Shown here: one piece after another, positions 1-64,000 of the stretch
How the letters are laid out: each line of letters begins with the position of its first letter
How positions within the stretch are numbered: the first letter of the stretch is position 1
From: Ruegeria sp. AD91A
Lineage (GTDB): Bacteria > Pseudomonadota > Alphaproteobacteria > Rhodobacterales > Rhodobacteraceae
Direction: 5' to 3'
Length of the DNA: 64,000 nt
NCBI RefSeq assembly: GCF_003443535.1
Contig: NZ_CP031946.1
Span: 3,165,001-3,229,000 of the forward strand
Notes under the pieces: generated by a model
Databases searched by the model: none
What the model was told of the DNA's origin: nothing
Seen by the model: only the letters and a program-made list of their open reading frames with translations
Translations under genes and position numbers: made by a program

Positions 1-3000
1 ATCTCAAGACGCATTCGGCTTTGATCGCCTGGGGCAAGGAAGCGCGGAAGGCTGGCGGTGACGACCACAGGGTCGCGGACGATCATTTCGGCTTCGGCCT
101 GGCCGACGGCTTTGTGCGACCACGCGACGGCCATCAGGCGGACGGTTCCGTTGAAGGCGGGAAGGGGAATGTCGATCTCAACCTCACCATCCGCACCGAT
201 CTCGACCGGGCCACTGAACACGGCCATCAGGTCTTGCGTCGGCGGCGGAGACTGGCGACGCATCCCGTTGTCACTGTCGCCGCCCGAGCGCACTGTGCCC
301 ATGGCTCCGGTCATGCCGTCGATCAGTCGCCCGTAGACATCCCGCAGATCAACGCCCAGACGACGCTGCCCGAAATAGTATCCTTGCGGGTCCGGGCTTT
401 CGAACCCGGTGAGGTTCAGAATGCCCACATCGACAGCGGCCAGGGTCAGCCAGACCGGATCATTGTCTGCGGCGTTTTCGACCCTGATACGGGCTTTTTG
501 CGTCTGACGTGGTGCGATGACCTCGGGCACATCGACAGTTACGGAGAGTTTGTGGTCCTCTGGATCGATGCTGGCATGGGCCACACCCATCGCCCGCGCC
601 GGGTTCTGACCGGCTGCAACATCCATTGGGCGGATCACGGTTGCGGTGACATAAGCCCCTGCGCCCCAATCCTTAGTTACCTCAATGGGTATCAGAGTTT
701 CACCTTCCGGCACTTCCACCATTTGGCGATGGAGCAGACGGTTCGAAAGGACTTCTATCTGAGCGACACCGGCCATTCGCGGTACAATCCGCAACTGCGC
801 CGTATCCCCGATGCGATAGCTGTCGCGATCCAACGACATTTCAAGCCGGTCCGGCGTGGTCGATGCATCGGCTGCCTGATACCAGCCCGCATGGAAATCG
901 ATAGCGGTTTCTGCATACGTCCCATCGACACGCTGCACCACCAGTTCATAGCGCCCCCATTTCACCGGCTGTGTCAGCGTCAGAGGGTCGGTAGAGACGT
1001 CCACTTCGCCAGTGGCGACACGGCTGCGGCGCGTAGTTGGTTCCCAATTCCAGTTGCCGTACAGCTGATACCATTGATAGCGCGTTTCGACCTTGTTCAG
1101 CGTCCAGCGCAGACGCATCGGGCTGGGCGTCAGGTCAGGGGAAAGGCCGACAATCTCAAACGCAGCCTCCGTGCCTTCCGGGATGACCTCGTCGAACAGG
1201 GGCTTGACCCCAATAACAGGGTGCGGCGGCAAGACAGGCGCGGTCAGGCGACGCTCAACCGGGCGGCCCGAGCCATCGGCCAGTCGGGCGATGATCTCGA
1301 CCTCGATCGGCTTTCCTTCAGTCTCTAATGCAGGGACTTCGACCGCCACAGTTGCTTGACCCGCCGTGTCTGTGTGCATGTCACCGAAATATGTGCTCTT
1401 GATCGAGGTCTCTGCATCATAGCGACCAAAGCGATAACCTCCGTAGCCCGGAACCGTGTCCGCCGGGCGCGCGATGACCTGCCCATCGATGCTCAGGTCA
1501 GACCCCGGCACACCAAACAGATAGCGCGCGTCGATCGAGAGTGGTGGACTATCGCCGGGGCGCAAGGGTGCGTCGGGCAGGGTCAGGTCAAAATCGATAC
1601 GTTCGGGCAGGAAATCCTCGACGAGCACGGTCTGACGCGCCAGTGCATCGCCCTTGGGATCGGATTTGATTTCAATCTTCCATGCGCCACGCGGCACGTC
1701 TGCGGCCACAGGCAGGGCAAAGACATGACCCCCGGCAACGCCGCCATCCGAGACAGACCGGCGGTATTCCACCCCGTCCGGGCGATACAGGATTGCAGTC
1801 AGAGGCAGGCCCTCAATGGCCAGCGCCTTACCATCGCGGGACAGGGCAGTGACATGGATCACCTCTCCAGCCCGATAAGCACCTCGGTCGGTGGTCAGAA
1901 AGACATCGACCGGCCCCGCCGGCGCGCGCCCTTCAACGCCGCGATCCGACAGGTCAAAGGCAGGATCGGTCAGCGAGAGAAAGCTGAAATCGCTGTCATC
2001 ACTTGCCGCCGTCACCAGAGCAGGCGCACTGGCCCCTTTTCCGCGCGTCAGGCCCGGATCGAAGCTTACATAGCCGGTTTCATCGGTCCGCGCCGTCGCA
2101 ATGACAGCGTTCGCCTCTGAGACCAGCAAAACTTCGACACCTTCGCGCGGTACTGCATCGCTTAGTCCGCGCACGGTCACGTGCAGCCCGTCTGTGCCCA
2201 GGGCGGTGCTGATCCCCAGATCAGAAAGAACAAACCATTGCGTTGCGCCAGGATCGTCATAGGGATCGGCTCCCGGAACGCGGGCGGTCAATGCATAGAT
2301 ACCCGCAGGTTGATCAAAGATCGCTTCGGCCATGGGAAGACGTGCCGTCATGGTCTGGTTCAACTGGTTGGAAACCTCGGCAGTACCCGTCCAGATGTCC
2401 TGAGCAATCTCGTCCGAGAATTCTTTTTCCTGCCATTCACTGAGCGGACGGCCGAAAAAGTCCTGTTGCACGGCACGCAAGAGGTTCCGGTCACTGACCC
2501 GCCGCAGGGTCAGGTCAAGTTCTGTCACATTGACCGTTTCGACAGGCAAGGCCGCACCCGCAGAATTCGGAAGGACATAGCTGCGCCCGGGAAACCGAAC
2601 CGAAGGTGCCCGGTCGCGAACATAATGGGTCAGTTCAATGCTGCGGTTCAGTGCTTTGCCCGAGGCGGCAGGCAAGCCTTCGCGCAATGTCAGGCGATAG
2701 CGCAGGCCATGCGCAACCCCATCGACGCAGAGCTGACTGTCATCGGCCTGCACGACCAGCCCGTCAGCGTCACGCTGAACGAAGGGATCATAATCAACCC
2801 CAGCCTTGACCAGAGGTTCCGAGAACTCGATACAAATCCTGGGGGCAGCCGCATCGCTTTCGACCGAGCTGTCGACCACGCGGAAGCCATATTTACCGAT
2901 GGCGTTGTCCAAGGCGGCCAATACGTCTTCCCGCGGTTGCACCTGCTCGGCCAACCGAAGAACAGGGATCATGTCGCGCCCGCGCTCAACCTCTTCCAAG

Positions 3001-3692
3001 GCTTCTGCAAGTATCATCAGGGCAGCGATCTGGGAGCCGGAAGCATCTGCACGCAGATAGCCATTGATCGCCGCATTCAGCGCGCGATTGCGCAGATCGC
3101 GCCGCTCGTTCCAACCCGAAGGGTTCATGGCCAGCAGCAGGCGCGCATATTCCACCCAAAGATCCGGGGTGTCGCTGAGCGATACGGCGACACCCGTCCA
3201 CTGCATCGCCTGCGTGACACTGCCCGCGTCGAGCGCGGCATCCAGAACGGCTTGCAGATCGTACCCTCCTGCCGGGTGCAGGAACCCCAAATCTCTGGCT
3301 TGTTTTGTTGCGCGCCCAAGATCGTCAGAACTCAGGGCGCTCAATGTTTCAGCCCGTATTTTTCCCAGGGTTAGAGACTTTTCAGTGCCTGGCACCTTTT
3401 GCGCAGACAGAGCCCCTTGATACGTCTCTTGCCGGCTCACGCCACTTTTGGGAAAGCAGGCATCGGACCGGGTATTATAGGTGAACGCCGTACATTGCGC
3501 GTTGGCCGAGCAGGCCTGAATGCAGGACTTCAAATCGGTGTCGAACAAGGCATCCAGATCCGAGCCATAGAAATCCGTGTCCCGAGAGGCAACATAGCGG
3601 AATTCAGGCACCGCACTCTGCGCCAGAACCGCAGCGGGAAGGTTCAGAAGAAAAATTATGTAAGTTATTGAAATATAAACAAAGCGGCGCAT
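1..3692 (-). CDS. alpha-2-macroglobulin family protein with N-terminal PAN domain (partial, C-terminus outside window)
   Basis: Reading the minus strand from ATG at 3692 (GAGGAGGG just upstream) gives about 1,230 codons open to the window edge, so the 3' end is missing. Residues 1-24 form a signal peptide ending AVLA-Q. Residues 35-85 carry four cysteines (57, 61, 67, 79) in a PAN/apple-like pattern. The remainder is made of the beta-rich MG-type segments of bacterial alpha-2-macroglobulins, including the bait-region-proximal DRGAYRAGE and the A2M-domain stretch ending FLAPGDQSRMRLE. Family knowledge: these are periplasmic or envelope protease traps, usually paired with PbpC. The thioester CxEQ, if present, would lie beyond base 1 and cannot be judged. 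Several long plus-strand frames over this region are shadows of this gene. Confidence 0.9.
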   Translation of the reverse strand, partial: MRRFVYISITYIIFLLNLPAAVLAQSAVPEFRYVASRDTDFYGSDLDALFDTDLKSCIQACSANAQCTAFTYNTRSDACFPKSGVSRQETYQGALSAQKVPGTEKSLTLGKIRAETLSALSSDDLGRATKQARDLGFLHPAGGYDLQAVLDAALDAGSVTQAMQWTGVAVSLSDTPDLWVEYARLLLAMNPSGWNERRDLRNRALNAAINGYLRADASGSQIAALMILAEALEEVERGRDMIPVLRLAEQVQPREDVLAALDNAIGKYGFRVVDSSVESDAAAPRICIEFSEPLVKAGVDYDPFVQRDADGLVVQADDSQLCVDGVAHGLRYRLTLREGLPAASGKALNRSIELTHYVRDRAPSVRFPGRSYVLPNSAGAALPVETVNVTELDLTLRRVSDRNLLRAVQQDFFGRPLSEWQEKEFSDEIAQDIWTGTAEVSNQLNQTMTARLPMAEAIFDQPAGIYALTARVPGADPYDDPGATQWFVLSDLGISTALGTDGLHVTVRGLSDAVPREGVEVLLVSEANAVIATARTDETGYVSFDPGLTRGKGASAPALVTAASDDSDFSFLSLTDPAFDLSDRGVEGRAPAGPVDVFLTTDRGAYRAGEVIHVTALSRDGKALAIEGLPLTAILYRPDGVEYRRSVSDGGVAGGHVFALPVAADVPRGAWKIEIKSDPKGDALARQTVLVEDFLPERIDFDLTLPDAPLRPGDSPPLSIDARYLFGVPGSDLSIDGQVIARPADTVPGYGGYRFGRYDAETSIKSTYFGDMHTDTAGQATVAVEVPALETEGKPIEVEIIARLADGSGRPVERRLTAPVLPPHPVIGVKPLFDEVIPEGTEAAFEIVGLSPDLTPSPMRLRWTLNKVETRYQWYQLYGNWNWEPTTRRSRVATGEVDVSTDPLTLTQPVKWGRYELVVQRVDGTYAETAIDFHAGWYQAADASTTPDRLEMSLDRDSYRIGDTAQLRIVPRMAGVAQIEVLSNRLLHRQMVEVPEGETLIPIEVTKDWGAGAYVTATVIRPMDVAAGQNPARAMGVAHASIDPEDHKLSVTVDVPEVIAPRQTQKARIRVENAADNDPVWLTLAAVDVGILNLTGFESPDPQGYYFGQRRLGVDLRDVYGRLIDGMTGAMGTVRSGGDSDNGMRRQSPPPTQDLMAVFSGPVEIGADGEVEIDIPLPAFNGTVRLMAVAWSHKAVGQAEAEMIVRDPVVVTASLPRFLAPGDQSRMRLE

Positions 3693-3808
3693 GGTGCCCT
3701 CCTCTTTGGGCTCAGCCTTGCATGGCGCGCGCCTGTAGCGCAACGGCTTAAACAGTTTTTCATTCTCTGTCGCGATGCTGAAATCCGAACGTCCCGGAAT
3801 CGATCATA

Positions 3809-6067
<2,259 letters not shown>

Positions 6068-6160
6068 AAATATCCCGGGGAGCGCGAGGTGCTGGCCCCT
6101 CGCTCAGACCCGCAGCCCAAAACCGTAGCTGCAAGAGTTATCGATCAATCTGTCAGGGTC

Positions 6161-6931
6161 TCAGGCCGAATAGGGTCGAACAAAGACAGGTCTGTCCTCT
6201 TCCGACAGGTCAGCACGATACGCGTATCCGCCCGTATCGAAATCCAGCAAAGCTTTCGGGTCAGTCAGGCGGTGTTGAATGACATAGCGCGCCATTGCAC
6301 CACGCGCCTTTTTGGCAAAGAAACTCACGATCTTCGGAGTGTCGTTCTTGTCTTCCATGAACACAGGAGTGACGACGCGCAGTTTCAAAGCGTGCGGGTC
6401 CACGGCACCGAAATACTCCTGACTGGCGCAGTTGATCAGAACGTCGCTGCCGATCTTGTCGCATTGTGCGTTCAGGGCCTTGCTCAACTGGTCGCGCCAA
6501 TATTCATAAAGGTTCTTGCCGCGCCGGGTTTTTAGCTTGCTGCCCATCTCCAGTCTGTAGGGTTGTATCGCATCAAGTGGCCGCAAAACGCCATACAGGC
6601 CCGAGAGGATGCGCAGATGATCCTGTGCCCATGCCAATTCGTCAGGACCGAGCGAAGCTGCTTCCAGACCCTGATAGGTGTCACCTGCAAAGGCCAGCGC
6701 GGCCGGGCGCGTTGCATTCGCGTCTGGCATGTCCGAAAAAGCACGATAGCGATCGCGATTCAGACGTGCCAGATCATCGCTCAGATCCATCAGCTTTTTC
6801 AGATCTCCAAGGGTCAGATTGCGTGCGGTTTTGGACAGTCTGATCGCATCATCCTGAAAATCGGGCTGTGTGACTTCAACGTCCCGCTCTGCCCAGTCCA
6901 GCCGCTTGGCCGGAGAAATCACTACCAGCAT
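6161..6931 (-). CDS. yaaA: peroxide stress protein YaaA (DUF328)
   Basis: The 256-residue product matches the YaaA family in full length, from the start (MLVVISPAKRLDW) through the internal LSGLYGVLRPLD and the C-terminal FFAKKARGAMARY. In E. coli YaaA lowers free intracellular iron and protects DNA under peroxide stress; it is a cytoplasmic DNA-binding protein. The start ATG at 6931 is the only one compatible with the family N-terminus. It lies downstream of recQ on the same strand with a 33-base gap, so co-transcription is possible. Confidence 0.93.
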   Translation of the reverse strand: MLVVISPAKRLDWAERDVEVTQPDFQDDAIRLSKTARNLTLGDLKKLMDLSDDLARLNRDRYRAFSDMPDANATRPAALAFAGDTYQGLEAASLGPDELAWAQDHLRILSGLYGVLRPLDAIQPYRLEMGSKLKTRRGKNLYEYWRDQLSKALNAQCDKIGSDVLINCASQEYFGAVDPHALKLRVVTPVFMEDKNDTPKIVSFFAKKARGAMARYVIQHRLTDPKALLDFDTGGYAYRADLSEEDRPVFVRPYSA

Positions 6932-6964
6932 ACCTGCCCTCTTTTCTTACCTGCTCTGGCGTAT

Positions 6965-9004
6965 CTAGCCCGCCCCACGCAACACGTCCAGAAAGGCGGT
7001 GCCAAACCTTTCGTGACGTCGGTCGCCCAGCACCTGTTCAATCCCGCGCAGGTCGTCAGGGCGCATCTGAGCCACCTTCGCCAGTTGTGAGGCCGAGCAG
7101 GTCAGCGGCTTGTCTATCCCGTCTGGCCCGCGGGACAATTGAGACTGTACTTCGAGCAAGCGGTCATAAATTTCGCCCTGATCGCGTCCGGCCAGCTTGC
7201 GTCGCGCCGGATGAACGGTTTCCGCTGTGCCAGCGATCACCTCAAGAAAGGTATCGCCATAGCGTTCCAGCTTCTTTGCGCCGACACCGCCAATACGTGC
7301 CATGTCGTCCAGTGTCATGGGGCGTTTTTCCGCCATTTCAATCAGGGTACGATCCGGAAAAATAACATAGGCCGGGACCCGCGCGGATTCTGCCAAAGCG
7401 CGTCTTTTCGCCTTGAGAGCAGAAAGCAATGGCGCATCTTCATCGGAGACCATGGCTTTCACGGCGGGGCGGCGGGTCGCCTTGCGCAGAGTGTCCTTGC
7501 GCAAGTTGATCCGTGCCTCGCCCTTCAGAATTGGTTTGGCGGCCTCAGTCATCCGCAAGGCGCCGTGACGTTCGGGATCGGGGCGCACCAGATCGTGACC
7601 CATCATCTGGCGGAAGATGGCCTGCCATTGGGCGCGCGACCATTCTTTGCCGATGCCCCAGGTGGACAAACCATCATGACGGCGCGCGCGGATCTTGTCA
7701 GTCTCGTTCCCCAGAAGAATGTCGATCAGATGACCGCTGCCAAACCACTCATCAGTGCGAAGGATCGCAGACAAGGCCATTCGGACAGGCGTTGTGCCAT
7801 CAAATATCTCAGGTGGTGTGTCGCACAGGTCGCACTTCCCACACGCCACCGCCTGTTCTCCGAAATAGCCCAACAATGTCTGGCGGCGGCATTCCAGCGC
7901 CTCGGCCAACCCCAGTAGAGAATTCAACCGGCCATGATCGGCCATGCGGCGCTCGGGCGGAGCAAGGCCCTCGTCAATCTGAGAGCGGCGCAGGCGGATA
8001 TCGTCGGGTCCGAACAGGGTCAGGGTTTCAGCGGGGCCACCGTCACGCCCAGCGCGCCCTATTTCCTGATAATACGCCTCGATCGATTTTGGCAGGTCGG
8101 CATGGGCGACCCACCTGATATCCGGTTTATCGATGCCCATCCCAAAGGCAACTGTGGCAACCACGATCAGCCCGTCCTCGCGCGCGAAGCGGCTTTCGAC
8201 GATGCGGCGATCTTCGGCCTCCATACCCCCGTGATAGTGGCAGGCGGTGTGACCTTCTGCGCGCAAGGCTTGCGCCAGCACTTCGGTCTTGTTCCTTGTG
8301 CCGCAATAGACGATGCCGGATTGTCCTTTGCGCGCCTCAGCGAAATCCAGAATCTGCTTGCGCGGTCCGTCCTTGGCAGCAAAGGCCAGATGGATGTTGG
8401 GCCGGTCGAACCCGCGCAGGAACTTGCGGGGTTCGGTGCCGTCGAACAGTTTTTCGACAATCTCGTCCTGCGTTTCGGCGTCTGCTGTCGCTGTGAAAGA
8501 GGCCAGCGGCACGTCCAAGGCGCGCCGCAGCTCTCCGATCCGCAAATAATCAGGGCGAAAATCGTGTCCCCATTGGCTGACACAATGGGCCTCGTCCACT
8601 GCAATAAGACTGACATTGATCCTGCGCAGCATCCCCAGCGCCGAACCCGCAGCCAGACGTTCTGGCGCCATGTAAAGCAGCTTGAGCCGTCCGGCCTCCA
8701 GCGCTTCCCAAACGGCATCTGTTTCTTCAGGGGTGTTGCCAGATGTAAGGGCTCCGGCCTCAACGCCGGCTTCCTGCAACCCGCGCACCTGATCGCGCAT
8801 CAGGGCGATCAGTGGAGAGATCACCACGGTCACTCCGTCGCGCAATAGGGCAGGCAGTTGAAAACAAAGGGATTTGCCACCCCCGGTAGGCATGATGGCC
8901 AGCACGTTTTCGCCCGCGGTCACGGCATCGACGATCTCTTCCTGCCCGGGGCGGAAATCGTCGAATCCAAAGACATCTCGCAGCAGGGGTGCGGCGTCGA
9001 ACAT
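6965..9004 (-). CDS. recQ: ATP-dependent DNA helicase RecQ
   Basis: A 679-residue superfamily-2 helicase. Motif I is MPTGGGKSLCFQLP, motif II DEAHCVSQWGHDFRPDY (including the RecQ aromatic-rich loop), and motif VI QEIGRAGRDG. The RQC zinc-binding cysteines are in CRRQ..CGKCDLC around residues 375-395. An HRDC domain lies at about 525-600 (DDMARIGGVGAKKLERYG), and a further 75 residues at the C-terminus resemble a second, weaker HRDC-like unit. It acts in replication-fork and recombination repair with 3'-5' polarity. It lies immediately upstream of yaaA. Confidence 0.95.
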   Translation of the reverse strand: MFDAAPLLRDVFGFDDFRPGQEEIVDAVTAGENVLAIMPTGGGKSLCFQLPALLRDGVTVVISPLIALMRDQVRGLQEAGVEAGALTSGNTPEETDAVWEALEAGRLKLLYMAPERLAAGSALGMLRRINVSLIAVDEAHCVSQWGHDFRPDYLRIGELRRALDVPLASFTATADAETQDEIVEKLFDGTEPRKFLRGFDRPNIHLAFAAKDGPRKQILDFAEARKGQSGIVYCGTRNKTEVLAQALRAEGHTACHYHGGMEAEDRRIVESRFAREDGLIVVATVAFGMGIDKPDIRWVAHADLPKSIEAYYQEIGRAGRDGGPAETLTLFGPDDIRLRRSQIDEGLAPPERRMADHGRLNSLLGLAEALECRRQTLLGYFGEQAVACGKCDLCDTPPEIFDGTTPVRMALSAILRTDEWFGSGHLIDILLGNETDKIRARRHDGLSTWGIGKEWSRAQWQAIFRQMMGHDLVRPDPERHGALRMTEAAKPILKGEARINLRKDTLRKATRRPAVKAMVSDEDAPLLSALKAKRRALAESARVPAYVIFPDRTLIEMAEKRPMTLDDMARIGGVGAKKLERYGDTFLEVIAGTAETVHPARRKLAGRDQGEIYDRLLEVQSQLSRGPDGIDKPLTCSASQLAKVAQMRPDDLRGIEQVLGDRRHERFGTAFLDVLRGAG

Positions 9005-9082
9005 GTGCGGGGGTGCCCTGTTTTAAGGTTTGTCTGCTCTTGAGACAGGACAATCACATACTAAGAATCGGTGAACAAGAGG

Positions 9083-9370
9083 TCAGTAGAAATAGACCGC
9101 ATTGTTGATCAGGATGATCCGCAGGGCATACACACCGATCAGTACGACCAGAGGTGTCAGGTCGAGCCCACCCATATTGGGCAGGATACGGCGGATCGGG
9201 CCATAAATAGGCTCTAGAATACGGTTCAGTCCGTACCAGATTTGGGCAACCAGCTGTTGGTGCAGGTTAAGCACCTGAAAGTTGATCAGCCAGCTCATGA
9301 TCACATGGGCCAGGATGATGAACCAGACAATGTCCAGGATCAGCAGCAGGATTTGGATCAGCGACAGCAT
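9083..9370 (-). CDS. YggT family membrane protein
   Basis: A 95-residue protein. The start at 9370 (MLSLIQILLLIL) is preferred over an upstream GTG frame because it has GGAGAA eight bases upstream and fits the family N-terminus. There are two hydrophobic helices (residues 3-27 and 65-90) with the family core LEPIYGPIRRILPNMGGLDLTPLVV between them. YggT proteins are inner-membrane proteins linked to osmotic stress and, by gene neighbourhood in other bacteria, to cell division or cell shape. Function here is not determinable. Monocistronic. Confidence 0.9.
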   Translation of the reverse strand: MLSLIQILLLILDIVWFIILAHVIMSWLINFQVLNLHQQLVAQIWYGLNRILEPIYGPIRRILPNMGGLDLTPLVVLIGVYALRIILINNAVYFY

Positions 9371-9498
9371 GGGTTCTCCGTTCTCTTGTTGGCCGAGACC
9401 TAAGCACCCTTGCCGCAAAGAGCAAGTAGCCTGAACTCAACGCTTGCGAATTGGGCTAAAGGCCCGTCTTATAAAAGCAACGATAAACAGGGGCAGAG

Positions 9499-10866
9499 AT
9501 GGCAGAAATATCCAAGCGCAGGCGCATCTGGGGCTGGTGGTTCTTTGACTGGGCCAGTCAGCCCTACCATACTTTGTTGGTTACGTTCGTTTTTGGCCCG
9601 TACTTCGCGGGCGTTGCGGCCGGGTATTTCACCAATGAAGGGCTGGATGCGCAGGAGGCCGCTGCGCGAGCTCAGACGGTCTGGGCGAACTGCCTGACTA
9701 TTACCGGGTTGATCATCGCGTTTGGCGCGCCGTTGCTGGGGGCGATGGCAGATGTCTCTGGTCGGCGAATCCCTTGGATCTTTGTCTTTTCGGTGATGTA
9801 TGCCGTTGGTTCCGCTGCGCTTTGGTACACTCTGCCCGACGGCTCGAACATGTGGTTGATGCTGTCGGCCTTTGGTCTGGGCTTTGTCGGCGCGGAATAC
9901 GCGCTGATCTTCATCAACTCACAGCTGCCCGATCTGGGAGATGACAGTGAAGTAGGTGAGATTTCGGGCTCGGGCTTTGCCTTTGGCTATTTTGGCGGCC
10001 TTATTTCGCTGGCGATCATGCTGGCTTTGTTTGTGGAACAGGCCAACGGCAAGACGTTGATAGGTTTGGACCCCATATTCGGTCTGGACGCGTCGCAACA
10101 ACAGGGAACCCGCTTTGTTGGACCATTCACTGCCGGTTGGTTCGTCCTTTTCATGGTGCCGTACTTCCTTTGGGTTCGTGAGGACGTGCCGACGGACAAG
10201 TCAGGCACCGTTCGTGAAGCACTGCGATTGCTGGCGAAATCGGTATCTAACCTGCGCCATCGCGTCAGTTTGGCCAGTTACCTCGGCTCGTCCATGTTCT
10301 ATCGCGATGCGCTGAACGGATTGTACAGTTTCGGGGGTGTCTATGCCCGGCTGGTTCTGGAGTGGGACCTGATCAAAATCGGTGTTTTCGGAATTGTCAG
10401 CGTGTTGGCGGCTGCCGCGTTTTCATGGATCGGGGGAAAGCTGGACAAAAAGCTCGGCCCCAAACCAGTGATTTTGGCGGCAATCTGGGTGCTGATCTTC
10501 GTCTGCGTGACAATCGTGATGATGGACCGGACGCAGATTTACGGTATCGCACTACCCGAAGGCTCGAACCTGCCGGATATGGTGTTCTTTGGTTGCGGTG
10601 TTCTGATCGGAGGCATGGGCGGTATTCTGCAATCGGCCAGCCGCTCGATGATGGTGCGGCACACCGACCCCGAAGCCCCGGTGGAGAGCTTTGGACTTTA
10701 TGGTCTGTCGGGCCGCGCGACCGCTTTTGCCGCGCCTTTGCTGATCGGGATTGCAACAACTGTGACCGGAAGTGCGCGGCTGGGGGTGTCACCCATCGTA
10801 CTGTTGTTTATTCTGGGCCTATTCCTGATGCGTTGGGTGAGACCTGAAGGGGATCAGAGCGGATGA
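9499..10866 (+). CDS. MFS transporter, UMF1/Atg22-like family
   Basis: A 455-residue protein with about 12 hydrophobic segments. The N-terminus RRRIWGWWFFDWASQPYHTLLVTFVFGPYFA is the UMF1 family hallmark (W-x-x-x-D-W-A-x-x-x-Y). Family members are bacterial relatives of the yeast vacuolar amino-acid exporter Atg22; substrates in bacteria are mostly unproven. Its stop overlaps the start of mepA by four bases, so the two are translationally coupled. Confidence 0.9.
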   Translation: MAEISKRRRIWGWWFFDWASQPYHTLLVTFVFGPYFAGVAAGYFTNEGLDAQEAAARAQTVWANCLTITGLIIAFGAPLLGAMADVSGRRIPWIFVFSVMYAVGSAALWYTLPDGSNMWLMLSAFGLGFVGAEYALIFINSQLPDLGDDSEVGEISGSGFAFGYFGGLISLAIMLALFVEQANGKTLIGLDPIFGLDASQQQGTRFVGPFTAGWFVLFMVPYFLWVREDVPTDKSGTVREALRLLAKSVSNLRHRVSLASYLGSSMFYRDALNGLYSFGGVYARLVLEWDLIKIGVFGIVSVLAAAAFSWIGGKLDKKLGPKPVILAAIWVLIFVCVTIVMMDRTQIYGIALPEGSNLPDMVFFGCGVLIGGMGGILQSASRSMMVRHTDPEAPVESFGLYGLSGRATAFAAPLLIGIATTVTGSARLGVSPIVLLFILGLFLMRWVRPEGDQSG

Positions 10867-11726
10867 TTTTATTACGTTATTTGGCATTTTTGGCCATCAT
10901 GGCGCTGGCGAATACGGCGACGGCGCAGCCCCTGGCAAAGCAGTTGTTCGGGGCGCAGAAGGTAAGCTCACAACAAAAAGCGGCTGCTTTCGGCAGTTAT
11001 TCGCGTGGGTGCGCGGCCGGGTCGGTGCAATTGCCGGAAACCGGTCCGACGTGGCAGGCAATGCGTCTGTCGCGCAATCGAAACTGGGGACATCCCGAGG
11101 CAATCGATTACGTTCAGAACCTCAGCAAGTTTGCGGCACGGCAACCGGGTTGGAATGGTCTCTATATTGGGGATATCAGCCAGCCGCGGGGTGGCCCAAT
11201 GACCTCGGGACACCGCTCTCATCAGCTGGGGCTGGATATCGATATCTGGATGCTTCCGGGCAATAACATGCGCCTGTCGCGCAAGGCGCGCGAGAACATC
11301 TCATCTATATCGCTGCGACGCTCGAACGGCGCCTACGTCAACAGCAACTGGACCAAACAGCACCATGCGGTGTTGCGCGAAGCCGCCAAGGACAAACGCG
11401 TGGCGCGTATCTTCGTGTTCCCTGGGGCGAAGGTTCAGATGTGCAACGATGAAAAAGGCAATCGTGCTTACCTGCGCAAGATAAGGCCCTGGTGGGGGCA
11501 TCACTACCATTTTCACGTGCGCCTGAAATGCCCTAGAGGATCAAAGGGATGCGTCAACCAGGATGCACCACCCAAGGGCGATGGCTGTGCCGAGGCGCAA
11601 CAATGGGTGCGTAACATCTTGAACCCGCCGCCGCCCGACCCGAACGCGCCGCCGCCCAAGAAACGCCGGGAATATGTTCTGGCCGATTTGCCAAAACAAT
11701 GCGCCGCCATCTTGCAATCCAAGTAA
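10863..11726 (+). CDS. mepA: penicillin-insensitive murein endopeptidase (peptidase M74)
   Basis: A 287-residue protein with an N-terminal signal peptide (cleavage near TATA-QP). The zinc-site signature of MepA is intact: SGHRSHQLGLDIDIW and the C-terminal WWGHHYHFHVRLKCP. MepA cleaves D-Ala-meso-Dap cross-links in peptidoglycan in the periplasm. The Pro-rich tail (NPPPPDPNAPPPKKR) is longer than in enterobacterial MepA. The start ATG overlaps the previous stop by four bases, and the 3' end overlaps the next gene by 28 bases. Confidence 0.95.
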   Translation: MILLRYLAFLAIMALANTATAQPLAKQLFGAQKVSSQQKAAAFGSYSRGCAAGSVQLPETGPTWQAMRLSRNRNWGHPEAIDYVQNLSKFAARQPGWNGLYIGDISQPRGGPMTSGHRSHQLGLDIDIWMLPGNNMRLSRKARENISSISLRRSNGAYVNSNWTKQHHAVLREAAKDKRVARIFVFPGAKVQMCNDEKGNRAYLRKIRPWWGHHYHFHVRLKCPRGSKGCVNQDAPPKGDGCAEAQQWVRNILNPPPPDPNAPPPKKRREYVLADLPKQCAAILQSK

Positions 11727-12583
11727 GTACGGCACTGTTTCTGGCTTCGGCGGCCCTGGGAGTGGATGTAAAAACTGCCACACACCAAGGCAGTTTTGCA
11801 TGGCGTCACCAGGCGGATTGGTTTGGCGGATTCTCGGCGCTGCACATTTCGGACAATGGGCAGCAGATGATGGCGCTGAGCGACCGGGCCAGGTTGGTGA
11901 CCGCGCGCATTGAGCGACTTGATGGCGAGATCACCGGCCTGCGCATTCTGGGGCACTGGCCGGTTCTGTCCAGCAATGGGCACATCATGTCAGGCGGCGT
12001 TGGCGATTCCGAAGGGATTGCGGCGGCTCTGGACGGTGGGTTCTATATCTCATTCGAGGGGGTGCACCGCGTCGCCCATTACTCCGCACCGGGCACAAAG
12101 GCGCGTGTGTTACCGCGCCCGCAGGCATTTCAGGACCTCGCCGACAATGGATCCTTTGAAGGTCTGGCCATCGATGGGCGCGGGCGGCTGTATACGCTAC
12201 CGGAAACAAACCGCACCGCTCGTGGAGATATTCCCGTCTATCGCTGGAATGGCCAAACCTGGTCGACCCCTTTTGTTCTGCCCCAGCGTGGTTGGTTCAA
12301 GCCGGTTGCCGCTGATTTCGGTCCTGATGGACGATTTTATGTGTTGGAGCGAAGCCTCTCGGTAATCGGGTTTCGCTCGCGCCTGCGGCGATGGGATCTG
12401 GCAGGTAACGTGCCGAACGCCGAGGAAACCCTGTTCGAAACCGGAGCAGGGGCCCATGACAACCTCGAAGGCTTGTCGATCTGGCGGGATGATAACGGGC
12501 ATTTGCGGGCCACGATGATTTCGGACGACAACTTTCTGGCACTGCAACGAACCGAGTTGGTCGAGTATCTGCTGCCCGATTGA
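11699..12583 (+). CDS. esterase-like activity of phytase family protein
   Basis: A 294-residue protein with a short hydrophobic leader (LAIQVSTALFLASAALG). The body shows the phytase-like beta-propeller features: GGFSALHISDNGQQMMALSDRARL, GDSEGIAAALDGGFYISFEG, FEGLAIDGRGRLYTLPE and HDNLEGLSIW. The family is secreted or periplasmic and named for weak esterase activity in a phytase-like fold; the physiological substrate is unknown. The start at ATG 11699 lies inside the mepA 3' end and has no better alternative downstream, which suggests coupling in the UMF1-mepA-esterase array. Confidence 0.82.
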   Translation: MRRHLAIQVSTALFLASAALGVDVKTATHQGSFAWRHQADWFGGFSALHISDNGQQMMALSDRARLVTARIERLDGEITGLRILGHWPVLSSNGHIMSGGVGDSEGIAAALDGGFYISFEGVHRVAHYSAPGTKARVLPRPQAFQDLADNGSFEGLAIDGRGRLYTLPETNRTARGDIPVYRWNGQTWSTPFVLPQRGWFKPVAADFGPDGRFYVLERSLSVIGFRSRLRRWDLAGNVPNAEETLFETGAGAHDNLEGLSIWRDDNGHLRATMISDDNFLALQRTELVEYLLPD

Positions 12584-12674
12584 CACGCGGTACATGAAGG
12601 TCTAAACGCACAGCCTGCCTTGGGACGGTCCCTTGGCCAAGTCGCCGCTACCTTGTCAAAACGGGCATCAAAAT

Positions 12675-13322
12675 ATGCAACGCAACTTTATTCCCGGCAT
12701 TCTTGCCATGGCCGCCATCGTGGTGGCCTCGAACATTCTGGTCCAGTTCCTGATCCTTGACGGGCTGTTGACCTGGGGTGCCTTCACCTATCCGCTGGCC
12801 TTTCTGGTCACTGACATCATGAACCGCGTCTATGGTGTGGGCCCGGCCCGCAAGGTCGTTTTCGCGGGCTTCGTCACCGGGGTGATCTGCTCGCTGATCG
12901 GCAGCCAGATCATGCTTCAGGGCGACGGCTTTACCTATGCTGCCGTGCCGCTGCGCATCGCCGTGGCCTCGGGCACTGCCTTCCTGATTGCGCAGCTGAC
13001 CGACGTCACCGTGTTCAACGCCATGCGTGGCGGTCAATGGTGGCGCGCGCCGCTGGTATCGACTCTGGTAGGTTCAGCGCTGGATACCGCTTTGTTCTTC
13101 ACCATCGCCTTCTCTGCCTCGGTCACCTTCTTTGGCGCCGATGCGGATGCTGCCATCAACTGGGCGTGGGAGCCCGTGCCCTTCATGCTGTCGGGTCCCG
13201 AGGCACCGCTGTGGGTGACGCTGGCCTTTGCCGACTGGTTGGTGAAACTGTCGCTGGCCCTGATCGCGCTGATCCCGTTCAAGGTGATCGTTGCGCGACT
13301 GACCGCTGCACAGCCTGCGTAA
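12675..13322 (+). CDS. yhhQ: VUT family queuosine precursor transporter
   Basis: A 215-residue membrane protein with six predicted helices and the VUT/YhhQ signature FLVTDIMNRVYGVGPARKVVFAGF; AQLTDVTVFNAMR and the aromatic C-terminal region also fit. Members import queuosine precursors (preQ0/preQ1) for tRNA modification. ATG at 12675 (MQRNFIPGILAM) is preferred over TTG at 12633, because the extra 14 residues do not fit the family. The 90-base upstream region contains GGGACGGTCCC, a small inverted repeat, but no preQ1 riboswitch that I can recognise. Confidence 0.88.
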   Translation: MQRNFIPGILAMAAIVVASNILVQFLILDGLLTWGAFTYPLAFLVTDIMNRVYGVGPARKVVFAGFVTGVICSLIGSQIMLQGDGFTYAAVPLRIAVASGTAFLIAQLTDVTVFNAMRGGQWWRAPLVSTLVGSALDTALFFTIAFSASVTFFGADADAAINWAWEPVPFMLSGPEAPLWVTLAFADWLVKLSLALIALIPFKVIVARLTAAQPA

Positions 13323-13382
13323 AAAAGTGCTTTGAGAATGGCGCATCTTGTGTCACGCTTCTTTCTAACCGCAACAGATAGA

Positions 13383-13515
13383 AAAGGAGGTGATCCAGTG
13401 TCAAGAAAGAGATTGGAGAGAGGTGTCGGAACAACCGGGGGGACCGCCTGCTAGGGCAGCCCTTGGCGGAGTGTTCGCTCCGGCTGGTCGATTGATCTAA
13501 CCGACCCGACCTCCT
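13383..13515 (+). promoter_or_regulatory. structured leader with extended Shine-Dalgarno and a pairing anti-SD segment
   Basis: Bases 13383-13398 read AAAGGAGGTGATCCAG, which is fully complementary to the last 16 bases of bacterial 16S rRNA. Bases 13509-13515 (ACCTCCT) can pair with AGGAGGT at 13385-13391, closing a domain of about 130 bases. Within the domain lie CCGCC..GGCGG (13444-13469) enclosing AGGG-CAG-CCCT, then GGAG-TGTTCG-CTCC, then GGTCG..CGACC. A strong terminator follows. This is either a mini-cistron leader or a small regulatory RNA; the pairing is read from sequence and its function is inference. Confidence 0.5.
13398..13454 (+). CDS. putative 18-residue leader peptide behind a perfect Shine-Dalgarno
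   Basis: GTG at 13398, seven bases after AGGAGG, opens an 18-codon frame encoding MSRKRLERGVGTTGGTAC and ending in TAG. The peptide has five basic residues and a Gly/Thr tail, with no run of a single amino acid that would point to classical attenuation. It is too short for routine gene calling. It could be a real micro-protein, a leader peptide sensing translation upstream of arfB, or a fortuitous frame in a small RNA. I do not recognise the family. Confidence 0.35.
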   Translation: MSRKRLERGVGTTGGTAC

Positions 13516-13524
13516 GAACTTTCG

Positions 13525-13559
13525 AAGGGCCGTCCCGCCGGGGCGGCCCTTTCTGTTTT
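13525..13559 (+). terminator. strong intrinsic terminator upstream of arfB
   Basis: AAGGGCCG / CGGCCCTT forms an eight-pair stem with an inner CCC/GGG extension and a GCCG loop, followed by TTCTGTTTT. It sits only 26 bases before the arfB start codon, so arfB is transcribed by read-through, by regulated anti-termination, or from a promoter overlapping the hairpin. Confidence 0.8.
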
Positions 13560-13585
13560 CACCCGTGCCAGTTATGGTCGAACCT

Positions 13586-14005
13586 ATGTTGCGCATTACC
13601 GACGATATCACTCTGCAAGACTGGGAAATGACCGAGAGCTTTGTCCGCTCTTCCGGCCCTGGCGGGCAGAATGTGAACAAGGTCTCGACCGCCGTTGAGC
13701 TGAGGTTCGAGGCCGCGCGCTCCCCTTCTTTACCCGATCCGGTCAAGAACAGGCTGAAACGGTTGGCCGGGCGCCGCTGGACCAAGGATGGCGCGATCAT
13801 CATCCAGTGTGAAGAAACGCGGTCGCAAGCCCGCAACCGGGAAATCGCACGTACAAGGCTGGCCGAACTGATCACGCGTGCGCTGGTCCAACCCAAGCGG
13901 CGCATCGCAACAAAACCTACCTATGGCTCGGTCAAACGCAGGCTTGCGACGAAAAAGGCACGGGGTGACGTTAAGGCATTGCGAGGCAAGGTGTCCGAAG
14001 ATTGA
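13586..14005 (+). CDS. arfB: alternative ribosome-rescue factor ArfB (YaeJ/ICT1 type)
   Basis: A 139-residue protein with the catalytic SSGPGGQNVNK at residues 25-35 (the GGQ motif of class I release factors) and the basic C-terminal tail (QPKRRIATKPTYGSVKRRLATKKARGDVK) that enters the empty mRNA channel of stalled ribosomes. It hydrolyses peptidyl-tRNA on non-stop complexes. ATG at 13586 (MLRITDDITLQDWEM) aligns with the E. coli YaeJ start better than GTG 13565 or ATG 13574. No clear Shine-Dalgarno precedes it, in contrast to the very strong one in the upstream leader. Confidence 0.93.
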   Translation: MLRITDDITLQDWEMTESFVRSSGPGGQNVNKVSTAVELRFEAARSPSLPDPVKNRLKRLAGRRWTKDGAIIIQCEETRSQARNREIARTRLAELITRALVQPKRRIATKPTYGSVKRRLATKKARGDVKALRGKVSED

Positions 14006-14065
14006 TCTGGCATCTTGTCGGGGCGTTGATAGTCTGGCCTTCAAAAGGTGCAGGAGAGTAACGCC

Positions 14066-14812
14066 ATGAGGCTGGAGGGAAAAACCGCAATCGTCACTGG
14101 CGGAGCATCCGGGTTTGGTGCGGGGATCGTAAGGAAGTTCCAGGCCGAAGGTGCGCGCGTCATGATTGCTGACATCAATGGCGATGCTGCCCATGAGCTT
14201 GCTGGGCAGCTTGGTTCCGAAGCGGTTGCTCAGCAGGTCGATGTAAGCGACGGTGCTTCGGTCCAAAAGATGGCGGATGCGGCTTTCTCAACTTTCGGCC
14301 ATTTGGATATTCTGGTGAACAATGCCGGTGTGACTCACCTTCCGACGCCGCTCGAGGAGGTCAGCGAAGAAGATTTCGACCGTGTTTTCTGCGTGAATAT
14401 GAAATCCGTCTATCTGACTGCCCGCGCGTTGGTGCCTCATATGAAGGCACGCGGGGCGGGTTCAGTGCTAAACGTGGCTTCAACCGCGGGCCTGTCGCCG
14501 CGCCCGAACCTGAACTGGTATAACGCCTCCAAGGGTTGGATGATCACCGCAACCAAAACGATGGCGGTCGAGCTTGCACCGTCCGGGCTGCGGGTGAATG
14601 CGATCTGCCCGGTCGCCGGGGAAACGCCATTGCTGAAATCTTTCATGGGTGAAGACACACCCGAAATCCGTGCCAAATTCCTGTCGACCATCCCCTTGGG
14701 CCGCTTTTCAACCCCTGAAGATATGGCTAATGCCGCCTGTTTCCTGTGTTCGGACGAGGCCAGCATGATCACCGGCACTGCGCTTGAGGTCGACGGCGGC
14801 CGATGCATCTGA
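14066..14812 (+). CDS. SDR family NAD(P)-dependent oxidoreductase
   Basis: A 248-residue classical short-chain dehydrogenase with the cofactor motif TGGASGFGAG (residues 11-20), NNAG near residue 90, catalytic Ser in NVASTAG and YNASK near residue 153. ATG at 14066 follows CAGGAG and is preferred over an in-frame GTG at 14048. It resembles the glucose-1-dehydrogenase/3-oxoacyl-ACP-reductase subgroup, but the substrate cannot be assigned from sequence. Confidence 0.88.
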   Translation: MRLEGKTAIVTGGASGFGAGIVRKFQAEGARVMIADINGDAAHELAGQLGSEAVAQQVDVSDGASVQKMADAAFSTFGHLDILVNNAGVTHLPTPLEEVSEEDFDRVFCVNMKSVYLTARALVPHMKARGAGSVLNVASTAGLSPRPNLNWYNASKGWMITATKTMAVELAPSGLRVNAICPVAGETPLLKSFMGEDTPEIRAKFLSTIPLGRFSTPEDMANAACFLCSDEASMITGTALEVDGGRCI

Positions 14813-14818
14813 TCCGCT

Positions 14819-14841
14819 CTTCATCTGGCCAAAAATATCCC
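14819..14841 (+). repeat. dispersed intergenic repeat, copy 2
   Basis: CTTCATCTGGCCAAAAATATCCC, 21 of 23 positions identical to 6054-6076. It starts seven bases after the SDR stop codon and is followed by a GC-rich segment with TGGC-N7-GCCA, so like copy 1 it is a post-stop element linked to a hairpin. Confidence 0.6.
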
Positions 14842-14894
14842 CGCCGGTGGCAGCGCGCGCCAGCGCGCTTTCCCACTCAACCGCCGAGACTTAC

Positions 14895-15911
14895 ATGATC
14901 CCCGGACCAAGAAACCTGATCACGGATGTTCCCGGCCTGATAGTCGGCAACGCTCAGGACGGCGCTTTGAAATCCGGCACGACTGTCCTGACCGCCGCAG
15001 AACCGTTCGTGACATCGGTCCACATTATGGGCGGTGCGCCGGGCACGCGCGAGACTGAACTTCTTGCTCCTGACAAGACGGTAACGCATGTGGATGCGAT
15101 ATCGCTGTCCGGTGGATCGGCGTTCGGGCTGGATGCCTGTTCCGGTGTCTCGGATGCATTGCGCCAGTTGGGTAGGGGTTTTCCGGTTGGTGATGTTGTG
15201 GTGCCAATCGTACCAGGTGCGATCCTGTTTGATCTTCTGAATGGCGGCGACAAGACCTGGGATGTAAATCCCTATCGTGCCTTGGGGCGTGCTGCGTTCG
15301 AATCCGCGTCGGACAAGTTCGAACTCGGAACCGCAGGTGCAGGAACCGGGGCTCTGACCGCGATGCACAAGGGTGGGTTGGGCTCAGCCTCGCTTGTTTT
15401 GGACAACGGTGTCACCGTGGGAGCACTTGTTGCGGTCAATCCGCTGGGAAGTGTCACCACGCCGGGTGACAGGCATTTCTGGGCTGCCCCATTTGAAGTG
15501 GACGATGAGTTTGGCGGATTTGGGCCTGATCCCAGTGCTGGACTTGGCTATCCAACGGTCAGTCGAAAAGCGCAGGTGATGCAGCCGGCGAATCCGGACA
15601 AGGCCAATACCACGATTGCCATCGTTGCGACTGATGCTGCCCTGACCAAACCGCAGTGCCAGAGGTTGGCCGTTGCTGCCCATGACGGTATTGCCCGCGC
15701 CATTGTGCCCGCCCATACGCCCGGCGATGGTGATCTGGTGTTCGGGGTCAGCACCGGCGCGCGGGTGATCACCTCTGATGCCGAACCAGGTGTCATCGGG
15801 CACGCGGCTTCGCTTTGCCTGGCGCGGGCCATTGCGCGCGCCGTTTTTCTGGCGACTCCGGCAGCAGGCGACTTATTGCCGTGCTGGTCCGGGGTACATG
15901 ACAAAAGTTAA
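14895..15911 (+). CDS. P1 family peptidase (DmpA/BapA type)
   Basis: A 338-residue protein matching the N-terminal-nucleophile P1 family: ITDVPGLIVGNAQD at the start, AISLSGGSAFGLDACSGV, GTAGAGTGALTAMHKGGLGSAS, and NTTIAIVATDAALTK, which holds the position where the precursor self-cleaves in this family. Members act as L-aminopeptidase/D-amidase or beta-peptidyl aminopeptidases. No signal peptide. ATG 14895 begins MIPGPRNLITDVPG, as in homologues; the longer frame from 14784 overlaps the SDR and the repeat. Confidence 0.88.
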   Translation: MIPGPRNLITDVPGLIVGNAQDGALKSGTTVLTAAEPFVTSVHIMGGAPGTRETELLAPDKTVTHVDAISLSGGSAFGLDACSGVSDALRQLGRGFPVGDVVVPIVPGAILFDLLNGGDKTWDVNPYRALGRAAFESASDKFELGTAGAGTGALTAMHKGGLGSASLVLDNGVTVGALVAVNPLGSVTTPGDRHFWAAPFEVDDEFGGFGPDPSAGLGYPTVSRKAQVMQPANPDKANTTIAIVATDAALTKPQCQRLAVAAHDGIARAIVPAHTPGDGDLVFGVSTGARVITSDAEPGVIGHAASLCLARAIARAVFLATPAAGDLLPCWSGVHDKS

Positions 15912-16024
15912 GGACACCCTATTTGTCGCAGTGGCACAGTGAGCGCGCGCGGCAATCTGCGCGTTGACTCTTTTTTGCGCCGACGGTCCATTCGGCGCAG
16001 CCATATTGTATCGGAGCAAAAGCT

Positions 16025-16438
16025 ATGAATCGCATCCTCGCTACCGCAATCGTCGGTCTTCTGGCCCTTCCTGCTTATGCTGAAGGCGACGCTGAGGCGG
16101 GCAAGAAAACCTTCAACAAGTGCAAGTCCTGCCACATGATCGCTGACCCGGAAGGCGAAGTGATCGTCAAGGGTGGCAAAACCGGCCCCAACCTCTATGG
16201 AATCGCTGGCCGCACCGCCGGTACCGTTGAGGGTTTCAAATACGGAGACAGCATCGTTGCTGCGGGTGAGAATGGTCTGGTCTGGGACGAAACTACATTT
16301 GTCGAATACGCGCAGGACCCAAAGGCATTCCTGAAATCCTATCTGGATGACACGTCTGCCAAGTCGAAAATGACATTCAAACTGAAAAAAGGAGGCGAAG
16401 ACGTCTATGCCTATATCGCAAGTGTATCGGGTGAATAA
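16025..16438 (+). CDS. cycA: cytochrome c2
   Basis: A 137-residue protein with a signal peptide ending LPAYA-EG. The haem c site CKSCH lies at about residues 37-41, and the C-terminal AKSKMTFKLKKGGEDVYAYIASV holds the axial Met ligand in the style of Rhodobacter cytochrome c2 (NAKTGPNLYGVVGRTAG and KMTFKLKK equivalents are both present). It is a periplasmic electron carrier between the bc1 complex and cytochrome oxidase or reaction centre. GGAG precedes the start. A 7-bp inverted repeat GCGCCGA..TCGGCGC (15977-15998) lies in the upstream region and may be an operator or a 5'-UTR hairpin. Confidence 0.9.
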   Translation: MNRILATAIVGLLALPAYAEGDAEAGKKTFNKCKSCHMIADPEGEVIVKGGKTGPNLYGIAGRTAGTVEGFKYGDSIVAAGENGLVWDETTFVEYAQDPKAFLKSYLDDTSAKSKMTFKLKKGGEDVYAYIASVSGE

Positions 16439-16467
16439 CACCTGATACTGTGCACCACTGCACAAGG

Positions 16468-16498
16468 ACCAAAGGCCGCAGCCCCTGCGGCCTTTGGT
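16468..16498 (+). terminator. terminator-like hairpin after cycA
   Basis: ACCAAAGGCCGCAG and CTGCGGCCTTTGGT form a perfect 14-bp stem with a three-base loop, starting 30 bases after the cycA stop. There is no long T run beyond the stem, so it may serve as a 3' stabiliser as well as a terminator. Confidence 0.75.
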
Positions 16499-16638
16499 GC
16501 GATTGATAACATTGTGGAACAGCGACACTTTGATATCAAACGGCGGTTCGCGGAAAACGCCGAAACGCCAAGCCGACCCGGCAACAGCTATATTCAACAT
16601 CAGCGCCCGTCAGGCGGATTGGCAGCAGGAGAGGACAG

Positions 16639-17181
16639 ATGGGTATCATGATCCCAGCTTGGGTCAATGGTGAGTTGACCCCTGTAGACAAGCTTGAAGT
16701 TCACGAAAAGGGACTCAAGCACAAGGCCGTATCGGTGTTTGTCGTTAGGGGTACCGAGATCCTGTTGCAGCGCCGGGCGCTCGGTAAATACCACACGCCC
16801 GGCCTTTGGGCGAACACCTGCTGTACGCATCCAGATTGGGACGAAAGCTCGTCCACCTGTGCCGTGCGCCGCCTGCATGAAGAGCTTGGCATCACAGGTC
16901 TTTATCCCGAATACCGACACCGTCTGGAATACCACGCCGACGTGGGCAACAGCATGGTGGAAAACGAGGTTGTCGACGTCTTTCTGGCCCATGTTCGCGG
17001 CCCGCTGAAAATCGCGCCCAACCCGGATGAAGTAATGGAAATCCGTTGGATCGATTATCACGATCTGCTGGCCGAGGTGAAACGTCATCCGGACCGGTTT
17101 ACGCCCTGGCTGAAGATATACCTTCACAACCACGCCGACACGATTTTTGGCCCTGATCTGATCATTTCGGCCAAATCCTGA
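16639..17181 (+). CDS. idi: isopentenyl-diphosphate delta-isomerase, type 1
   Basis: A 180-residue Nudix-fold protein that isomerises IPP and DMAPP for isoprenoid synthesis. Visible signatures are HKAVSVFVV, LWANTCCTHP (catalytic Cys and metal-binding His), RRLHEELGI (Nudix-like helix) and MVENEVVDVF (catalytic Glu). The start is preceded by CAGGAGAGG. It stands alone between cycA and smpB; a short GC hairpin (17210-17225) separates it from smpB. Confidence 0.95.
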   Translation: MGIMIPAWVNGELTPVDKLEVHEKGLKHKAVSVFVVRGTEILLQRRALGKYHTPGLWANTCCTHPDWDESSSTCAVRRLHEELGITGLYPEYRHRLEYHADVGNSMVENEVVDVFLAHVRGPLKIAPNPDEVMEIRWIDYHDLLAEVKRHPDRFTPWLKIYLHNHADTIFGPDLIISAKS

Positions 17182-17239
17182 CCCAGGCTGAAAATCCGTG
17201 CCTTGCAAGGGCGGCTCAGGCCGCCTAAATCAACGCGTT

Positions 17240-17716
17240 ATGGCCAAACAGAAGACAGACCCGAATTACAAGGTAATTGCCGAGAACCGGCGCGCCCGCT
17301 TCGATTATGCAATCGAAGAGGACATCGAATGCGGTATCGTTCTGCAAGGGTCCGAAGTCAAATCCCTGCGCGCGGGCGGCTCCAACATCGCCGAAAGCTA
17401 TGCCATCGTCGATGACGGAGAGTTGTGGCTGGTCAACAGCTACATCGCGCCGTATGAGCAGGCCAAAGTGTTCAAGCATGAAGAGCGCCGCCGTCGCAAG
17501 CTGCTAGTGTCCCGCAAACAGATGTCCGATTTGTGGAATGCAACCCAGCGCAAGGGCATGACGCTGGTGCCGTTGGTTTTGTATTTCAACCACAAGGGGC
17601 TGGCCAAGATTAAGATCGGCATCGCTAAGGGTAAGAAAACCCATGACAAGCGCGAAACCCAGGCCAAGCGCGATTGGTCACGGCAGAAACAACGCTTGTT
17701 GAAAGACCACAGCTAG
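17240..17716 (+). CDS. smpB: SsrA-binding protein SmpB
   Basis: A 158-residue tmRNA partner in trans-translation with the family features [33 protein letters not shown], the OB-fold core, and the C-terminal basic [17 protein letters not shown] tail. ATG 17240 ([19 protein letters not shown]) matches the family start; a GTG at 17198 would add a non-conserved leader. A second ribosome-rescue gene, arfB, lies 3.2 kb upstream. The stop shares CTAG with the convergent glpK stop. Confidence 0.95.
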
Positions 17717-19191
17717 AACGCCATCGCCGCCTGTACCGCGCGTTGCCAACGGTCATAGGCCGCATCGCGGTCGGCTTGGTCCTGCGTTGGCTCGAACCGG
17801 CGATCCAGCGCCCATGTTTCCGCAAACCCGGCCTGATCCGGGTAAATTCCGGCTTTCATGCCTGCCAGCCATGCGGCGCCAAGGGCTGTCGTCTCCTGCA
17901 TTACGGGGCGATCCACAGGCGCGCCAAGACAGTTCGACAGGCCTTGCATGGTCCAGTCAGACGCGCTCATCCCGCCATCGACACGCAGGATGACGTCGGC
18001 GTCGGCGCCCCAGTCACCCTGCATGGCGTGCCACAGGTCGCGGGTCTGGAAGGCGATGCTTTCCAGCGTGGCGCGGGCGATCTCTGCCCGGCCTGAATTG
18101 CGTGTCAGCCCGAACATCGCGCCGCGGCAATCGGGTTTCCAATAGGGTGCGCCAAGGCCGGTGAAGGCTGGCACAAGCACTACATGCTGGTTAGGATCGG
18201 CCTGAGCCGCAAGTTCGCCACTTTGCGGAGCTGAATCAATGATCTGCAACGCGTCACGCAGCCATTGCACGGCGGCCCCTGCGATAAAGATCGACCCCTC
18301 CAGCGCATAGGTACGCTGGCCGTCCAGCTGGTAAGCGATCGTCGTCAGCAGGCGGTTTTTCGACTGAACCGGTTGTGCGCCTGTGTTCAGCAGCGCAAAG
18401 CAGCCCGTGCCATAGGTTGATTTCATCATACCGGGCCGAAAACAGGCCTGCCCGATGGTCGCGGCTTGCTGGTCGCCTGCTACGCCCAGAATAGGAATGT
18501 CGCCCCCGAACAAAGTGGTGGTTCCGAAATCCGAGGCGCAATCCTTCACTTCGGGCAAAAGGTTCATGGGTACATCCAGCAGATCGCAAATCTCGGCGCT
18601 CCATGCGCCCTTGTGAATGTCGAACAGCAAAGTACGCGCGGCGTTGGTGGCATCGGTTGCGTGAACACTGCCTTCGGTCAGCCGCCAGATCAGGAAACTG
18701 TCGATCGTACCGAACAGCAATTCTCCGGCTTCTGCCCGCGCGCGGGCACCCGAAACGGTGTCCAGCAGCCATTTGACCTTGGTGCCCGAGAAATAGGGAT
18801 CCAGCAGCAGACCGGTCTGAGCGGTGACGTCATCCTCGCACCCGGCTTGCTTATAGCGGGCACAGATATCGGCGGTGCGGCGGTCCTGCCAGACGATGGC
18901 ATTGTGGATGGCCTTACCGGTTTCTCTATCCCAGACAACCGTCGTTTCGCGCTGGTTCGTGATGCCGATACCGGCGATCTGATCCGCTGAAACACCGGTG
19001 GTTTCCATCACCTCACGGCACACATGCAAAACGCTGGACCAGATATCCTCGGGGTCGTGTTCAACCCAGCCTTCCTGCGGAAAGTGCTGAGGAAATTCCT
19101 GCTGGGCGGTGCCCACAGGCCGCATCTGCGTGTCAAACAGAATGGCGCGCGAGGATGTGGTGCCTTGATCGATTGCCAGAATATGGGTCAT
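17713..19191 (-). CDS. glpK: glycerol kinase
   Basis: A 492-residue FGGY-family kinase: [17 protein letters not shown] at the start, the glycerol-binding [23 protein letters not shown], and the second FGGY motif with [20 protein letters not shown] and [12 protein letters not shown]. It phosphorylates glycerol to sn-glycerol 3-phosphate in the cytoplasm. No glpF, glpD or glpR is adjacent, so its glycerol partners are elsewhere. A glycerophosphodiesterase-like gene lies at 46799. Confidence 0.95.
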
Positions 19192-19260
19192 TTCCGCTCT
19201 CCCCCGGTATCGTTTTGCCGGACTTTAGCGCAAACAATGGCGCAGGGGCCAGTACAGAAA

Positions 19261-20112
19261 TCAGGCCGGATTGACCGGAATATTGTCGATCAGGCGGACG
19301 CCGTCTGTCCAGGCCGTGACGAACAGGCGGGCTGGCTGGGTGGCGCTGGACAGGCTTTCCAGCGTCTCAGCACAGCGGAGGTCGATATACTCGACTTCGG
19401 TGAAACCGACCTTCAGCAAGGTTTCCTTGGCATCCTGCGCCAGCATGGCAAAGTCTGCTCCCTCGGCCAGATCGTCGGCCACCTGCCGCATGACGCTGTT
19501 CATTTGTTCTGCGATCTTCAACCCCTGGGGGGAAAGAAGAAGGTTGCGCGACGACATCGCCATGCCCGACGGTTCTCGTACGGTCGGGCAGCCGATCACC
19601 TCGATTGGGATATTCAGATCGCGCGCCATCCGGCGGACAACCAGCAGCTGTTGATAATCTTTTTCCCCGAAATAGGCTCGATCCGCTCGTGTTTGCAGGA
19701 ACAGCTTGGCGACCACCGTGGCCACGCCTTCGAAATGTCCGGGGCGGAAAGGGCCCTCCATCACGTCGGTCAGACCGGCGACCGATACCGTCGTCGAAAA
19801 CCCTTCCGGATAGACTTCCTTCGGGTCCGGCACATAGACCGCATCGACTCCGTACGGGGCAAGCTTTCGGGCGTCCTCATGTTCGGTGCGGGGGTAATTT
19901 GCCAGGTCTTCGGGGTTATTGAACTGCTTGGGGTTCACAAAGATCGTCACGATCACCCGGTCGCAGCCCTGTTTCGCCGCCTGTGCCAGTGACAAATGCC
20001 CCTCGTGCAAAGCGCCCATGGTCGGAACCACGCCGATGGTCTCACCGTTTCGATGCCAAGTGGTGGTTTTGGCACGCAGTTCGGCCAGAGAGCGCAAAAT
20101 CGGTGCGGTCAT
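19261..20112 (-). CDS. panC: pantothenate synthetase
   Basis: A 283-residue protein with the nucleotidyl-transferase HIGH-like motif [14 protein letters not shown], GAxxEG-type [21 protein letters not shown] and the second signature SGMAMSSRN. It condenses pantoate with beta-alanine in the coenzyme A pathway. Its start overlaps the panB stop by four bases (ATGA), a coupled panB-panC operon. Confidence 0.96.
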
Positions 20113-20948
20113 GTCTTTTGCCCTTTAGCCGGAGCCTGATCGGCAAAGACGTGTTCGTCTGCCGGGAAGGTCCGGGCGCGGACTTCGGCGGCGTATTCTG
20201 CAATGGCCGTTTCGGCCAACGGACCCAGCTCGGCATAGCGTTTGACGAATTTGGGTTTGAAGGCGGTGAAAAAGCCCACCATGTCGTCCACGACCAAAAT
20301 CTGCCCGTCACAGCCCGCAGATGCACCGATGCCGATGGTCGGGATCGCAATCTCTTCGGTGATCTGGTTCGCCAGACCTTGCGGTACCTTCTCCAGAACG
20401 ACCGAGAACGCGCCAGCCTCGGTCACGGCGCGGGCGTCTGCCATGACGGCTTCAGCCTGCTCGTCACGGCCCTGCACCTTATAGCCGCCCAGCGTGTTGA
20501 TCGATTGCGGCGTCAATCCGATATGAGCCATCACCGGGATGCCTCGTTTCACCAGAAAGCGGATGGTTTCAGCCATTTCGACCCCGCCTTCCAGTTTGAC
20601 CGCGCCTGCACTTGTGTCCGCCATCAGGCGTGCGGCGTTACGAAAGGCTTGTGTCGGGCTTTCCTCATAGCTTCCGAAAGGCATGTCGATGACCATCATC
20701 GCCCTGTCCAGGCCGCGAGACACGGCTTGACCGTGCAGGATCATCATCTCCATCGTGACCCCCAGCGTGGAGTCCATCCCGTGCAGCACCATACCAACGC
20801 TGTCACCGACCAGAACAAAGTCGCAATGCGCGTCCATCAGGCGCGCCATTGGCGTGGTGTAGGCGGTCAATGAGACCAGCGGCTCGCCACCTTTTCGGGC
20901 GCGAATATCCTCGGCGTTCGGGGCTTTCTTGCGGGCGGTGGCGCTCAT
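20109..20948 (-). CDS. panB: 3-methyl-2-oxobutanoate hydroxymethyltransferase
   Basis: A 279-residue TIM-barrel enzyme, first committed step of pantothenate synthesis. Visible signatures include [53 protein letters not shown] and [11 protein letters not shown] 20948 with CAGGAG upstream is preferred over the longer frame beginning at 20984. Confidence 0.95.
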
Positions 20949-21117
20949 GGATCGCTCCTGCAGTATTATGTTGCAGTGCGGCATAGCAGATCGGACGGGG
21001 CCGAAGAAACCCCGGTTGCGCGAACATTCCCTTGATTGACCTCAGGTTTACAGGAAGACTGTCGGTAAAACGGCCCTGAAAACAAGGGCACAACCAGTTT
21101 CAGTAGGGAGAGTTCAC

Positions 21118-22605
21118 ATGACAAAATTCATGTTTCGGACATTTGCATCGACCCTGGCCGTAGGGGCCAGCCTGCTTGCCACGCAGGCTTTGGCCAAGTC
21201 GGACATCACTATCGCGATGCAGCTTGAACCCCCGCATATGGATCCGACAAGCGCCGCAGCGCAAGCCATCGATTCGGTGGTCTATACTAATGTTTTCGAA
21301 GGCTTGACCCGCTTCATGGGCGATGGTTCGGTTGTGCCCGGCCTTGCCGAAAGCTGGGAGATATCCGAGGACGGTACGGTCTACACCTTCAAACTGCACG
21401 ACGGGGTGACTTTCCATGACGGCACGACCATGGATGCAGAGGATGTCAAATTCAGCCTTGATCGCGCGACCGCCGAAGACAGCGCGAATGCACAGAAGGC
21501 CCTGTTTGCCGGTATTGAAAACGTGGAAGCGACGGACCCGCTGACCGTCAAAGTCACCCTGTCAGAGCCAAACGGAAATTTCCTGTTCAACCTGGCTTGG
21601 GGCGACGCAGTAATCGTCGCGCCCGAGAGCATTGAAAGCATCAAGACCAATCCAGTTGGCACTGGCGCCTATACCTTTGGCAACTGGGTTCAGGGTGACA
21701 GCATCACCCTGAACCGAAACCCCAATTATTGGGGCGAACAACCTGCATTAGAGACTGCAACCTTCAAGTTCATCTCGGACCCAACTGCCGCTTTTGCCGC
21801 CATGATGGCCGAGGATGTCGACGTATTTGACAACTTCCCCGCGCCAGAAAACCTGCCTCAGTTCGAGGCCGACCCGCGCTTTCAGGTTTTGGTCGGTTCG
21901 ACCGAAGGCGAAACGATCCTGTCCACCAACAACAAGCAACCTCCGTTTGACAGTATTTTGGTTCGGCAGGCACTGGCACATGCCATCGACCGGCAGGCCA
22001 TCATCGACGGCGCGATGTTCGGCTATGGTACCCCGATCGGAACCCATTTTGCGCCGCATCATCCGGCGTATGTCGATCTGACTGGCAATTCGGCTTATGA
22101 CCCTGAAAAAGCAAAGGCGTTGCTGGCAGAGGCAGGATTCGAAAACGGGTTTGAGACCACGTTGCATCTGCCGCCGCCGTCTTATGCCCGCCGTGGGGGC
22201 GAAATCATAGCGGCGCAGTTGGCCGAGGTCGGCATCACTGCCGAGATCATCAATGTGGAATGGGCGCAATGGTTGGAAACGGTGTTCAAGGGCAAGGAGT
22301 TCGGCCTGACTATTGTCAGCCACACGGAGCCGATGGATATCGGCATTTATGCGCGCCCTGATTATTACTTCCAGTATGACAGCACGGACTTTCAGGCGCT
22401 GATGGACACGCTGAACACTACCACCGACCCCGAAGAACGCACCCGTTTGCTGGGTGAGGCACAGCGCCTTATTTCAAGCGACTATGTCAATGGGTACCTA
22501 TTCCAGTTGGCCAAGCTGGGCGTTGCGAAAGTCGGAGTTCAAGGCCTTTGGGAGAATGCGCCCACCGCCGCAATCGATCTGACTCAGATCAGCTGGTCTG
22601 AGTAA
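21118..22605 (+). CDS. peptide/opine-type ABC transporter substrate-binding protein
   Basis: A 495-residue class C periplasmic binding protein (SBP_bac_5). The signal peptide ends ATQALA-KS, then comes LEPPHMDPTSAAAQAIDSVVYTNVFEGLTRF, the family core LAESWEISEDGTVYTFKLHDGVTFHDG and NRNPNYWGE, with the usual two-lobed arrangement up to the C-terminus. GGGAG precedes the start. It is the first gene of an operon that also holds a ligand-gated channel, two permeases, a fused ATPase and an aldehyde dehydrogenase. The ligand is unknown; family members bind peptides, opines, glutathione or nickel chelates. Confidence 0.92.
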   Translation: MTKFMFRTFASTLAVGASLLATQALAKSDITIAMQLEPPHMDPTSAAAQAIDSVVYTNVFEGLTRFMGDGSVVPGLAESWEISEDGTVYTFKLHDGVTFHDGTTMDAEDVKFSLDRATAEDSANAQKALFAGIENVEATDPLTVKVTLSEPNGNFLFNLAWGDAVIVAPESIESIKTNPVGTGAYTFGNWVQGDSITLNRNPNYWGEQPALETATFKFISDPTAAFAAMMAEDVDVFDNFPAPENLPQFEADPRFQVLVGSTEGETILSTNNKQPPFDSILVRQALAHAIDRQAIIDGAMFGYGTPIGTHFAPHHPAYVDLTGNSAYDPEKAKALLAEAGFENGFETTLHLPPPSYARRGGEIIAAQLAEVGITAEIINVEWAQWLETVFKGKEFGLTIVSHTEPMDIGIYARPDYYFQYDSTDFQALMDTLNTTTDPEERTRLLGEAQRLISSDYVNGYLFQLAKLGVAKVGVQGLWENAPTAAIDLTQISWSE

Positions 22606-22666
22606 TAGTACAGCCTGCGCCGCGCTGGGCGGCCCGGCCTTCCATTGTGTCAGGGTGTTCTCACGC

Positions 22667-23737
22667 ATGTTCTTGCTCCACGCCATTCCCGTCTTGGTTT
22701 TAGGTGTTTTCCTGGTGTTCAGTTCTTCGGTCGCCGCCACGGCTCAGAATGTGTTGGGTGGGCGGCTGGATGCCCTGTCCGGAACGCCCGAGAACCCGTT
22801 GGATGTTGGGATCGGCATTCGCATCGATCAGATCACCGGTGTTGATCAAAAGGCTGAAAACTACGGCGCGGTTGTGGTCTTGCGGGTGGAATGGACCGAT
22901 CCTGCGTTGGCGTTTGATCCTGAGGAACAGCGGAGGGATGTCCGGGTCTTCAACCCACCCGACCTTGCCAATCATGCCGCAAGTATCGGTTCTGTTCTGC
23001 CGGCTTTTGTCATTCACAATCAGCAGTCCAACAAATGGATTCACGAATCCGCTGCATCCCTGCGATACGACGGACGGGTGCTGTATGTCGAAAAATCGTC
23101 TCTTACACTCCAGGCGCCACATTTTAATTTCCGAAAATACCCGTTCGACACGCAGGAGTTTCATTTCGAGGTCGTTTCGGTCTTTCCGTCTGAATACGTC
23201 ACTTACCATCCGTTGAACGAATTCTCTGGCCTCGGAGATCAGCTGGGCGAAGAAGAGTGGATTTTGAACAATGCCCGGTTGGAAACGTCCAGGGTCCTGG
23301 GGCTATCCGGCAAAGAAAGCGATCAGGTCGCGCTTGTTTTTGAAGGCAATCGACATCTGACATACTACGTCATTCGGGTTTTCCTTCCGATGCTTGTCTT
23401 GATCTCGGTCGGCTGGGCGCTGTTTTTTCTGGATGAATACCGCCGGAGGATCGAGATTGCAGGCGGCAACCTTCTGGTCTTTGTCGCGTTCAACTGGGCA
23501 ATATCCGCTGATCTGCCCAAGCTGGGTTATCTGACTTTTCTGGATTTTGTCCTTCAGTGCATGTTTCTGATGACCGGGGCGCTGATCGTGTTCAACGTCG
23601 CACTGCGACGACTGAAAGTGTCCGGCAAGGAGCGAACGGCGCGAACCCTGGACAACTATGCGATCAAATGGATCTATCCACTGGGGTATGCCGCGATCGT
23701 GGCCTATGCGGTTTCTGCTTTCCTTCTGGTGCCTTAG
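22667..23737 (+). CDS. prokaryotic pentameric ligand-gated ion channel (Cys-loop receptor homologue)
   Basis: A 356-residue protein (ATG 22667; GTG 22655 would add four residues) with a signal peptide ending near VAATAQ. The extracellular beta domain begins VGIGIRIDQI and has LRVEWTDPALAFD. The Pro-loop at about 152-166 (APHFNFRKYPFDTQEF) matches the GLIC/ELIC RYPFDSQ-type motif and, as in bacterial members, lacks the two Cys-loop cysteines. Four membrane helices follow: M1 about 234-255, M2 262-284 ending in SADLPKLGYLTFLDF, M3 289-312, M4 333-355. The intracellular M3-M4 loop is only about 20 residues. Bacterial members gate cation or anion flow on protons, amines or calcium; the ligand here is unknown. 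It sits between the binding-protein and permease genes of an ABC operon. Confidence 0.9.
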   Translation: MFLLHAIPVLVLGVFLVFSSSVAATAQNVLGGRLDALSGTPENPLDVGIGIRIDQITGVDQKAENYGAVVVLRVEWTDPALAFDPEEQRRDVRVFNPPDLANHAASIGSVLPAFVIHNQQSNKWIHESAASLRYDGRVLYVEKSSLTLQAPHFNFRKYPFDTQEFHFEVVSVFPSEYVTYHPLNEFSGLGDQLGEEEWILNNARLETSRVLGLSGKESDQVALVFEGNRHLTYYVIRVFLPMLVLISVGWALFFLDEYRRRIEIAGGNLLVFVAFNWAISADLPKLGYLTFLDFVLQCMFLMTGALIVFNVALRRLKVSGKERTARTLDNYAIKWIYPLGYAAIVAYAVSAFLLVP

Positions 23738-23777
23738 ACGCTGGACCCGCGCGTGATGTGACCCTAACGTGGTGCCA

Positions 23778-24725
23778 ATGCTCCGCTACGTCCTCAAACG
23801 ACTGATTTCCTTGCTTGTCAGCCTGGCCGTCGCCTCGGTGGTCATCTTCGCGGTGATCGAGGTCGCCCCGGGTGATCCGGCATCGTTCATGCTGGGCGTC
23901 AACGCGCAGGAGGACACGCTGGCCGCGTTGCGGGTCGAGCTGGGTTTGGATGGGTCCAAGATACAGCGGTACCTCAATTGGGTGGGTGGCATGCTGGGGG
24001 GCGATTTCGGCACCTCATACACCTACCGCACGCCAGTGTCGCAGATGATCGCGGACCGGCTTTGGGTGTCGTTACCCTTGGCACTTTACGCGCTGACTCT
24101 GTCCACCTTGATTGCCTTTCCGGCCGGAATCTATGCCGCTGCGCGTCGGGGCAAACCGGGGGACCTTGCAGTGATGGGGGCGACGCAGCTTGGGATTGCT
24201 GTGCCCAATTTCTGGTTTGCGATGATGCTTGTGCTGATCTTCGCTATCAACCTGCGCTGGTTCAATGCAGGCGGGTTTGTGGGTTGGGGCGACGGAGTGT
24301 TAGCGGGCCTGCATTCGCTGACCTTGCCTGCTGTGGCTCTTGCCCTGCCACAGGCTGCGATTCTGGCGCGTGTCATGCGGTCGGCATTGCTGGACATTCT
24401 GGGTGAGGACTTCATGCGTACGGCTCGGGCCAAGGGCCTGTCCCGCCGTCAGGCCCTTTGGCGGCACGGGGTGCGAAATGCGCTGATCCCGGTGATGACC
24501 ATCATAGGCTTGCAGTTTTCCTTCCTGCTGGCGGGATCGATCATCATTGAACAGGTTTTCTATCTGCCGGGTCTCGGGCGGCTGGTGTTTCAGGCCATTT
24601 CTGCCCGAGACCTCATCGTTGTGGAATCGGTCGTGATGCTGCTGGTCTTTGCCGTGATAACTGTAAATTTCCTTGTCGATCTTGCTTATGCGGCCGTGGA
24701 CCCAAGACTGAGAAGCAGGACATGA
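23778..24725 (+). CDS. ABC transporter permease, DppB type
   Basis: A 315-residue inner-membrane protein with six helices and the permease EAA-type segment EDFMRTARAKGLSRRQALWRHGVRNALIPV. The N-terminus MLRYVLKRLISLLVSLAVASVVIF is typical of DppB/OppB. ATG 23778 is chosen over GTG 23769. It pairs with the DppC-type permease that follows through an ATGA overlap. Confidence 0.92.
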   Translation: MLRYVLKRLISLLVSLAVASVVIFAVIEVAPGDPASFMLGVNAQEDTLAALRVELGLDGSKIQRYLNWVGGMLGGDFGTSYTYRTPVSQMIADRLWVSLPLALYALTLSTLIAFPAGIYAAARRGKPGDLAVMGATQLGIAVPNFWFAMMLVLIFAINLRWFNAGGFVGWGDGVLAGLHSLTLPAVALALPQAAILARVMRSALLDILGEDFMRTARAKGLSRRQALWRHGVRNALIPVMTIIGLQFSFLLAGSIIIEQVFYLPGLGRLVFQAISARDLIVVESVVMLLVFAVITVNFLVDLAYAAVDPRLRSRT

Positions 24726-25537
24726 GCCGGAACCTGATCCTTGGAGCTTTGCTGTCGTCGCTGGTGGTTCTGGCCGCGTTGGTCTCGTTCGTCTGGACCC
24801 CCTACAACCATGCCGTGCTGAACATTCCCGATAAATTGCAGCCACCAAACGGGCAGCATTGGTTTGGAACCGATCATTTCGGCCGCGACATGTTCTCGAT
24901 GATCATGGTCGGTGCACGTACGTCGATTGCGGTGGCGCTGGTGGCCGTCGGCATCGGCATGGCACTTGGCGTTCCTCTTGGCCTGGCAGCGGCCGCGCGC
25001 AAAGGCTCATGGCTGGATGAGGTCATCATGCGTGGCAACGATCTGGTCTTCGCTTTCCCGTCACTGGTGATCGCCATCCTGATCACGGCAGTCTATGGCG
25101 CCGGAGCGATCAACGCCATTGTTGCGATCGGCATTTTCAACATCCCCGTCTTTGCCCGGATCACTCGCGGGGCAGCTTTGTCACTTTGGGAGAGAGAGTT
25201 CATCCTCGCCGCCCGTGTGTCGGGCAAAGGAGTGGCGCGGATATCAGCGGAACATATTCTGCCCAATGTCGCCAATCTGCTGATTGTGCAAGGGACCATC
25301 CAGTTCAGCCTTGGTATTCTGGCCGAAGCGGGACTGTCATATGTCGGCCTGGGCGCGCAGCCTCCGACGCCCAGCTGGGGCCGGATGCTGGCAGATGCGC
25401 AGACGATGGTCAGTTTTGCCCCGCATTTGGCTCTGATTCCGGGGCTGGCGATCATCGTTACAGTGCTGGGTCTGAACTTGCTGGGCGATGGTCTGCGCGA
25501 CTGGCTGGACCCTCGGATCAGGGTGGCGCGGGCATGA
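24722..25537 (+). CDS. ABC transporter permease, DppC type
   Basis: A 271-residue permease with an N-terminal helix, the DppC-type HWFGTDHFGRDMFSMIMVGARTSIAVAL and the EAA loop EREFILAARVSGKGVARISAEHILPNV. Overlaps the upstream permease and the downstream ATPase by four bases each, so the three are translationally coupled. Confidence 0.93.
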   Translation: MSRNLILGALLSSLVVLAALVSFVWTPYNHAVLNIPDKLQPPNGQHWFGTDHFGRDMFSMIMVGARTSIAVALVAVGIGMALGVPLGLAAAARKGSWLDEVIMRGNDLVFAFPSLVIAILITAVYGAGAINAIVAIGIFNIPVFARITRGAALSLWEREFILAARVSGKGVARISAEHILPNVANLLIVQGTIQFSLGILAEAGLSYVGLGAQPPTPSWGRMLADAQTMVSFAPHLALIPGLAIIVTVLGLNLLGDGLRDWLDPRIRVARA

Positions 25538-27132
25538 GTTTGTTGCAGATTGAAAACCTGTCGCTGATGATCCACGGAACACCGATCCTGAAACAGGTCA
25601 GCCTGTCCATTGCCCCTGGTCAGATCGCGGCCGTGACAGGTGAAAGCGGCTCGGGCAAATCGATGACCGCTTTGGCGGTGATGCGATTGCTGCCGCATGG
25701 GGCCAGCGTGGAAGGTGCGATCCGGCTGGACGGTCAGGATCTGCTGACACGGTCAGAATCCGATATGTGCACTTTGCGCGGTGCGGCCATGGGAATGGTG
25801 TTCCAGGAACCGATGACAGCGCTCAATCCGGTGAAAACCATCGGTGAACAGGTGATGGAAACGATCCTGATCCACAAGGCGATGCCCCAGCCTCAGGCCC
25901 GAACACGCGCCGAAGAGGTGCTGACCCGCGTCGGCCTGCTACCTGATCGGCTCCCCCTTTCACGCTACCCGCATGAGCTGTCCGGCGGGCAAAGGCAACG
26001 CGTGGTCATCGCCATGGCCATCGCTCTGCGCCCCAAGCTGTTGATCGCGGACGAGCCGACGACAGCGCTGGACGTCACGACACAGGCGCAGATCCTCGAC
26101 CTGCTCAAGGGTCTGGTGCGCGAATATGACATGGGGCTGCTGATGATCACCCATGATCTGGCCGTTGTCTCTGATATGGCGGATCAGATCACCGTCATGC
26201 GCCACGGAGAAGTGGTTGAAAGCGGGGCCACACAGCACCTGCTGCGTCACATGCAACACCCCTATTCCCGAATGCTGTTCGAGGCGTCTGGCCATCAGGT
26301 CACTTTGCCGGAACCCGCGCAACCACAAACGTTGCTGGAGGTAAGCCAAGTTGTCCGGGACTACCGCCTGCCCCGAAAAGGCCTGTTGGACGCGCCGCGC
26401 CATCACCGGGCAGTGGATGGTGTCAGTTTCTCCCTCAACCGGGGGGAGCGGTTGGGTTTGGTAGGTGAATCCGGATGTGGAAAATCGACCCTAACGAGGG
26501 CAATATTGGGCCTGGAGGACGTTCAGTCCGGCCAGATCCAACTGGGTGGTCAGCCGGTTTTCACTGGGCACAAACCCAACCTTGCAGTCCGCCGGAAGAT
26601 GCAGGTGGTGTTTCAGGATCCATATGGCAGCTTCAACCCCCGCCACCGTGTCGCGCGCCTGATCACCGAGCCTTTCCATTTGCTGGACACCCCGCCAACC
26701 GGATCAGAACGACAGGATCAGATATCTGAAATTCTGACGGCGGTCGGCCTCGGCCCCGACGACGCGGGCAAGTACATCCATGAGTTTTCGGGCGGGCAAC
26801 GACAACGGATCGCTATTGCACGCGCCCTGATCATTCGGCCCAAACTCATATTGTTCGACGAGGCGGTTTCGGCCCTCGATGTTTCGGTCCGTGCTCAGAT
26901 CCTCGATCTGCTCGCCGAACTGTGTGAAGCCTATGACCTGACCTATCTGTTCATCAGCCATGACCTGAGCGTTGTCCGCACGATCACCGACCGTGTGATG
27001 GTGATGCAGTCCGGGCGGATCGTTGAACAGGGTCAGACAAAGCAGGTGTTCGAAGACCCGCAGCACCTGTACACGCAAAGCCTGATTGCCGCTGCGCCCC
27101 AGTTGCCCGAGATAAGGCCACTGACGGCGTAA
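25534..27132 (+). CDS. fused dipeptide-type ABC ATP-binding protein (two nucleotide-binding domains)
   Basis: A 532-residue cytoplasmic protein in which DppD- and DppF-like domains are joined. Domain 1 (about 1-260) has Walker A GESGSGKS, signature LSGGQRQR and Walker [13 protein letters not shown]. Domain 2 (about 270-530) has [17 protein letters not shown] and [12 protein letters not shown]; the usual Glu after the Walker B Asp is conserved as DEA. ATG 25534 is set by the overlap with the upstream stop; the longer in-frame extension back to 25186 is a shadow inside the permease gene. Confidence 0.94.
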
Positions 27133-27165
27133 AATCCTTTTTTAGAGCCTGATTGGAGGCCCAGA

Positions 27166-28617
27166 ATGACTCAGAAAACTTGGTTTGATCCCACCTTGTG
27201 CCTGATCGGCGGGCGCTGGACCCAAGCGGATACGGGCGACAGCCTGCCTTTGATCAACCCTTCAGACGGGACCGAGATTTGCCGAATCGCCCGAGGGTCC
27301 GAGGTGGATGTCGACGCGGCGGTCAAAGCTGCCCGATCTGCGTTGAAGGGTGATTGGGGGCGAAAGACGGCCTTGGAGCGCGGCCGTATCCTGACCCGGT
27401 TGGGCCAACTGGTGCAGGAACGGGTGGACGATCTGGCGCGGCTTGAGGCGATGGATGTCGGCAAACCGCTGACGCAGGCCCGGGCAGACGCGGTCGCCCT
27501 GGCGCGCTATTGCGAGTTCTACGGCGGTGCGGCGGACAAGGTGATGGGCGAGACCATTCCCTATCTCGATGGCTACACCGTCTATACCCTGCGCGAACCG
27601 CATGGGGTGACGGGCCATATCGTGCCCTGGAACTATCCGATGCAGATTATCGGGCGTTCGGTCGGGGCGGCGTTGGCCATGGGCAACGCATGTGTTCTGA
27701 AACCAGCGGAAGAGGCCTGCCTGACCGCGTTGGCCTTTGCCCATCTTGCGCAACAGGCCGGGCTGCCAGCCGGAGCATTGAACGTCGTGCCCGGTCTGGG
27801 GGCCGAGGCAGGCGCGGCGCTGTCCGGACATTCGGGTGTAAACCACATCTCGTTCACCGGTTCTGTTGCCACAGGGGCCCTTGTGCAGCAGGCGGCGGGA
27901 CGCAACGTGGTGCCCGTGACGCTGGAATTGGGCGGGAAATCCCCGCAATTGGTTTTTGACGATGCCGATCTGGATGCAGCGCTGCCGTTTCTGGTGAATG
28001 CGGGTGTCCAAAATGCGGGCCAGACCTGTTCCGCCTCATCTCGCATCCTGGTGCAGCGGGGCGTCTATGAGCAGGTCAGATCGCGCATGGCCAAGGCCTA
28101 TGAAGAACTGACCGTCGGGCCGGCGATGCAGGATCTGCGCGTTGGGCCGTTGATCTCGGACCGGCAGAGACAGATTGTCAGGGGCTTTCTGAAAACAGCC
28201 ACGGACCTGACTATCGCTGCGCAGGGGCAGATTGTCGATGACGCGCCAGAAACCGGAGCCTATGTCCGGCCCACTTTGTTCGCAGACGTGCCACCAGATC
28301 ATCAATTGGCACAGGCCGAGATTTTCGGCCCGGTTCAGGTTCTGATCCCGTTTGACACCGAAGAACAGGCTCTGACCATAGCGAATAGTACGGAATACGG
28401 CCTGGTCGCCAGCGTCTGGACGCGGGACGGTGCGCGACAGATGCGGTTGGCGAAAGCGCTGCACTCAGGTCAGGTTTTCATCAACAACTACGGTGCAGGC
28501 GGCGGCGTTGAACTGCCGTTTGGTGGGGTGGGAAAATCCGGCCATGGCCGCGAAAAAGGGTTCGAAGCTTTGTACGGCTTTTCACAGTTGAAGACAGTTG
28601 CCGCGTTTCACGGGTAA
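27166..28617 (+). CDS. NAD-dependent aldehyde dehydrogenase
   Basis: A 483-residue ALDH with catalytic Cys in NAGQTCSASSR, general base Glu in LELGGKSP, and IVPWNYPM and FTGSVATG in the NAD site. It begins 33 bases after the ABC ATPase with GGAGG upstream, so it is probably the last gene of the transport operon. It may oxidise an aldehyde derived from the imported compound, for example from an amine or amino-sugar; that is inference from position only. Confidence 0.9.
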   Translation: MTQKTWFDPTLCLIGGRWTQADTGDSLPLINPSDGTEICRIARGSEVDVDAAVKAARSALKGDWGRKTALERGRILTRLGQLVQERVDDLARLEAMDVGKPLTQARADAVALARYCEFYGGAADKVMGETIPYLDGYTVYTLREPHGVTGHIVPWNYPMQIIGRSVGAALAMGNACVLKPAEEACLTALAFAHLAQQAGLPAGALNVVPGLGAEAGAALSGHSGVNHISFTGSVATGALVQQAAGRNVVPVTLELGGKSPQLVFDDADLDAALPFLVNAGVQNAGQTCSASSRILVQRGVYEQVRSRMAKAYEELTVGPAMQDLRVGPLISDRQRQIVRGFLKTATDLTIAAQGQIVDDAPETGAYVRPTLFADVPPDHQLAQAEIFGPVQVLIPFDTEEQALTIANSTEYGLVASVWTRDGARQMRLAKALHSGQVFINNYGAGGGVELPFGGVGKSGHGREKGFEALYGFSQLKTVAAFHG

Positions 28618-28633
28618 CATTTACCCAGGCAGT

Positions 28634-28792
28634 TCAGATCAGCTTTGCTTCCAATGCGTGATTGCCCCAAATCTGTGATGTCCGCGTGGCAGAATGCCCA
28701 CTGAACCAACCTCCGACGACTTCGTCGGAAACCTTGGCGCTGGGGGGGAACTTTTGTCTGCCGCCGTCTGCCAGGATCACCAAGTCAAACTA
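28634..28792 (-). pseudogene. severed C-terminal part of the adjacent alpha/beta-hydrolase gene
   Basis: Directly after the amber codon at 28792-28790 the same frame stays open for 51 more codons to TGA at 28636-28634. It reads FDLVILADGG, then VVGGWFSGHSATR, which has the look of the end of an alpha/beta-hydrolase domain and includes a His suited to the catalytic triad. A single-base change (CAG or AAG to TAG) would account for the break. Either this is a nonsense-mutated gene or the amber is read through. Confidence 0.6.
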
Positions 28793-29794
28793 GACCCGAA
28801 CTGAATACGGCGCATTGATCCGGCCTGAATTCAGGTTGTACTTGTGCCAGTGTACCGGGCAGCTTAGGAAAACGACCTTGTTGAATTGTGCCCCCATCTC
28901 GGCGGCTTTCATGACGACATTGCAGCCGTGGCTGTGGGCAACCACATCGCAGCCGTGATAAGCCTCAAGATCTATCCAGTTTTTCAGGTGTTTGGCAGCA
29001 ATATGTCGGCCGCGGTCGGACCACCGGCCCTCCCATTCATAGTAGTTCCGCCCTGAAAAGATGTCGTTGCGATGCGGCTTGATGTAATTATGCAGATCTC
29101 CGACATGGGGATAGTACCATGTGGGGTCGGGATTGACTTCGAAGTGCGTGCCATGAACAAGAAGCAACCCCGGGACACCGGCTTTCTGTTGCGCGGGCGC
29201 CGTTGGAACCTTCGAACCCAGCGGGTCTGAAATCAGAGCGGACGACAACACAGTAAGCAAATCTTGCGAGAGCGGCTCCAACTGCGCCCAACGTGCCGTA
29301 AACACACCAAGCCAAAGACGTGGCGGAAAAGATTCCGGCGAATACAGTTTGAGGCACGAACTCAGTGCGGCAAGAGCAACAATTGAATCAGGGGCTGCCA
29401 GACCAAGCTTCAAAGCAGCGTCAATATGTTCGAGGTTCGGCTGTTCTTCTGCTGCTCTGATCGCCTCGAACAAACGTTGGTAATACCCCTCAGGCTCTGG
29501 CGAAGTAAGCAGGTCAACGGGCCTTAGGTCGCCGGGGCCAATAAAGAAACGCATGTATTCGTGGGCGGATATTTGGCGGTCGTCAATTGGTCGGAATCCG
29601 AGCATGACAAGCTGTTTGGACAGAACGGCATCGTCAGTTTCTTCCAAATCGCGGTCCAACAGGAAAAGGTCGCTGTCATTGTTTTCGGCTTGCAGAAACT
29701 GCGCGCGGGATATCAGGTATGCGGCGTAGGAAAAAAGTGAAAGCTCGTCTCGGGATCCGCCGGTTTCGTAGAAGTTCTTTGGTTCAAAAATCAT
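28790..29794 (-). CDS. alpha/beta-hydrolase-fold protein, truncated by in-frame amber codon
   Basis: A 334-residue cytoplasmic protein. Residues 1-205 are helical and not recognised. Residues 208-334 look like the first half of a lipase-type domain: LLLVHGTHF (oxyanion strand) and the nucleophile elbow VVAHSHGCNVV with Ser288. The protein stops after APYSVRV, before any catalytic His. The same frame continues with sensible sequence (see 28634-28792), so the intact product would be about 386 residues. It stands alone, convergent with the aldehyde dehydrogenase gene. Function unknown. Confidence 0.65.
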   Translation of the reverse strand: MIFEPKNFYETGGSRDELSLFSYAAYLISRAQFLQAENNDSDLFLLDRDLEETDDAVLSKQLVMLGFRPIDDRQISAHEYMRFFIGPGDLRPVDLLTSPEPEGYYQRLFEAIRAAEEQPNLEHIDAALKLGLAAPDSIVALAALSSCLKLYSPESFPPRLWLGVFTARWAQLEPLSQDLLTVLSSALISDPLGSKVPTAPAQQKAGVPGLLLVHGTHFEVNPDPTWYYPHVGDLHNYIKPHRNDIFSGRNYYEWEGRWSDRGRHIAAKHLKNWIDLEAYHGCDVVAHSHGCNVVMKAAEMGAQFNKVVFLSCPVHWHKYNLNSGRINAPYSVRV

Positions 29795-29881
29795 TGTATC
29801 TCAACCTTACTGCTCGTTGGGAATGCTTTCCAAACTAGCATCAGGTGAGTTGCTGACAAATGTTGAACTCGCCGCCGTGGT

Positions 29882-31174
29882 TCAGACGATCACTTCGATC
29901 GCCTTTTGCTCTCCGACATCAAACACCCGCTTATAGCGCTCGATCTGGTCTTTCGGCCCCATCGCTTTTTCCGGGTTGTCCGACAGTTTCACCGTCGGGC
30001 GTCCATTGGCCGATACCGCTTTGCAGACCAATGAGAACGGCGCCAGCGCGTCATTGGGAACGAGCCCGCGAAAATCGTTGGTCAGCAAGGTTCCCCAACC
30101 GAAGGAAATATTGGCGCGGCCCGCAAACTGGGCATGCAATTCCTGAATTTTCTCTACATCCAGACCGTCAGAGAAAATGATCCGTTTCCGTGTCGGGTCT
30201 TCACCGCGCGCTTTCCACCAGTCGATGGCAACCTCGGCTGCCGCTGCCGGGTCTCCGCTGTCGATGCGAATGCCGGTCCAACCCGCCAGCCAGTCAGGAG
30301 CATTGTCCAGAAACCCCTTGGTGCCATAGGTGTCGGGCAGGATGATGCGCAGGTTGCCGTCATGCTCGTCATGCCAGTCGCTGAGCACGTCATAAGGGGC
30401 TTGCGCCAACGCTTCATCCGTGTCGGCCAGCGCGGAATAGACCATGGGGAGTTCGTGCGCATTGGTGCCGATGGCCTCGACCTCGCGTCGCATGGCGATC
30501 AGGCAGTTCGAGGTTCCGGTAAAGGATTCGCCCAACCCTTCGATCATCGCCTGCACGCACCAATCCTGCCACAGGAAGGAATGCCTCCGTCTGGTGCCGA
30601 AATCCGCGATCCCAAGCCCGTTTATCGAGCTCAACTTTTCGATCTTCTCCCAAACTCGGGTCATCGCGCGGGCGTACAGCACCTGCAATTCGAACCGGCG
30701 CATATCGTTCAGCACAGCGCGCGAGCGTAATTCCATCAACACCGCCAGCGCGGGGATTTCCCACAACATGACCTCGTGCCATTTGCCTTCAAAGGTCAGT
30801 TCATATTGGTCATCTTTGCGTTCAAGGTGATAGGGCGGCAGGCGCATATTCTCGAACCACTCCATGAAGTCGGAGCGGAACATCTGCCGTTTCCCATAGA
30901 ACATGTTGCCGCGCAGCCAGGTGCTTTCCCCCCGGCTGAGGCTGAGGGACCGGATGTGATCCAACTGTTCCCGCAGTTCGCCTTCATCGATCAAACGCGC
31001 CAGAGGTACGTGATTCGACCGGTTGATCAGCGAAAATACAACGTCTGTTTGGGGCTTGTTTCGAAACACTGACTGGCACATCAGCAGTTTGTAGAAGTCA
31101 GTATCGATCAAAGACCGTACAATCGGGTCAATCTTCCATTTGTGATTGTAGACGCGGGTCGCGATGTCGACCAT
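29882..31174 (-). CDS. pncB: nicotinate phosphoribosyltransferase
   Basis: A 430-residue enzyme of the Preiss-Handler pathway that makes nicotinate mononucleotide from nicotinate and PRPP. Visible signatures are SLIDTDFYKLLMCQSVF, RRRHSFLWQDW, GTSNCLIAMRREVEAIGTNAHELPM (family His that is phosphorylated lies in this region), GIRIDSGDP and FGWGTLLTND. Length is normal for the proteobacterial type. It works downstream of PncA, encoded 0.7 kb away. Confidence 0.95.
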   Translation of the reverse strand: MVDIATRVYNHKWKIDPIVRSLIDTDFYKLLMCQSVFRNKPQTDVVFSLINRSNHVPLARLIDEGELREQLDHIRSLSLSRGESTWLRGNMFYGKRQMFRSDFMEWFENMRLPPYHLERKDDQYELTFEGKWHEVMLWEIPALAVLMELRSRAVLNDMRRFELQVLYARAMTRVWEKIEKLSSINGLGIADFGTRRRHSFLWQDWCVQAMIEGLGESFTGTSNCLIAMRREVEAIGTNAHELPMVYSALADTDEALAQAPYDVLSDWHDEHDGNLRIILPDTYGTKGFLDNAPDWLAGWTGIRIDSGDPAAAAEVAIDWWKARGEDPTRKRIIFSDGLDVEKIQELHAQFAGRANISFGWGTLLTNDFRGLVPNDALAPFSLVCKAVSANGRPTVKLSDNPEKAMGPKDQIERYKRVFDVGEQKAIEVIV

Positions 31175-31338
31175 GGGGAACTCCTGCGATTTCCGTAGTT
31201 AGATCAATCGACTCCGGAAATGGCAAGAGTCGCTGATTTGGTGACAATGCCAGTTTGACGTCACAATACCGGCATATTGTGCATTGTTTTCACCGGTTAG
31301 TGAGAAGAGGGGATGGAAAGACGAAACTGAGTTTGTAA

Positions 31339-31869
31339 ATGGGTATCGAGTACGATTTTGATATTGTTAACGTAGCGTTGGATGATTTGGACCCCGAAAA
31401 GCTGGGTGCTGACTCTGATACGGAACGCCGGGTGTGTGCAGTGTTCCGAGATATCAGAGCCGCGGACGCGTTGCGTGGAACATCACCGAAAATCCGCAAG
31501 ATTTTTCTGGATGCCGGATTCAGTCTCGAGTCGCGCAACAGCGGCATTGTGCCTGGTGTGTTTCCAGCCGAAGATCAGGCGGATCGGGTGCGAATTCTGC
31601 GGTCGCTGTTTGAAAGCATCAGGGCGCGTGGAATTCAGGGTGAATATTGCGGCGATTTCAACCTTTGGGATTTCCTGCATTATGTGCGAACAGCGCAGCC
31701 CATGGCGGGGATCGTACGCAGCCGGCCGATGCGCGTTCCGTCACCACCGTCAAGCCAGACCAACCCGGAACGTCGCACTGTACCTGGACGCATTGGGTTT
31801 GCGCTGGGTCTGGCTGTTGTTCTGTTCGTAATGATCAAGCTTTTGGCCGCCGCAGGTGCCACACCTTAG
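31339..31869 (+). CDS. hypothetical protein with C-terminal membrane anchor
   Basis: A 176-residue protein, not recognised. The N-terminal 120 residues are acidic and globular-looking (MGIEYDFDIVNVALDDLDPEKLG). A Pro/Ser/Arg-rich linker follows (about 130-148), then one hydrophobic helix (FALGLAVVLFVMIKLLAAAG) at the C-terminus, so it would be tail-anchored. No Shine-Dalgarno is evident before ATG 31339. Its stop overlaps the convergent pncA stop by four bases (TTAG). It separates pncB from pncA. Confidence 0.65.
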   Translation: MGIEYDFDIVNVALDDLDPEKLGADSDTERRVCAVFRDIRAADALRGTSPKIRKIFLDAGFSLESRNSGIVPGVFPAEDQADRVRILRSLFESIRARGIQGEYCGDFNLWDFLHYVRTAQPMAGIVRSRPMRVPSPPSSQTNPERRTVPGRIGFALGLAVVLFVMIKLLAAAGATP

Positions 31870-32459
31870 GTCAATACGACTCCGGCGTTCCGCATCGCCT
31901 GCTCGGCTGCTGCCAGCGAACCGTCCATATCAATCGCGCGGCAGGCATCCATGCGAACTGTGACTCCGAAACCCAACCGGGCGGCGTCCACAGCGGAAAA
32001 GTGGACGCAGTAATCGGTGGCCAATCCCACAAGGGTCAAATGGTCGATGCCTCGGGTATCGAAATAGCCTTTCAGACCTGTCGGTGTCTGGTGGTCATTC
32101 TCGAAGAACGCGGAATAGCTGTCGATGGCACCGCGGAACCCTTTGCGAAGGATCAAATCGCCATCCGTGCGCAATTCGGGATGAAAACCCGCGCCCTGGG
32201 TGCCTTGTACGCAGTGATCGGGCCACAAAACCTGTGGGCCGTAGGGCAATTCGATCAATTCGAACGGGTTTTTGCCATCGTGGGAGCTTGCGAACGAAGA
32301 ATGCCCTGCAGGATGCCAGTCCTGAGTCAGGATCACGGCGTCGAACTCGTCCATCATGGCATTTATCGGTGCGACGATCTCGTCCCCCTCTGCCACAGCC
32401 AGTGCGCCACCGGGGCAAAAGTCGTTCTGGACGTCGATCACGAGCAGGGCATGGGTCAT
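31866..32459 (-). CDS. pncA: nicotinamidase
   Basis: A 197-residue isochorismatase-fold hydrolase that converts nicotinamide to nicotinate. The start ALLVIDVQNDFCPGGALAV holds the catalytic Asp, TQDWHPAGHSSFAS the metal-binding histidines, and LVGLATDYCVHFSA the catalytic Cys. GGAG precedes the start. It forms an NAD-salvage pair with pncB on the same strand, interrupted by one opposite-strand gene. Confidence 0.95.
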   Translation of the reverse strand: MTHALLVIDVQNDFCPGGALAVAEGDEIVAPINAMMDEFDAVILTQDWHPAGHSSFASSHDGKNPFELIELPYGPQVLWPDHCVQGTQGAGFHPELRTDGDLILRKGFRGAIDSYSAFFENDHQTPTGLKGYFDTRGIDHLTLVGLATDYCVHFSAVDAARLGFGVTVRMDACRAIDMDGSLAAAEQAMRNAGVVLT

Positions 32460-32555
32460 GGCGGTCTCCTGTATTTACTCTATCGGTAGGCGGCGGCGCG
32501 CAGGGCGTCAATGCAATCCCTTGCGACTCTGGGTCTGCGAAGGTAGATCGCGCAT

Positions 32556-33461
32556 ATGTACACAATCGCTGCCCTCTATCACTTTACCCGTTTCGCGGAT
32601 CCAGCCGCGTTGCGCGACCCCTTGCTGGACCTGTGCCGTAAGCGGTCCGTCACCGGTACGCTGCTGCTTGCACAGGAAGGGATCAACGGCACAATTGCTG
32701 GCCCGCGTGCCGGAATCGACGCCGTGCTGACACATATCCAATCCTTGCCGGGCTGTGCTGATCTGGAGTGGAAGGAAGCGACCTCGGACCATCCGCCTTT
32801 CGGCAAGATGAAGGTGCGGTTGAAGAAAGAGATCGTGACCATGGGTCAGCCCGATGTCGACCCGCGCGCCCGTGTCGGTTACTATGTCGACCCGCAGGAG
32901 TGGAATGACCTGATCCGTTCTGAAGATGTGGTGCTGATCGACACGCGAAACGATTACGAAGTGGCAATCGGGACGTTTGAAGGCGCAATAGACCCTGAAA
33001 CAGCCAGTTTCCGCGATTTTCCGGTATGGTGGGAACAGAACAAGGACCGCTTTCACAACAAGCGGGTCGCCATGTTCTGCACGGGCGGTATCCGTTGCGA
33101 GAAATCCACCAACTACCTGCTGGGTCAGGGGGTCGAGGATGTCTATCACCTCAAGGGCGGTATCCTGCGGTATCTTGAGGAAATGCCCGCTGAAGACAGT
33201 TCGTGGCAGGGGGAATGCTTTGTGTTCGACAATCGTGTTTCGGTTGGTCACGGGCTTGTTGAAGGGCCGCACAAGCTCTGTCACGGCTGCCGGCGTCCAA
33301 TCCTTCCGGAGGATGTGAAGCGCCCGGAATACGAGCATGGCGTTTCATGCCATCAATGCATCGATGAGACTTCCGAGGCTGATAAAATGCGCTTTCGCGA
33401 GCGGCAAAAGCAGATTCTGCTGGCGCGCGAACGGGGTGAGGCGCATCTGCGGCAGGACTGA
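32556..33461 (+). CDS. trhO: tRNA uridine(34) hydroxylase TrhO (YceA, rhodanese-related)
   Basis: A 301-residue protein with an N-terminal acylphosphatase-like part (GTLLLAQEGINGTIAG), a rhodanese domain (VLIDTRNDYEVAIGTFEGAIDP) with the active loop FCTGGIRCEKST, and a C-terminal Cys-rich part (CHGCRRPIL..CHQC). TrhO makes 5-hydroxyuridine at tRNA wobble position 34 with oxygen. Length and domain order are normal for the family. Confidence 0.95.
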   Translation: MYTIAALYHFTRFADPAALRDPLLDLCRKRSVTGTLLLAQEGINGTIAGPRAGIDAVLTHIQSLPGCADLEWKEATSDHPPFGKMKVRLKKEIVTMGQPDVDPRARVGYYVDPQEWNDLIRSEDVVLIDTRNDYEVAIGTFEGAIDPETASFRDFPVWWEQNKDRFHNKRVAMFCTGGIRCEKSTNYLLGQGVEDVYHLKGGILRYLEEMPAEDSSWQGECFVFDNRVSVGHGLVEGPHKLCHGCRRPILPEDVKRPEYEHGVSCHQCIDETSEADKMRFRERQKQILLARERGEAHLRQD

Positions 33462-33527
33462 ATTCGGGTTGCAGGCCTTTGCGTTAGATCGGATGATCTG
33501 CTCGCAGGCCAGATTGAAGGGGCGTTC

Positions 33528-34037
33528 ATGCACCGCAAACCCACGACTTTGGATGAATGGAAATCAACCCTGATTGCAGCGTTGGGGCTGGTTCTGGCGA
33601 GCTTTCTTGCCTGGTATGGTCTTTCGCGCCTGAGCGAGGCGGCTGCGGGCGACACGATTGGCACAATCGCTTCGGTTGGCCTGTTGATCTGGCTGGTGTC
33701 GCAGTCTTGGTATTACATGACCCAGGTGAAGTCGCCCCGCAGGCTTTTGTTTCTGATGGGGGTGTCGTTCATACAGGTTGTCCCCTTCCTGTTCGCCGCG
33801 GTTTACGGCGCCTTCGGGTACAACGACCACTGTGTCATCGGCGCAGAGGGTCCGGGTGATATTCTGTATTTTTCCTACGTCACCTTCACCACAGTCGGAT
33901 ATGGCGACATGTCCCCGACCGGTCTGTGCCGTGGGCTCGCCGTGTCCGAAGCCGTGACGGGATATATCCTGCTGGGAATGTTTGTTGCCGCAGCAGTTTC
34001 GCTTTACGCCCGTAATCACAATCAGGAAAGACCCTAA
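33528..34037 (+). CDS. two-TM potassium-type ion channel
   Basis: A 169-residue membrane protein with helices at about 13-33, 45-63, 73-96 and 138-160. The pore region reads YFSYVTFTTVGYGDMSPTG, and TTVGYGD is the potassium selectivity filter. It belongs to the Ion_trans_2 type. No RCK/TrkA-N regulatory domain is present. It stands alone between trhO and a small convergent gene. Confidence 0.88.
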   Translation: MHRKPTTLDEWKSTLIAALGLVLASFLAWYGLSRLSEAAAGDTIGTIASVGLLIWLVSQSWYYMTQVKSPRRLLFLMGVSFIQVVPFLFAAVYGAFGYNDHCVIGAEGPGDILYFSYVTFTTVGYGDMSPTGLCRGLAVSEAVTGYILLGMFVAAAVSLYARNHNQERP

Positions 34038-34043
34038 TAAGGG

Positions 34044-34373
34044 CTATTTGTTCTGCTCGATCCAGCGAGACATCATTTTCTTGTCACGGAAACACTCGGT
34101 CGGGATCGGGCGGCGTTTACTGCGTGAAATCCGCTCGGCAAATGCAACCTGCTTACCTGTCGGGTAGTTGTCGAATTTCGAAGAACCACGCGGTTTGTGG
34201 GCCGAGATCCAATCAGACAAGAGCCGCCGGTCACGTTGTGCTTCAACCGGGATCTCAAGTGCCGATTGCTCGGCGATCGCGCGCGCATATCGCATTTGCC
34301 GGTCAGTCACCGGAAGCAGGTGGTAATCATTGTTTGGCCCATTAAGGGCTGCGTGACGTGCTTGCTGGGTCAT
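34044..34373 (-). CDS. small protein made of two related helical repeats
   Basis: A 109-residue soluble protein. ATG 34373 with GAGG upstream is chosen over a longer frame from 34412. The sequence contains two related units, about residues 25-62 (DRQMRYARAIAEQ..IPVEAQRDRRLLSDWI) and 72-109 (GKQVAFAERISRS..IPTECFRDKKMMSRWI), sharing Q..xA..I......IP.....D....S.WI. Similar single units occur at the C-termini of some topoisomerase-like and DUF3072 proteins, which suggests nucleic-acid or protein binding. No function is known to me. Confidence 0.7.
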   Translation of the reverse strand: MTQQARHAALNGPNNDYHLLPVTDRQMRYARAIAEQSALEIPVEAQRDRRLLSDWISAHKPRGSSKFDNYPTGKQVAFAERISRSKRRPIPTECFRDKKMMSRWIEQNK

Positions 34374-34472
34374 CGGTTTTTCCTCTGACTGAGTAGAACA
34401 TAAATAGAACATTAACCAAAAATTTCAAGGTTTGCGGGGTCTGGCAGGCGTAAAGTCGCCTTTTTGATGAAT

Positions 34473-34490
34473 TTATTGACTGGTCAATCA
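34473..34490 (+). promoter_or_regulatory. BetI-like operator upstream of betB
   Basis: TTATTGAC-TG-GTCAATCA is an inverted repeat with one mismatch per arm pair, 71 bases before the betB start. It resembles the TTGA/TCAA-type operators bound by the TetR-family repressor BetI in bet operons. The betI and betA genes are not in the window. Confidence 0.5.
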
Positions 34491-34560
34491 ATAACCGATA
34501 GGCCGATTTTCAACGGACCATTTGTCCCGTCCAGACGAGTGCGAAAGAAAAGGACACGGT

Positions 34561-36015
34561 ATGAACTTTCAGCCCAGAGCCAGCCATTTCATTGACGGCG
34601 AATATGTCGAAGATGCAAACGGCGCTGCCCTTGAAGTAATTTACCCCGCAACAGGCGAAGTGATTGCGCGTCTGCATTCAGCGACGCCGGCGATCATAGA
34701 TAAGGCTCTGAATAGCGCAAAAAATGCTCAGGCGGCTTGGGCGGCACTGTCCGGGACGGAACGTGGCCGAATTTTGCGCCGCGCGTCCGATATCATGCGC
34801 GAACGCAACTACGACCTGTCCGTTCTGGAAACCCATGATACAGGCAAACCGATTCAGGAAACCACAGTGGCCGACGCCACCTCGGGTGCAGATGCGCTGG
34901 AGTATTTTGGTGGATTGGCCGCCTCTCTGACAGGAGAGCATATTCCGCTGGGCGGGGGTGATTTCGTCTATACTATCCGCGAGGCGCTGGGCGTTTGCGT
35001 CGGGATCGGCGCCTGGAACTATCCCACGCAGATCGCCTGCTGGAAAGGTGCCCCAGCGCTTGCTTGTGGCAATACGATGGTATTCAAGCCTTCGGAAACT
35101 ACGCCCCTTTCGGCATTGAAAGTGGCTGAAATTCTGGTCGAGGCTGGCGCACCCAAAGGCGTCTACAACGTGATCCAGGGTTACGGCGATGTCGGTGCTT
35201 CGCTGGTCACCGATCCGCGTGTGGCCAAAGTCTCTTTGACTGGTTCAGTTCCGACGGGCCGCAAGGTCTATGCTGCCGCAGCGGATGGCATGAAGCACGT
35301 GACCATGGAACTCGGCGGCAAATCCCCGATGATTGTCTTCGAAGATGCCGACATCGAAAACGCTGTTTCAGGTGCGATTCTGGGCAATTTCTATTCTTCG
35401 GGTCAGGTCTGTTCCAACGGCACCCGCGTCTTTGTACAAAAAGGTATCAAAGAGGCCTTCCTGAAGCGCCTGTCCGAACGTCTGGTCAACGCGAAAATCG
35501 GCGATCCAATGGACGAGGACGTCAGCTTTGGACCGATGGTCAGCAAGAACCAGATGAACATCGCCCTGAGCTATATCGAAAAGGGCAAAGCCGAAGGCGC
35601 AAGATTGATTATTGGCGGCGAGCGGATCGACCGGGACGGCTATTATTTACAGCCCACGGTTTTCGCTGACGTCACGGACAACATGACCATCGCGCGCGAG
35701 GAAATCTTTGGCCCTGTCATGTCGGTGCTGGATTTCGAGACCGAGGAAGAGGTGATGACCCGCGCCAATGACACCGAGTTCGGTCTGGCCGCAGGTGTCT
35801 TCACGAACGATCTGACCCGGGCGCATCGAATCGTGGCCGGATTCGAAGCAGGCACTTGCTATATCAACACCTACAACCTTGCCCCGGTCGAGGCGCCGTT
35901 TGGCGGGTCGAAAATGTCCGGTGTCGGACGCGAGAACTCGAAACTGGCGATCAACCATTTCTCGGAAATGAAAACCGTCTATGTCTCGATGAATGATGTT
36001 GAGGCTCCGTACTGA
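34561..36015 (+). CDS. betB: betaine-aldehyde dehydrogenase
   Basis: A 484-residue ALDH that closely follows the BetB pattern: [81 protein letters not shown] (base Glu) and [15 protein letters not shown] (catalytic Cys). It oxidises betaine aldehyde to glycine betaine for osmoprotection or catabolism. ATG 34561 is the family start. Choline dehydrogenase (betA) and the repressor betI are not adjacent, so the bet genes are split or the upstream gene set lies elsewhere. Confidence 0.93.
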
Positions 36016-36617
36016 ATCAAGGACGGTTGTCCGCTGTTATTGACGTCTCTGCTGCCGGTGTCTGATGCCGGGAGCAGAGGAAACGCCCTGCCAGCCAGTG
36101 GCTGGGTATACTGCTCTGACAACACCGATGCCTGCCAGCGTGTTGAAAAAGTGGGTTTTGCAGAATTTGTGTTCAAAGACGCTGTCATCCTCAGCCGATT
36201 GGCCCGGCCCGGTGAGGATACTCGTCCGCGATTTTTCTGGCCACTGAACTCATTGAAGACGCGGAACCTTTGCCGCCGTATTTCGCTGATATGGCGTCTC
36301 GTTTTCACATATCTGCGGTAAATGCCACAGCACCGGTTGTTTCACGGGCGGTCAGCCGACGTGACCTTATTGATCGAGGAATGTGGCCTGAAATTCGGCG
36401 GCCTGTTCTTCGGCGTCATGTCCGGAACCTTGCATCTCTGAAAAAGGCTAGAGCCATATTTGCATCCCCGCCTGATCGGGCGTCCTGATTGGATCGGCTT
36501 TGAAGCAACGGCACAAGGCTTCCAGCGCTGCCAGAAGTTGAAACGCATCGCAGGGTATACCGGAGTCGGGAACTGCGTTCACTTTTCCGGGTGTAGCCGG
36601 AAAAGTCGCGAAATACG
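36016..36617. other. 602-base gap without a supported gene
   Basis: Frames on both strands are short, lack Shine-Dalgarno sequences and show no recognisable domain. The only clear structure is the hairpin at 36581-36606. The composition is not strikingly different from the flanks. It may hold a decayed gene or mobile-element remnant, but I cannot support either. Confidence 0.5.
36581..36606 (-). terminator. hairpin downstream of the motA operon
   Basis: ACTTTTCCGG-GTGTAG-CCGGAAAAGT is a perfect 10-bp inverted repeat with a six-base loop, starting 12 bases after the stop of the last gene of the leftward flagellar operon. No T run follows on the minus strand, so it may act as a 3' end stabiliser or a factor-assisted terminator. 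Confidence 0.6.
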
Positions 36618-38753
36618 TCATTCTATCCCGACAGCGCTCAACATATCTTCGATTCGCTGACGGGCGGACTGGCTGTCTTTCAACAGGTTTTCCGCGTCCG
36701 CCAGCGGTCTTTCCGCCGACCGTACCGGCAGGTCAGACAAGGCTTGGGTGGTTTGTTTCAATGCCGCGTATTTCCCGCCCGTAGGCTCCAGCCTCTCATC
36801 CGACACCCCGGCCAGCCAGAAATAGCGGTTTGCCGCTTCGTTTTGTTCGAGGCCTCGGAACATATCACCTGCGGCTGCAAAATCTTCTGTTGAAACCATC
36901 GCTTGCGCGCGCAAGGCAAGCGCCTCATCGGAATTGTCATCAGCCAGCTCCAACAGGGCTTGATGAGGGCGCCCCGACAGCAGAGCGGCCCGAGCCCGCA
37001 ACCGAGCCCGATCCAAGCGCCGCGACTGATCTTCCGGTCTGTTCGCCAGCGCGAATGTCTGCTCAGCAAAGCCCAGATCAGCAAGGCGGCTGGCCAATGC
37101 AATTGCAGTTTCGGTTGTTAATACGGCAACCATGTCCGGCTGCATTACCTCCATCGTCTGGTGTAGAAAGGTTGCGTCGTCCGATCTTTCGGAAAGCAAA
37201 TGCAGATGCCGATTGACGGCGCTGTCGCTATCGGGGCCGGGTGGCAGCGCTTTGATCACGTCGAAGGCGCGGTCGAATTCCTGGCTCAGGCTCAGAGCGA
37301 TCGCATAGGTACGGTTCATAATCGGACCCAGTTCCGATCGCCTGAACTCGACCGCATAAGACGCCGCCAGATCAAGTTCCTGGGAAGAAACGGTTTTGCG
37401 TTCAGACCAACGTTTTTCCACCAAGCGCGCCAAAGCCAGCGGAGACTCAGCCGCGGCGTGGGTTGAGGTTATAACTTCGGTCAACAATTCTTCTTCACGT
37501 TCACTGTTACCTTCCGCTTTGGCAACGCTGGCTTTGGCCTGAGTGACACTGGGCGTTGTTTCCGGTTCTATCCGGTCAACGGAACGAATGACTCTGCGTG
37601 CAGCCTCCAGTTGTTGAGCGCTCACAAGTATTTGTGACAGCCGCGGCCCTAGCAGGCGGCGAAGATGATCCGGCAGTCTTGCAAATGCGTGCTCGATAGC
37701 TTCAATATTTGCGTCAGGTGCCAGTTCCTTTTCGGACAACACAGCCCAAAGCGCAGCATCACTTTCACATCGTTGCAGGCCAATGAATGGACTCATCGGA
37801 AGCGTCGCTCGGTTATCAACAACCCGCGCAATTGCTGAAATTTGTTTGGTGCCGTCTGGCGGTGTCTCCACCAACTTCAAAACACTCAGCGCTTCGGCCC
37901 CGAAGCCGTACGAGGTGTAGAGCTTAGCCAGTTTCAGAGCCTTTTCGTCGTCAACTTTGTCGAACTCTTTGTACAGCCCTAAGCGAAGAGCCGACACTTG
38001 GCTTAGAAAAGGTGCCTCCCCTGACCAGGACGCAAAATTCAGCCCGCCAGCTGAGATACAGGCAGGTCTTGGATCAATTGGTTGCAGCTCTGCGTTCAGA
38101 ATGTTCTGCAAATCGTCCAAAACCGTGGTCAGACGCACGTTCGAATTCAATTGGGATGAGACAGCTGTTGTATCGGGTGAGACGGTATTGCGCGGCCCGA
38201 CAGGTGCAAGCTCCAAGTCCAGTATCTTGCGATCGGTCCCTTGCAAAAGACGGATCGACAGCTGGTCCTTTATCCCTTGCTCAGTCATGGTGAGGAGTGG
38301 CAGATTCAACCCTGTGTCGATGTATGGCGGCGTGGCTTCGGCTGTTCTCCCGCTCAAGGGTGGCGGTATATCCTCAAGAAGCGGCGGCAAAAAATCCCCT
38401 GGCATGATGTCCAGTACGATCATCGAATTTCTGTACAGAAACGCCGACGCTACGCAGTTGCATCCGAATTCCATCTCCAATGCGCTGCCGGGGCTTTTCT
38501 GTGACAAGGAGGTCAGGCGGTTCGTGGTCAAACGCCCAAAAACCGAGTTGGTTTTGAATGTCACGTCGTCCAGGGCAATTGTAATGCTTGCGCCGTTCTT
38601 ACGTTGCGCCAGCACCCAACCAGTATCCGGTGGCACGTCGAAAACCAGACGTGTGTATCCGTCATGCTCTCCGGATCGCACCACCACTCCCTGTGCGGTC
38701 ACGACATTTGCAGCCGTGACCAAAACCGCTATCAGAAATCCGATACGCTTCAT
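36618..38753 (-). CDS. periplasmic AMIN/TPR-like protein of the motility operon
   Basis: A 711-residue protein with signal peptide MKRIGFLIAVLVTAANVVTAQ. Residues 25-120 resemble an AMIN domain (YTRLVFDVPPDTGW), with a CNC pair near 100. From about 270 to the end it is an array of helical, TPR-like repeats. ATG 38753 overlaps the motA stop by four bases, so it is coupled to the stator gene. By position and compartment it could play the role of MotC, the periplasmic motility protein that MotE stabilises in Sinorhizobium; that is inference. The longer frame back to 38849 lies within motA. Confidence 0.8.
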   Translation of the reverse strand: MKRIGFLIAVLVTAANVVTAQGVVVRSGEHDGYTRLVFDVPPDTGWVLAQRKNGASITIALDDVTFKTNSVFGRLTTNRLTSLSQKSPGSALEMEFGCNCVASAFLYRNSMIVLDIMPGDFLPPLLEDIPPPLSGRTAEATPPYIDTGLNLPLLTMTEQGIKDQLSIRLLQGTDRKILDLELAPVGPRNTVSPDTTAVSSQLNSNVRLTTVLDDLQNILNAELQPIDPRPACISAGGLNFASWSGEAPFLSQVSALRLGLYKEFDKVDDEKALKLAKLYTSYGFGAEALSVLKLVETPPDGTKQISAIARVVDNRATLPMSPFIGLQRCESDAALWAVLSEKELAPDANIEAIEHAFARLPDHLRRLLGPRLSQILVSAQQLEAARRVIRSVDRIEPETTPSVTQAKASVAKAEGNSEREEELLTEVITSTHAAAESPLALARLVEKRWSERKTVSSQELDLAASYAVEFRRSELGPIMNRTYAIALSLSQEFDRAFDVIKALPPGPDSDSAVNRHLHLLSERSDDATFLHQTMEVMQPDMVAVLTTETAIALASRLADLGFAEQTFALANRPEDQSRRLDRARLRARAALLSGRPHQALLELADDNSDEALALRAQAMVSTEDFAAAGDMFRGLEQNEAANRYFWLAGVSDERLEPTGGKYAALKQTTQALSDLPVRSAERPLADAENLLKDSQSARQRIEDMLSAVGIE

Positions 38754-39619
38754 GCTGCAGCCTGCTTGAGCTCTTTTAAAGCGTCCTCCAACTCCGAAAA
38801 GCCGGGGCGGTTGTGAGTTGGGGTATTTTGGCGTCCAACCTCGATGCACATGGCGGCATTATGATTATGAAGATTGGCAACCAGCACTTCCTTGATCAAT
38901 TGATAGAAGTGGTTGTCTTCTTCAGCCACGGCTTTCAATTTGCCAGCGAAGGGGCCGACCAGACCATAGGCCAGAAAAACGCCCAGGAACGTACCCACCA
39001 GGGCACCCCCGATCAATTTCCCCAGCACTTCGGGTGGCTGATCGATTGATCCCATCGTCTTGATTACGCCCAAAACCGCAGCAACAATCCCCAGCGCGGG
39101 CAGGCCATCTGCTACTGTCTGAAGCGCATGGCTGGAGTGCATGGCATGATGAAAATTTGCCTCCATGCGCTTCTCCAGAACCTCTTCAACCTGGTGTGGA
39201 TCGTCATAGTTCATTGCCGCTGACCGCATCGTGTCACAAATCAGGTCGACGGCCTCTTTGTCGGATTGAATCTTGGGGTATGCAGAAAACAAGCTGGAGT
39301 TTTCAGGGTCTTCAACATGCTGCTCAACCTCCACGGGGTTGGCGCGGGCAATACGGATCAACGAAAACAGAAGACATAGAAGGTCGCGATAGTCTTCGGG
39401 TTTCCATTTCGGGCCTTTGAACACTTTGCCCATGTCTTTGATCGTATGTTTCACGCCACCCATGTCGTTGCTGATCAGAAAGGCTCCTACGGCCGCACCG
39501 CCGATCATCATCATTTCGAATGGAAGGGACTTCATGATGATGGTCATCTTGCCGCCTGCCGCAAGATAGCCCCCGAAGACCATTACGAAGATGACAACAA
39601 TTCCAACAATTCCAATCAT
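38750..39619 (-). CDS. motA: flagellar motor stator protein MotA
   Basis: A 289-residue membrane protein with four helices. Visible are the N-terminal MIGIVGIVVIFVMVFGGYLAAGG, the cytoplasmic RxxxE-type segment RMEANFHHAMHSSHALQTVADGLPALGIVAAVLGVIKTMG and GGALVGTFLGVFLAYGLVGPFA. It forms the proton-driven stator with MotB. No motB is present nearby, so its partner is encoded elsewhere. It lies between the MotE-like gene and the AMIN/TPR gene. Confidence 0.95.
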   Translation of the reverse strand: MIGIVGIVVIFVMVFGGYLAAGGKMTIIMKSLPFEMMMIGGAAVGAFLISNDMGGVKHTIKDMGKVFKGPKWKPEDYRDLLCLLFSLIRIARANPVEVEQHVEDPENSSLFSAYPKIQSDKEAVDLICDTMRSAAMNYDDPHQVEEVLEKRMEANFHHAMHSSHALQTVADGLPALGIVAAVLGVIKTMGSIDQPPEVLGKLIGGALVGTFLGVFLAYGLVGPFAGKLKAVAEEDNHFYQLIKEVLVANLHNHNAAMCIEVGRQNTPTHNRPGFSELEDALKELKQAAA

Positions 39620-39666
39620 TTGAGATCTCCAGATGAGTTCTGTGCAAAACCGGGCAACACAGGCGA

Positions 39667-40251
39667 TTATTCCTGCGGGGCCGAGGCGTTGCGACCGGCC
39701 ATGACAACGCTGATCGTGTAGGCAGCTTCGGGACTTAGGCCCGCCAGTACGCCAGCCGCTGCGTCCGCCGGCATGCGGGACAAGAACCCTGCGGCAAAGG
39801 TCGGGTCCATGGTTTCAAACAATGCGGCTGCGTCCTTTGGTTTCATGTTCTGGTAAACATCCGTTAAGCGCGCCAGATCGTTCTCTGCCGCCCTGTCTGC
39901 AACCGCCAGTGTGTCGCGCAGGGAATCTTCCGCGTCCTTCAAGGCCGTCAGGCGCGTTTCAACGGCTTGGGTTGCGATTTCCAGTGCTTTTTCCTGATCG
40001 CGTAAATCATCCTCTCGCTGTTTGACGCGTTTCTCCCGGCTCAAAAGCTCTGCCAGCACAACCTGAACATCGCGTGTTTCGGACGCGGCAGGCTTGTTTT
40101 CCACGGCTTCGGGTGTCACCGGTTTGGCGAGCGCAGGTCCCGCCTCCAAGCCAAGGCGAATGGCTGCCGAGCCGATCATCAGCAATGAGATGACGGCAAG
40201 CACACCACCGCGCGGGCGTGTATTGTGTTTGGCGTTCCGCGCAAGGCTCAT
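39667..40251 (-). CDS. MotE-like protein (MgtE intracellular N domain)
   Basis: A 194-residue protein with an N-terminal hydrophobic segment (VLAVISLLMIGSAAIRLGLEAG), a long coiled coil (about 65-125) and a C-terminal segment TDVYQNMKPKDAAALFETMDPTFAAGFLSRMPADAAAGVLAGLSPE, which is the MotE/MgtE-N type helical unit. In rhizobia MotE is a periplasmic chaperone that targets and stabilises MotC. Overlaps the upstream gene by four bases. Confidence 0.85.
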   Translation of the reverse strand: MSLARNAKHNTRPRGGVLAVISLLMIGSAAIRLGLEAGPALAKPVTPEAVENKPAASETRDVQVVLAELLSREKRVKQREDDLRDQEKALEIATQAVETRLTALKDAEDSLRDTLAVADRAAENDLARLTDVYQNMKPKDAAALFETMDPTFAAGFLSRMPADAAAGVLAGLSPEAAYTISVVMAGRNASAPQE

Positions 40252-40724
40252 ACCTGCGCCTCGCTCTGCTTGCGGTCATGCCGGAAGAACATCAGGCCCT
40301 CTGGCGCTTTGGGTGGCTCTTCACTCGCACCAGTTTCGACCGGTTCCGCTGTTTTCTCGTGCCCGGTGCCCATTTCCTCTTCAGGTTGAGGCTCGTCTTG
40401 GAGAGACTTTGCTTTTTCCGGGGCAGCAGTTTCTTCTTCGGGGATGATATCATGCAGAGATGCCATCATGAGTTCCAGGCGCTGTGCCACGGTTTCAGCC
40501 CTTTGCGTCAGCGCCTTAAGCTGATCACCCGATTGATCAGAGGCGTTTCGCGCGCTGTCCAGGGATTTCTTCAGCTCTTCTGCCTGGGTCGACAACACGG
40601 CCACTGCACCACCGACGCCTTTTTCAAGATCGGTGAACCGCTTGAGGCGGCGCGACAGCACAAAGCAATAAAGACCCGCGCCCAACGCACCGGCGACCAG
40701 CAAAATATCCGCAATCAGCTCCAA
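40248..40724 (-). CDS. DUF6468-like membrane-anchored coiled-coil protein of flagellar operon
   Basis: A 158-residue protein with one N-terminal helix (LIADILLVAGALGAGLYCFVL), a basic stop-transfer RRLKRF, a coiled coil (about 35-95), then an acidic Pro/Glu-rich tail with a conserved-looking end (FFRHDRKQ). The layout fits DUF6468 proteins found in alphaproteobacterial flagellar operons; the assignment is from architecture, not from a search. Function unknown. Confidence 0.65.
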   Translation of the reverse strand: MELIADILLVAGALGAGLYCFVLSRRLKRFTDLEKGVGGAVAVLSTQAEELKKSLDSARNASDQSGDQLKALTQRAETVAQRLELMMASLHDIIPEEETAAPEKAKSLQDEPQPEEEMGTGHEKTAEPVETGASEEPPKAPEGLMFFRHDRKQSEAQV

Positions 40725-40733
40725 TTCCGCCTC

Positions 40734-41231
40734 CTAATTCAGCACAAATTCCATCACCAGCACATCGCGAACGCGCCCTTCGCCGACGACTATTCCAATG
40801 CGTCGCAGCAGGTGACCTCGGATGCGCGTCAATGCCAGTGAATCCTCCAGGTCCTTCAGCTCAACGGCTCGCAGGTAACCGTTCAGGACATCCATGATTC
40901 GTGGCTGCATTTTTTTCACATCATCCATGTACGGCGCGTTAACTTCGAGCTGTGCGTGGAACTTCAAATGCCGCGACTTGCCGGAATTCACCGATACAAC
41001 GACCGGCGGCAGATCAATAAACCCGACATCTGCCAGCGCTTTGGCAGGTTCGTCTTTCGCCCCGTCTTTGTTGGTCTCAACTGCGGCTTTGCCGCCCAGC
41101 GGAATCAATCCGGACGATGTCAGGAAATACCCGCCCGCAGCTCCGACGACCGCAAGGATCATCCCGATTAGCATTCCCTTTTTCCCTTTTTTCTCGGTGG
41201 GTTCCGCCAGTTTGTAGGTTGCGTCGGTCAT
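40734..41231 (-). CDS. fliL: flagellar basal-body-associated protein FliL
   Basis: A 165-residue single-pass protein: cytoplasmic KKGKKGMLIGMILAVVGAAGGYFL anchor, then the FliL periplasmic domain (FIDLPPVVVSVNSG..RHLKFHAQLEV and a C-terminal GRVRDVLVMEFVLN). FliL surrounds and supports the stator. ATG 41231 has AGGA at a good distance and leaves room for the promoter box at 41278-41292; starts at 41246 and 41264 are in frame and possible. It heads the leftward operon. Confidence 0.88.
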   Translation of the reverse strand: MTDATYKLAEPTEKKGKKGMLIGMILAVVGAAGGYFLTSSGLIPLGGKAAVETNKDGAKDEPAKALADVGFIDLPPVVVSVNSGKSRHLKFHAQLEVNAPYMDDVKKMQPRIMDVLNGYLRAVELKDLEDSLALTRIRGHLLRRIGIVVGEGRVRDVLVMEFVLN

Positions 41232-41277
41232 GACGTCCTCATTCATCCGTTCTGTCTCTGTCATAACCGTGCAGGGA

Positions 41278-41292
41278 CTAACCGATTGTTAA
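41278..41292. promoter_or_regulatory. CtrA-like binding site in the fliL-fliF divergent promoter
   Basis: CTAA-N7-TTAA (on the minus strand TTAA-N7-TTAG) differs by one base from the TTAA-N7-TTAA CtrA consensus. It overlaps an inverted repeat CGATTG-N7-CAATCG (41283-41301). It is centred about 55-65 bases from both start codons. CtrA controls motility genes in Rhodobacterales. Confidence 0.5.
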
Positions 41293-41350
41293 GAGCAATC
41301 GTCCAAACAGAGGATGCGTCGGGCAGAATGCCGGCGAGTCGGAGGTGAGC

Positions 41351-42934
41351 GTGCAGCAGATCGGAACTGTCTGGGCTAGTTTGGACAGGCGTAAACAAAT
41401 CATTGTCGCTGGCGCGGTTGCGCTGGTGTTTCTGGGTATCCTCGGAATGTCGCGCCTTGTGACTGCTCCGTCCATGACGTTGCTTTATGCTGGTCTGGAA
41501 AACGGTGCCGCTGGGGATATAGTACGAGCGCTGGACCAGCGTGGCGTCACATATGAGATCCGGGGCGGATCGATCTACGTCTCCGGTGCGCAGCGCGACG
41601 AGTTGCGAATGACCCTGGCCAGCGAAGGCCTGCCCGCAAACGGCAACAAAGGGTACGAACTGCTTGATTCGTTAAGCGGGTTTGGCACCACGTCTCAGAT
41701 GTTCGATGCTGCTTATTGGCGCGCGAAAGAGGGTGAACTGGCGCGGACTATTGTCGGCAGCCCGCATGTCAGTCAGGCGCGCGTCCATATTGCCAATGGG
41801 ACAGCAAACCCGTTTCAGCGCAGTGTGGCACCAACGGCTTCGGTTTATCTCGTGCCATCCGGAAGCGAAATTACCGGTGATCAGGCCAAGGCTATCCGGT
41901 TCCTTGTTGCCTCGGCTGTCAGTGGGCTGACGCCAGAGAACGTAACGGTGATTGATTCACAAGGGGCTGTGATTGGCGGGCAAGATACCACAGCGACAAC
42001 AGACACCGCCGATGACAAGTCGCGTCAGTTGCGAGAACGTGTTCTGCGTCTGGTCGAGGCGCGTGTCGGTACCGGCAATGCTGTGGTCGAGGTCAGTGTG
42101 GATACCGAGACCAAGACAGAATCCATTCGAGAGAGGCGCTTTGATCCCAAGGGCCGCGTGGCGATCAGCACGGATGTCGAAGAACGCTCGGACAGTGCTC
42201 GAAATCAGTCATCGGATGTTACTGTGGCGTCAAATCTGCCTGATGGTGACGCGGCAGGCGGAGATGAATCCAACTCGACGGCCACCCAGACTCGTGAGCG
42301 GGTGAACTATGAAGTCTCCGAGACAGAGCTGGAAGTACACAAGGCCCCCGGCGCGATCAAGCGTCTGACGGTTGCGGTTCTGGTCAATGGGACAAGATCG
42401 GTGGATGCGTCCGGATCCGAAGCATTTACGCCCTTGCCTCAGGAAGAGCTGACCGCTCTAGAAGAACTCGTGGCTTCAGCAGTCGGGCACGATGCGGCGC
42501 GCGGGGACGTTATCACACTGAAATCCATGGATTTTCCCTCGGTTGAGCCGCAGGGTACTCTGGTGACCTCGTCGTTCTGGCAGAACATCCATCTGGATGC
42601 CATGTCCTTGATACAGATGGCTGTGCTGGCTCTGGTTTCGCTGGTGTTGGCGCTGTTCGTGATCCGCCCGATCCTGACGAAGCCAACCTCGGCACCGGCG
42701 TTGCTGGCTGCTGCGGATGGGGCGAATTCGGGCGCATTGGCTCTGACTGGTGAAATCGCGCCGGAGGAACCGGCAGAGTTCTCTTCCTTGCCAGCAGAGC
42801 GCAGTGTCCCGGCCCTCGGCTCGAGCGCCACGGAGGATCCTGTTGATCGGCTGCGCGCCATGATCGGTGACAAGCAGGAAGAGACTGTCGAGATCCTGCG
42901 CAGTTGGCTTGAAGAAGGCGAGGAGCGGGTGTGA
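41351..42934 (+). CDS. fliF: flagellar MS-ring protein FliF
   Basis: A 527-residue protein with an N-terminal TM helix (QIIVAGAVALVFLGILGMSRLV), the ring-building motifs of the YscJ/FliF domain (LLYAGLENGAAGDIVRALDQRGVTYEI and ARVHIANG), a second TM near residue 415-440 and the FliG-binding C-terminus (DRLRAMIGDKQEETVEILRSWLEE). GTG 41351 follows GGAGG at the right distance; GTG 41345 is inside that Shine-Dalgarno. First gene of the rightward operon. Confidence 0.93.
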   Translation: MQQIGTVWASLDRRKQIIVAGAVALVFLGILGMSRLVTAPSMTLLYAGLENGAAGDIVRALDQRGVTYEIRGGSIYVSGAQRDELRMTLASEGLPANGNKGYELLDSLSGFGTTSQMFDAAYWRAKEGELARTIVGSPHVSQARVHIANGTANPFQRSVAPTASVYLVPSGSEITGDQAKAIRFLVASAVSGLTPENVTVIDSQGAVIGGQDTTATTDTADDKSRQLRERVLRLVEARVGTGNAVVEVSVDTETKTESIRERRFDPKGRVAISTDVEERSDSARNQSSDVTVASNLPDGDAAGGDESNSTATQTRERVNYEVSETELEVHKAPGAIKRLTVAVLVNGTRSVDASGSEAFTPLPQEELTALEELVASAVGHDAARGDVITLKSMDFPSVEPQGTLVTSSFWQNIHLDAMSLIQMAVLALVSLVLALFVIRPILTKPTSAPALLAAADGANSGALALTGEIAPEEPAEFSSLPAERSVPALGSSATEDPVDRLRAMIGDKQEETVEILRSWLEEGEERV

Positions 42935-43530
42935 TGTCGATTGCCCATCTGCTTGAGGATTTCACCACCCAGACTGGTACCGGGCCCGTTCTGCTTCTGG
43001 ATGAGGACGCGCTGGAAGAACAACGGCTCTCTGCCTTTGAAGACGGGTATGGGGCCGGTTGGGAAGATGCCTCTCGGGCGCAGGAACAAAGTCGCGGCCA
43101 GATCTCGGCTGAATTGGCCAGGTCGCTTCAGGATATGTCTTTCACCTATCACGAAGCAATCACCCGCATGACCCTGTCTCTGGAGCCCATGTTCGCCAGT
43201 CTGGTTCAGACCGTACTGCCTGAGATGGCCGAGCGCGGCTTGGCTGCCCGCCTTGTGGAACAACTCTGTGAAATGGCGTGTTCCCGGGCAGAGCAGCCGA
43301 TGCAGATTATGGTGCCGCCGGGATGCGCCGAAAAGGTTGCAGCGCTGTTGCCGCAAGACTTGCATCCCACTCCTCAGGTTATCGAACACTCTGAGCTGGA
43401 GCCGGGTCAGGCCCGCCTTCAGGTAGGCACAAGCAGGCGTGAGGCCGATTGCACCGCGTTGCTCGCCGCCATCGCACAGATCTTTGACGCTTATGTCTTT
43501 GAGGCAAGAAAGGCTTTGTCCAATGAATGA
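42934..43530 (+). CDS. FliH-like flagellar export apparatus protein
   Basis: A 198-residue soluble protein between fliF and fliN. It has the FliH layout: variable acidic N-terminus with GYGAGWEDASRAQ, a helical middle and a C-terminal domain with VPPGCAEKVAALL and ADCTALLAAIAQIFDAYV. FliH dimers regulate the ATPase FliI in the export gate. Similarity is weak in sequence, so assignment relies on context too. ATG 42934 overlaps the fliF stop by one base (TGATG). Confidence 0.75.
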   Translation: MSIAHLLEDFTTQTGTGPVLLLDEDALEEQRLSAFEDGYGAGWEDASRAQEQSRGQISAELARSLQDMSFTYHEAITRMTLSLEPMFASLVQTVLPEMAERGLAARLVEQLCEMACSRAEQPMQIMVPPGCAEKVAALLPQDLHPTPQVIEHSELEPGQARLQVGTSRREADCTALLAAIAQIFDAYVFEARKALSNE

Positions 43531-43810
43531 CACCCAGATTCCGAAAACTGAAAAACCCAACCCGTTCGATTCGGTCCCGATTGAAGTGACCGTTTCAGTT
43601 GGTCGCACGCGCCCACTGATCCGGGACTTGTTGAACATGGGAGAGAATGCAGTGCTGATCTTGGACAAACGTATCGAAGACCCGGTCGACCTCTATGTTG
43701 GGGATCAGTTGGTCGCACGCGGGTTGCTGGAGGAAATGGAGGGCGATCAGGCGGGGCAGCTGGCAGTGCGCCTGACCGAGATTGCGGATTTGCAAAACGG
43801 AATTGGCTGA
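43523..43810 (+). CDS. fliN: flagellar motor switch protein FliN
   Basis: A 95-residue SpoA-domain protein (IEVTVSVGRTRPLIRDLLNMGENAVLILDKRIEDPVDLYVGDQLVARGLL) with the normal length for FliN. It builds the C-ring with FliM and FliG. ATG 43523 lies eight bases inside the fliH 3' end; the longer frame from 43439 is a shadow of fliH. Confidence 0.93.
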   Translation: MNDTQIPKTEKPNPFDSVPIEVTVSVGRTRPLIRDLLNMGENAVLILDKRIEDPVDLYVGDQLVARGLLEEMEGDQAGQLAVRLTEIADLQNGIG

Positions 43811-44538
43811 TGCGCTATGTGACCTGGCTGGCTTTGGTGGTCATGTTGATGCCCTCACTGGCCGCAGCTCAGGATTTGACCTTGTCTTTGGGCGAAGGCG
43901 GACCGATTTCCGCCCGAACAATCCAGCTGATTTTGCTGATCACAGTGCTGAGCATCGCTCCGGGTTTGGCGATCATGATCACCTGCTTTCCATTCCTGAT
44001 CACTGTTCTTTCAATCCTGCGGCAAGGGATCGGCCTGCAACAATCTCCACCCAATATGCTGTTGGTCAGCCTGGCGTTGTTCCTGACCTATTTCATTATG
44101 GACCCGGTGTTTTCCGAAGCATGGGCCACAGGGATACGCCCGATGATCGAAGAGACGATGGAGGTGGAGTCAGCATTGGAGCGCGCGTTAGAGCCGTTCC
44201 GCGCCTTCATGGCGGCGCGACTCGATGCGGACACGTTTTATGCCATGGCAGCTTTACGTCCCGGCGGCGAGGCTATGGAGTTGTCCGCACAGGCACCGTT
44301 GTCGGTTTTGATGCCATCTTTCATGCTGTCTGAAATTGCGCGGGCGTTTCAGATCGGGTTTCTGATTTTTCTGCCGTTTCTGATCATCGATCTTGTCGTG
44401 GCTGCTGTATTGATGTCGATGGGTATGATGATGGTGCCACCGGCCATTGTATCCTTGCCATTCAAGTTGGCGTTTTTTGTGATAGCCGACGGGTGGGCTT
44501 TGATTGCGGGTGCATTGGTGCGCAGTTATATGCCGTGA
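43810..44538 (+). CDS. fliP: flagellar type III export protein FliP
   Basis: A 242-residue export-gate membrane protein with a cleavable signal peptide (LMPSLAAAQ-DL) and four helices. Hallmarks are TCFPFLITVLSILRQGIGLQQSPPNMLLVSLALFLTYFIMDP and FQIGFLIFLPFLIIDLVVAAVLMSMGMMMVPP. ATG shares one base with the fliN stop. The rightward operon ends here within the window; fliG, fliM, fliI, fliQ, fliR, flhA and flhB are elsewhere. Confidence 0.95.
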   Translation: MRYVTWLALVVMLMPSLAAAQDLTLSLGEGGPISARTIQLILLITVLSIAPGLAIMITCFPFLITVLSILRQGIGLQQSPPNMLLVSLALFLTYFIMDPVFSEAWATGIRPMIEETMEVESALERALEPFRAFMAARLDADTFYAMAALRPGGEAMELSAQAPLSVLMPSFMLSEIARAFQIGFLIFLPFLIIDLVVAAVLMSMGMMMVPPAIVSLPFKLAFFVIADGWALIAGALVRSYMP

Positions 44539-44641
44539 TCTCGACATATAGCCGAGGCGCGCTGAAAAAACAGGCGGTCAGACGACTCTGCCCCACTTTC
44601 TTCAAAGGTGGTTTTCAACGCCCAAACGTAAATGAAACGAT

Positions 44642-45241
44642 TCAGCCGGTCTTTTTCAGGTCTTTGATCAACTGGTCCAGGTTGCCTTTGCGGGCATCCA
44701 GCATCGCGCCGATTTCGGTGCGTTCGGTCAGCAACAGGTTCACGCCTTCGATGAACATGTTGTAGAATTTTTCACGCCCCGACTTGTCCGAAACAAGGAA
44801 AGTTACGTCAAACGGGGCCGAGCCGCGCAGTTTGACTGTTGTGCGCACTTCATATCCGGCCTTGATCTTGCGGGCATTGCGCACGTTGACCTCACCGCCG
44901 ATGAACTCACGGAAGCGGCGGCCATATTTGCGCGAGATATAGCTCTGAAACGCCTTGGTAAATTGCTTCAGTTGGGATGGGGTGGCTGTGCGGGCATCCG
45001 CGCCGAGGGCATAGCGTGCCATGATCGGGACGTCCGCATATTGCACGAATATCTTCTCAAAATCACGCAACATCGCTTTTTCCGACTTACCCGATTCGAT
45101 AACCCGGTTGATGTCGTTGACCACGCTGCTGACCAGTGCCTTGGCCGTTGCCTCGGTCTGGGCAAACGCGGACTTGGGCAAAACGGCCAAGGCCAGACCG
45201 GCTGCGACAAAGTGACGGCGGTTCAACTCGTTATTCAGCAT
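44642..45241 (-). CDS. mlaC: MlaC-type phospholipid shuttle protein
   Basis: A 199-residue periplasmic protein of the Ttg2D/MlaC family with a twin-arginine-like leader (NRRHFVAAGLALAVLPKSAFA). The body shows the fold-defining YALGADARTATPSQLKQFTKAFQSYISRKYGRRFREF and GVNLLLTERTEIGAML. MlaC carries phospholipids between MlaA at the outer membrane and MlaFEDB at the inner membrane. Overlaps the mlaA 3' end by 11 bases; mlaFEDB are not in the window. Confidence 0.9.
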   Translation of the reverse strand: MLNNELNRRHFVAAGLALAVLPKSAFAQTEATAKALVSSVVNDINRVIESGKSEKAMLRDFEKIFVQYADVPIMARYALGADARTATPSQLKQFTKAFQSYISRKYGRRFREFIGGEVNVRNARKIKAGYEVRTTVKLRGSAPFDVTFLVSDKSGREKFYNMFIEGVNLLLTERTEIGAMLDARKGNLDQLIKDLKKTG

Positions 45242-46046
45242 AGGGGTCCTCGTAGGGGTCTAAATAGGGGTCCCTGACCGGGTCTGCCCTGGTTTCGGCA
45301 TAGGGGTCAGAGTACAAATCCAGATATGCGTCTTCGTCATCTCTTGTCAGTTCGAAGCGGCGGTTTTGCAGATAGATCAGGCGGGCCTGTGCATAACTGT
45401 CTGCGCTTTCATAAAGAATTGAGTCCACGGTATCCGAGAACCGACCACGATCGCCCATGCGGCGAACGACTTCGGCATAGACGCCCAGGTTGTCGGCGGG
45501 TCGGACCGGGGTAAAGTTGATCGGATTCGAGAACAGGTTGATCACGACCCCGATAGCATCCCTTTGGGTCGACGGGCCATAGAAAGGCAATTCAACATAA
45601 GCCCCTTCGCCGACACCCCAGACGTGCAGGGTCTCACCGAAATCAGTATCAACGGGCGGCAGGTTCAGCTCATCTGCGGGCGCGGACAGGCCAAAGCCGC
45701 CCACGGTCATGTTGATCACAAAGCGCAGCAGCGCATTGCCCATCTGTTTCGGGTTGCCCTGAAGCAGGTAGTCGACCGCCTGTCCGGGCAGCGAGATATT
45801 TTCGGCGAATGTGCTGAAACTGGTAACCATAGGATCGGGAACGATCTTGACGTACCCTTTGGAAGCAGGTCGAAACAGAAACCGGTCAACGCCCAAATTG
45901 AACTTATGAATACCCCGGTTCGCGTTTTCATAGGGGTCAAACACGTCATTGCGTGAGGCGTCGTCGGGAGGCGTGGTTGCACAGGCGGACAGAATGGCCA
46001 TGAGCGACAGTACAACCAGGTGTTTCAGGCGAAATCTGCTCGACAC
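45231..46046 (-). CDS. mlaA: outer-membrane lipoprotein MlaA (VacJ)
   Basis: A 271-residue lipoprotein (lipobox MAILSAC) that removes misplaced phospholipid from the outer leaflet. Conserved blocks are DPYENANRGIHKFNLGVDRF, GYVKIVPDPMVTSFSTFAEN, DTDFGETLHVWGVGEGAYVELPFYGPSTQRDAIG and SILYESADSYAQARLIYLQNRR. GTG 46046 with GGGAGA upstream directly precedes the leader; ATG 46109 would add 21 unrelated residues. Unusual: the last 35 residues are an acidic tail of repeated DPY units. Confidence 0.9.
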   Translation of the reverse strand: MSSRFRLKHLVVLSLMAILSACATTPPDDASRNDVFDPYENANRGIHKFNLGVDRFLFRPASKGYVKIVPDPMVTSFSTFAENISLPGQAVDYLLQGNPKQMGNALLRFVINMTVGGFGLSAPADELNLPPVDTDFGETLHVWGVGEGAYVELPFYGPSTQRDAIGVVINLFSNPINFTPVRPADNLGVYAEVVRRMGDRGRFSDTVDSILYESADSYAQARLIYLQNRRFELTRDDEDAYLDLYSDPYAETRADPVRDPYLDPYEDPYAE

Positions 46047-46346
46047 GATCTTTGCTTCTCCCAAATGCCCGGCATCCGTTCTGTCGGGCCAACAATCACA
46101 ATTCACCAATACTTACACGCCGGTAAGGCACAAGTTCTTGTCACATAGTCGTTTCAGATCTCAAATGAAACACCTAGCGTGTAACCTGTCCGTCAGGTCC
46201 GGGTAAAGCAATTGAGTATCTACAAGTCATAATAAGTAAAGATATGCTCAGATCGCGTGCAAGCCGGAAATTGCCGTATTCCGTCTTTCCACGGCTGTGC
46301 TTCCCGGTTAGCGTCCGGCAGAGTCAATCAGGGAAGGACCCTCTCA
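46047..46346. other. 300-base intergenic region between mlaA and ridA
   Basis: No gene supported. It is less GC-rich than its surroundings in the middle and must hold the divergent promoters. A small inverted repeat ACCTG-TCCGT-CAGGT is visible near 46185-46200. Confidence 0.5.
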
Positions 46347-46802
46347 ATGAGCATCGCTGCAAAACTGGAAAGCCTCGGTGTCACACTGGGCGACGCACCG
46401 GCGCCGGCGGCAAATTATGTGCCTTTCGTACGTGTGGGCAATATCGTGTATGTGTCCGGCCAGATATCGAAAACGGATGAGCTGATCACTGGCAAGCTGG
46501 GCGACGACATGGATGTCGAAGCCGGAGCCGCTGCGGCGCGTGTCTGCGCGATCAATCTGCTGGCACAGGTCAAGGCGGCCTGTGGCGGAGATATCGACAA
46601 ACTGGTGCGTGTCATCAAACTGACCGGTTTCGTGAACTCGACCGCAGATTTCACCGCACAGCCGCAAGTGATCAACGGCGCATCCGACTTCCTGGTCGAA
46701 GCGCTGGGCGACGCCGGTCGCCACTCGCGTTCCGCCGTTAGCGCTGCGTCACTGCCTTTGGGCGTGGCAGTTGAGATCGAAGGTATATTCGAGATCGAAT
46801 GA
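46347..46802 (+). CDS. RidA family protein
   Basis: A 151-residue protein of the YjgF/RidA superfamily, subtype with the longer N-terminus (SIAAKLESLGVTLGDAPAPAANYVPFVRVGNIVYVSGQIS) and C-terminal GRHSRSAVSAASLPLGVAVEIEGIFEIE, which holds the RidA Arg that contacts the substrate carboxylate. Canonical RidA hydrolyses reactive enamines to 2-oxoacids plus ammonia. ATG 46347 follows AAGGA. Overlaps the next gene by four bases. Confidence 0.9.
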   Translation: MSIAAKLESLGVTLGDAPAPAANYVPFVRVGNIVYVSGQISKTDELITGKLGDDMDVEAGAAAARVCAINLLAQVKAACGGDIDKLVRVIKLTGFVNSTADFTAQPQVINGASDFLVEALGDAGRHSRSAVSAASLPLGVAVEIEGIFEIE

Positions 46803-47566
46803 TACCGCCCCTGCCAGCTGCGTTTCTGCAGGCCCCAATTGCCCATCGGGCGTTGCACGACGTCTCGAATAACCGTCCGGAAAACAGCCGGGCGGCCATT
46901 CGTGCTGCCATTGATGCCGGTTACGGGATTGAGATTGATCTTCAACTTACAGCTGATGATCGTGCCGTGGTATTTCATGACTATGATATGGCGCGTCTGA
47001 CCGGTCAGTCCGGGCCGGTCCGGCAGGTGTCGGCGGTTGCGGCGTCCAATACCACTCTTCTGTATGGCGAGGACGGCATTCCAACGCTGGATGATGTGCT
47101 GGAAATCGTGGCAGGCCAGGTGCCGCTGCTGATCGAGTTGAAGGATCAGGACGGCGTTATGGGTATGAATATCGGTGCCCTCGAGCACGACACCGTGCGC
47201 GCATTGCAGGGGTACGAAGGTCCGGTGGCGCTGATGTCCTTCAATCCCAACTCGGTTGCGGAGCTGGCGCGGCTGGCCCCGCATCTGCCGCGCGGCATCG
47301 CAACTTGCGCCTATGAGCCCAGTGTCGAACTGTTGCCGCAAGACGTGTGTGATCACTTGCGCGATATTCCGGATTTCGATCGTGTCGGGGCCGGTTTCAT
47401 CAGCCATGAGGCCGCTGACCTGTCCCGCGCACGTGTGGTTGAACTGAAGGCGCAGGGCGTGCCGATCCTGTGCTGGACTGTTCGGACGCCTGAACAAGAG
47501 GCAGAGGCCCGCATGGTTGCCGACAATGTGACCTTCGAAGGGTATCTGGCTGCGCATTCAGCTTGA
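46799..47566 (+). CDS. glycerophosphodiester phosphodiesterase family protein
   Basis: A 255-residue TIM-barrel protein with the GDPD catalytic features IAHRALHD..NRPENSRAAI (His and Glu), GYGIEIDLQLTADDRAVVFHDYDMARLTG (metal Glu/Asp and second His) and PLLIELKDQ. No signal peptide, so probably cytoplasmic (UgpQ-like), releasing glycerol 3-phosphate. ATGA-coupled to the RidA gene. Confidence 0.92.
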   Translation: MIPPLPAAFLQAPIAHRALHDVSNNRPENSRAAIRAAIDAGYGIEIDLQLTADDRAVVFHDYDMARLTGQSGPVRQVSAVAASNTTLLYGEDGIPTLDDVLEIVAGQVPLLIELKDQDGVMGMNIGALEHDTVRALQGYEGPVALMSFNPNSVAELARLAPHLPRGIATCAYEPSVELLPQDVCDHLRDIPDFDRVGAGFISHEAADLSRARVVELKAQGVPILCWTVRTPEQEAEARMVADNVTFEGYLAAHSA

Positions 47567-47611
47567 ACCTTGGCGCCTCGGTCACAGATAAAGGGCTGGC
47601 GCGGAGGGTAC

Positions 47612-48799
47612 ATGGATCAGGCTCAAATCGAAGTTCAGGTACTTGGGTCACTGTCGCAGATTTCAGCGACCGAGTGGGATGCCTGCGCTTGCCCTGAGGC
47701 CGCCGATGGTGGACGGCCCCTTGATCCCTTCACCACGCATCGCTTTTTGCTGGCGCTTGAGGAAAGCGGCTCGGTCGGGCGTGGCACGGGTTGGCAGCCG
47801 CAATACCTGACGGCCTTTCTTGACGGGATCCTGATCGCAGCGGCCCCGATGTATGCCAAATCGCACAGCCAGGGCGAGTACATCTTTGACCACAGCTGGG
47901 CCCATGCCTATGAAAGCGCAGGCGGGCGGTATTATCCGAAACTGCAAATTGCGGTGCCGTTCACACCCGCAACGGGGCGTCGGTTTCTGGTGCGCCCGGG
48001 CTACGAGCGAATCGGAATGTCGGCTTTGGTGCAGGGTGCCGTTCAACTGGCGGCTGACAACCAGGTGTCATCGGTTCACGCGACCTTCTGCACAGAAGAG
48101 GAAGCATTGGCGGGGGAGCAGATGGGTCTTATGCTGCGCAGCTCGCAACAGTTTCACTGGCTGAATGATGGCTATGCTGATTTCGATGAATTCCTCTCCG
48201 CCTTGTCGTCACGCAAGCGCAAGAATATTCGCAAGGAACGGGCGCAGGCCCATGGCTTTGGCGGTGAAATCCATACATTGACAGGCGATGACCTGCGTCC
48301 GGAACACTGGGATGCTTTTTGGCGGTTCTATCAGGATACCGGGGCCCGAAAATGGGGATCACCCTATCTGACGCGCCGGTTTTTTGACATCGCACAAGAG
48401 ACGATGGCGAATGATATGGCGCTGGTTTTGGCTGAACGGGATGGGCATGCCATTGCGGGTGCGCTGAACTTCATAGGCCGCGAAACGCTTTTTGGGCGGT
48501 ACTGGGGCTGCATTGAACATCATGCCTGCCTGCATTTCGAGCTGTGCTACTATAGGGCGATAGATTTTGCCATTGCCCACGGTCTGGCCCGGGTGGAAGC
48601 GGGCGCTCAGGGTGAACACAAGCTGGCACGCGGCTATTTACCGACGCGCACGCATAGCTTGCACTGGGTCGGTGATCCGGGTTTTGCCGATGCGATCAAA
48701 AAATATCTGGACGCCGAAGGCCGCGCAGTGGGAGAAGAGATCGAGATTCTGACGGATTACGGCCCGTTCAGGAAATCGAACCCGGAGGAACAGCAATGA
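47612..48799 (+). CDS. GNAT/FemAB-like acyltransferase (DUF482 family)
   Basis: A 395-residue protein matching the DUF482 peptidoglycan-associated acyltransferase-like family: [72 protein letters not shown] and [43 protein letters not shown]. The family carries two GNAT-like halves; substrate unknown. ATG 47612 with GGAGG upstream. Overlaps phhB by four bases. Confidence 0.85.
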
Positions 48800-49089
48800 C
48801 TGAACTTTTGTCCGCCGAGACCCGTGGCCCGCTGCTGGGCCCGCTGTTCAAAAACGGCTGGACCATGGTCGAAGGCCGCGACGCGATCACCAAGACCTTC
48901 ATTTTCGACAACTTCGTGCACGCATTTGGCTGGATGACGCAAGTGGCGATCTGGGCCGAGAAATGGAACCACCACCCAGAATGGTCCAACGTCTACCGCA
49001 CAGTCGAGGTGGTCCTGTCCACCCATGACGTAGGTGGCCTGTCGTCACTGGACGCCAAGCTGGCTCGAAAGATGGACAGTCTGTGCTAA
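48796..49089 (+). CDS. phhB: 4a-hydroxytetrahydrobiopterin dehydratase
   Basis: A 97-residue pterin-4a-carbinolamine dehydratase with the family core [54 protein letters not shown]; the histidine pair in NHHPEW is catalytic. It recycles the pterin cofactor of aromatic amino-acid hydroxylases. Its stop overlaps the convergent lipoprotein stop (CTAA). Confidence 0.95.
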
Positions 49090-49394
49090 CGGTCGTTGCC
49101 TGAACCTTGGCCACCGGCCAGGGACGCGGCTGTGCCCATCTGCTTGAATTCCGCAGGCGTCACGGTGCCTTCGCTGACATCAATGGATCTTGGGATGCCC
49201 GTGGTCTTGTTCCCGATCTGGCGCACACTGCGCGCTGATGGGTTGATATCCAGACACCGGTTTTCGTAGCAGGTCAGGCCAGACAGATTGATCTGAATGC
49301 GGGCCTGCCCGTCCGGCCCCGTCACGACCGGAGCCTGCGGCGCATCGCAGGCCGCGACCAGCGCCAAAGCGCCCATTCCAATCCATCTTTTCAT
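49086..49394 (-). CDS. small hypothetical lipoprotein
   Basis: A 102-residue protein starting [16 protein letters not shown], a lipobox with Cys16, then a 60-residue beta-like segment holding one Cys pair (TCYENRC) and the recognisable tail [35 protein letters not shown] stretch. ATG 49394 is preferred because it places the lipobox correctly. It is last in a minus-strand run of three small exported proteins. Function unknown. Confidence 0.75.
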
Positions 49395-49416
49395 ACCAAG
49401 CTCCTTGAAAACGGGC

Positions 49417-49764
49417 TTAGTCCAGTTGACCATTGCCGTTCTGATCTGCCGCGCCGAAATCTTCATTCATCTGTGCATCATATTCCGATCTTGAGATAAA
49501 GCTGTCCTTGTTGCGGTCAACATTCTGGAACTGCTTTATGTCCAGAAACGGTTTGGCCTCGGCCTGACCCAATGTGCCGTTCTTGTCTTCGTCCATGGCC
49601 TGAAACGCATAGTCCGAAAAAACGTCGAATTCGTCTTTGGACAGGAACCCGTCATTGTTTGCGTCGATGGCGTTCAATTCTTTTTCATGCAGTTCAGCCA
49701 CGGTTTCGGCATTGGTCGCCGAGGCCAAAAATGCAGCCGTGAATACAAAAATCGCCTGTTTCAT
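49417..49764 (-). CDS. EF-hand calcium-binding protein
   Basis: A 115-residue exported protein with a signal peptide (MKQAIFVFTAAFLASATNA). It has four calcium-loop motifs: DANNDGFLSKDEF, DEDKNGTLGQAEA, DRNKDSFISRSEY and a truncated DQNGNGQLD at the very end, so the fourth hand lacks its second helix. Periplasmic calcium binding is likely; the partner is unknown. GAGGAGA precedes ATG 49764. Confidence 0.88.
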   Translation of the reverse strand: MKQAIFVFTAAFLASATNAETVAELHEKELNAIDANNDGFLSKDEFDVFSDYAFQAMDEDKNGTLGQAEAKPFLDIKQFQNVDRNKDSFISRSEYDAQMNEDFGAADQNGNGQLD

Positions 49765-49775
49765 TTCCAATCTCC

Positions 49776-50021
49776 TCAGCATGCAAATCTTTGGCCTTCG
49801 AAGCCACCGGCGGCGGCGCCGGCTGCTGTCAGGATCGTCTTGCCCGATCCGCCGCCGAACTGGTTGCCGATTGCACCGCCGATCAAGGCGCCGCCCAATG
49901 TGCCGCCAAGGCAGGCAATCTCGTGCTGTCGTGCAGCTTGCTGTTGCGGGGTTGGGGCCGGTCCGCAGGCTGCCAGAAGGGCCGCGCCGGTCAGGAAGGA
50001 TAAAAACAACTTAAGTTTCAT
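49776..50021 (-). CDS. glycine-zipper lipoprotein
   Basis: An 81-residue lipoprotein (lipobox LLAAC-GP) with a Pro/Gln linker followed by GGTLGGALIGGAIGNQFGGGSGKTILTAAGAAAGG, a glycine-zipper hairpin like that of 17-kDa surface antigens. Likely inserts in or lines the outer membrane. ATG 50021; the frame from 50060 lacks a Shine-Dalgarno. Twelve bases upstream of the EF-hand gene, so the two are probably co-transcribed. Confidence 0.8.
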   Translation of the reverse strand: MKLKLFLSFLTGAALLAACGPAPTPQQQAARQHEIACLGGTLGGALIGGAIGNQFGGGSGKTILTAAGAAAGGFEGQRFAC

Positions 50022-50123
50022 AAAAAAGCTCCCCAAATTATGCGTCGAGTATTCGCGCATTGGGGCGCTGCTTCAAGTTAAATTGGGTTCACGCGGCCCC
50101 GGGCAAACCGGAGCCGGCCAAAT

Positions 50124-50609
50124 TCAGATCACCTCCACCAGGCCTTCACCCGCTGAGATCTCGCAGGCACCGGGGTTTTCTTCCAGATTCAGGGCCGTGA
50201 CCTTACCGTCCTCGACCAGCATCGCATACCGTTTGGAGCGTGCGAACAAACCCACAGGCGGGGCGTCGAAATCCATGCCGATGGCCTTGGTGAATTCTGA
50301 AACCGCGTCTGAGACCATGGTCAATCCCGCTGCGGTCGCGCCGGTGGATTCACCCCAGGCCTGCATGACGAACGGGTCGTTGACCGACAGGCACATGATC
50401 TCTTCAACGCCCTTGTCGTCGAACTGTTTTTTTGTACGGATGAAGCTTGGCACATGTGCGGTGGTGCACGTACCGGTATATGCGCCGGGAACAGCGAAAA
50501 TGACAACCTTGCGTCCTTTGGTCTTGTCTGAAATCCGAACCTCTTCCGGCCCGTTTGCCCCCATCTGGATCAGTGTGGCCTCGGGTAGGGTGTCTCCTGT
50601 TGAAATCAT
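50124..50609 (-). CDS. peroxiredoxin (Prx5 type)
   Basis: A 161-residue peroxiredoxin with peroxidatic Cys in PGAYTGTCTTAHVPSF and the downstream Arg region (FARSKRYAMLV). It reduces H2O2 and alkyl peroxides with glutathione or glutaredoxin/thioredoxin. A second Cys is in ENPGACEIS near the C-terminus. Divergent from the FAD oxidoreductase. Confidence 0.93.
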   Translation of the reverse strand: MISTGDTLPEATLIQMGANGPEEVRISDKTKGRKVVIFAVPGAYTGTCTTAHVPSFIRTKKQFDDKGVEEIMCLSVNDPFVMQAWGESTGATAAGLTMVSDAVSEFTKAIGMDFDAPPVGLFARSKRYAMLVEDGKVTALNLEENPGACEISAGEGLVEVI

Positions 50610-50708
50610 TTCTTAGCTCCTGTCGTTTGGATTTGCAGAATTGGGCTTAAGCGCAATATAGGTGGTCCAATCAGAGAGACCACGGGAAAACTGCAGGGTG
50701 GGCAAAGC

Positions 50709-51920
50709 ATGAGCCATATTGTCGTGATTGGCGCAGGGCAAGCGGGCGCGTCTTTGGTGGCGCGGCTGCGCAAGGACGGGTTCGGCGGAGAGATTACTCT
50801 GATCGGGGCCGAGCCGCATCTGCCATATCAGCGCCCGCCATTGTCTAAGGCCTATCTTCTTGGAGAGATGGAGCTGGAGCGCCTGTTCCTGCGCCCCGAA
50901 AGCTTCTACGTCGAAAACAACATCACTTTGCGCCTTGACCAGCGCGTGACCGGCATCGATCCCAAGGCCAAAACGGTTACTCTTGGGGATGAGGTCATCC
51001 CGTATGACGAACTGGCGCTGACCACCGGGTCAGATCCGCGCCGCCTGCCTGCTGCCATCGGAGGCGATCTGGACGGTGTCCACGTGGTGCGCGACCTGGC
51101 CCATATTGACGAGATGGAACCCAAAGTGACCCAAGGCGCCCGCGCGCTGATCGTGGGTGGCGGTTACATCGGGCTCGAGGCCGCCGCTGTCTGCGCCAAG
51201 CGGGGCGTCAAGGTCACTCTGGTCGAGATGGCCGACCGCATCCTGCAACGGGTTGCAGCACCCGAAACCAGCGACTATTTCCGCGCGCTGCACAGCAAAT
51301 ATGGTGCCGACATTCGCGAAGGCGTCGGGCTCGATCGGCTGATCGGCGAAAACGGCAAGGTTGTGGGGGCAGTGTTGACCGACGGCACAAAGCTGGAGGT
51401 GGGTTTTGTTGTGGTCGGTGTGGGTATCGAGCCCTCTACCCAACTGGCCGAGATGGCAGGGCTGGAGCTGGACAACGGCATCAAAACCGATGCCCATGGC
51501 CGGACCTCTGATCCGTCGATCTGGGCGGCCGGCGATTGCGCCTCTTTCCCCCATGGCGAAAGTCGTATCCGTTTGGAAAGCGTCCCGAACGCCATCGACC
51601 AGGCTGAAATCGTGGCGCAGAACATGCTGGGTGCGGCAAAGGTTTACGTGGCGACCCCCTGGTTCTGGTCGGACCAGTACGACGTCAAGCTTCAGATCGC
51701 GGGCCTGAACACCGGATATGACCGTGTGGTGACCCGCGGGGGCGAGGGTCAGACCATGTCCTTCTGGTATTACAAAGGCGACAGGCTGATTGCTGTGGAT
51801 GCGATGAATGATCCGCGAGCATACATGGTCGGCAAGAGATTGATCGAAATGGGCAAGACAGCTGATCCCGAAGTTGTGGCAGACCCGAACGCGGACCTGA
51901 AACCGCTGCTTAAGGCGTGA
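50709..51920 (+). CDS. FAD-dependent NAD(P)H oxidoreductase (ferredoxin/rubredoxin reductase type)
   Basis: A 403-residue flavoprotein with FAD motif VVIGAGQAGASLVARLR, NAD motif IVGGGYIGLEAAAVCAKRGVKVTLVE, the second FAD motif IWAAGDCASF and the C-terminal reductase domain (PWFWSDQYDVKLQIAGL). It resembles the reductase component of cytochrome P450 or dioxygenase systems; no ferredoxin or oxygenase lies next to it. Its stop overlaps the rsmD start by four bases. Confidence 0.9.
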   Translation: MSHIVVIGAGQAGASLVARLRKDGFGGEITLIGAEPHLPYQRPPLSKAYLLGEMELERLFLRPESFYVENNITLRLDQRVTGIDPKAKTVTLGDEVIPYDELALTTGSDPRRLPAAIGGDLDGVHVVRDLAHIDEMEPKVTQGARALIVGGGYIGLEAAAVCAKRGVKVTLVEMADRILQRVAAPETSDYFRALHSKYGADIREGVGLDRLIGENGKVVGAVLTDGTKLEVGFVVVGVGIEPSTQLAEMAGLELDNGIKTDAHGRTSDPSIWAAGDCASFPHGESRIRLESVPNAIDQAEIVAQNMLGAAKVYVATPWFWSDQYDVKLQIAGLNTGYDRVVTRGGEGQTMSFWYYKGDRLIAVDAMNDPRAYMVGKRLIEMGKTADPEVVADPNADLKPLLKA

Positions 51921-52474
51921 GGATCATTGCCGGAGAATTCCGGGGCCGCGCCCTCGCCTCGGTCGGCAAGGGTGATGCGGGCGCGCATCTGCGCCCCACC
52001 ACCGACCGCGTGCGTGAAAGCCTGTTCAATGTGCTCAGCCACCAGATCGAATTTGACGGTTTGCGGGTGCTGGATTTGTTCGCGGGAACCGGGGCACTGG
52101 GGCTGGAGGCACTGTCGCGGGGCGCTTCGCATGTCACCTTCGTTGATGACGGGCGGGTGGCTCACGGGTTGATCCGCAAGAACATCGATCTGACCCGCAG
52201 CGCCGATCGTACCGACTTGATCCGCCGCGATGCAACCCGGTTGGGCGACAATACCGGCGCGCCTTATGATCTGGCTTTTCTGGACCCGCCTTACGGGAAA
52301 TCCATGGGGCAGAAGGCCGTCGCCGCCTTGGCCAATGGCTGGATCGCGGATGATGCATTATTGGTTTGGGAAGAAAACGCCCGGATGCAGGCGCCGGCCG
52401 GATTCACATTGCATGACAGCCGCAGGTATGGCGACACGCATATTTCTTTGATGTGGAAAGGTGTTCCAGATTGA
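51917..52474 (+). CDS. rsmD: 16S rRNA (guanine(966)-N(2))-methyltransferase RsmD
   Basis: A 185-residue SAM-dependent methyltransferase with start RIIAGEFRGRAL, RPTTDRVRESLFNVL, SAM motif VLDLFAGTGALGLEALSRGA and catalytic FLDPPYGK. GTG 51917 is fixed by the family start and the GTGA overlap with the upstream gene. Confidence 0.95.
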   Translation: MRIIAGEFRGRALASVGKGDAGAHLRPTTDRVRESLFNVLSHQIEFDGLRVLDLFAGTGALGLEALSRGASHVTFVDDGRVAHGLIRKNIDLTRSADRTDLIRRDATRLGDNTGAPYDLAFLDPPYGKSMGQKAVAALANGWIADDALLVWEENARMQAPAGFTLHDSRRYGDTHISLMWKGVPD

Positions 52475-52563
52475 ATCGCTCTGCGCGGTTTGGCGCTTAA
52501 CATGGGTGGGCAGTGACGGGAAAGCCTGGATAGGCCGACCGCGAGGCGAAGTAGGGATTCCAT

Positions 52564-53199
52564 ATGCACGATCTTGTCATTTTCGACTGCGACGGCGTTT
52601 TGGTGGACAGCGAGGTGATCTCGAACCAGGTGCTGGTGGACAATCTGGCGGATTATGGCCTGCATCTGGCGCTGCATGAATGTATGTCGCTGTTTGTGGG
52701 TGGAACGATGGTCGGCGTGCGCGACAAGGCCCGCGCGATGGGTGCCCTTCTGCCCGAAGACTGGATAGATCAGATCTATGCCGAAACCTACGACCGCCTG
52801 CGTGCAGGTGTGCCATTGGTGCCCGGTATCGCAGACCTGCTTGAGGGGCTGGATCAAAAGGGTATCCCCTTTTGCGTCGCGTCGAATGGCAGCCCGGACA
52901 AGATGAAGATCACACTGGGTCAGAACGGGCTTTGGGACCGGTTCAAGGACGTGATGTTCTCGGCCCATGTGCTGGGCACCGGAAAGCCGGACCCAAAGAT
53001 GTTCCAACTGGCCGCCGAGCACTTTGGTGCAAGGGCTCCGGTGGTGATCGAAGACAGTCATAGTGGTGTCACGGCTGCAATCCGAGCCGACATGCGTTGC
53101 CTCGCTTATGCGCCTCATGGAGGCGGTGAAAAGCTGGCGGATCTGGGTGCCGAAGTGATCACGGACATGTCGCAGGCGCATGGGTTGTTGGGACTTTGA
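52564..53199 (+). CDS. HAD-IA family hydrolase
   Basis: A 211-residue phosphatase with motif I FDCDGVLVDSE (nucleophile Asp and acid Asp), motif II VASNGS, motif III GKPDPKMF and motif IV VVIEDSHSGV. The cap is the helical type of beta-phosphoglucomutase and phosphoglycolate phosphatase relatives. Substrate cannot be assigned. Confidence 0.9.
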   Translation: MHDLVIFDCDGVLVDSEVISNQVLVDNLADYGLHLALHECMSLFVGGTMVGVRDKARAMGALLPEDWIDQIYAETYDRLRAGVPLVPGIADLLEGLDQKGIPFCVASNGSPDKMKITLGQNGLWDRFKDVMFSAHVLGTGKPDPKMFQLAAEHFGARAPVVIEDSHSGVTAAIRADMRCLAYAPHGGGEKLADLGAEVITDMSQAHGLLGL

Positions 53200-53224
53200 C
53201 CCGCGGTTGTGCTAAAGTGCGGGT

Positions 53225-53404
53225 ATGGATCGCACCCTGATACCTTTCGCCTGGACCTTTTCCAGCGCTGCAGAAGCTTCCACCAGCCCAGAGCGCAAAC
53301 CCATGCGTGCGCCGGTCTTCATCCACGACGCGGTCACGCCGTGGGGGGACGAAACGATGCTGTTGAAACTTTTCCGCGAACAGGCCGCGGATCAAGAGGA
53401 ATAG
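53225..53404 (+). CDS. 59-residue hypothetical protein
   Basis: ATG 53225 opens a 59-codon frame MDRTLIPFAWTFSSAAEAS to TAG at 53402, in the gap between the HAD gene and the convergent map gene and overlapping the map 3' end by 13 bases. It is soluble, without Cys, and ends with a helical acidic FREQAADQEE. No clear Shine-Dalgarno. The frame fills the gap well and has biased codon use like its neighbours, so I think it may be real; no family recognised. Confidence 0.45.
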   Translation: MDRTLIPFAWTFSSAAEASTSPERKPMRAPVFIHDAVTPWGDETMLLKLFREQAADQEE

Positions 53405-54204
53405 GTCGGGTGGTATTTGCCGCCGGGAGACAGGGTAAAGATCTCGACCCCATCTGAGGTGACGCCCACCGAATGTTCGAACTGTGCCGACAGTGATTTG
53501 TCGCGGGTCACGGCAGTCCAGTCATCGGCCAGCGTCTTGGTTTCGGGACGACCCAGATTGACCATGGGTTCGATGGTAAAGAACATACCCTCTTCCAGAA
53601 CGGCACCGGTGCCCGGGCGACCATAGTGCAACACGTTCGGTGGTGCGTGAAAAACGCGACCCAGACCATGACCACAGAAATCGCGTACAACGCTCATCCG
53701 ATGAGCTTCGACATAGGACTGAATTGCGTGGCCGATGTCACCAAATGTATTGCCCGGCTTGACCATCTCGATGCCCTTGAACAGCGCGTCATGAGTCACC
53801 TGAATCAGCCGTTCCGCCTTGCGCGGCAGCTTGCCCGCCACATACATGCGCGAGGTGTCGCCGAACCAGCCATCGACGATGACTGTCACGTCGATATTCA
53901 GAATGTCGCCATCCTTCAGCTTTTTGTCGCCCGGAATGCCATGGCAGACAACGTGGTTCACGCTGATGCAACTGGCGTGCTGATAGCCTTTATAGCCTAT
54001 GGTGGCCGAGGTCGCGCCGGCGTTTTCGACCATCTGCGTGATCAGCCCGTCAATTGCGCCAGTGGTTTGACCTGGAAACACATGTTCGGCAATATCATCT
54101 AGAATTCGCGCCGCCAAAGCCCCTGCCGCGTGCATTCCGGCAAAGTCACCTTGTTCATAGATGCGAATGCCGTCCTTGGTCAGGCGGCCACGATGCTCTT
54201 TCAT
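53392..54204 (-). CDS. map: methionine aminopeptidase, type I
   Basis: A 270-residue pita-bread metalloprotease that removes N-terminal Met. Metal ligands are in NIDVTVIVDGWFGDTSRM (two Asp), GHGLGRVFHAPPN (His), FFTIEPMV (Glu) and QFEHSVGVT (Glu), and the substrate His is in CHGIPG. Length is normal. In many relatives map follows sfsA directly; here two lipoprotein genes lie between. Confidence 0.95.
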   Translation of the reverse strand: MKEHRGRLTKDGIRIYEQGDFAGMHAAGALAARILDDIAEHVFPGQTTGAIDGLITQMVENAGATSATIGYKGYQHASCISVNHVVCHGIPGDKKLKDGDILNIDVTVIVDGWFGDTSRMYVAGKLPRKAERLIQVTHDALFKGIEMVKPGNTFGDIGHAIQSYVEAHRMSVVRDFCGHGLGRVFHAPPNVLHYGRPGTGAVLEEGMFFTIEPMVNLGRPETKTLADDWTAVTRDKSLSAQFEHSVGVTSDGVEIFTLSPGGKYHPTYSS

Positions 54205-54369
54205 CGACGCTAAGCTCCAAATGTTGCGCGCAGCATTCCTTTTACGCTGCTTGTGCAGAAAGTTCCAGAGGGCGCGGGGTCACACTCACTCAGCGAAGTA
54301 GTTCGACGGTTCATGACTTTCAACAGCCGCTCTCTCATGCTGGCACTACGACCCTATGCCGAAACAGGC

Positions 54370-54720
54370 TCAATCCCAGGCTATTCTGGGGGGCGGAGTA
54401 CCGCAAACTTCCAAACGAGCGGACAGGGCGATCAATTTGCCTTTGGTCGCGGCTATTTCGCCCTCCAGATCATCCCCTGATAAACTGGATACAGGAACTC
54501 CAATCAACAGCACGCCGACAGCGTCACCGGCAACTGCTTGTTTCTGGGCGGAAATCAAGGCGGGCACTCTGGCGACCTCTTGTTGGTAGAGTTGTCGTGC
54601 CTTAGCGCAGGATACGTTGCTATAGACATCCCCGATTGGAACCGGTGCGATCGAACTTGGTTGTTCCGCACATGCTGTGGCGGCGAGAATGGCGGCCAAT
54701 GTGATTAGAAATTTTGGCAT
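54370..54720 (-). CDS. small lipoprotein
   Basis: A 116-residue lipoprotein (MPKFLITLAAILAATAC) with SCAKARQLYQQEVARVPALISAQKQAVAGDAVGVLLIGVPVSSLSGDDLEGEIAATKGKLIALSARLEVC: two helical stretches flanking GVLLIGVPVSS, and one Cys at each end. The pattern resembles small exported Rhodobacteraceae proteins of unknown function. ATG 54720 sets the lipobox. Less GC-rich than the flanking map and sfsA genes. Confidence 0.72.
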   Translation of the reverse strand: MPKFLITLAAILAATACAEQPSSIAPVPIGDVYSNVSCAKARQLYQQEVARVPALISAQKQAVAGDAVGVLLIGVPVSSLSGDDLEGEIAATKGKLIALSARLEVCGTPPPRIAWD

Positions 54721-54766
54721 GCTGGACTCCGTGGATTCTGACATAAGGCGACAGTTTCGCGGAGAC

Positions 54767-55141
54767 TCAACAGGTATAGGTGAACTCCCACTGAGGGTCG
54801 AGGACCAGTCTGGCAGAACGGATGTCACATGTTCTGCCGGTTGACTTCAGGTATTCTGTCGCCGCCGATTGAAAGACCAACTGCGTGGGGTCCATACTGC
54901 CAGCCAAGCCGAATGTTGCCCCTTCTGCTGCACCGGCCAAGGCGGCATCTCCCAGGCTAGGTGTCAGCATAATCAAGCCGCTTTCAGGCTTGTCGAAGAC
55001 GCGCCAGGTTCTGCCATAGGCTTCGAAGTTTACTGGGTCGACGTCGCCATATGTCTTCATCGCGTAACTCATGCCCGAGCAAGAGGCCGTGTACAGGAGT
55101 ACGGCGCACAGAACGGTCATACCAATGGTTTTGTATCGCAT
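54767..55141 (-). CDS. small lipoprotein
   Basis: A 124-residue lipoprotein (MRYKTIGMTVLCAVLLYTASCSG) with a mature part containing FEAYGRTWRVFDKPESGLIMLTPSLGDAA, a glycine/alanine-rich stretch, and a C-terminal CDIRSARLVLDPQWEFTYTC whose two Cys could pair. GGGGGGAG precedes ATG 55141. It is followed after 46 bases by the other lipoprotein, and the pair may form one unit. Function unknown. Confidence 0.72.
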   Translation of the reverse strand: MRYKTIGMTVLCAVLLYTASCSGMSYAMKTYGDVDPVNFEAYGRTWRVFDKPESGLIMLTPSLGDAALAGAAEGATFGLAGSMDPTQLVFQSAATEYLKSTGRTCDIRSARLVLDPQWEFTYTC

Positions 55142-55308
55142 GACAAATCTCCCCCCGAAATTGTCGTGCTGAATAGCAAAGCTTTTTTTATGCTGATTAA
55201 CATTGATATGAATCAACAAATAGTATTTTAAGAATATTTATAGTGAGCTTTAGGTTTGACCCGAGATGCCAGGCTTTCTTGATTCTAGTACGCGCCGCTG
55301 AATAGCCT

Positions 55309-56004
55309 TTAGATCGGTTTGGGTAAGACTGCGATCCCCTCTGGTGAAATCTTCGTCCCATACACTAACCGCTCGACCCCCTGCGCCTGCGCCGCCTCAA
55401 ATGCCGCCGCATAGGCTGGATCAATATCGGCCGCCAAAGCAAACCGGTCGCAATCGGTTCGCTGAACCAAATACAGCATGATCGCCCGGTGCCCTTGCGC
55501 GGCCATGGCGGCCAACTCGCCCAGATGCTTGGTGCCACGGGCTGTGACGCTGTCGGGAAACTCGGCCAGTCCGGGCTGGCGTGACAGTGTCACGCTTTTC
55601 ACCTCGACATAGGCATCTGGCAGGCCCGGCCCCGTGAGCAGGAAATCGATGCGGCTGTTGTTACCGTATTTCACCTCGGGCCGAACGATGTCATAGGCGG
55701 CCAGTTCGGGAATCTCACCGGCTTCCAAAGCAGTGCGCAGCGCCCGGTTCGGAACCGAGGTATCGACCCCGGTAAAATGCCCGTTCTCATGATCGACCAG
55801 CCGCCATCCGAATTTCAGCTTTTTCTTCGGATCGTCGTTTGGCTCCAGCCAAATCTTTTCGCCGGGCTCGGCCAGCCCCATCATCGACCCCGGATTGGCG
55901 CAATGGGCCGTAACCTCTCGCCCATCTTCAAGCGTGCAATCGGCCAGAAAGCGTTTGTAGCGGCGGATCAGGCGGGCGGGAACAAGAGGGGTTTCAAATC
56001 GCAT
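55309..56004 (-). CDS. sfsA: SfsA family protein (sugar fermentation stimulation protein)
   Basis: A 231-residue protein with the SfsA signature: LVPARLIRRYKRFLADCTLEDGREVTAHCANPGSM, NSRIDFLLTG and YVEVKSVTLS, with restriction-endonuclease-like D..EVK residues. The molecular role is unsettled: proposed DNA-binding protein and nuclease-like fold. Divergent from the CinA-type gene. Confidence 0.94.
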   Translation of the reverse strand: MRFETPLVPARLIRRYKRFLADCTLEDGREVTAHCANPGSMMGLAEPGEKIWLEPNDDPKKKLKFGWRLVDHENGHFTGVDTSVPNRALRTALEAGEIPELAAYDIVRPEVKYGNNSRIDFLLTGPGLPDAYVEVKSVTLSRQPGLAEFPDSVTARGTKHLGELAAMAAQGHRAIMLYLVQRTDCDRFALAADIDPAYAAAFEAAQAQGVERLVYGTKISPEGIAVLPKPI

Positions 56005-56054
56005 GGTTCAGGGCCTATACCTGCCCCCAAGGACGATCAAGAGGGGAGAGCGCC

Positions 56055-56777
56055 ATGGCCAATCCAACCGCAGCAATGTTGGTGATCGGGGATGAAATCC
56101 TGTCGGGTCGCACCCGCGATGCGAATATGCATTTTCTGGCGCAGGAGCTGACAAAACACGGCATCGACCTGAAAGAGGTCCGCATTGTCAGCGATGACGC
56201 CTCCGCCATCGAAGCGGCCGTCAAAGTGCTGTCCGACGCCTATGACAATGTCTTCACCAGCGGCGGCATCGGCCCGACCCATGACGATATCACGGCCGAT
56301 TGTATTGCCCGCGCTTTCGATACACCAATTGATGTGCGGGATGACGCGCGCGCGCTCTTGCAGGCCCATTACGACAAATCCGGGCTGGAACTGAATGCCG
56401 CCCGCTTGCGCATGGCGCGTATTCCGGACGGTGCGACGCTGATCGAAAATCCGGTTTCAACAGCCCCCGGATTCACGCTTGCGAACGTGCATGTCATGGC
56501 AGGTGTGCCTTCTGTTTTTCAAGCGATGGTAGCGAGCGTTTTGCCAACATTGACCGGAGGCAGACCTTTGTTGTCGCAAACTCTGCGTGTGGACCGCGGA
56601 GAAGGTGATATCGCCGCAACCCTGTCGGCCTTGGCCGAAGTTTTCAGCGACCTGTCCATCGGTTGCTACCCGTTTCAGATCAACGGTGCCTTCGGGGCCA
56701 ACGTGGTTGTGCGCGGCACCGATGGAGGCCGGATCGACGCGGCCACCACCCGCCTGGCGAAAGAGCTTGAGCTTTGA
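56055..56777 (+). CDS. competence/damage-inducible protein CinA-type molybdopterin-binding domain protein
   Basis: A 240-residue MoCF-domain protein: AMLVIGDEILSGRTRDANMHFLAQEL, TSGGIGPTHDDIT and VHVMAGVPSVFQAM. It equals the N-terminal domain of CinA (an ADP-ribose pyrophosphatase in some bacteria) but lacks the C-terminal deamidase domain, which in alphaproteobacteria is often a separate gene. Its stop overlaps the next start. Confidence 0.9.
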   Translation: MANPTAAMLVIGDEILSGRTRDANMHFLAQELTKHGIDLKEVRIVSDDASAIEAAVKVLSDAYDNVFTSGGIGPTHDDITADCIARAFDTPIDVRDDARALLQAHYDKSGLELNAARLRMARIPDGATLIENPVSTAPGFTLANVHVMAGVPSVFQAMVASVLPTLTGGRPLLSQTLRVDRGEGDIAATLSALAEVFSDLSIGCYPFQINGAFGANVVVRGTDGGRIDAATTRLAKELEL

Positions 56778-57484
56778 GCGATAACTGGGCGGAAATAGTC
56801 GACGGAACCTGGCCCGCCGTACGCTATCAGCGGCTTGGCCCGTTTCTGCTGCGTGAGGGGCAGGGCGGAGGGTCGCGCGTATCAGCGGCCAGTGCATTGG
56901 GTCCGGTCAATGAAGACGATATCGACGCCGCCGAGGCCGCAATGCAGGCCATGGGGCAGAAACGCATCTTCTGTCTGCGCCCGGGGGATGAAGCCCTGGA
57001 TGCAAAGCTGGCCCAGCGGGGCTATGATATTCTTGACCCGGTGAACATCTATGCCTGTCCCGTCTCCAGACTGACCGATCAGCCAATCCCACCGGTCATG
57101 GTGTTTTCGATCTGGGAACCGCTTGAGATCATGCGCGACATCTGGGCCTCGGGCGGGATCGGACCCGAGCGGATCGCGGTGATGGAACGCGCCAAGGGCC
57201 CCAAGACAGGGTTTTTGCTGCGTCACAACGACAAACCCAGCGGCGTGGCTTTTGTGGCGATGCATGCAGACACTGCAATGGTCCACGCGCTTGAAATCCT
57301 TCCCGAACATCGCCGACAGGGGTTAGGCCACTGGACCATGCGCGCAGCAGCATTCTGGGCGCGGGATCACAGTGCGCAAAACCTCAGCGTGATCTGCACC
57401 AAAGCCAATGAGGGCGCCAACGGTCTTTATCGCGCCCTCGGGATGGAGATCGCAGGCGAATACCATTACCGTCATCTTGTCTGA
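56774..57484 (+). CDS. GNAT family N-acetyltransferase
   Basis: A 236-residue protein whose C-terminal half holds the GNAT acetyl-CoA motif ALEILPEHRRQGLGHWTMRAAAFWA and the closing NGLYRALGMEIAGEYHYR. The N-terminal half is a degenerate GNAT-like unit. The start is a TTG at 56774 overlapping the upstream stop by four bases (TTGA); no ATG or GTG fits better. Substrate unknown. Confidence 0.82.
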   Translation: MSDNWAEIVDGTWPAVRYQRLGPFLLREGQGGGSRVSAASALGPVNEDDIDAAEAAMQAMGQKRIFCLRPGDEALDAKLAQRGYDILDPVNIYACPVSRLTDQPIPPVMVFSIWEPLEIMRDIWASGGIGPERIAVMERAKGPKTGFLLRHNDKPSGVAFVAMHADTAMVHALEILPEHRRQGLGHWTMRAAAFWARDHSAQNLSVICTKANEGANGLYRALGMEIAGEYHYRHLV

Positions 57485-57499
57485 ACTGAAGAGGTCGCC

Positions 57500-58072
57500 G
57501 TGACACAAAAAGACATGCCCACCGCGCTGAACCTGCCCATGGTTGATCCGCTGCCGCCGGAAACGCAGAAATACTTTGATATCTGTATCGAAAAACTGGG
57601 CATGGTGCCGAATGTGCTGAAAGCCAACGCATTTGACATAGACAAGCTGAACACATTCACCGCGATGTATAACGACCTGATGCTGGCTGACAGTGGGTTG
57701 ACCAAGCTAGAACGCGAGATGATCGCCGTAGTCGTCTCGTCGATCAACAAGTGCTTCTACTGTCTTGTCGCGCATGGGGCGGCGGTGCGTCAGCTTTCGG
57801 GCAATCCGCAACTGGGTGAGATGCTTGTGATGAACTACCGCGTCGCGCCGCTGGAGCCGCGTCAACGGGCGATGCTGGACTTCGCTGCCAAGATGACCAC
57901 CGCCAGCGCAGAGATCGAAGAGCCCGACCGACAGAAATTGCGAGACGCCGGATTTACTGACCGGGACATTTGGGACATCGCCAATGTCGCCGGGTTTTTC
58001 AATATGTCAAACCGGGTGGCCAGCGCAACGGCGATGGTGCCCAACGAAGAATATCACGCACAGTTTCGATGA
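57500..58072 (+). CDS. carboxymuconolactone decarboxylase-fold, peroxidase-related (AhpD-like) protein
   Basis: A 190-residue protein with the AhpD-type redox site NKCFYCLVAHGAAVRQ and the TIGR01926-like start PLPPETQKYFDICIEKLGMVPNVLKA. These proteins act as alkylhydroperoxidases. GTG 57500 with GAGG upstream. ATGA overlap with the OmpA-family gene. Confidence 0.9.
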   Translation: MTQKDMPTALNLPMVDPLPPETQKYFDICIEKLGMVPNVLKANAFDIDKLNTFTAMYNDLMLADSGLTKLEREMIAVVVSSINKCFYCLVAHGAAVRQLSGNPQLGEMLVMNYRVAPLEPRQRAMLDFAAKMTTASAEIEEPDRQKLRDAGFTDRDIWDIANVAGFFNMSNRVASATAMVPNEEYHAQFR

Positions 58073-58971
58073 TCCGCATCGCCGCCCTTATAGCCCTGCT
58101 GATGACAGGATCTGTTGCCGCGCAGGACCTGACCCTACCGGCCAGTGCCCGTCAGATCAGTGACCGGACGTCTCCGCTGGACAGCTATGATCTGCCAACG
58201 GGGCCGTATGCGAATGGCTCTGTGCCCGCAGACACTCTCGAAGGGCGCGTGGAACGCTATACGTGGCGGCTTCAGGCAGGGTCGAGCACGACATTGCAGC
58301 TTCTCGCCCCGCTGCGGGAACAGATCGAGGCGCAGGGATACAAGATCCTGTTCGAATGCGACGCGCGGGCTTGCGGTGGTTTCGACTTTCGCTTTGACAC
58401 CGAGGTCGTGCCAACCCCGGATATGTATGTCGCCATTCAGGATTACCGTTTTCTGTCGGCGATCAAAGGGGCGGTTGCCCTTAGTCTGCTGGTCAGCCGC
58501 AATCCCCCGGATGGCTACGTGCAGATGATCCGGGTGACGCCTCAAGATGCACCGGACTCGGACCCTGTGGTGGTCGAGCAAGCCGTAGAGGGTACGGTCG
58601 GGTTGCTGGAGGCCTTGGCGACAACGGGCCACGTGATCCTGGATGATCTGCATTTTCCAACGGGCGAGGTTGCCCTGGGCGAGGGACCGTTTGTCTCACT
58701 GACCTTGTTGGCCGGATACTTGACTGACAGCCCGAAAACGCGTCTGGCACTGGTGGGGCACACCGACGATACTGGTGCCTTGCAGGCGAATATTTCGGTT
58801 AGCAAAAGCCGGGCCGAGGCGGTGCGAACCCGCCTGATTGATGCACATGGCGTGGCACCCGACCGAATCGAAGCGCAGGGTGTTGGCTATCTGTCTCCGC
58901 TTACATCGAATGCAACCCCGGAAGGGCGCGATCTGAACCGTCGGGTCGAGGCAGTATTGCTCGTCAACTGA
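58069..58971 (+). CDS. OmpA family protein
   Basis: A 300-residue exported protein (signal peptide MIRIAALIALLMTGSVAA-QD). The C-terminal 100 residues are an OmpA-like peptidoglycan-binding domain: LALVGHTDDTGALQANISVSKSRAEAVRTRLI and RIEAQGVGYLSPLTSNATPEGRDLNRRVE. The N-terminal half is not a beta-barrel and is unrecognised. ATG 58069 is fixed by the overlap and the leader. Its 3' end overlaps sbtA (convergent) by eight bases. Confidence 0.9.
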   Translation: MIRIAALIALLMTGSVAAQDLTLPASARQISDRTSPLDSYDLPTGPYANGSVPADTLEGRVERYTWRLQAGSSTTLQLLAPLREQIEAQGYKILFECDARACGGFDFRFDTEVVPTPDMYVAIQDYRFLSAIKGAVALSLLVSRNPPDGYVQMIRVTPQDAPDSDPVVVEQAVEGTVGLLEALATTGHVILDDLHFPTGEVALGEGPFVSLTLLAGYLTDSPKTRLALVGHTDDTGALQANISVSKSRAEAVRTRLIDAHGVAPDRIEAQGVGYLSPLTSNATPEGRDLNRRVEAVLLVN

Positions 58972-59926
58972 TCCACCACAGGTACAGCGGCAATCCTACG
59001 GTGATGTTGAACGGAAACGACACCCCCAGCGACAAGGTCAGATAGATCCCGGCCTCGGCCTTTGGAAGGGCGATCTTCATCGCGGCGGGAACCGCGATAT
59101 ACGACGCCGAGGCTGACAGCACCATGAACAGGAACAAGCTGCCCTGTGGCAGTCCGATCACGGCACCTACCGCCCAGGCCATTACTGCGCCAATCAGGGG
59201 CATCAAGACACCAAAGGCGAACAGGCCAACCGACAGCTTGTCTCGATTGCCGATCAGGCTGCGCCCTGCCGACAGGCCCATATCCAGCAGAAACAGGCAC
59301 AAGATACCGGTGAAAGGCGTAACGATGAAGGGCGCGATCATCTGCATACCTTCGCCGCCGGTGATGGCTCCGATCAGGAAGGCACCGGTGAGCAGAACAA
59401 TCGAGCCATTGGCCAGCAGATCGCGCCACAGCTTGTCATCCTTGACACCATTGCTTCCGGTCCTGTGCGCCAACCAAAGCGCCGACAGGATTGCAGGCAC
59501 CTCCATCGCAGCCGCAACGGCCACCATGAATCCGTCATGGGACAGCCCAACCAGATCCAGCAGACTGGTGGCGGTGACAAAGGTGACGATCGAGATCGAA
59601 CCATAGTGCCCTGCAACCGCCGCCGCGTTCAGCGCATCCAGCTTTGTCATCACCCTGAGCAGGCCAAAGGCCACGAAGGGGATGGCAAAGGACAAAGCAA
59701 CACCGCCCAGCAGTGTCAGGAACAGTTGCAGGTGAATGCCATGCGCAGCCAGACTGGCACCGCCCTTGAACCCGATGGCCAGCAACAGGTAAAGCGACAT
59801 GAACTTGGCCGCGCCCGCCGGAATGGACAGGTCACTGCGTACAAAGGCCGCCAAAAGCCCAAGAGCAAAAAACAATATGGTAGGCACCAGCAGATTGCTG
59901 GACAGTGTCTCGATCACTCCGGGCAT
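58964..59926 (-). CDS. sbtA: sodium-dependent bicarbonate transporter, SbtA family
   Basis: A 320-residue membrane protein with about ten helices and SbtA-type blocks: LYLLLAIGFKGG, AAVAGHYGSISIVTFVTA, MEVPAILSALWLA, PFTGILCLFLLDMGLSAG and SASASYIAVPAAMKIALPKAEAGIYLTLSLGVSFPFNITVG. SbtA imports bicarbonate with sodium. CAGGAG precedes ATG 59926. The PII-like partner sbtB is absent from the window. Divergent from a LysR gene that may control it. Confidence 0.92.
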   Translation of the reverse strand: MPGVIETLSSNLLVPTILFFALGLLAAFVRSDLSIPAGAAKFMSLYLLLAIGFKGGASLAAHGIHLQLFLTLLGGVALSFAIPFVAFGLLRVMTKLDALNAAAVAGHYGSISIVTFVTATSLLDLVGLSHDGFMVAVAAAMEVPAILSALWLAHRTGSNGVKDDKLWRDLLANGSIVLLTGAFLIGAITGGEGMQMIAPFIVTPFTGILCLFLLDMGLSAGRSLIGNRDKLSVGLFAFGVLMPLIGAVMAWAVGAVIGLPQGSLFLFMVLSASASYIAVPAAMKIALPKAEAGIYLTLSLGVSFPFNITVGLPLYLWWIS

Positions 59927-60024
59927 ATTTGACTCCTGACCCCTCGTTTTCGGGTTAGGTGCCTTGCAAAACAGATTTCGCCAAATACTATCTTTCTAAG
60001 TTATAAATAGTTTTAGGCTATGAA

Positions 60025-60942
60025 ATGCGCCCGACATTGCGGCAGTTGGAATACATCGTTACCGTCAGTCGCCTTGGGCGATTCAGTTTGGCCGCCGAGG
60101 TGCTGAATGTAAGCCAGCCCAGCCTGTCGACGCAAATTGCGACTGTAGAACAAGAACTTGGCGTTCGAATCTTTGATCGTAACCGTGGTGGAATCCAAGT
60201 GACGACAAAGGGTGAAGAGCTCATCTTGCGCGCGCAGAAGATTCTGGCAGAGGTCAAGGACCTGCGCCATGCAATGTCGAACGATATGCCCGTCGGAGGA
60301 AGGTTGCGACTGGGGGTATTGCCTTCGATCGGGCCCTATCTGTTGCCGCAAGCCATCAAACAGGTGCACCAGATTCGCCCCGGGTTGCGCATTGTCGTGC
60401 GCGAGGAAAACACACTGGATCTGGAGCAGGGTCTGAAATCCGGTCGATTTGACCTGATATTGTCCACGCCCGAAGACCATCCGAATACCGTGCAACACCG
60501 TTTGTTCAACGAACCTCTCTGGGTCGCGGTTGCCGTAGATGACGTTCTGGCGCGGGATTTGCAGGGTGTCAGTGCCATAGATCTTCAGAACCGGATTTTT
60601 CTCACCCTGGATCAAAGCCACCGCCTGTCGCGCATCGTCTATGCATTGGCGGCAGAATGCGGTGGGGTGGTTTCGGATGAGTATGAAGGCACGACACTTG
60701 ATTCCATTGTCCTGATGGCGGCTTCGGGTGTTGGTGTTGCGGTACTGCCTGATCTTTATGCTCGCAGACAGGGGATCTACCGCGACGAGGTGCGGTTGCG
60801 CCCACTCTCCATTGCCAATGCAAATCGCGATATCGCCCTTTTGGCACGCAGTTCCGAAACCCCGCCGCGGGGTCAGAATGTGCTGACCGACAGCCTGCGC
60901 TCTTCCGCCCGGTCCATGGGGCTGTCTGTGATCGGTCCATAA
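60025..60942 (+). CDS. LysR family transcriptional regulator (OxyR-like group)
   Basis: A 305-residue regulator with an N-terminal winged helix (TLRQLEYIVTVSRLGRFSLAAEVLNVSQPSLSTQIATVEQELGVRIFDRN) and a C-terminal effector domain. It sits in the OxyR-like subgroup by its helix, but the redox Cys residues of OxyR are not evident: only one Cys (AECGGVV) is present. It is divergent from sbtA with 98 bases between; an ACTAT-N15-ATAGT inverted repeat (about 59985-60015) is a candidate binding site. Confidence 0.9.
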   Translation: MRPTLRQLEYIVTVSRLGRFSLAAEVLNVSQPSLSTQIATVEQELGVRIFDRNRGGIQVTTKGEELILRAQKILAEVKDLRHAMSNDMPVGGRLRLGVLPSIGPYLLPQAIKQVHQIRPGLRIVVREENTLDLEQGLKSGRFDLILSTPEDHPNTVQHRLFNEPLWVAVAVDDVLARDLQGVSAIDLQNRIFLTLDQSHRLSRIVYALAAECGGVVSDEYEGTTLDSIVLMAASGVGVAVLPDLYARRQGIYRDEVRLRPLSIANANRDIALLARSSETPPRGQNVLTDSLRSSARSMGLSVIGP

Positions 60943-60971
60943 AAAAAGGCCCGCACTTTTACATGCGGGCC
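60941..60971 (-). terminator. intrinsic terminator for the minus-strand LysR gene
   Basis: On the minus strand GGCCCGCA-TGTAAAAG-TGCGGGCC is followed by TTTTTTT (60947-60941): a complete rho-independent terminator 24 bases after the stop of the 60995-61900 gene. It also ends the convergent plus-strand LysR gene, though with fewer T residues on that side. Confidence 0.9.
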
Positions 60972-60994
60972 AAAGGTTGGTCTTCAGGGAGAAA

Positions 60995-61900
60995 TTACCA
61001 GTCCATCGGACCCTTCTCGTGGAAAGAGTCGACGAGGAAATCAATGAAAGCCCGCACTTTGGGTTGTGTAAAACGGCCGGGCGGGTAGACCGCGTAAACG
61101 CCTTGAACTTCGTCGGGCAGGGATGGCATCGCATCGACAACCAGCCCTGCCTTCAAGGCTTCTGCGTAAAGATAGCTGGGCAGATACGCGATACCCAAGC
61201 CGGAAACCGCCGCGTTCAACAGGGATTGGCCATCGTTCACGCTCAACCATCCGGCCGTCCGAACCTGACGCTTTTCGCCGGATGGCGCGGTCAGTTTCCA
61301 GACATTGCCCGAGGACTGGCTGGAATAATGCAGCAGCTTGTGTTCGTTCAGATCGTCGATCTTCTGTGGGCGGCCGAATCTTTCGACATAACTGGGCGCG
61401 GCGACCATGCGTTTGACGGTTTCGGTCAGTTTGCGGGCCCGCAGCGTGCTGTCTTCCAGCTCACCAATGCGGACGGCCACGTCAAATCCTTCGGAAATAA
61501 GTTCGACGTAACGATTGTTCAGTACCATGTTCACAGTGATGTCGGGGTAGGCCGCAAGGAACTCGGACAGCACAGGTGACAGGTGATTTACGCCGAAATC
61601 CGTGGCAACGCTGATGCGCAAAAGACCAGATGGGGCTGATTGCATCGACGTGACCAGTGAATCCGCTTCTCCTGCATCATTGAGAACGCGGCGCGCGCGG
61701 TCATAGTAGGCCAGCCCGATTTCTGTTGGTGACACCCGGCGCGTGGTACGGTTCAACAGTCGCGCTCCCAGACGTGCTTCAAGGCTCGATACGTGTTTGG
61801 ACACGGCTGATTTGGAGATGCCCATCTTCTTGGCCGCATCGGTGAAGCCACCCTGGTCCACCACATTGGCGAAGGCTTCCATTTCGGTCAGTCGGTCCAT
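60995..61900 (-). CDS. LysR family transcriptional regulator
   Basis: A 301-residue LysR protein with the classic N-terminus MDRLTEMEAFANVVDQGGFTDAAKKMGISKSAVSKHVSSLEARLGARLLNRTTRRVSPTEIG and a PBP2-type effector domain of the CrgA/YafC-like group (SGLLRISVATDFGVNHLSPVLSEFLAAYPDITV). ATG 61900 follows GGGGAACGAG; the frame back to 61969 adds a non-conserved extension. Divergent from the DUF4399 gene. Confidence 0.92.
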   Translation of the reverse strand: MDRLTEMEAFANVVDQGGFTDAAKKMGISKSAVSKHVSSLEARLGARLLNRTTRRVSPTEIGLAYYDRARRVLNDAGEADSLVTSMQSAPSGLLRISVATDFGVNHLSPVLSEFLAAYPDITVNMVLNNRYVELISEGFDVAVRIGELEDSTLRARKLTETVKRMVAAPSYVERFGRPQKIDDLNEHKLLHYSSQSSGNVWKLTAPSGEKRQVRTAGWLSVNDGQSLLNAAVSGLGIAYLPSYLYAEALKAGLVVDAMPSLPDEVQGVYAVYPPGRFTQPKVRAFIDFLVDSFHEKGPMDW

Positions 61901-62127
61901 ACTCGTTCCCCAGATCTTGATTTCCGTCCTGACTATGGCGCTGAATCTGGGCGGAAACGGGGCAGACATGGGATAATATCAGGGATTTGAATCGGATCGT
62001 TTGCGTATGGGAAACGCAGAAACAGTGGTTTCCAATCTCGCCTCAGGCATTGTGATGCTGTGTTTTCTGGGCAATCGCGCTAAGCTGTTACCTTGAGAAT
62101 GGCATTTTTGTGACCAGGGAGAAGATC

Positions 62128-62568
62128 ATGAAGACCTTTTTCGCCATTGCTGCCCTTTGCCTTTCGGCGGGTTTTGCCCACGCCGGAGGAGAGACCCCAT
62201 CGAATCCCGATGCAAAGGTCTATTTCGTCAACCTGTCGGACGGTGACACCGTGCAATCACCGGTCACGGTTGTCTTTGGCCTCAGCGGCATGGGTGTCGC
62301 TCCAGCGGGAACCGAGAAAGAAAACACCGGACACCACCATCTGCTGCTTGACCGTCCCCCGCTGGGTGAGGGCGAGGATGGTGCAGATGAGTTGGCCAAT
62401 GGTTTGCCCGCCGACGACAACCACATACACTTCGGAGGCGGTCAGACCGAAGTGACGCTGGACCTGCCATCGGGCCAGCACACATTGCAACTGGTTCTGG
62501 GCGACGCCGGGCACGTGCCACATGCCACACCGATTGTATCCGAAGTGATAACGATTACCGTGGAGTAG
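62128..62568 (+). CDS. DUF4399 domain-containing exported protein
   Basis: A 146-residue periplasmic protein with signal peptide MKTFFAIAALCLSAGFAHA. The mature part is a DUF4399 domain: VYFVNLSDGDTVQSPVTVVFGLSGMGVAPAG, TGHHHLLLDRP, NHIHFGGGQTEVTLDLPSGQHTLQLVLGD. His-rich segments suggest metal binding. Members are often near copper or cytochrome genes; not so here. ATG 62128 with GGGAGAAG upstream. Confidence 0.9.
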   Translation: MKTFFAIAALCLSAGFAHAGGETPSNPDAKVYFVNLSDGDTVQSPVTVVFGLSGMGVAPAGTEKENTGHHHLLLDRPPLGEGEDGADELANGLPADDNHIHFGGGQTEVTLDLPSGQHTLQLVLGDAGHVPHATPIVSEVITITVE

Positions 62569-62773
62569 TCCGCATGCCCAGCCGCAGGTTGAACGTGTCC
62601 GGGGCGCCTGCGTTGGTCGCAGGTGTACGGAGTCCCTTGGCGTAGATCGCGGCCGCATCGATGAAGTCATACTTGCGCAACAGATCGTAGGCGACCTGAA
62701 CATGTTCGGCATGTCCGAACGTCGTATTGTCGATGGCATGTGCCTCAAACGCGCTGGTGATCTCGGCGCTCAT
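62555..62773 (-). CDS. 3'-truncated hypothetical protein
   Basis: A 72-residue frame MSAEITSAFEAHAIDNTTFGHAEHVQVAYDLLRKYDFIDAA.. that looks like the N-terminal half of a helical protein family seen in Rhodobacteraceae; after GAPDTFNLRL it runs out of pattern and stops inside the 3' end of the convergent DUF4399 gene. I believe about half of the protein is missing, from recollection of the family and not a search. It follows the broken ribbon-helix-helix gene with a 9-base gap. Confidence 0.5.
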   Translation of the reverse strand: MSAEITSAFEAHAIDNTTFGHAEHVQVAYDLLRKYDFIDAAAIYAKGLRTPATNAGAPDTFNLRLGMRTTPR

Positions 62774-62781
62774 TTCTCGTC

Positions 62782-63020
62782 CTACTTGAAACGGTGATTG
62801 TCCTCGGCCGTCCAGTCGAGGTCATAGGCGGTTTTGAGCTGCTTGATCTTCTCCAGCGTTTCCTTGGAAAAAGCCGGTTTGTTCTCGAAGCTGTGCAGGG
62901 CGATGCCCTCGATCAGATAACCAAGGGTCATGTCCAATGACTCCGCCAGTCCCTTGAGGACCTTCAGCAGGCGTTTCTCAATCCGAATTCCTGTTTGGTT
63001 CGTTCTATTTTATGACTCAT
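62782..63020 (-). pseudogene. frameshifted ribbon-helix-helix-like gene
   Basis: A frame of about 70 codons to TAG at 62784-62782 reads NRTNQTGIRIEKRLLKVLKGLAESLDMTLGYLIEGIALHSFEN and ends in NHRFK, the look of a ribbon-helix-helix DNA-binding protein. It has no start codon in frame near its N-terminus. ATG 63020 begins MSHK in a neighbouring frame; one extra A in the AAAA run (63008-63013) would join MSHK to NRTNQTG. So the gene is frameshifted by a one-base loss, or the sequence has an error there. Confidence 0.55.
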
Positions 63021-63062
63021 GTGATACATACGTACATTGATAACACCTAAGTCAAGCAGCAC

Positions 63063-63088
63063 AAAAATGCCGCCTCATTAGAGACGGC
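63063..63088 (-). terminator. intrinsic terminator after fadH
   Basis: On the minus strand GCCGTCTC-TAAT-GAGGCGGC (one G-U pair) is followed by ATTTTTG, about 28 bases after the fadH stop codon at 63116. Confidence 0.85.
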
Positions 63089-63115
63089 TTTCCTCGACGT
63101 AACTTGAAATTCGTT

Positions 63116-64000
63116 TCAAAACGTAGCGGCCAGGCGTGTGCCCTGATTGATTGCGCGTTTGGCGTCCAACTCTGCGGCCACATCCGCACCGCCGATCACG
63201 TGTGGTGTGACTCCTCGCTCGATCAGTGCATCTGCCAGTGACCGCTCTGAAACCTGACCTGAACACAATACAACAGTGTCAACAGGGATTACAGTCGGGT
63301 CGGCGCGCTCTTCTCCGAACGAGACATGCAGCCCCTCGTCATCGATGCGCTCGTAATTCACGCCGCCCACGAAGTTCACGTCCTTCATCTTCAGCGTCGC
63401 GCGGTGAATCCAGCCGGTGGTCTTGCCCAGCCCCTTGCCATGCGCCTGTTTCTTGCGCTGCAGTAGCGTGATCTGGCGCTTGGGCGCCTCGGGCTGCGGG
63501 CCTTCGGGCGCCAGGCCTGCGCGGTGCTGCTCGGGATCGGCGACGCCCCACTCCTTCATCCACAGGGGCAAGTCGGTGGTGGGCGAGTGGCCTTCCTCCA
63601 GCAGGTATTCCGACACGTCGAAGCCGATGCCGCCCGCGCCGATCACGGCCACCGACTTGCCCACCGGGGCCTTGTCGCGCAGCACGTCGATATAGTTCAC
63701 GACATTGTCGCGATCCTCTCCGGGGATCTGCGGGTCGCGCGGATTGACGCCGGTGGCGATCACCACCTCGTCGAACCCGGTCAGATCATCGGCGCCAACC
63801 TCGCGGCCCAGTTCGACCTTGACGCCCAGCGTGTCGAGCATGGTGCTGTACCAGTCCACCAGCCCCCAGAACTCTTCCTTGCCCGGCACCTGCTTGGCCA
63901 TGTTCAGTTGCCCGCCGATCTCGTCGGCTTTGTCGAACACGGTCACGTCATGGCCGCGCTGGGCGGCGATCATCGCCGTGGACAGGCCCGCCGGACCCGC
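63116..64000 (-). CDS. fadH: 2,4-dienoyl-CoA reductase, NADPH-type (C-terminal part; N-terminus outside window)
   Basis: The minus strand is open from the window edge for about 294 codons. It starts inside the FAD motif (AGPAGLSTAMIAAQRGHDVTVFDKADEIGGQLNMA), then the NADP-binding domain VAVIGAGGIGFDVSEYLLEEG and the family C-terminus VVLCSGQVSERSLADALIERG..GGADVAAELDAKRAINQGTRLA. This is the flavoprotein half of FadH-type dienoyl-CoA reductase, needed for beta-oxidation of unsaturated fatty acids. The barrel domain with the FMN and iron-sulfur site lies outside the window. Confidence 0.92.
   Translation of the reverse strand, partial: AGPAGLSTAMIAAQRGHDVTVFDKADEIGGQLNMAKQVPGKEEFWGLVDWYSTMLDTLGVKVELGREVGADDLTGFDEVVIATGVNPRDPQIPGEDRDNVVNYIDVLRDKAPVGKSVAVIGAGGIGFDVSEYLLEEGHSPTTDLPLWMKEWGVADPEQHRAGLAPEGPQPEAPKRQITLLQRKKQAHGKGLGKTTGWIHRATLKMKDVNFVGGVNYERIDDEGLHVSFGEERADPTVIPVDTVVLCSGQVSERSLADALIERGVTPHVIGGADVAAELDAKRAINQGTRLAATF

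Follow-up and report, generated by a model that had tools for sequence, protein, structure and literature searches.

The native roles of bacterial pentameric channels are largely open, the models GLIC, ELIC, sTeLIC and DeCLIC having been studied for structure. ELIC and nicotinic receptors have aromatic cages, with aromatic residues in loop C. For DeCLIC the accessible text describes a calcium site made up of E347 and E479-E481, activation of the channel by calcium depletion and a cation selectivity that is called anticipated (PMC9897478), and for sTeLIC the accessible part of a further report has aromatic amines binding at a vestibular site (PMC11988449). What of the genes beside such channels? 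Tasneem et al. 2004 (PMC549065), in the available text, reported that genes for prokaryotic ART-LGICs have stand-alone PBP-II genes in their neighbourhood, proposed that the two kinds of protein cooperate in function, and ascribed the patchy distribution of the channels to loss and transfer. That text, figure excluded, has 0 occurrences of ABC transporter and 0 of Silicibacter, and the available part of Jaiteh 2016 (PMC4795631) makes no mention of operon, periplasmic, genomic context, neighbourhoods, Ruegeria or Silicibacter. As far as the accessible open-licence literature goes, the neighbourhood of a channel and a PBP-II gene is already published, and no report of a channel within a whole importer operon or in an exchangeable slot was found in print. 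The systems of the available 2004 text have the channel beside a PBP-II gene, whereas at the locus described here it lies inside a complete importer operon, in a slot that is variable.

The locus is in a stretch of 64,000 nucleotides, here called the window, from Ruegeria sp. AD91A (contig NZ_CP031946.1, positions 3,165,001 to 3,229,000, forward strand). All the components of a peptide-type ABC import operon are present (Table 1): SBP_bac_5, two BPD_transp_1 permeases and ABC ATPase domains. SBP_bac_5 proteins we take to have the PBP-II fold. Importers of the Dpp, Gsi and Nik type, for peptides, opines or nickel, likewise have an SBP_bac_5 protein, two permeases and a double ATPase; the difference from them is that here the binding protein scores below every NCBIfam cut-off, and profiles give it no substrate class. 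Its nearest solved chains include 1uqw (YliB), 5u4o and 6hlx (AgaA), i.e., dipeptide-binding proteins. The original prediction, made from the letters of the window, had put a full Cys-loop-receptor homologue with KYPFDTQ between the binding-protein gene and the peptide-type permease genes, with gaps of 61 and 40 bases and no terminator, and all of this was confirmed, the homologue by Pfam, phmmer and coordinates. Neither gap folds better than its shuffles, and the distance from channel to permease B shortens to 31 bases if the latter starts at its GTG. Between the aldehyde dehydrogenase gene and pncB there is an ORF of 334 aa (window 28790-29794, minus strand) that has no Pfam or NCBIfam match and, among the compared loci, a relative only in L014 (45%).

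Table 1. Features of the channel-bearing importer operon, with positions in the window.
Feature	Position	Strand	Basis and remarks
Solute-binding protein SBP_bac_5, first cistron	21118..22605	+	495 aa; PF00496 E=3e-95
61-base gap, left edge of variable slot	22606..22666	.	no terminator-like site; folding z 0.96
Pentameric ligand-gated ion channel, sTeLIC/DeCLIC type	22667..23737	+	356 aa; ATG at 22667, stop ends 23737, frame intact
E64 codon, aligned to DeCLIC E347 (calcium site)	22856..22858	+	alignment; 49/49 invariant
E195-E197 codons (loop F), aligned to DeCLIC E479-E481	23249..23257	+	alignment; 49/49 invariant
W277 codon, M2, 16' by our count	23495..23497	+	in-slot W 49/49; out-of-slot F 9/9
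40-base gap, right edge of slot	23738..23777	.	no terminator-like site; folding z 0.47
ABC permease B, BPD_transp_1	23778..24725	+	Pfam; ATG 23778, possible GTG start 23769
ABC permease C, BPD_transp_1	24722..25537	+	Pfam
Double ABC ATPase, oligo_HPY tail	25534..27132	+	Pfam
Aldehyde dehydrogenase, subfamily not assigned	27166..28617	+	Pfam E=8.9e-155

To judge by its sequence, the second cistron encodes an intact pentameric ligand-gated ion channel, predicted to conduct as a homopentamer. Pfam finds Neur_chan_LBD (PF02931) at residues 42-180 (48.3 bits, cut-off 26, E=1.1e-12), so that the ligand-binding domain begins at residue 42, and residues ~1-26 are, on inspection only, signal-peptide-like. 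An alternative GTG start lies upstream at 22655; many close orthologues align from the ATG. With phmmer against solved chains, the best match is sTeLIC (6fl9; E=1.3e-77, residues 42-342); the DeCLIC entry 6v4a is at E=1.1e-72 and GLIC at ~1e-22. The alignments with sTeLIC and DeCLIC are continuous through M4, crossing the transmembrane part to residues 342-348, and YPFD is present, KYPFDTQ being residues 157-163. The cysteine pair of the eukaryotic Cys-loop receptors is absent, with 0 cysteines in residues 144-171, and the loop is of the bacterial Pro-loop type. Like sTeLIC, with which it has the loop F GDQLGEEEW in common, the protein is short and free of N-terminal extra domains, whereas DeCLIC, at 642 residues, has NTD1 and NTD2. 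GLIC and ELIC belong to the same superfamily at far weaker similarity. The host genome of the window has a second, distant pLGIC-like ORF, of 28% identity (L211:3418-4221, minus strand; G000 C1:2704917-2705720), which on inspection adjoins two mechanosensitive-channel-like genes.

Could the pairing of such a gene with an importer be chance? In a scan of one genome per species, which yielded 50 channel loci, the channel directly follows a binding-protein gene on the same strand in 44 (in one of these, L052, its frame is broken), with panB, panC and glpK to one side and pncB to the other in most. Within Ruegeria the binding protein is present in all of 54 genomes, the match in G437 being partial (residues 6-300), and the channel in 38; all 38 have it next after the binding-protein gene and in the same orientation, with 63-134 bases separating the aligned codons. 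Since the genus genomes and the per-species loci come from overlapping genome sets, their counts must not be summed. Of 49 in-slot loci, 43 have the permease within 77 bases of the channel, and in the other six something separates the two or the channel frame is broken. In the family sample, any channel match at all was found in 29 of 394 genomes and one of at least 44% identity in 17, of which 13 carry it in the slot, the frame being broken in two of these (G110, G296). The out-of-slot cases are G007 (internal stops and no binding-protein gene nearby), G207, G100 (on inspection, in the interval after a lepA-like gene) and G220 (a fragment, at the edge of its contig). In G213 there is a further copy away from the slot, next to two-component genes. 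All this is for a pLGIC domain that is rare in the class, found in five of 385 genomes, counting the window's own and one whose match falls below cut-off. The linkage is beyond chance, old and widespread, and with 38 of 38 a chance pairing is ruled out. The prediction that it would recur in other strains is thereby borne out; the amine-type ligand that channel and binding protein were supposed to have in common is the part that found no support. Among out-of-slot channels, that at L142:7965-9041 has as its neighbours, on the opposite strand, genes for a response regulator and a histidine kinase, and upstream a further receiver-domain gene.

Linked as it is, the channel is not needed by the importer. 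In 16 of the 54 Ruegeria genomes the binding protein is present and the channel absent, the interval there having a 339-aa protein (nine genomes), an opposite-strand SH3_3 gene of 108 aa (four) or no gene (three, among them G437). The 339-aa protein, which is on the same strand, has a signal-like start and has no Pfam or NCBIfam match, fills exactly the slot of the channel, e.g., at L118:4508-5527 and in eight other channel-less Ruegeria genomes. In R. pomeroyi DSS-3 there are three locus tags between SPO0098 (ATP-binding) and SPO0102 (panB), a number that would suit a binding protein and two permeases with no channel among them. A family audit took the 78 genomes of highest binding-protein score from the 240 of 394 that have the binding protein at E<=1e-150: the channel is in the slot in 13, fewer than 250 bases with nothing in them are found in 24, other genes in 25, and in 16 there is no permease B within the stretch examined, so that a permease gene follows without a channel between in 49 of the 78. 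Of the 25 slots with other genes, 17 have one or more ORFs of at least 100 aa on the opposite strand, seven an HDAC-like gene and six a cupin. An opposite-strand slot gene must, we infer, uncouple the permease genes from the binding-protein transcript, and the importer would then tolerate the uncoupling. Given the 16 Ruegeria genomes and the majority of the audited family genomes with other genes or none there, the slot is permissive, the channel in it is an accessory cistron, and the importer does without it.

Is it then no more than a passenger, with a tolerant insertion site after a highly expressed gene giving expression to a channel unrelated to the transporter? We regard this as possible, if somewhat doubtful. 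The 25 family slots with other genes, 17 of them with an opposite-strand ORF, are in its favour, as are the three to seven unrelated gene families that the slots hold, the 6.5-kb stretch carrying sarcosine-oxidase-like genes that parts channel from permease B in L025 and the cupin that follows the channel in L140. However, a pure passenger might move more than is apparent from the 13 of 17 family channels, two of them broken, that are in the slot, and in-slot signatures such as W277 are absent from the nine out-of-slot relatives compared. In Leisingera (L032-L034) an opposite-strand HDAC-like gene separates channel and permease. The nearest solved chain to this gene, in Leisingera and others, is HDLP (1c3r); it has no NCBIfam match and no acetylpolyamine amidohydrolase is among the best 60 of its 91 matches, and it was dropped as a clue to acetylated polyamines. 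As to the other slot genes, the insertion in L025 (9286-15501) also carries, by names given on inspection, an AraC/GlxA-like regulator, and the cupin at L105:3028-3432, as in other slots, passes the NCBIfam (R)-mandelonitrile lyase cut-off (171.9 bits against 140).

The history of the slot can be approached through two trees. In the first, a quick-method tree of binding protein plus permeases for 87 chosen rows, 50 with and 37 without the channel, presence of the channel changes at least 15 times, at least nine of these being forced by well supported branches, against a mean of 28.1 on shuffling. In the second, a quick-method tree, long branches flagged, of 49 intact in-slot channels against eight out-of-slot relatives, the in-slot channels form one clade (SH-aLRT 96). 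Channel distances correlate with flanking-gene distances (Mantel r 0.77, with 0 of 999 permutations as high); the two trees share 19 of 46 splits, and the channels change about three times faster. The simplest reading would be one entry into the slot, mostly vertical descent, and many losses or replacements. The intact copies are under purifying selection, since dN/dS in 16 chosen pairs is 0.028-0.140, that of the binding protein being 0.030-0.098. Descent may not have been wholly vertical: L140 has different partners in the channel and flank trees, which suggests at least one transfer, and in two pairs the channel has about a quarter to a fifth of the synonymous divergence seen in the binding-protein gene next to it (dS 0.16 against 0.66 for L013/L015, 0.12 against 0.60 for L016/L017), suggestive of exchange of the channel segment between strains by recombination. 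GC3 is lower in the channel than in permease B in 48 of 49 rows, by a mean of 0.063, a difference too small to serve as an argument for foreign origin.

What might the channel respond to? The residues that match the DeCLIC calcium site are also all kept in nine out-of-slot relatives, except for one residue in L142, and so they mark the larger family and not the in-slot clade; they could be structural. More particular to the slot are S144, present in 49 of 49 in-slot channels against two of nine out-of-slot relatives, and the tryptophan at 16', where sTeLIC has F. Cation selectivity is predicted, by homology. Cation-selective pLGICs have two rings of acidic residues at the cytoplasmic mouth of the pore; here position 263, which corresponds to a D of sTeLIC and an E of DeCLIC, is acidic in all 49 (E in 46, D in three), 256/257 is acidic in nearly all and 259 is basic. 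In 48 of the 49, unlike in ELIC, loop C (residues 203-222) contains no F, Y or W; all 49 have G212, G215 and S218. Neither does the vestibular amine site of sTeLIC directly rescue an amine reading, as its W75 is not conserved, being L111 here with W in none of the 49, though its Y104 is kept as Y140 (Y in 44, F in five). From the glutamates together with the aromatic-free loop C, the channel would be one for cations that senses the periplasm, is braked by calcium and binds its ligand at a polar site other than a cage, and on these residues a calcium-sensitive cation channel is favoured over an ELIC-like amine receptor. The latter was rejected as the leading reading for its loop C without aromatics and for an aldehyde dehydrogenase that is not assigned to a subfamily. 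The suggestion that this enzyme would fit an amine-derived compound finds no backing, for its best NCBIfam matches (phenylacetaldehyde, aminobutyraldehyde, betaine aldehyde) all fall far short of the cut-offs and indicate no ligand; its nearest solved chain, 4ywe, is named only as a putative aldehyde dehydrogenase.

The explanation to which we incline, as probable but with appreciable reserve, is that of a calcium-shut cation channel of the sTeLIC/DeCLIC type that entered the slot once and is a co-transcribed accessory of the operon. After the entry of an ancestor between the gene for the binding protein and that for the first permease, the channel would have been inherited mostly with the operon, though lineages repeatedly lost it or had unrelated genes take its place. 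It would, as we infer, share a transcript with the binding protein and so be made when the importer is made, its ligand-binding domain facing the periplasm. Calcium between subunits, at E64 of one and E195-E197 of the next, would hold it shut; a periplasmic cue would open it, cations would enter and the membrane potential would fall. It would be an accessory of the operon outside the transport cycle. With seawater calcium at ~10 mM, a channel shut by calcium and nothing else might open only rarely.

Would the cue be the molecule that the binding protein takes? That the channel opens on this molecule, coupling nutrient uptake to a rapid ionic signal, e.g., for motility, we think unlikely. Linkage kept across many genera speaks for it, the invariant residues of loop C suggest a conserved cue within the clade, and cooperation of PBP-II and channel was proposed in general terms in the available text of the 2004 survey (PMC549065). 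Against it are the Ruegeria genomes with the binding protein alone, the filling of the same interval by unrelated genes, often on the opposite strand, and the aromatic-free loop C. Nor are operons with the channel set apart from those without by any residue of the binding protein, the permeases or the aldehyde dehydrogenase: the strongest differences between the states are 0.65 at Q57 of the aldehyde dehydrogenase, where label shuffles reach 0.63 at most, and 0.55 at I13 of permease B, where they reach 0.56 (in a wider set, 0.50 against 0.35), and the shuffles ignore relatedness. These same points, with the 49 family genomes lacking a channel before the permease, leave the amine-type common ligand of the original prediction unsupported, and most likely the channel does not read the ligand of the binding protein through an amine cage. 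A similarly improbable variant is a nutrient-reporting pair, in which the imported molecule opens the channel or relieves its calcium block for a fast change in membrane potential; if that were true, channel-less strains would retain uptake and lose the electrical report. Least plausible is a safety valve, ionic or osmotic: cations would leak through it under stress to the envelope or from salt, on sensing of divalents or pH, and the operon site would serve for expression only. The kinship to sTeLIC and DeCLIC and the conserved calcium site would suit this reading, but it sits poorly with a conserved neighbourhood (panB, panC, glpK, pncB) without stress genes.

The slot is a warning against inferring function from gene order alone. 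The channel is common in Ruegeria, a marine genus, although few genomes of the class have its domain. With closely related strains that have and that lack a selected channel at one defined place, a natural experiment is ready.
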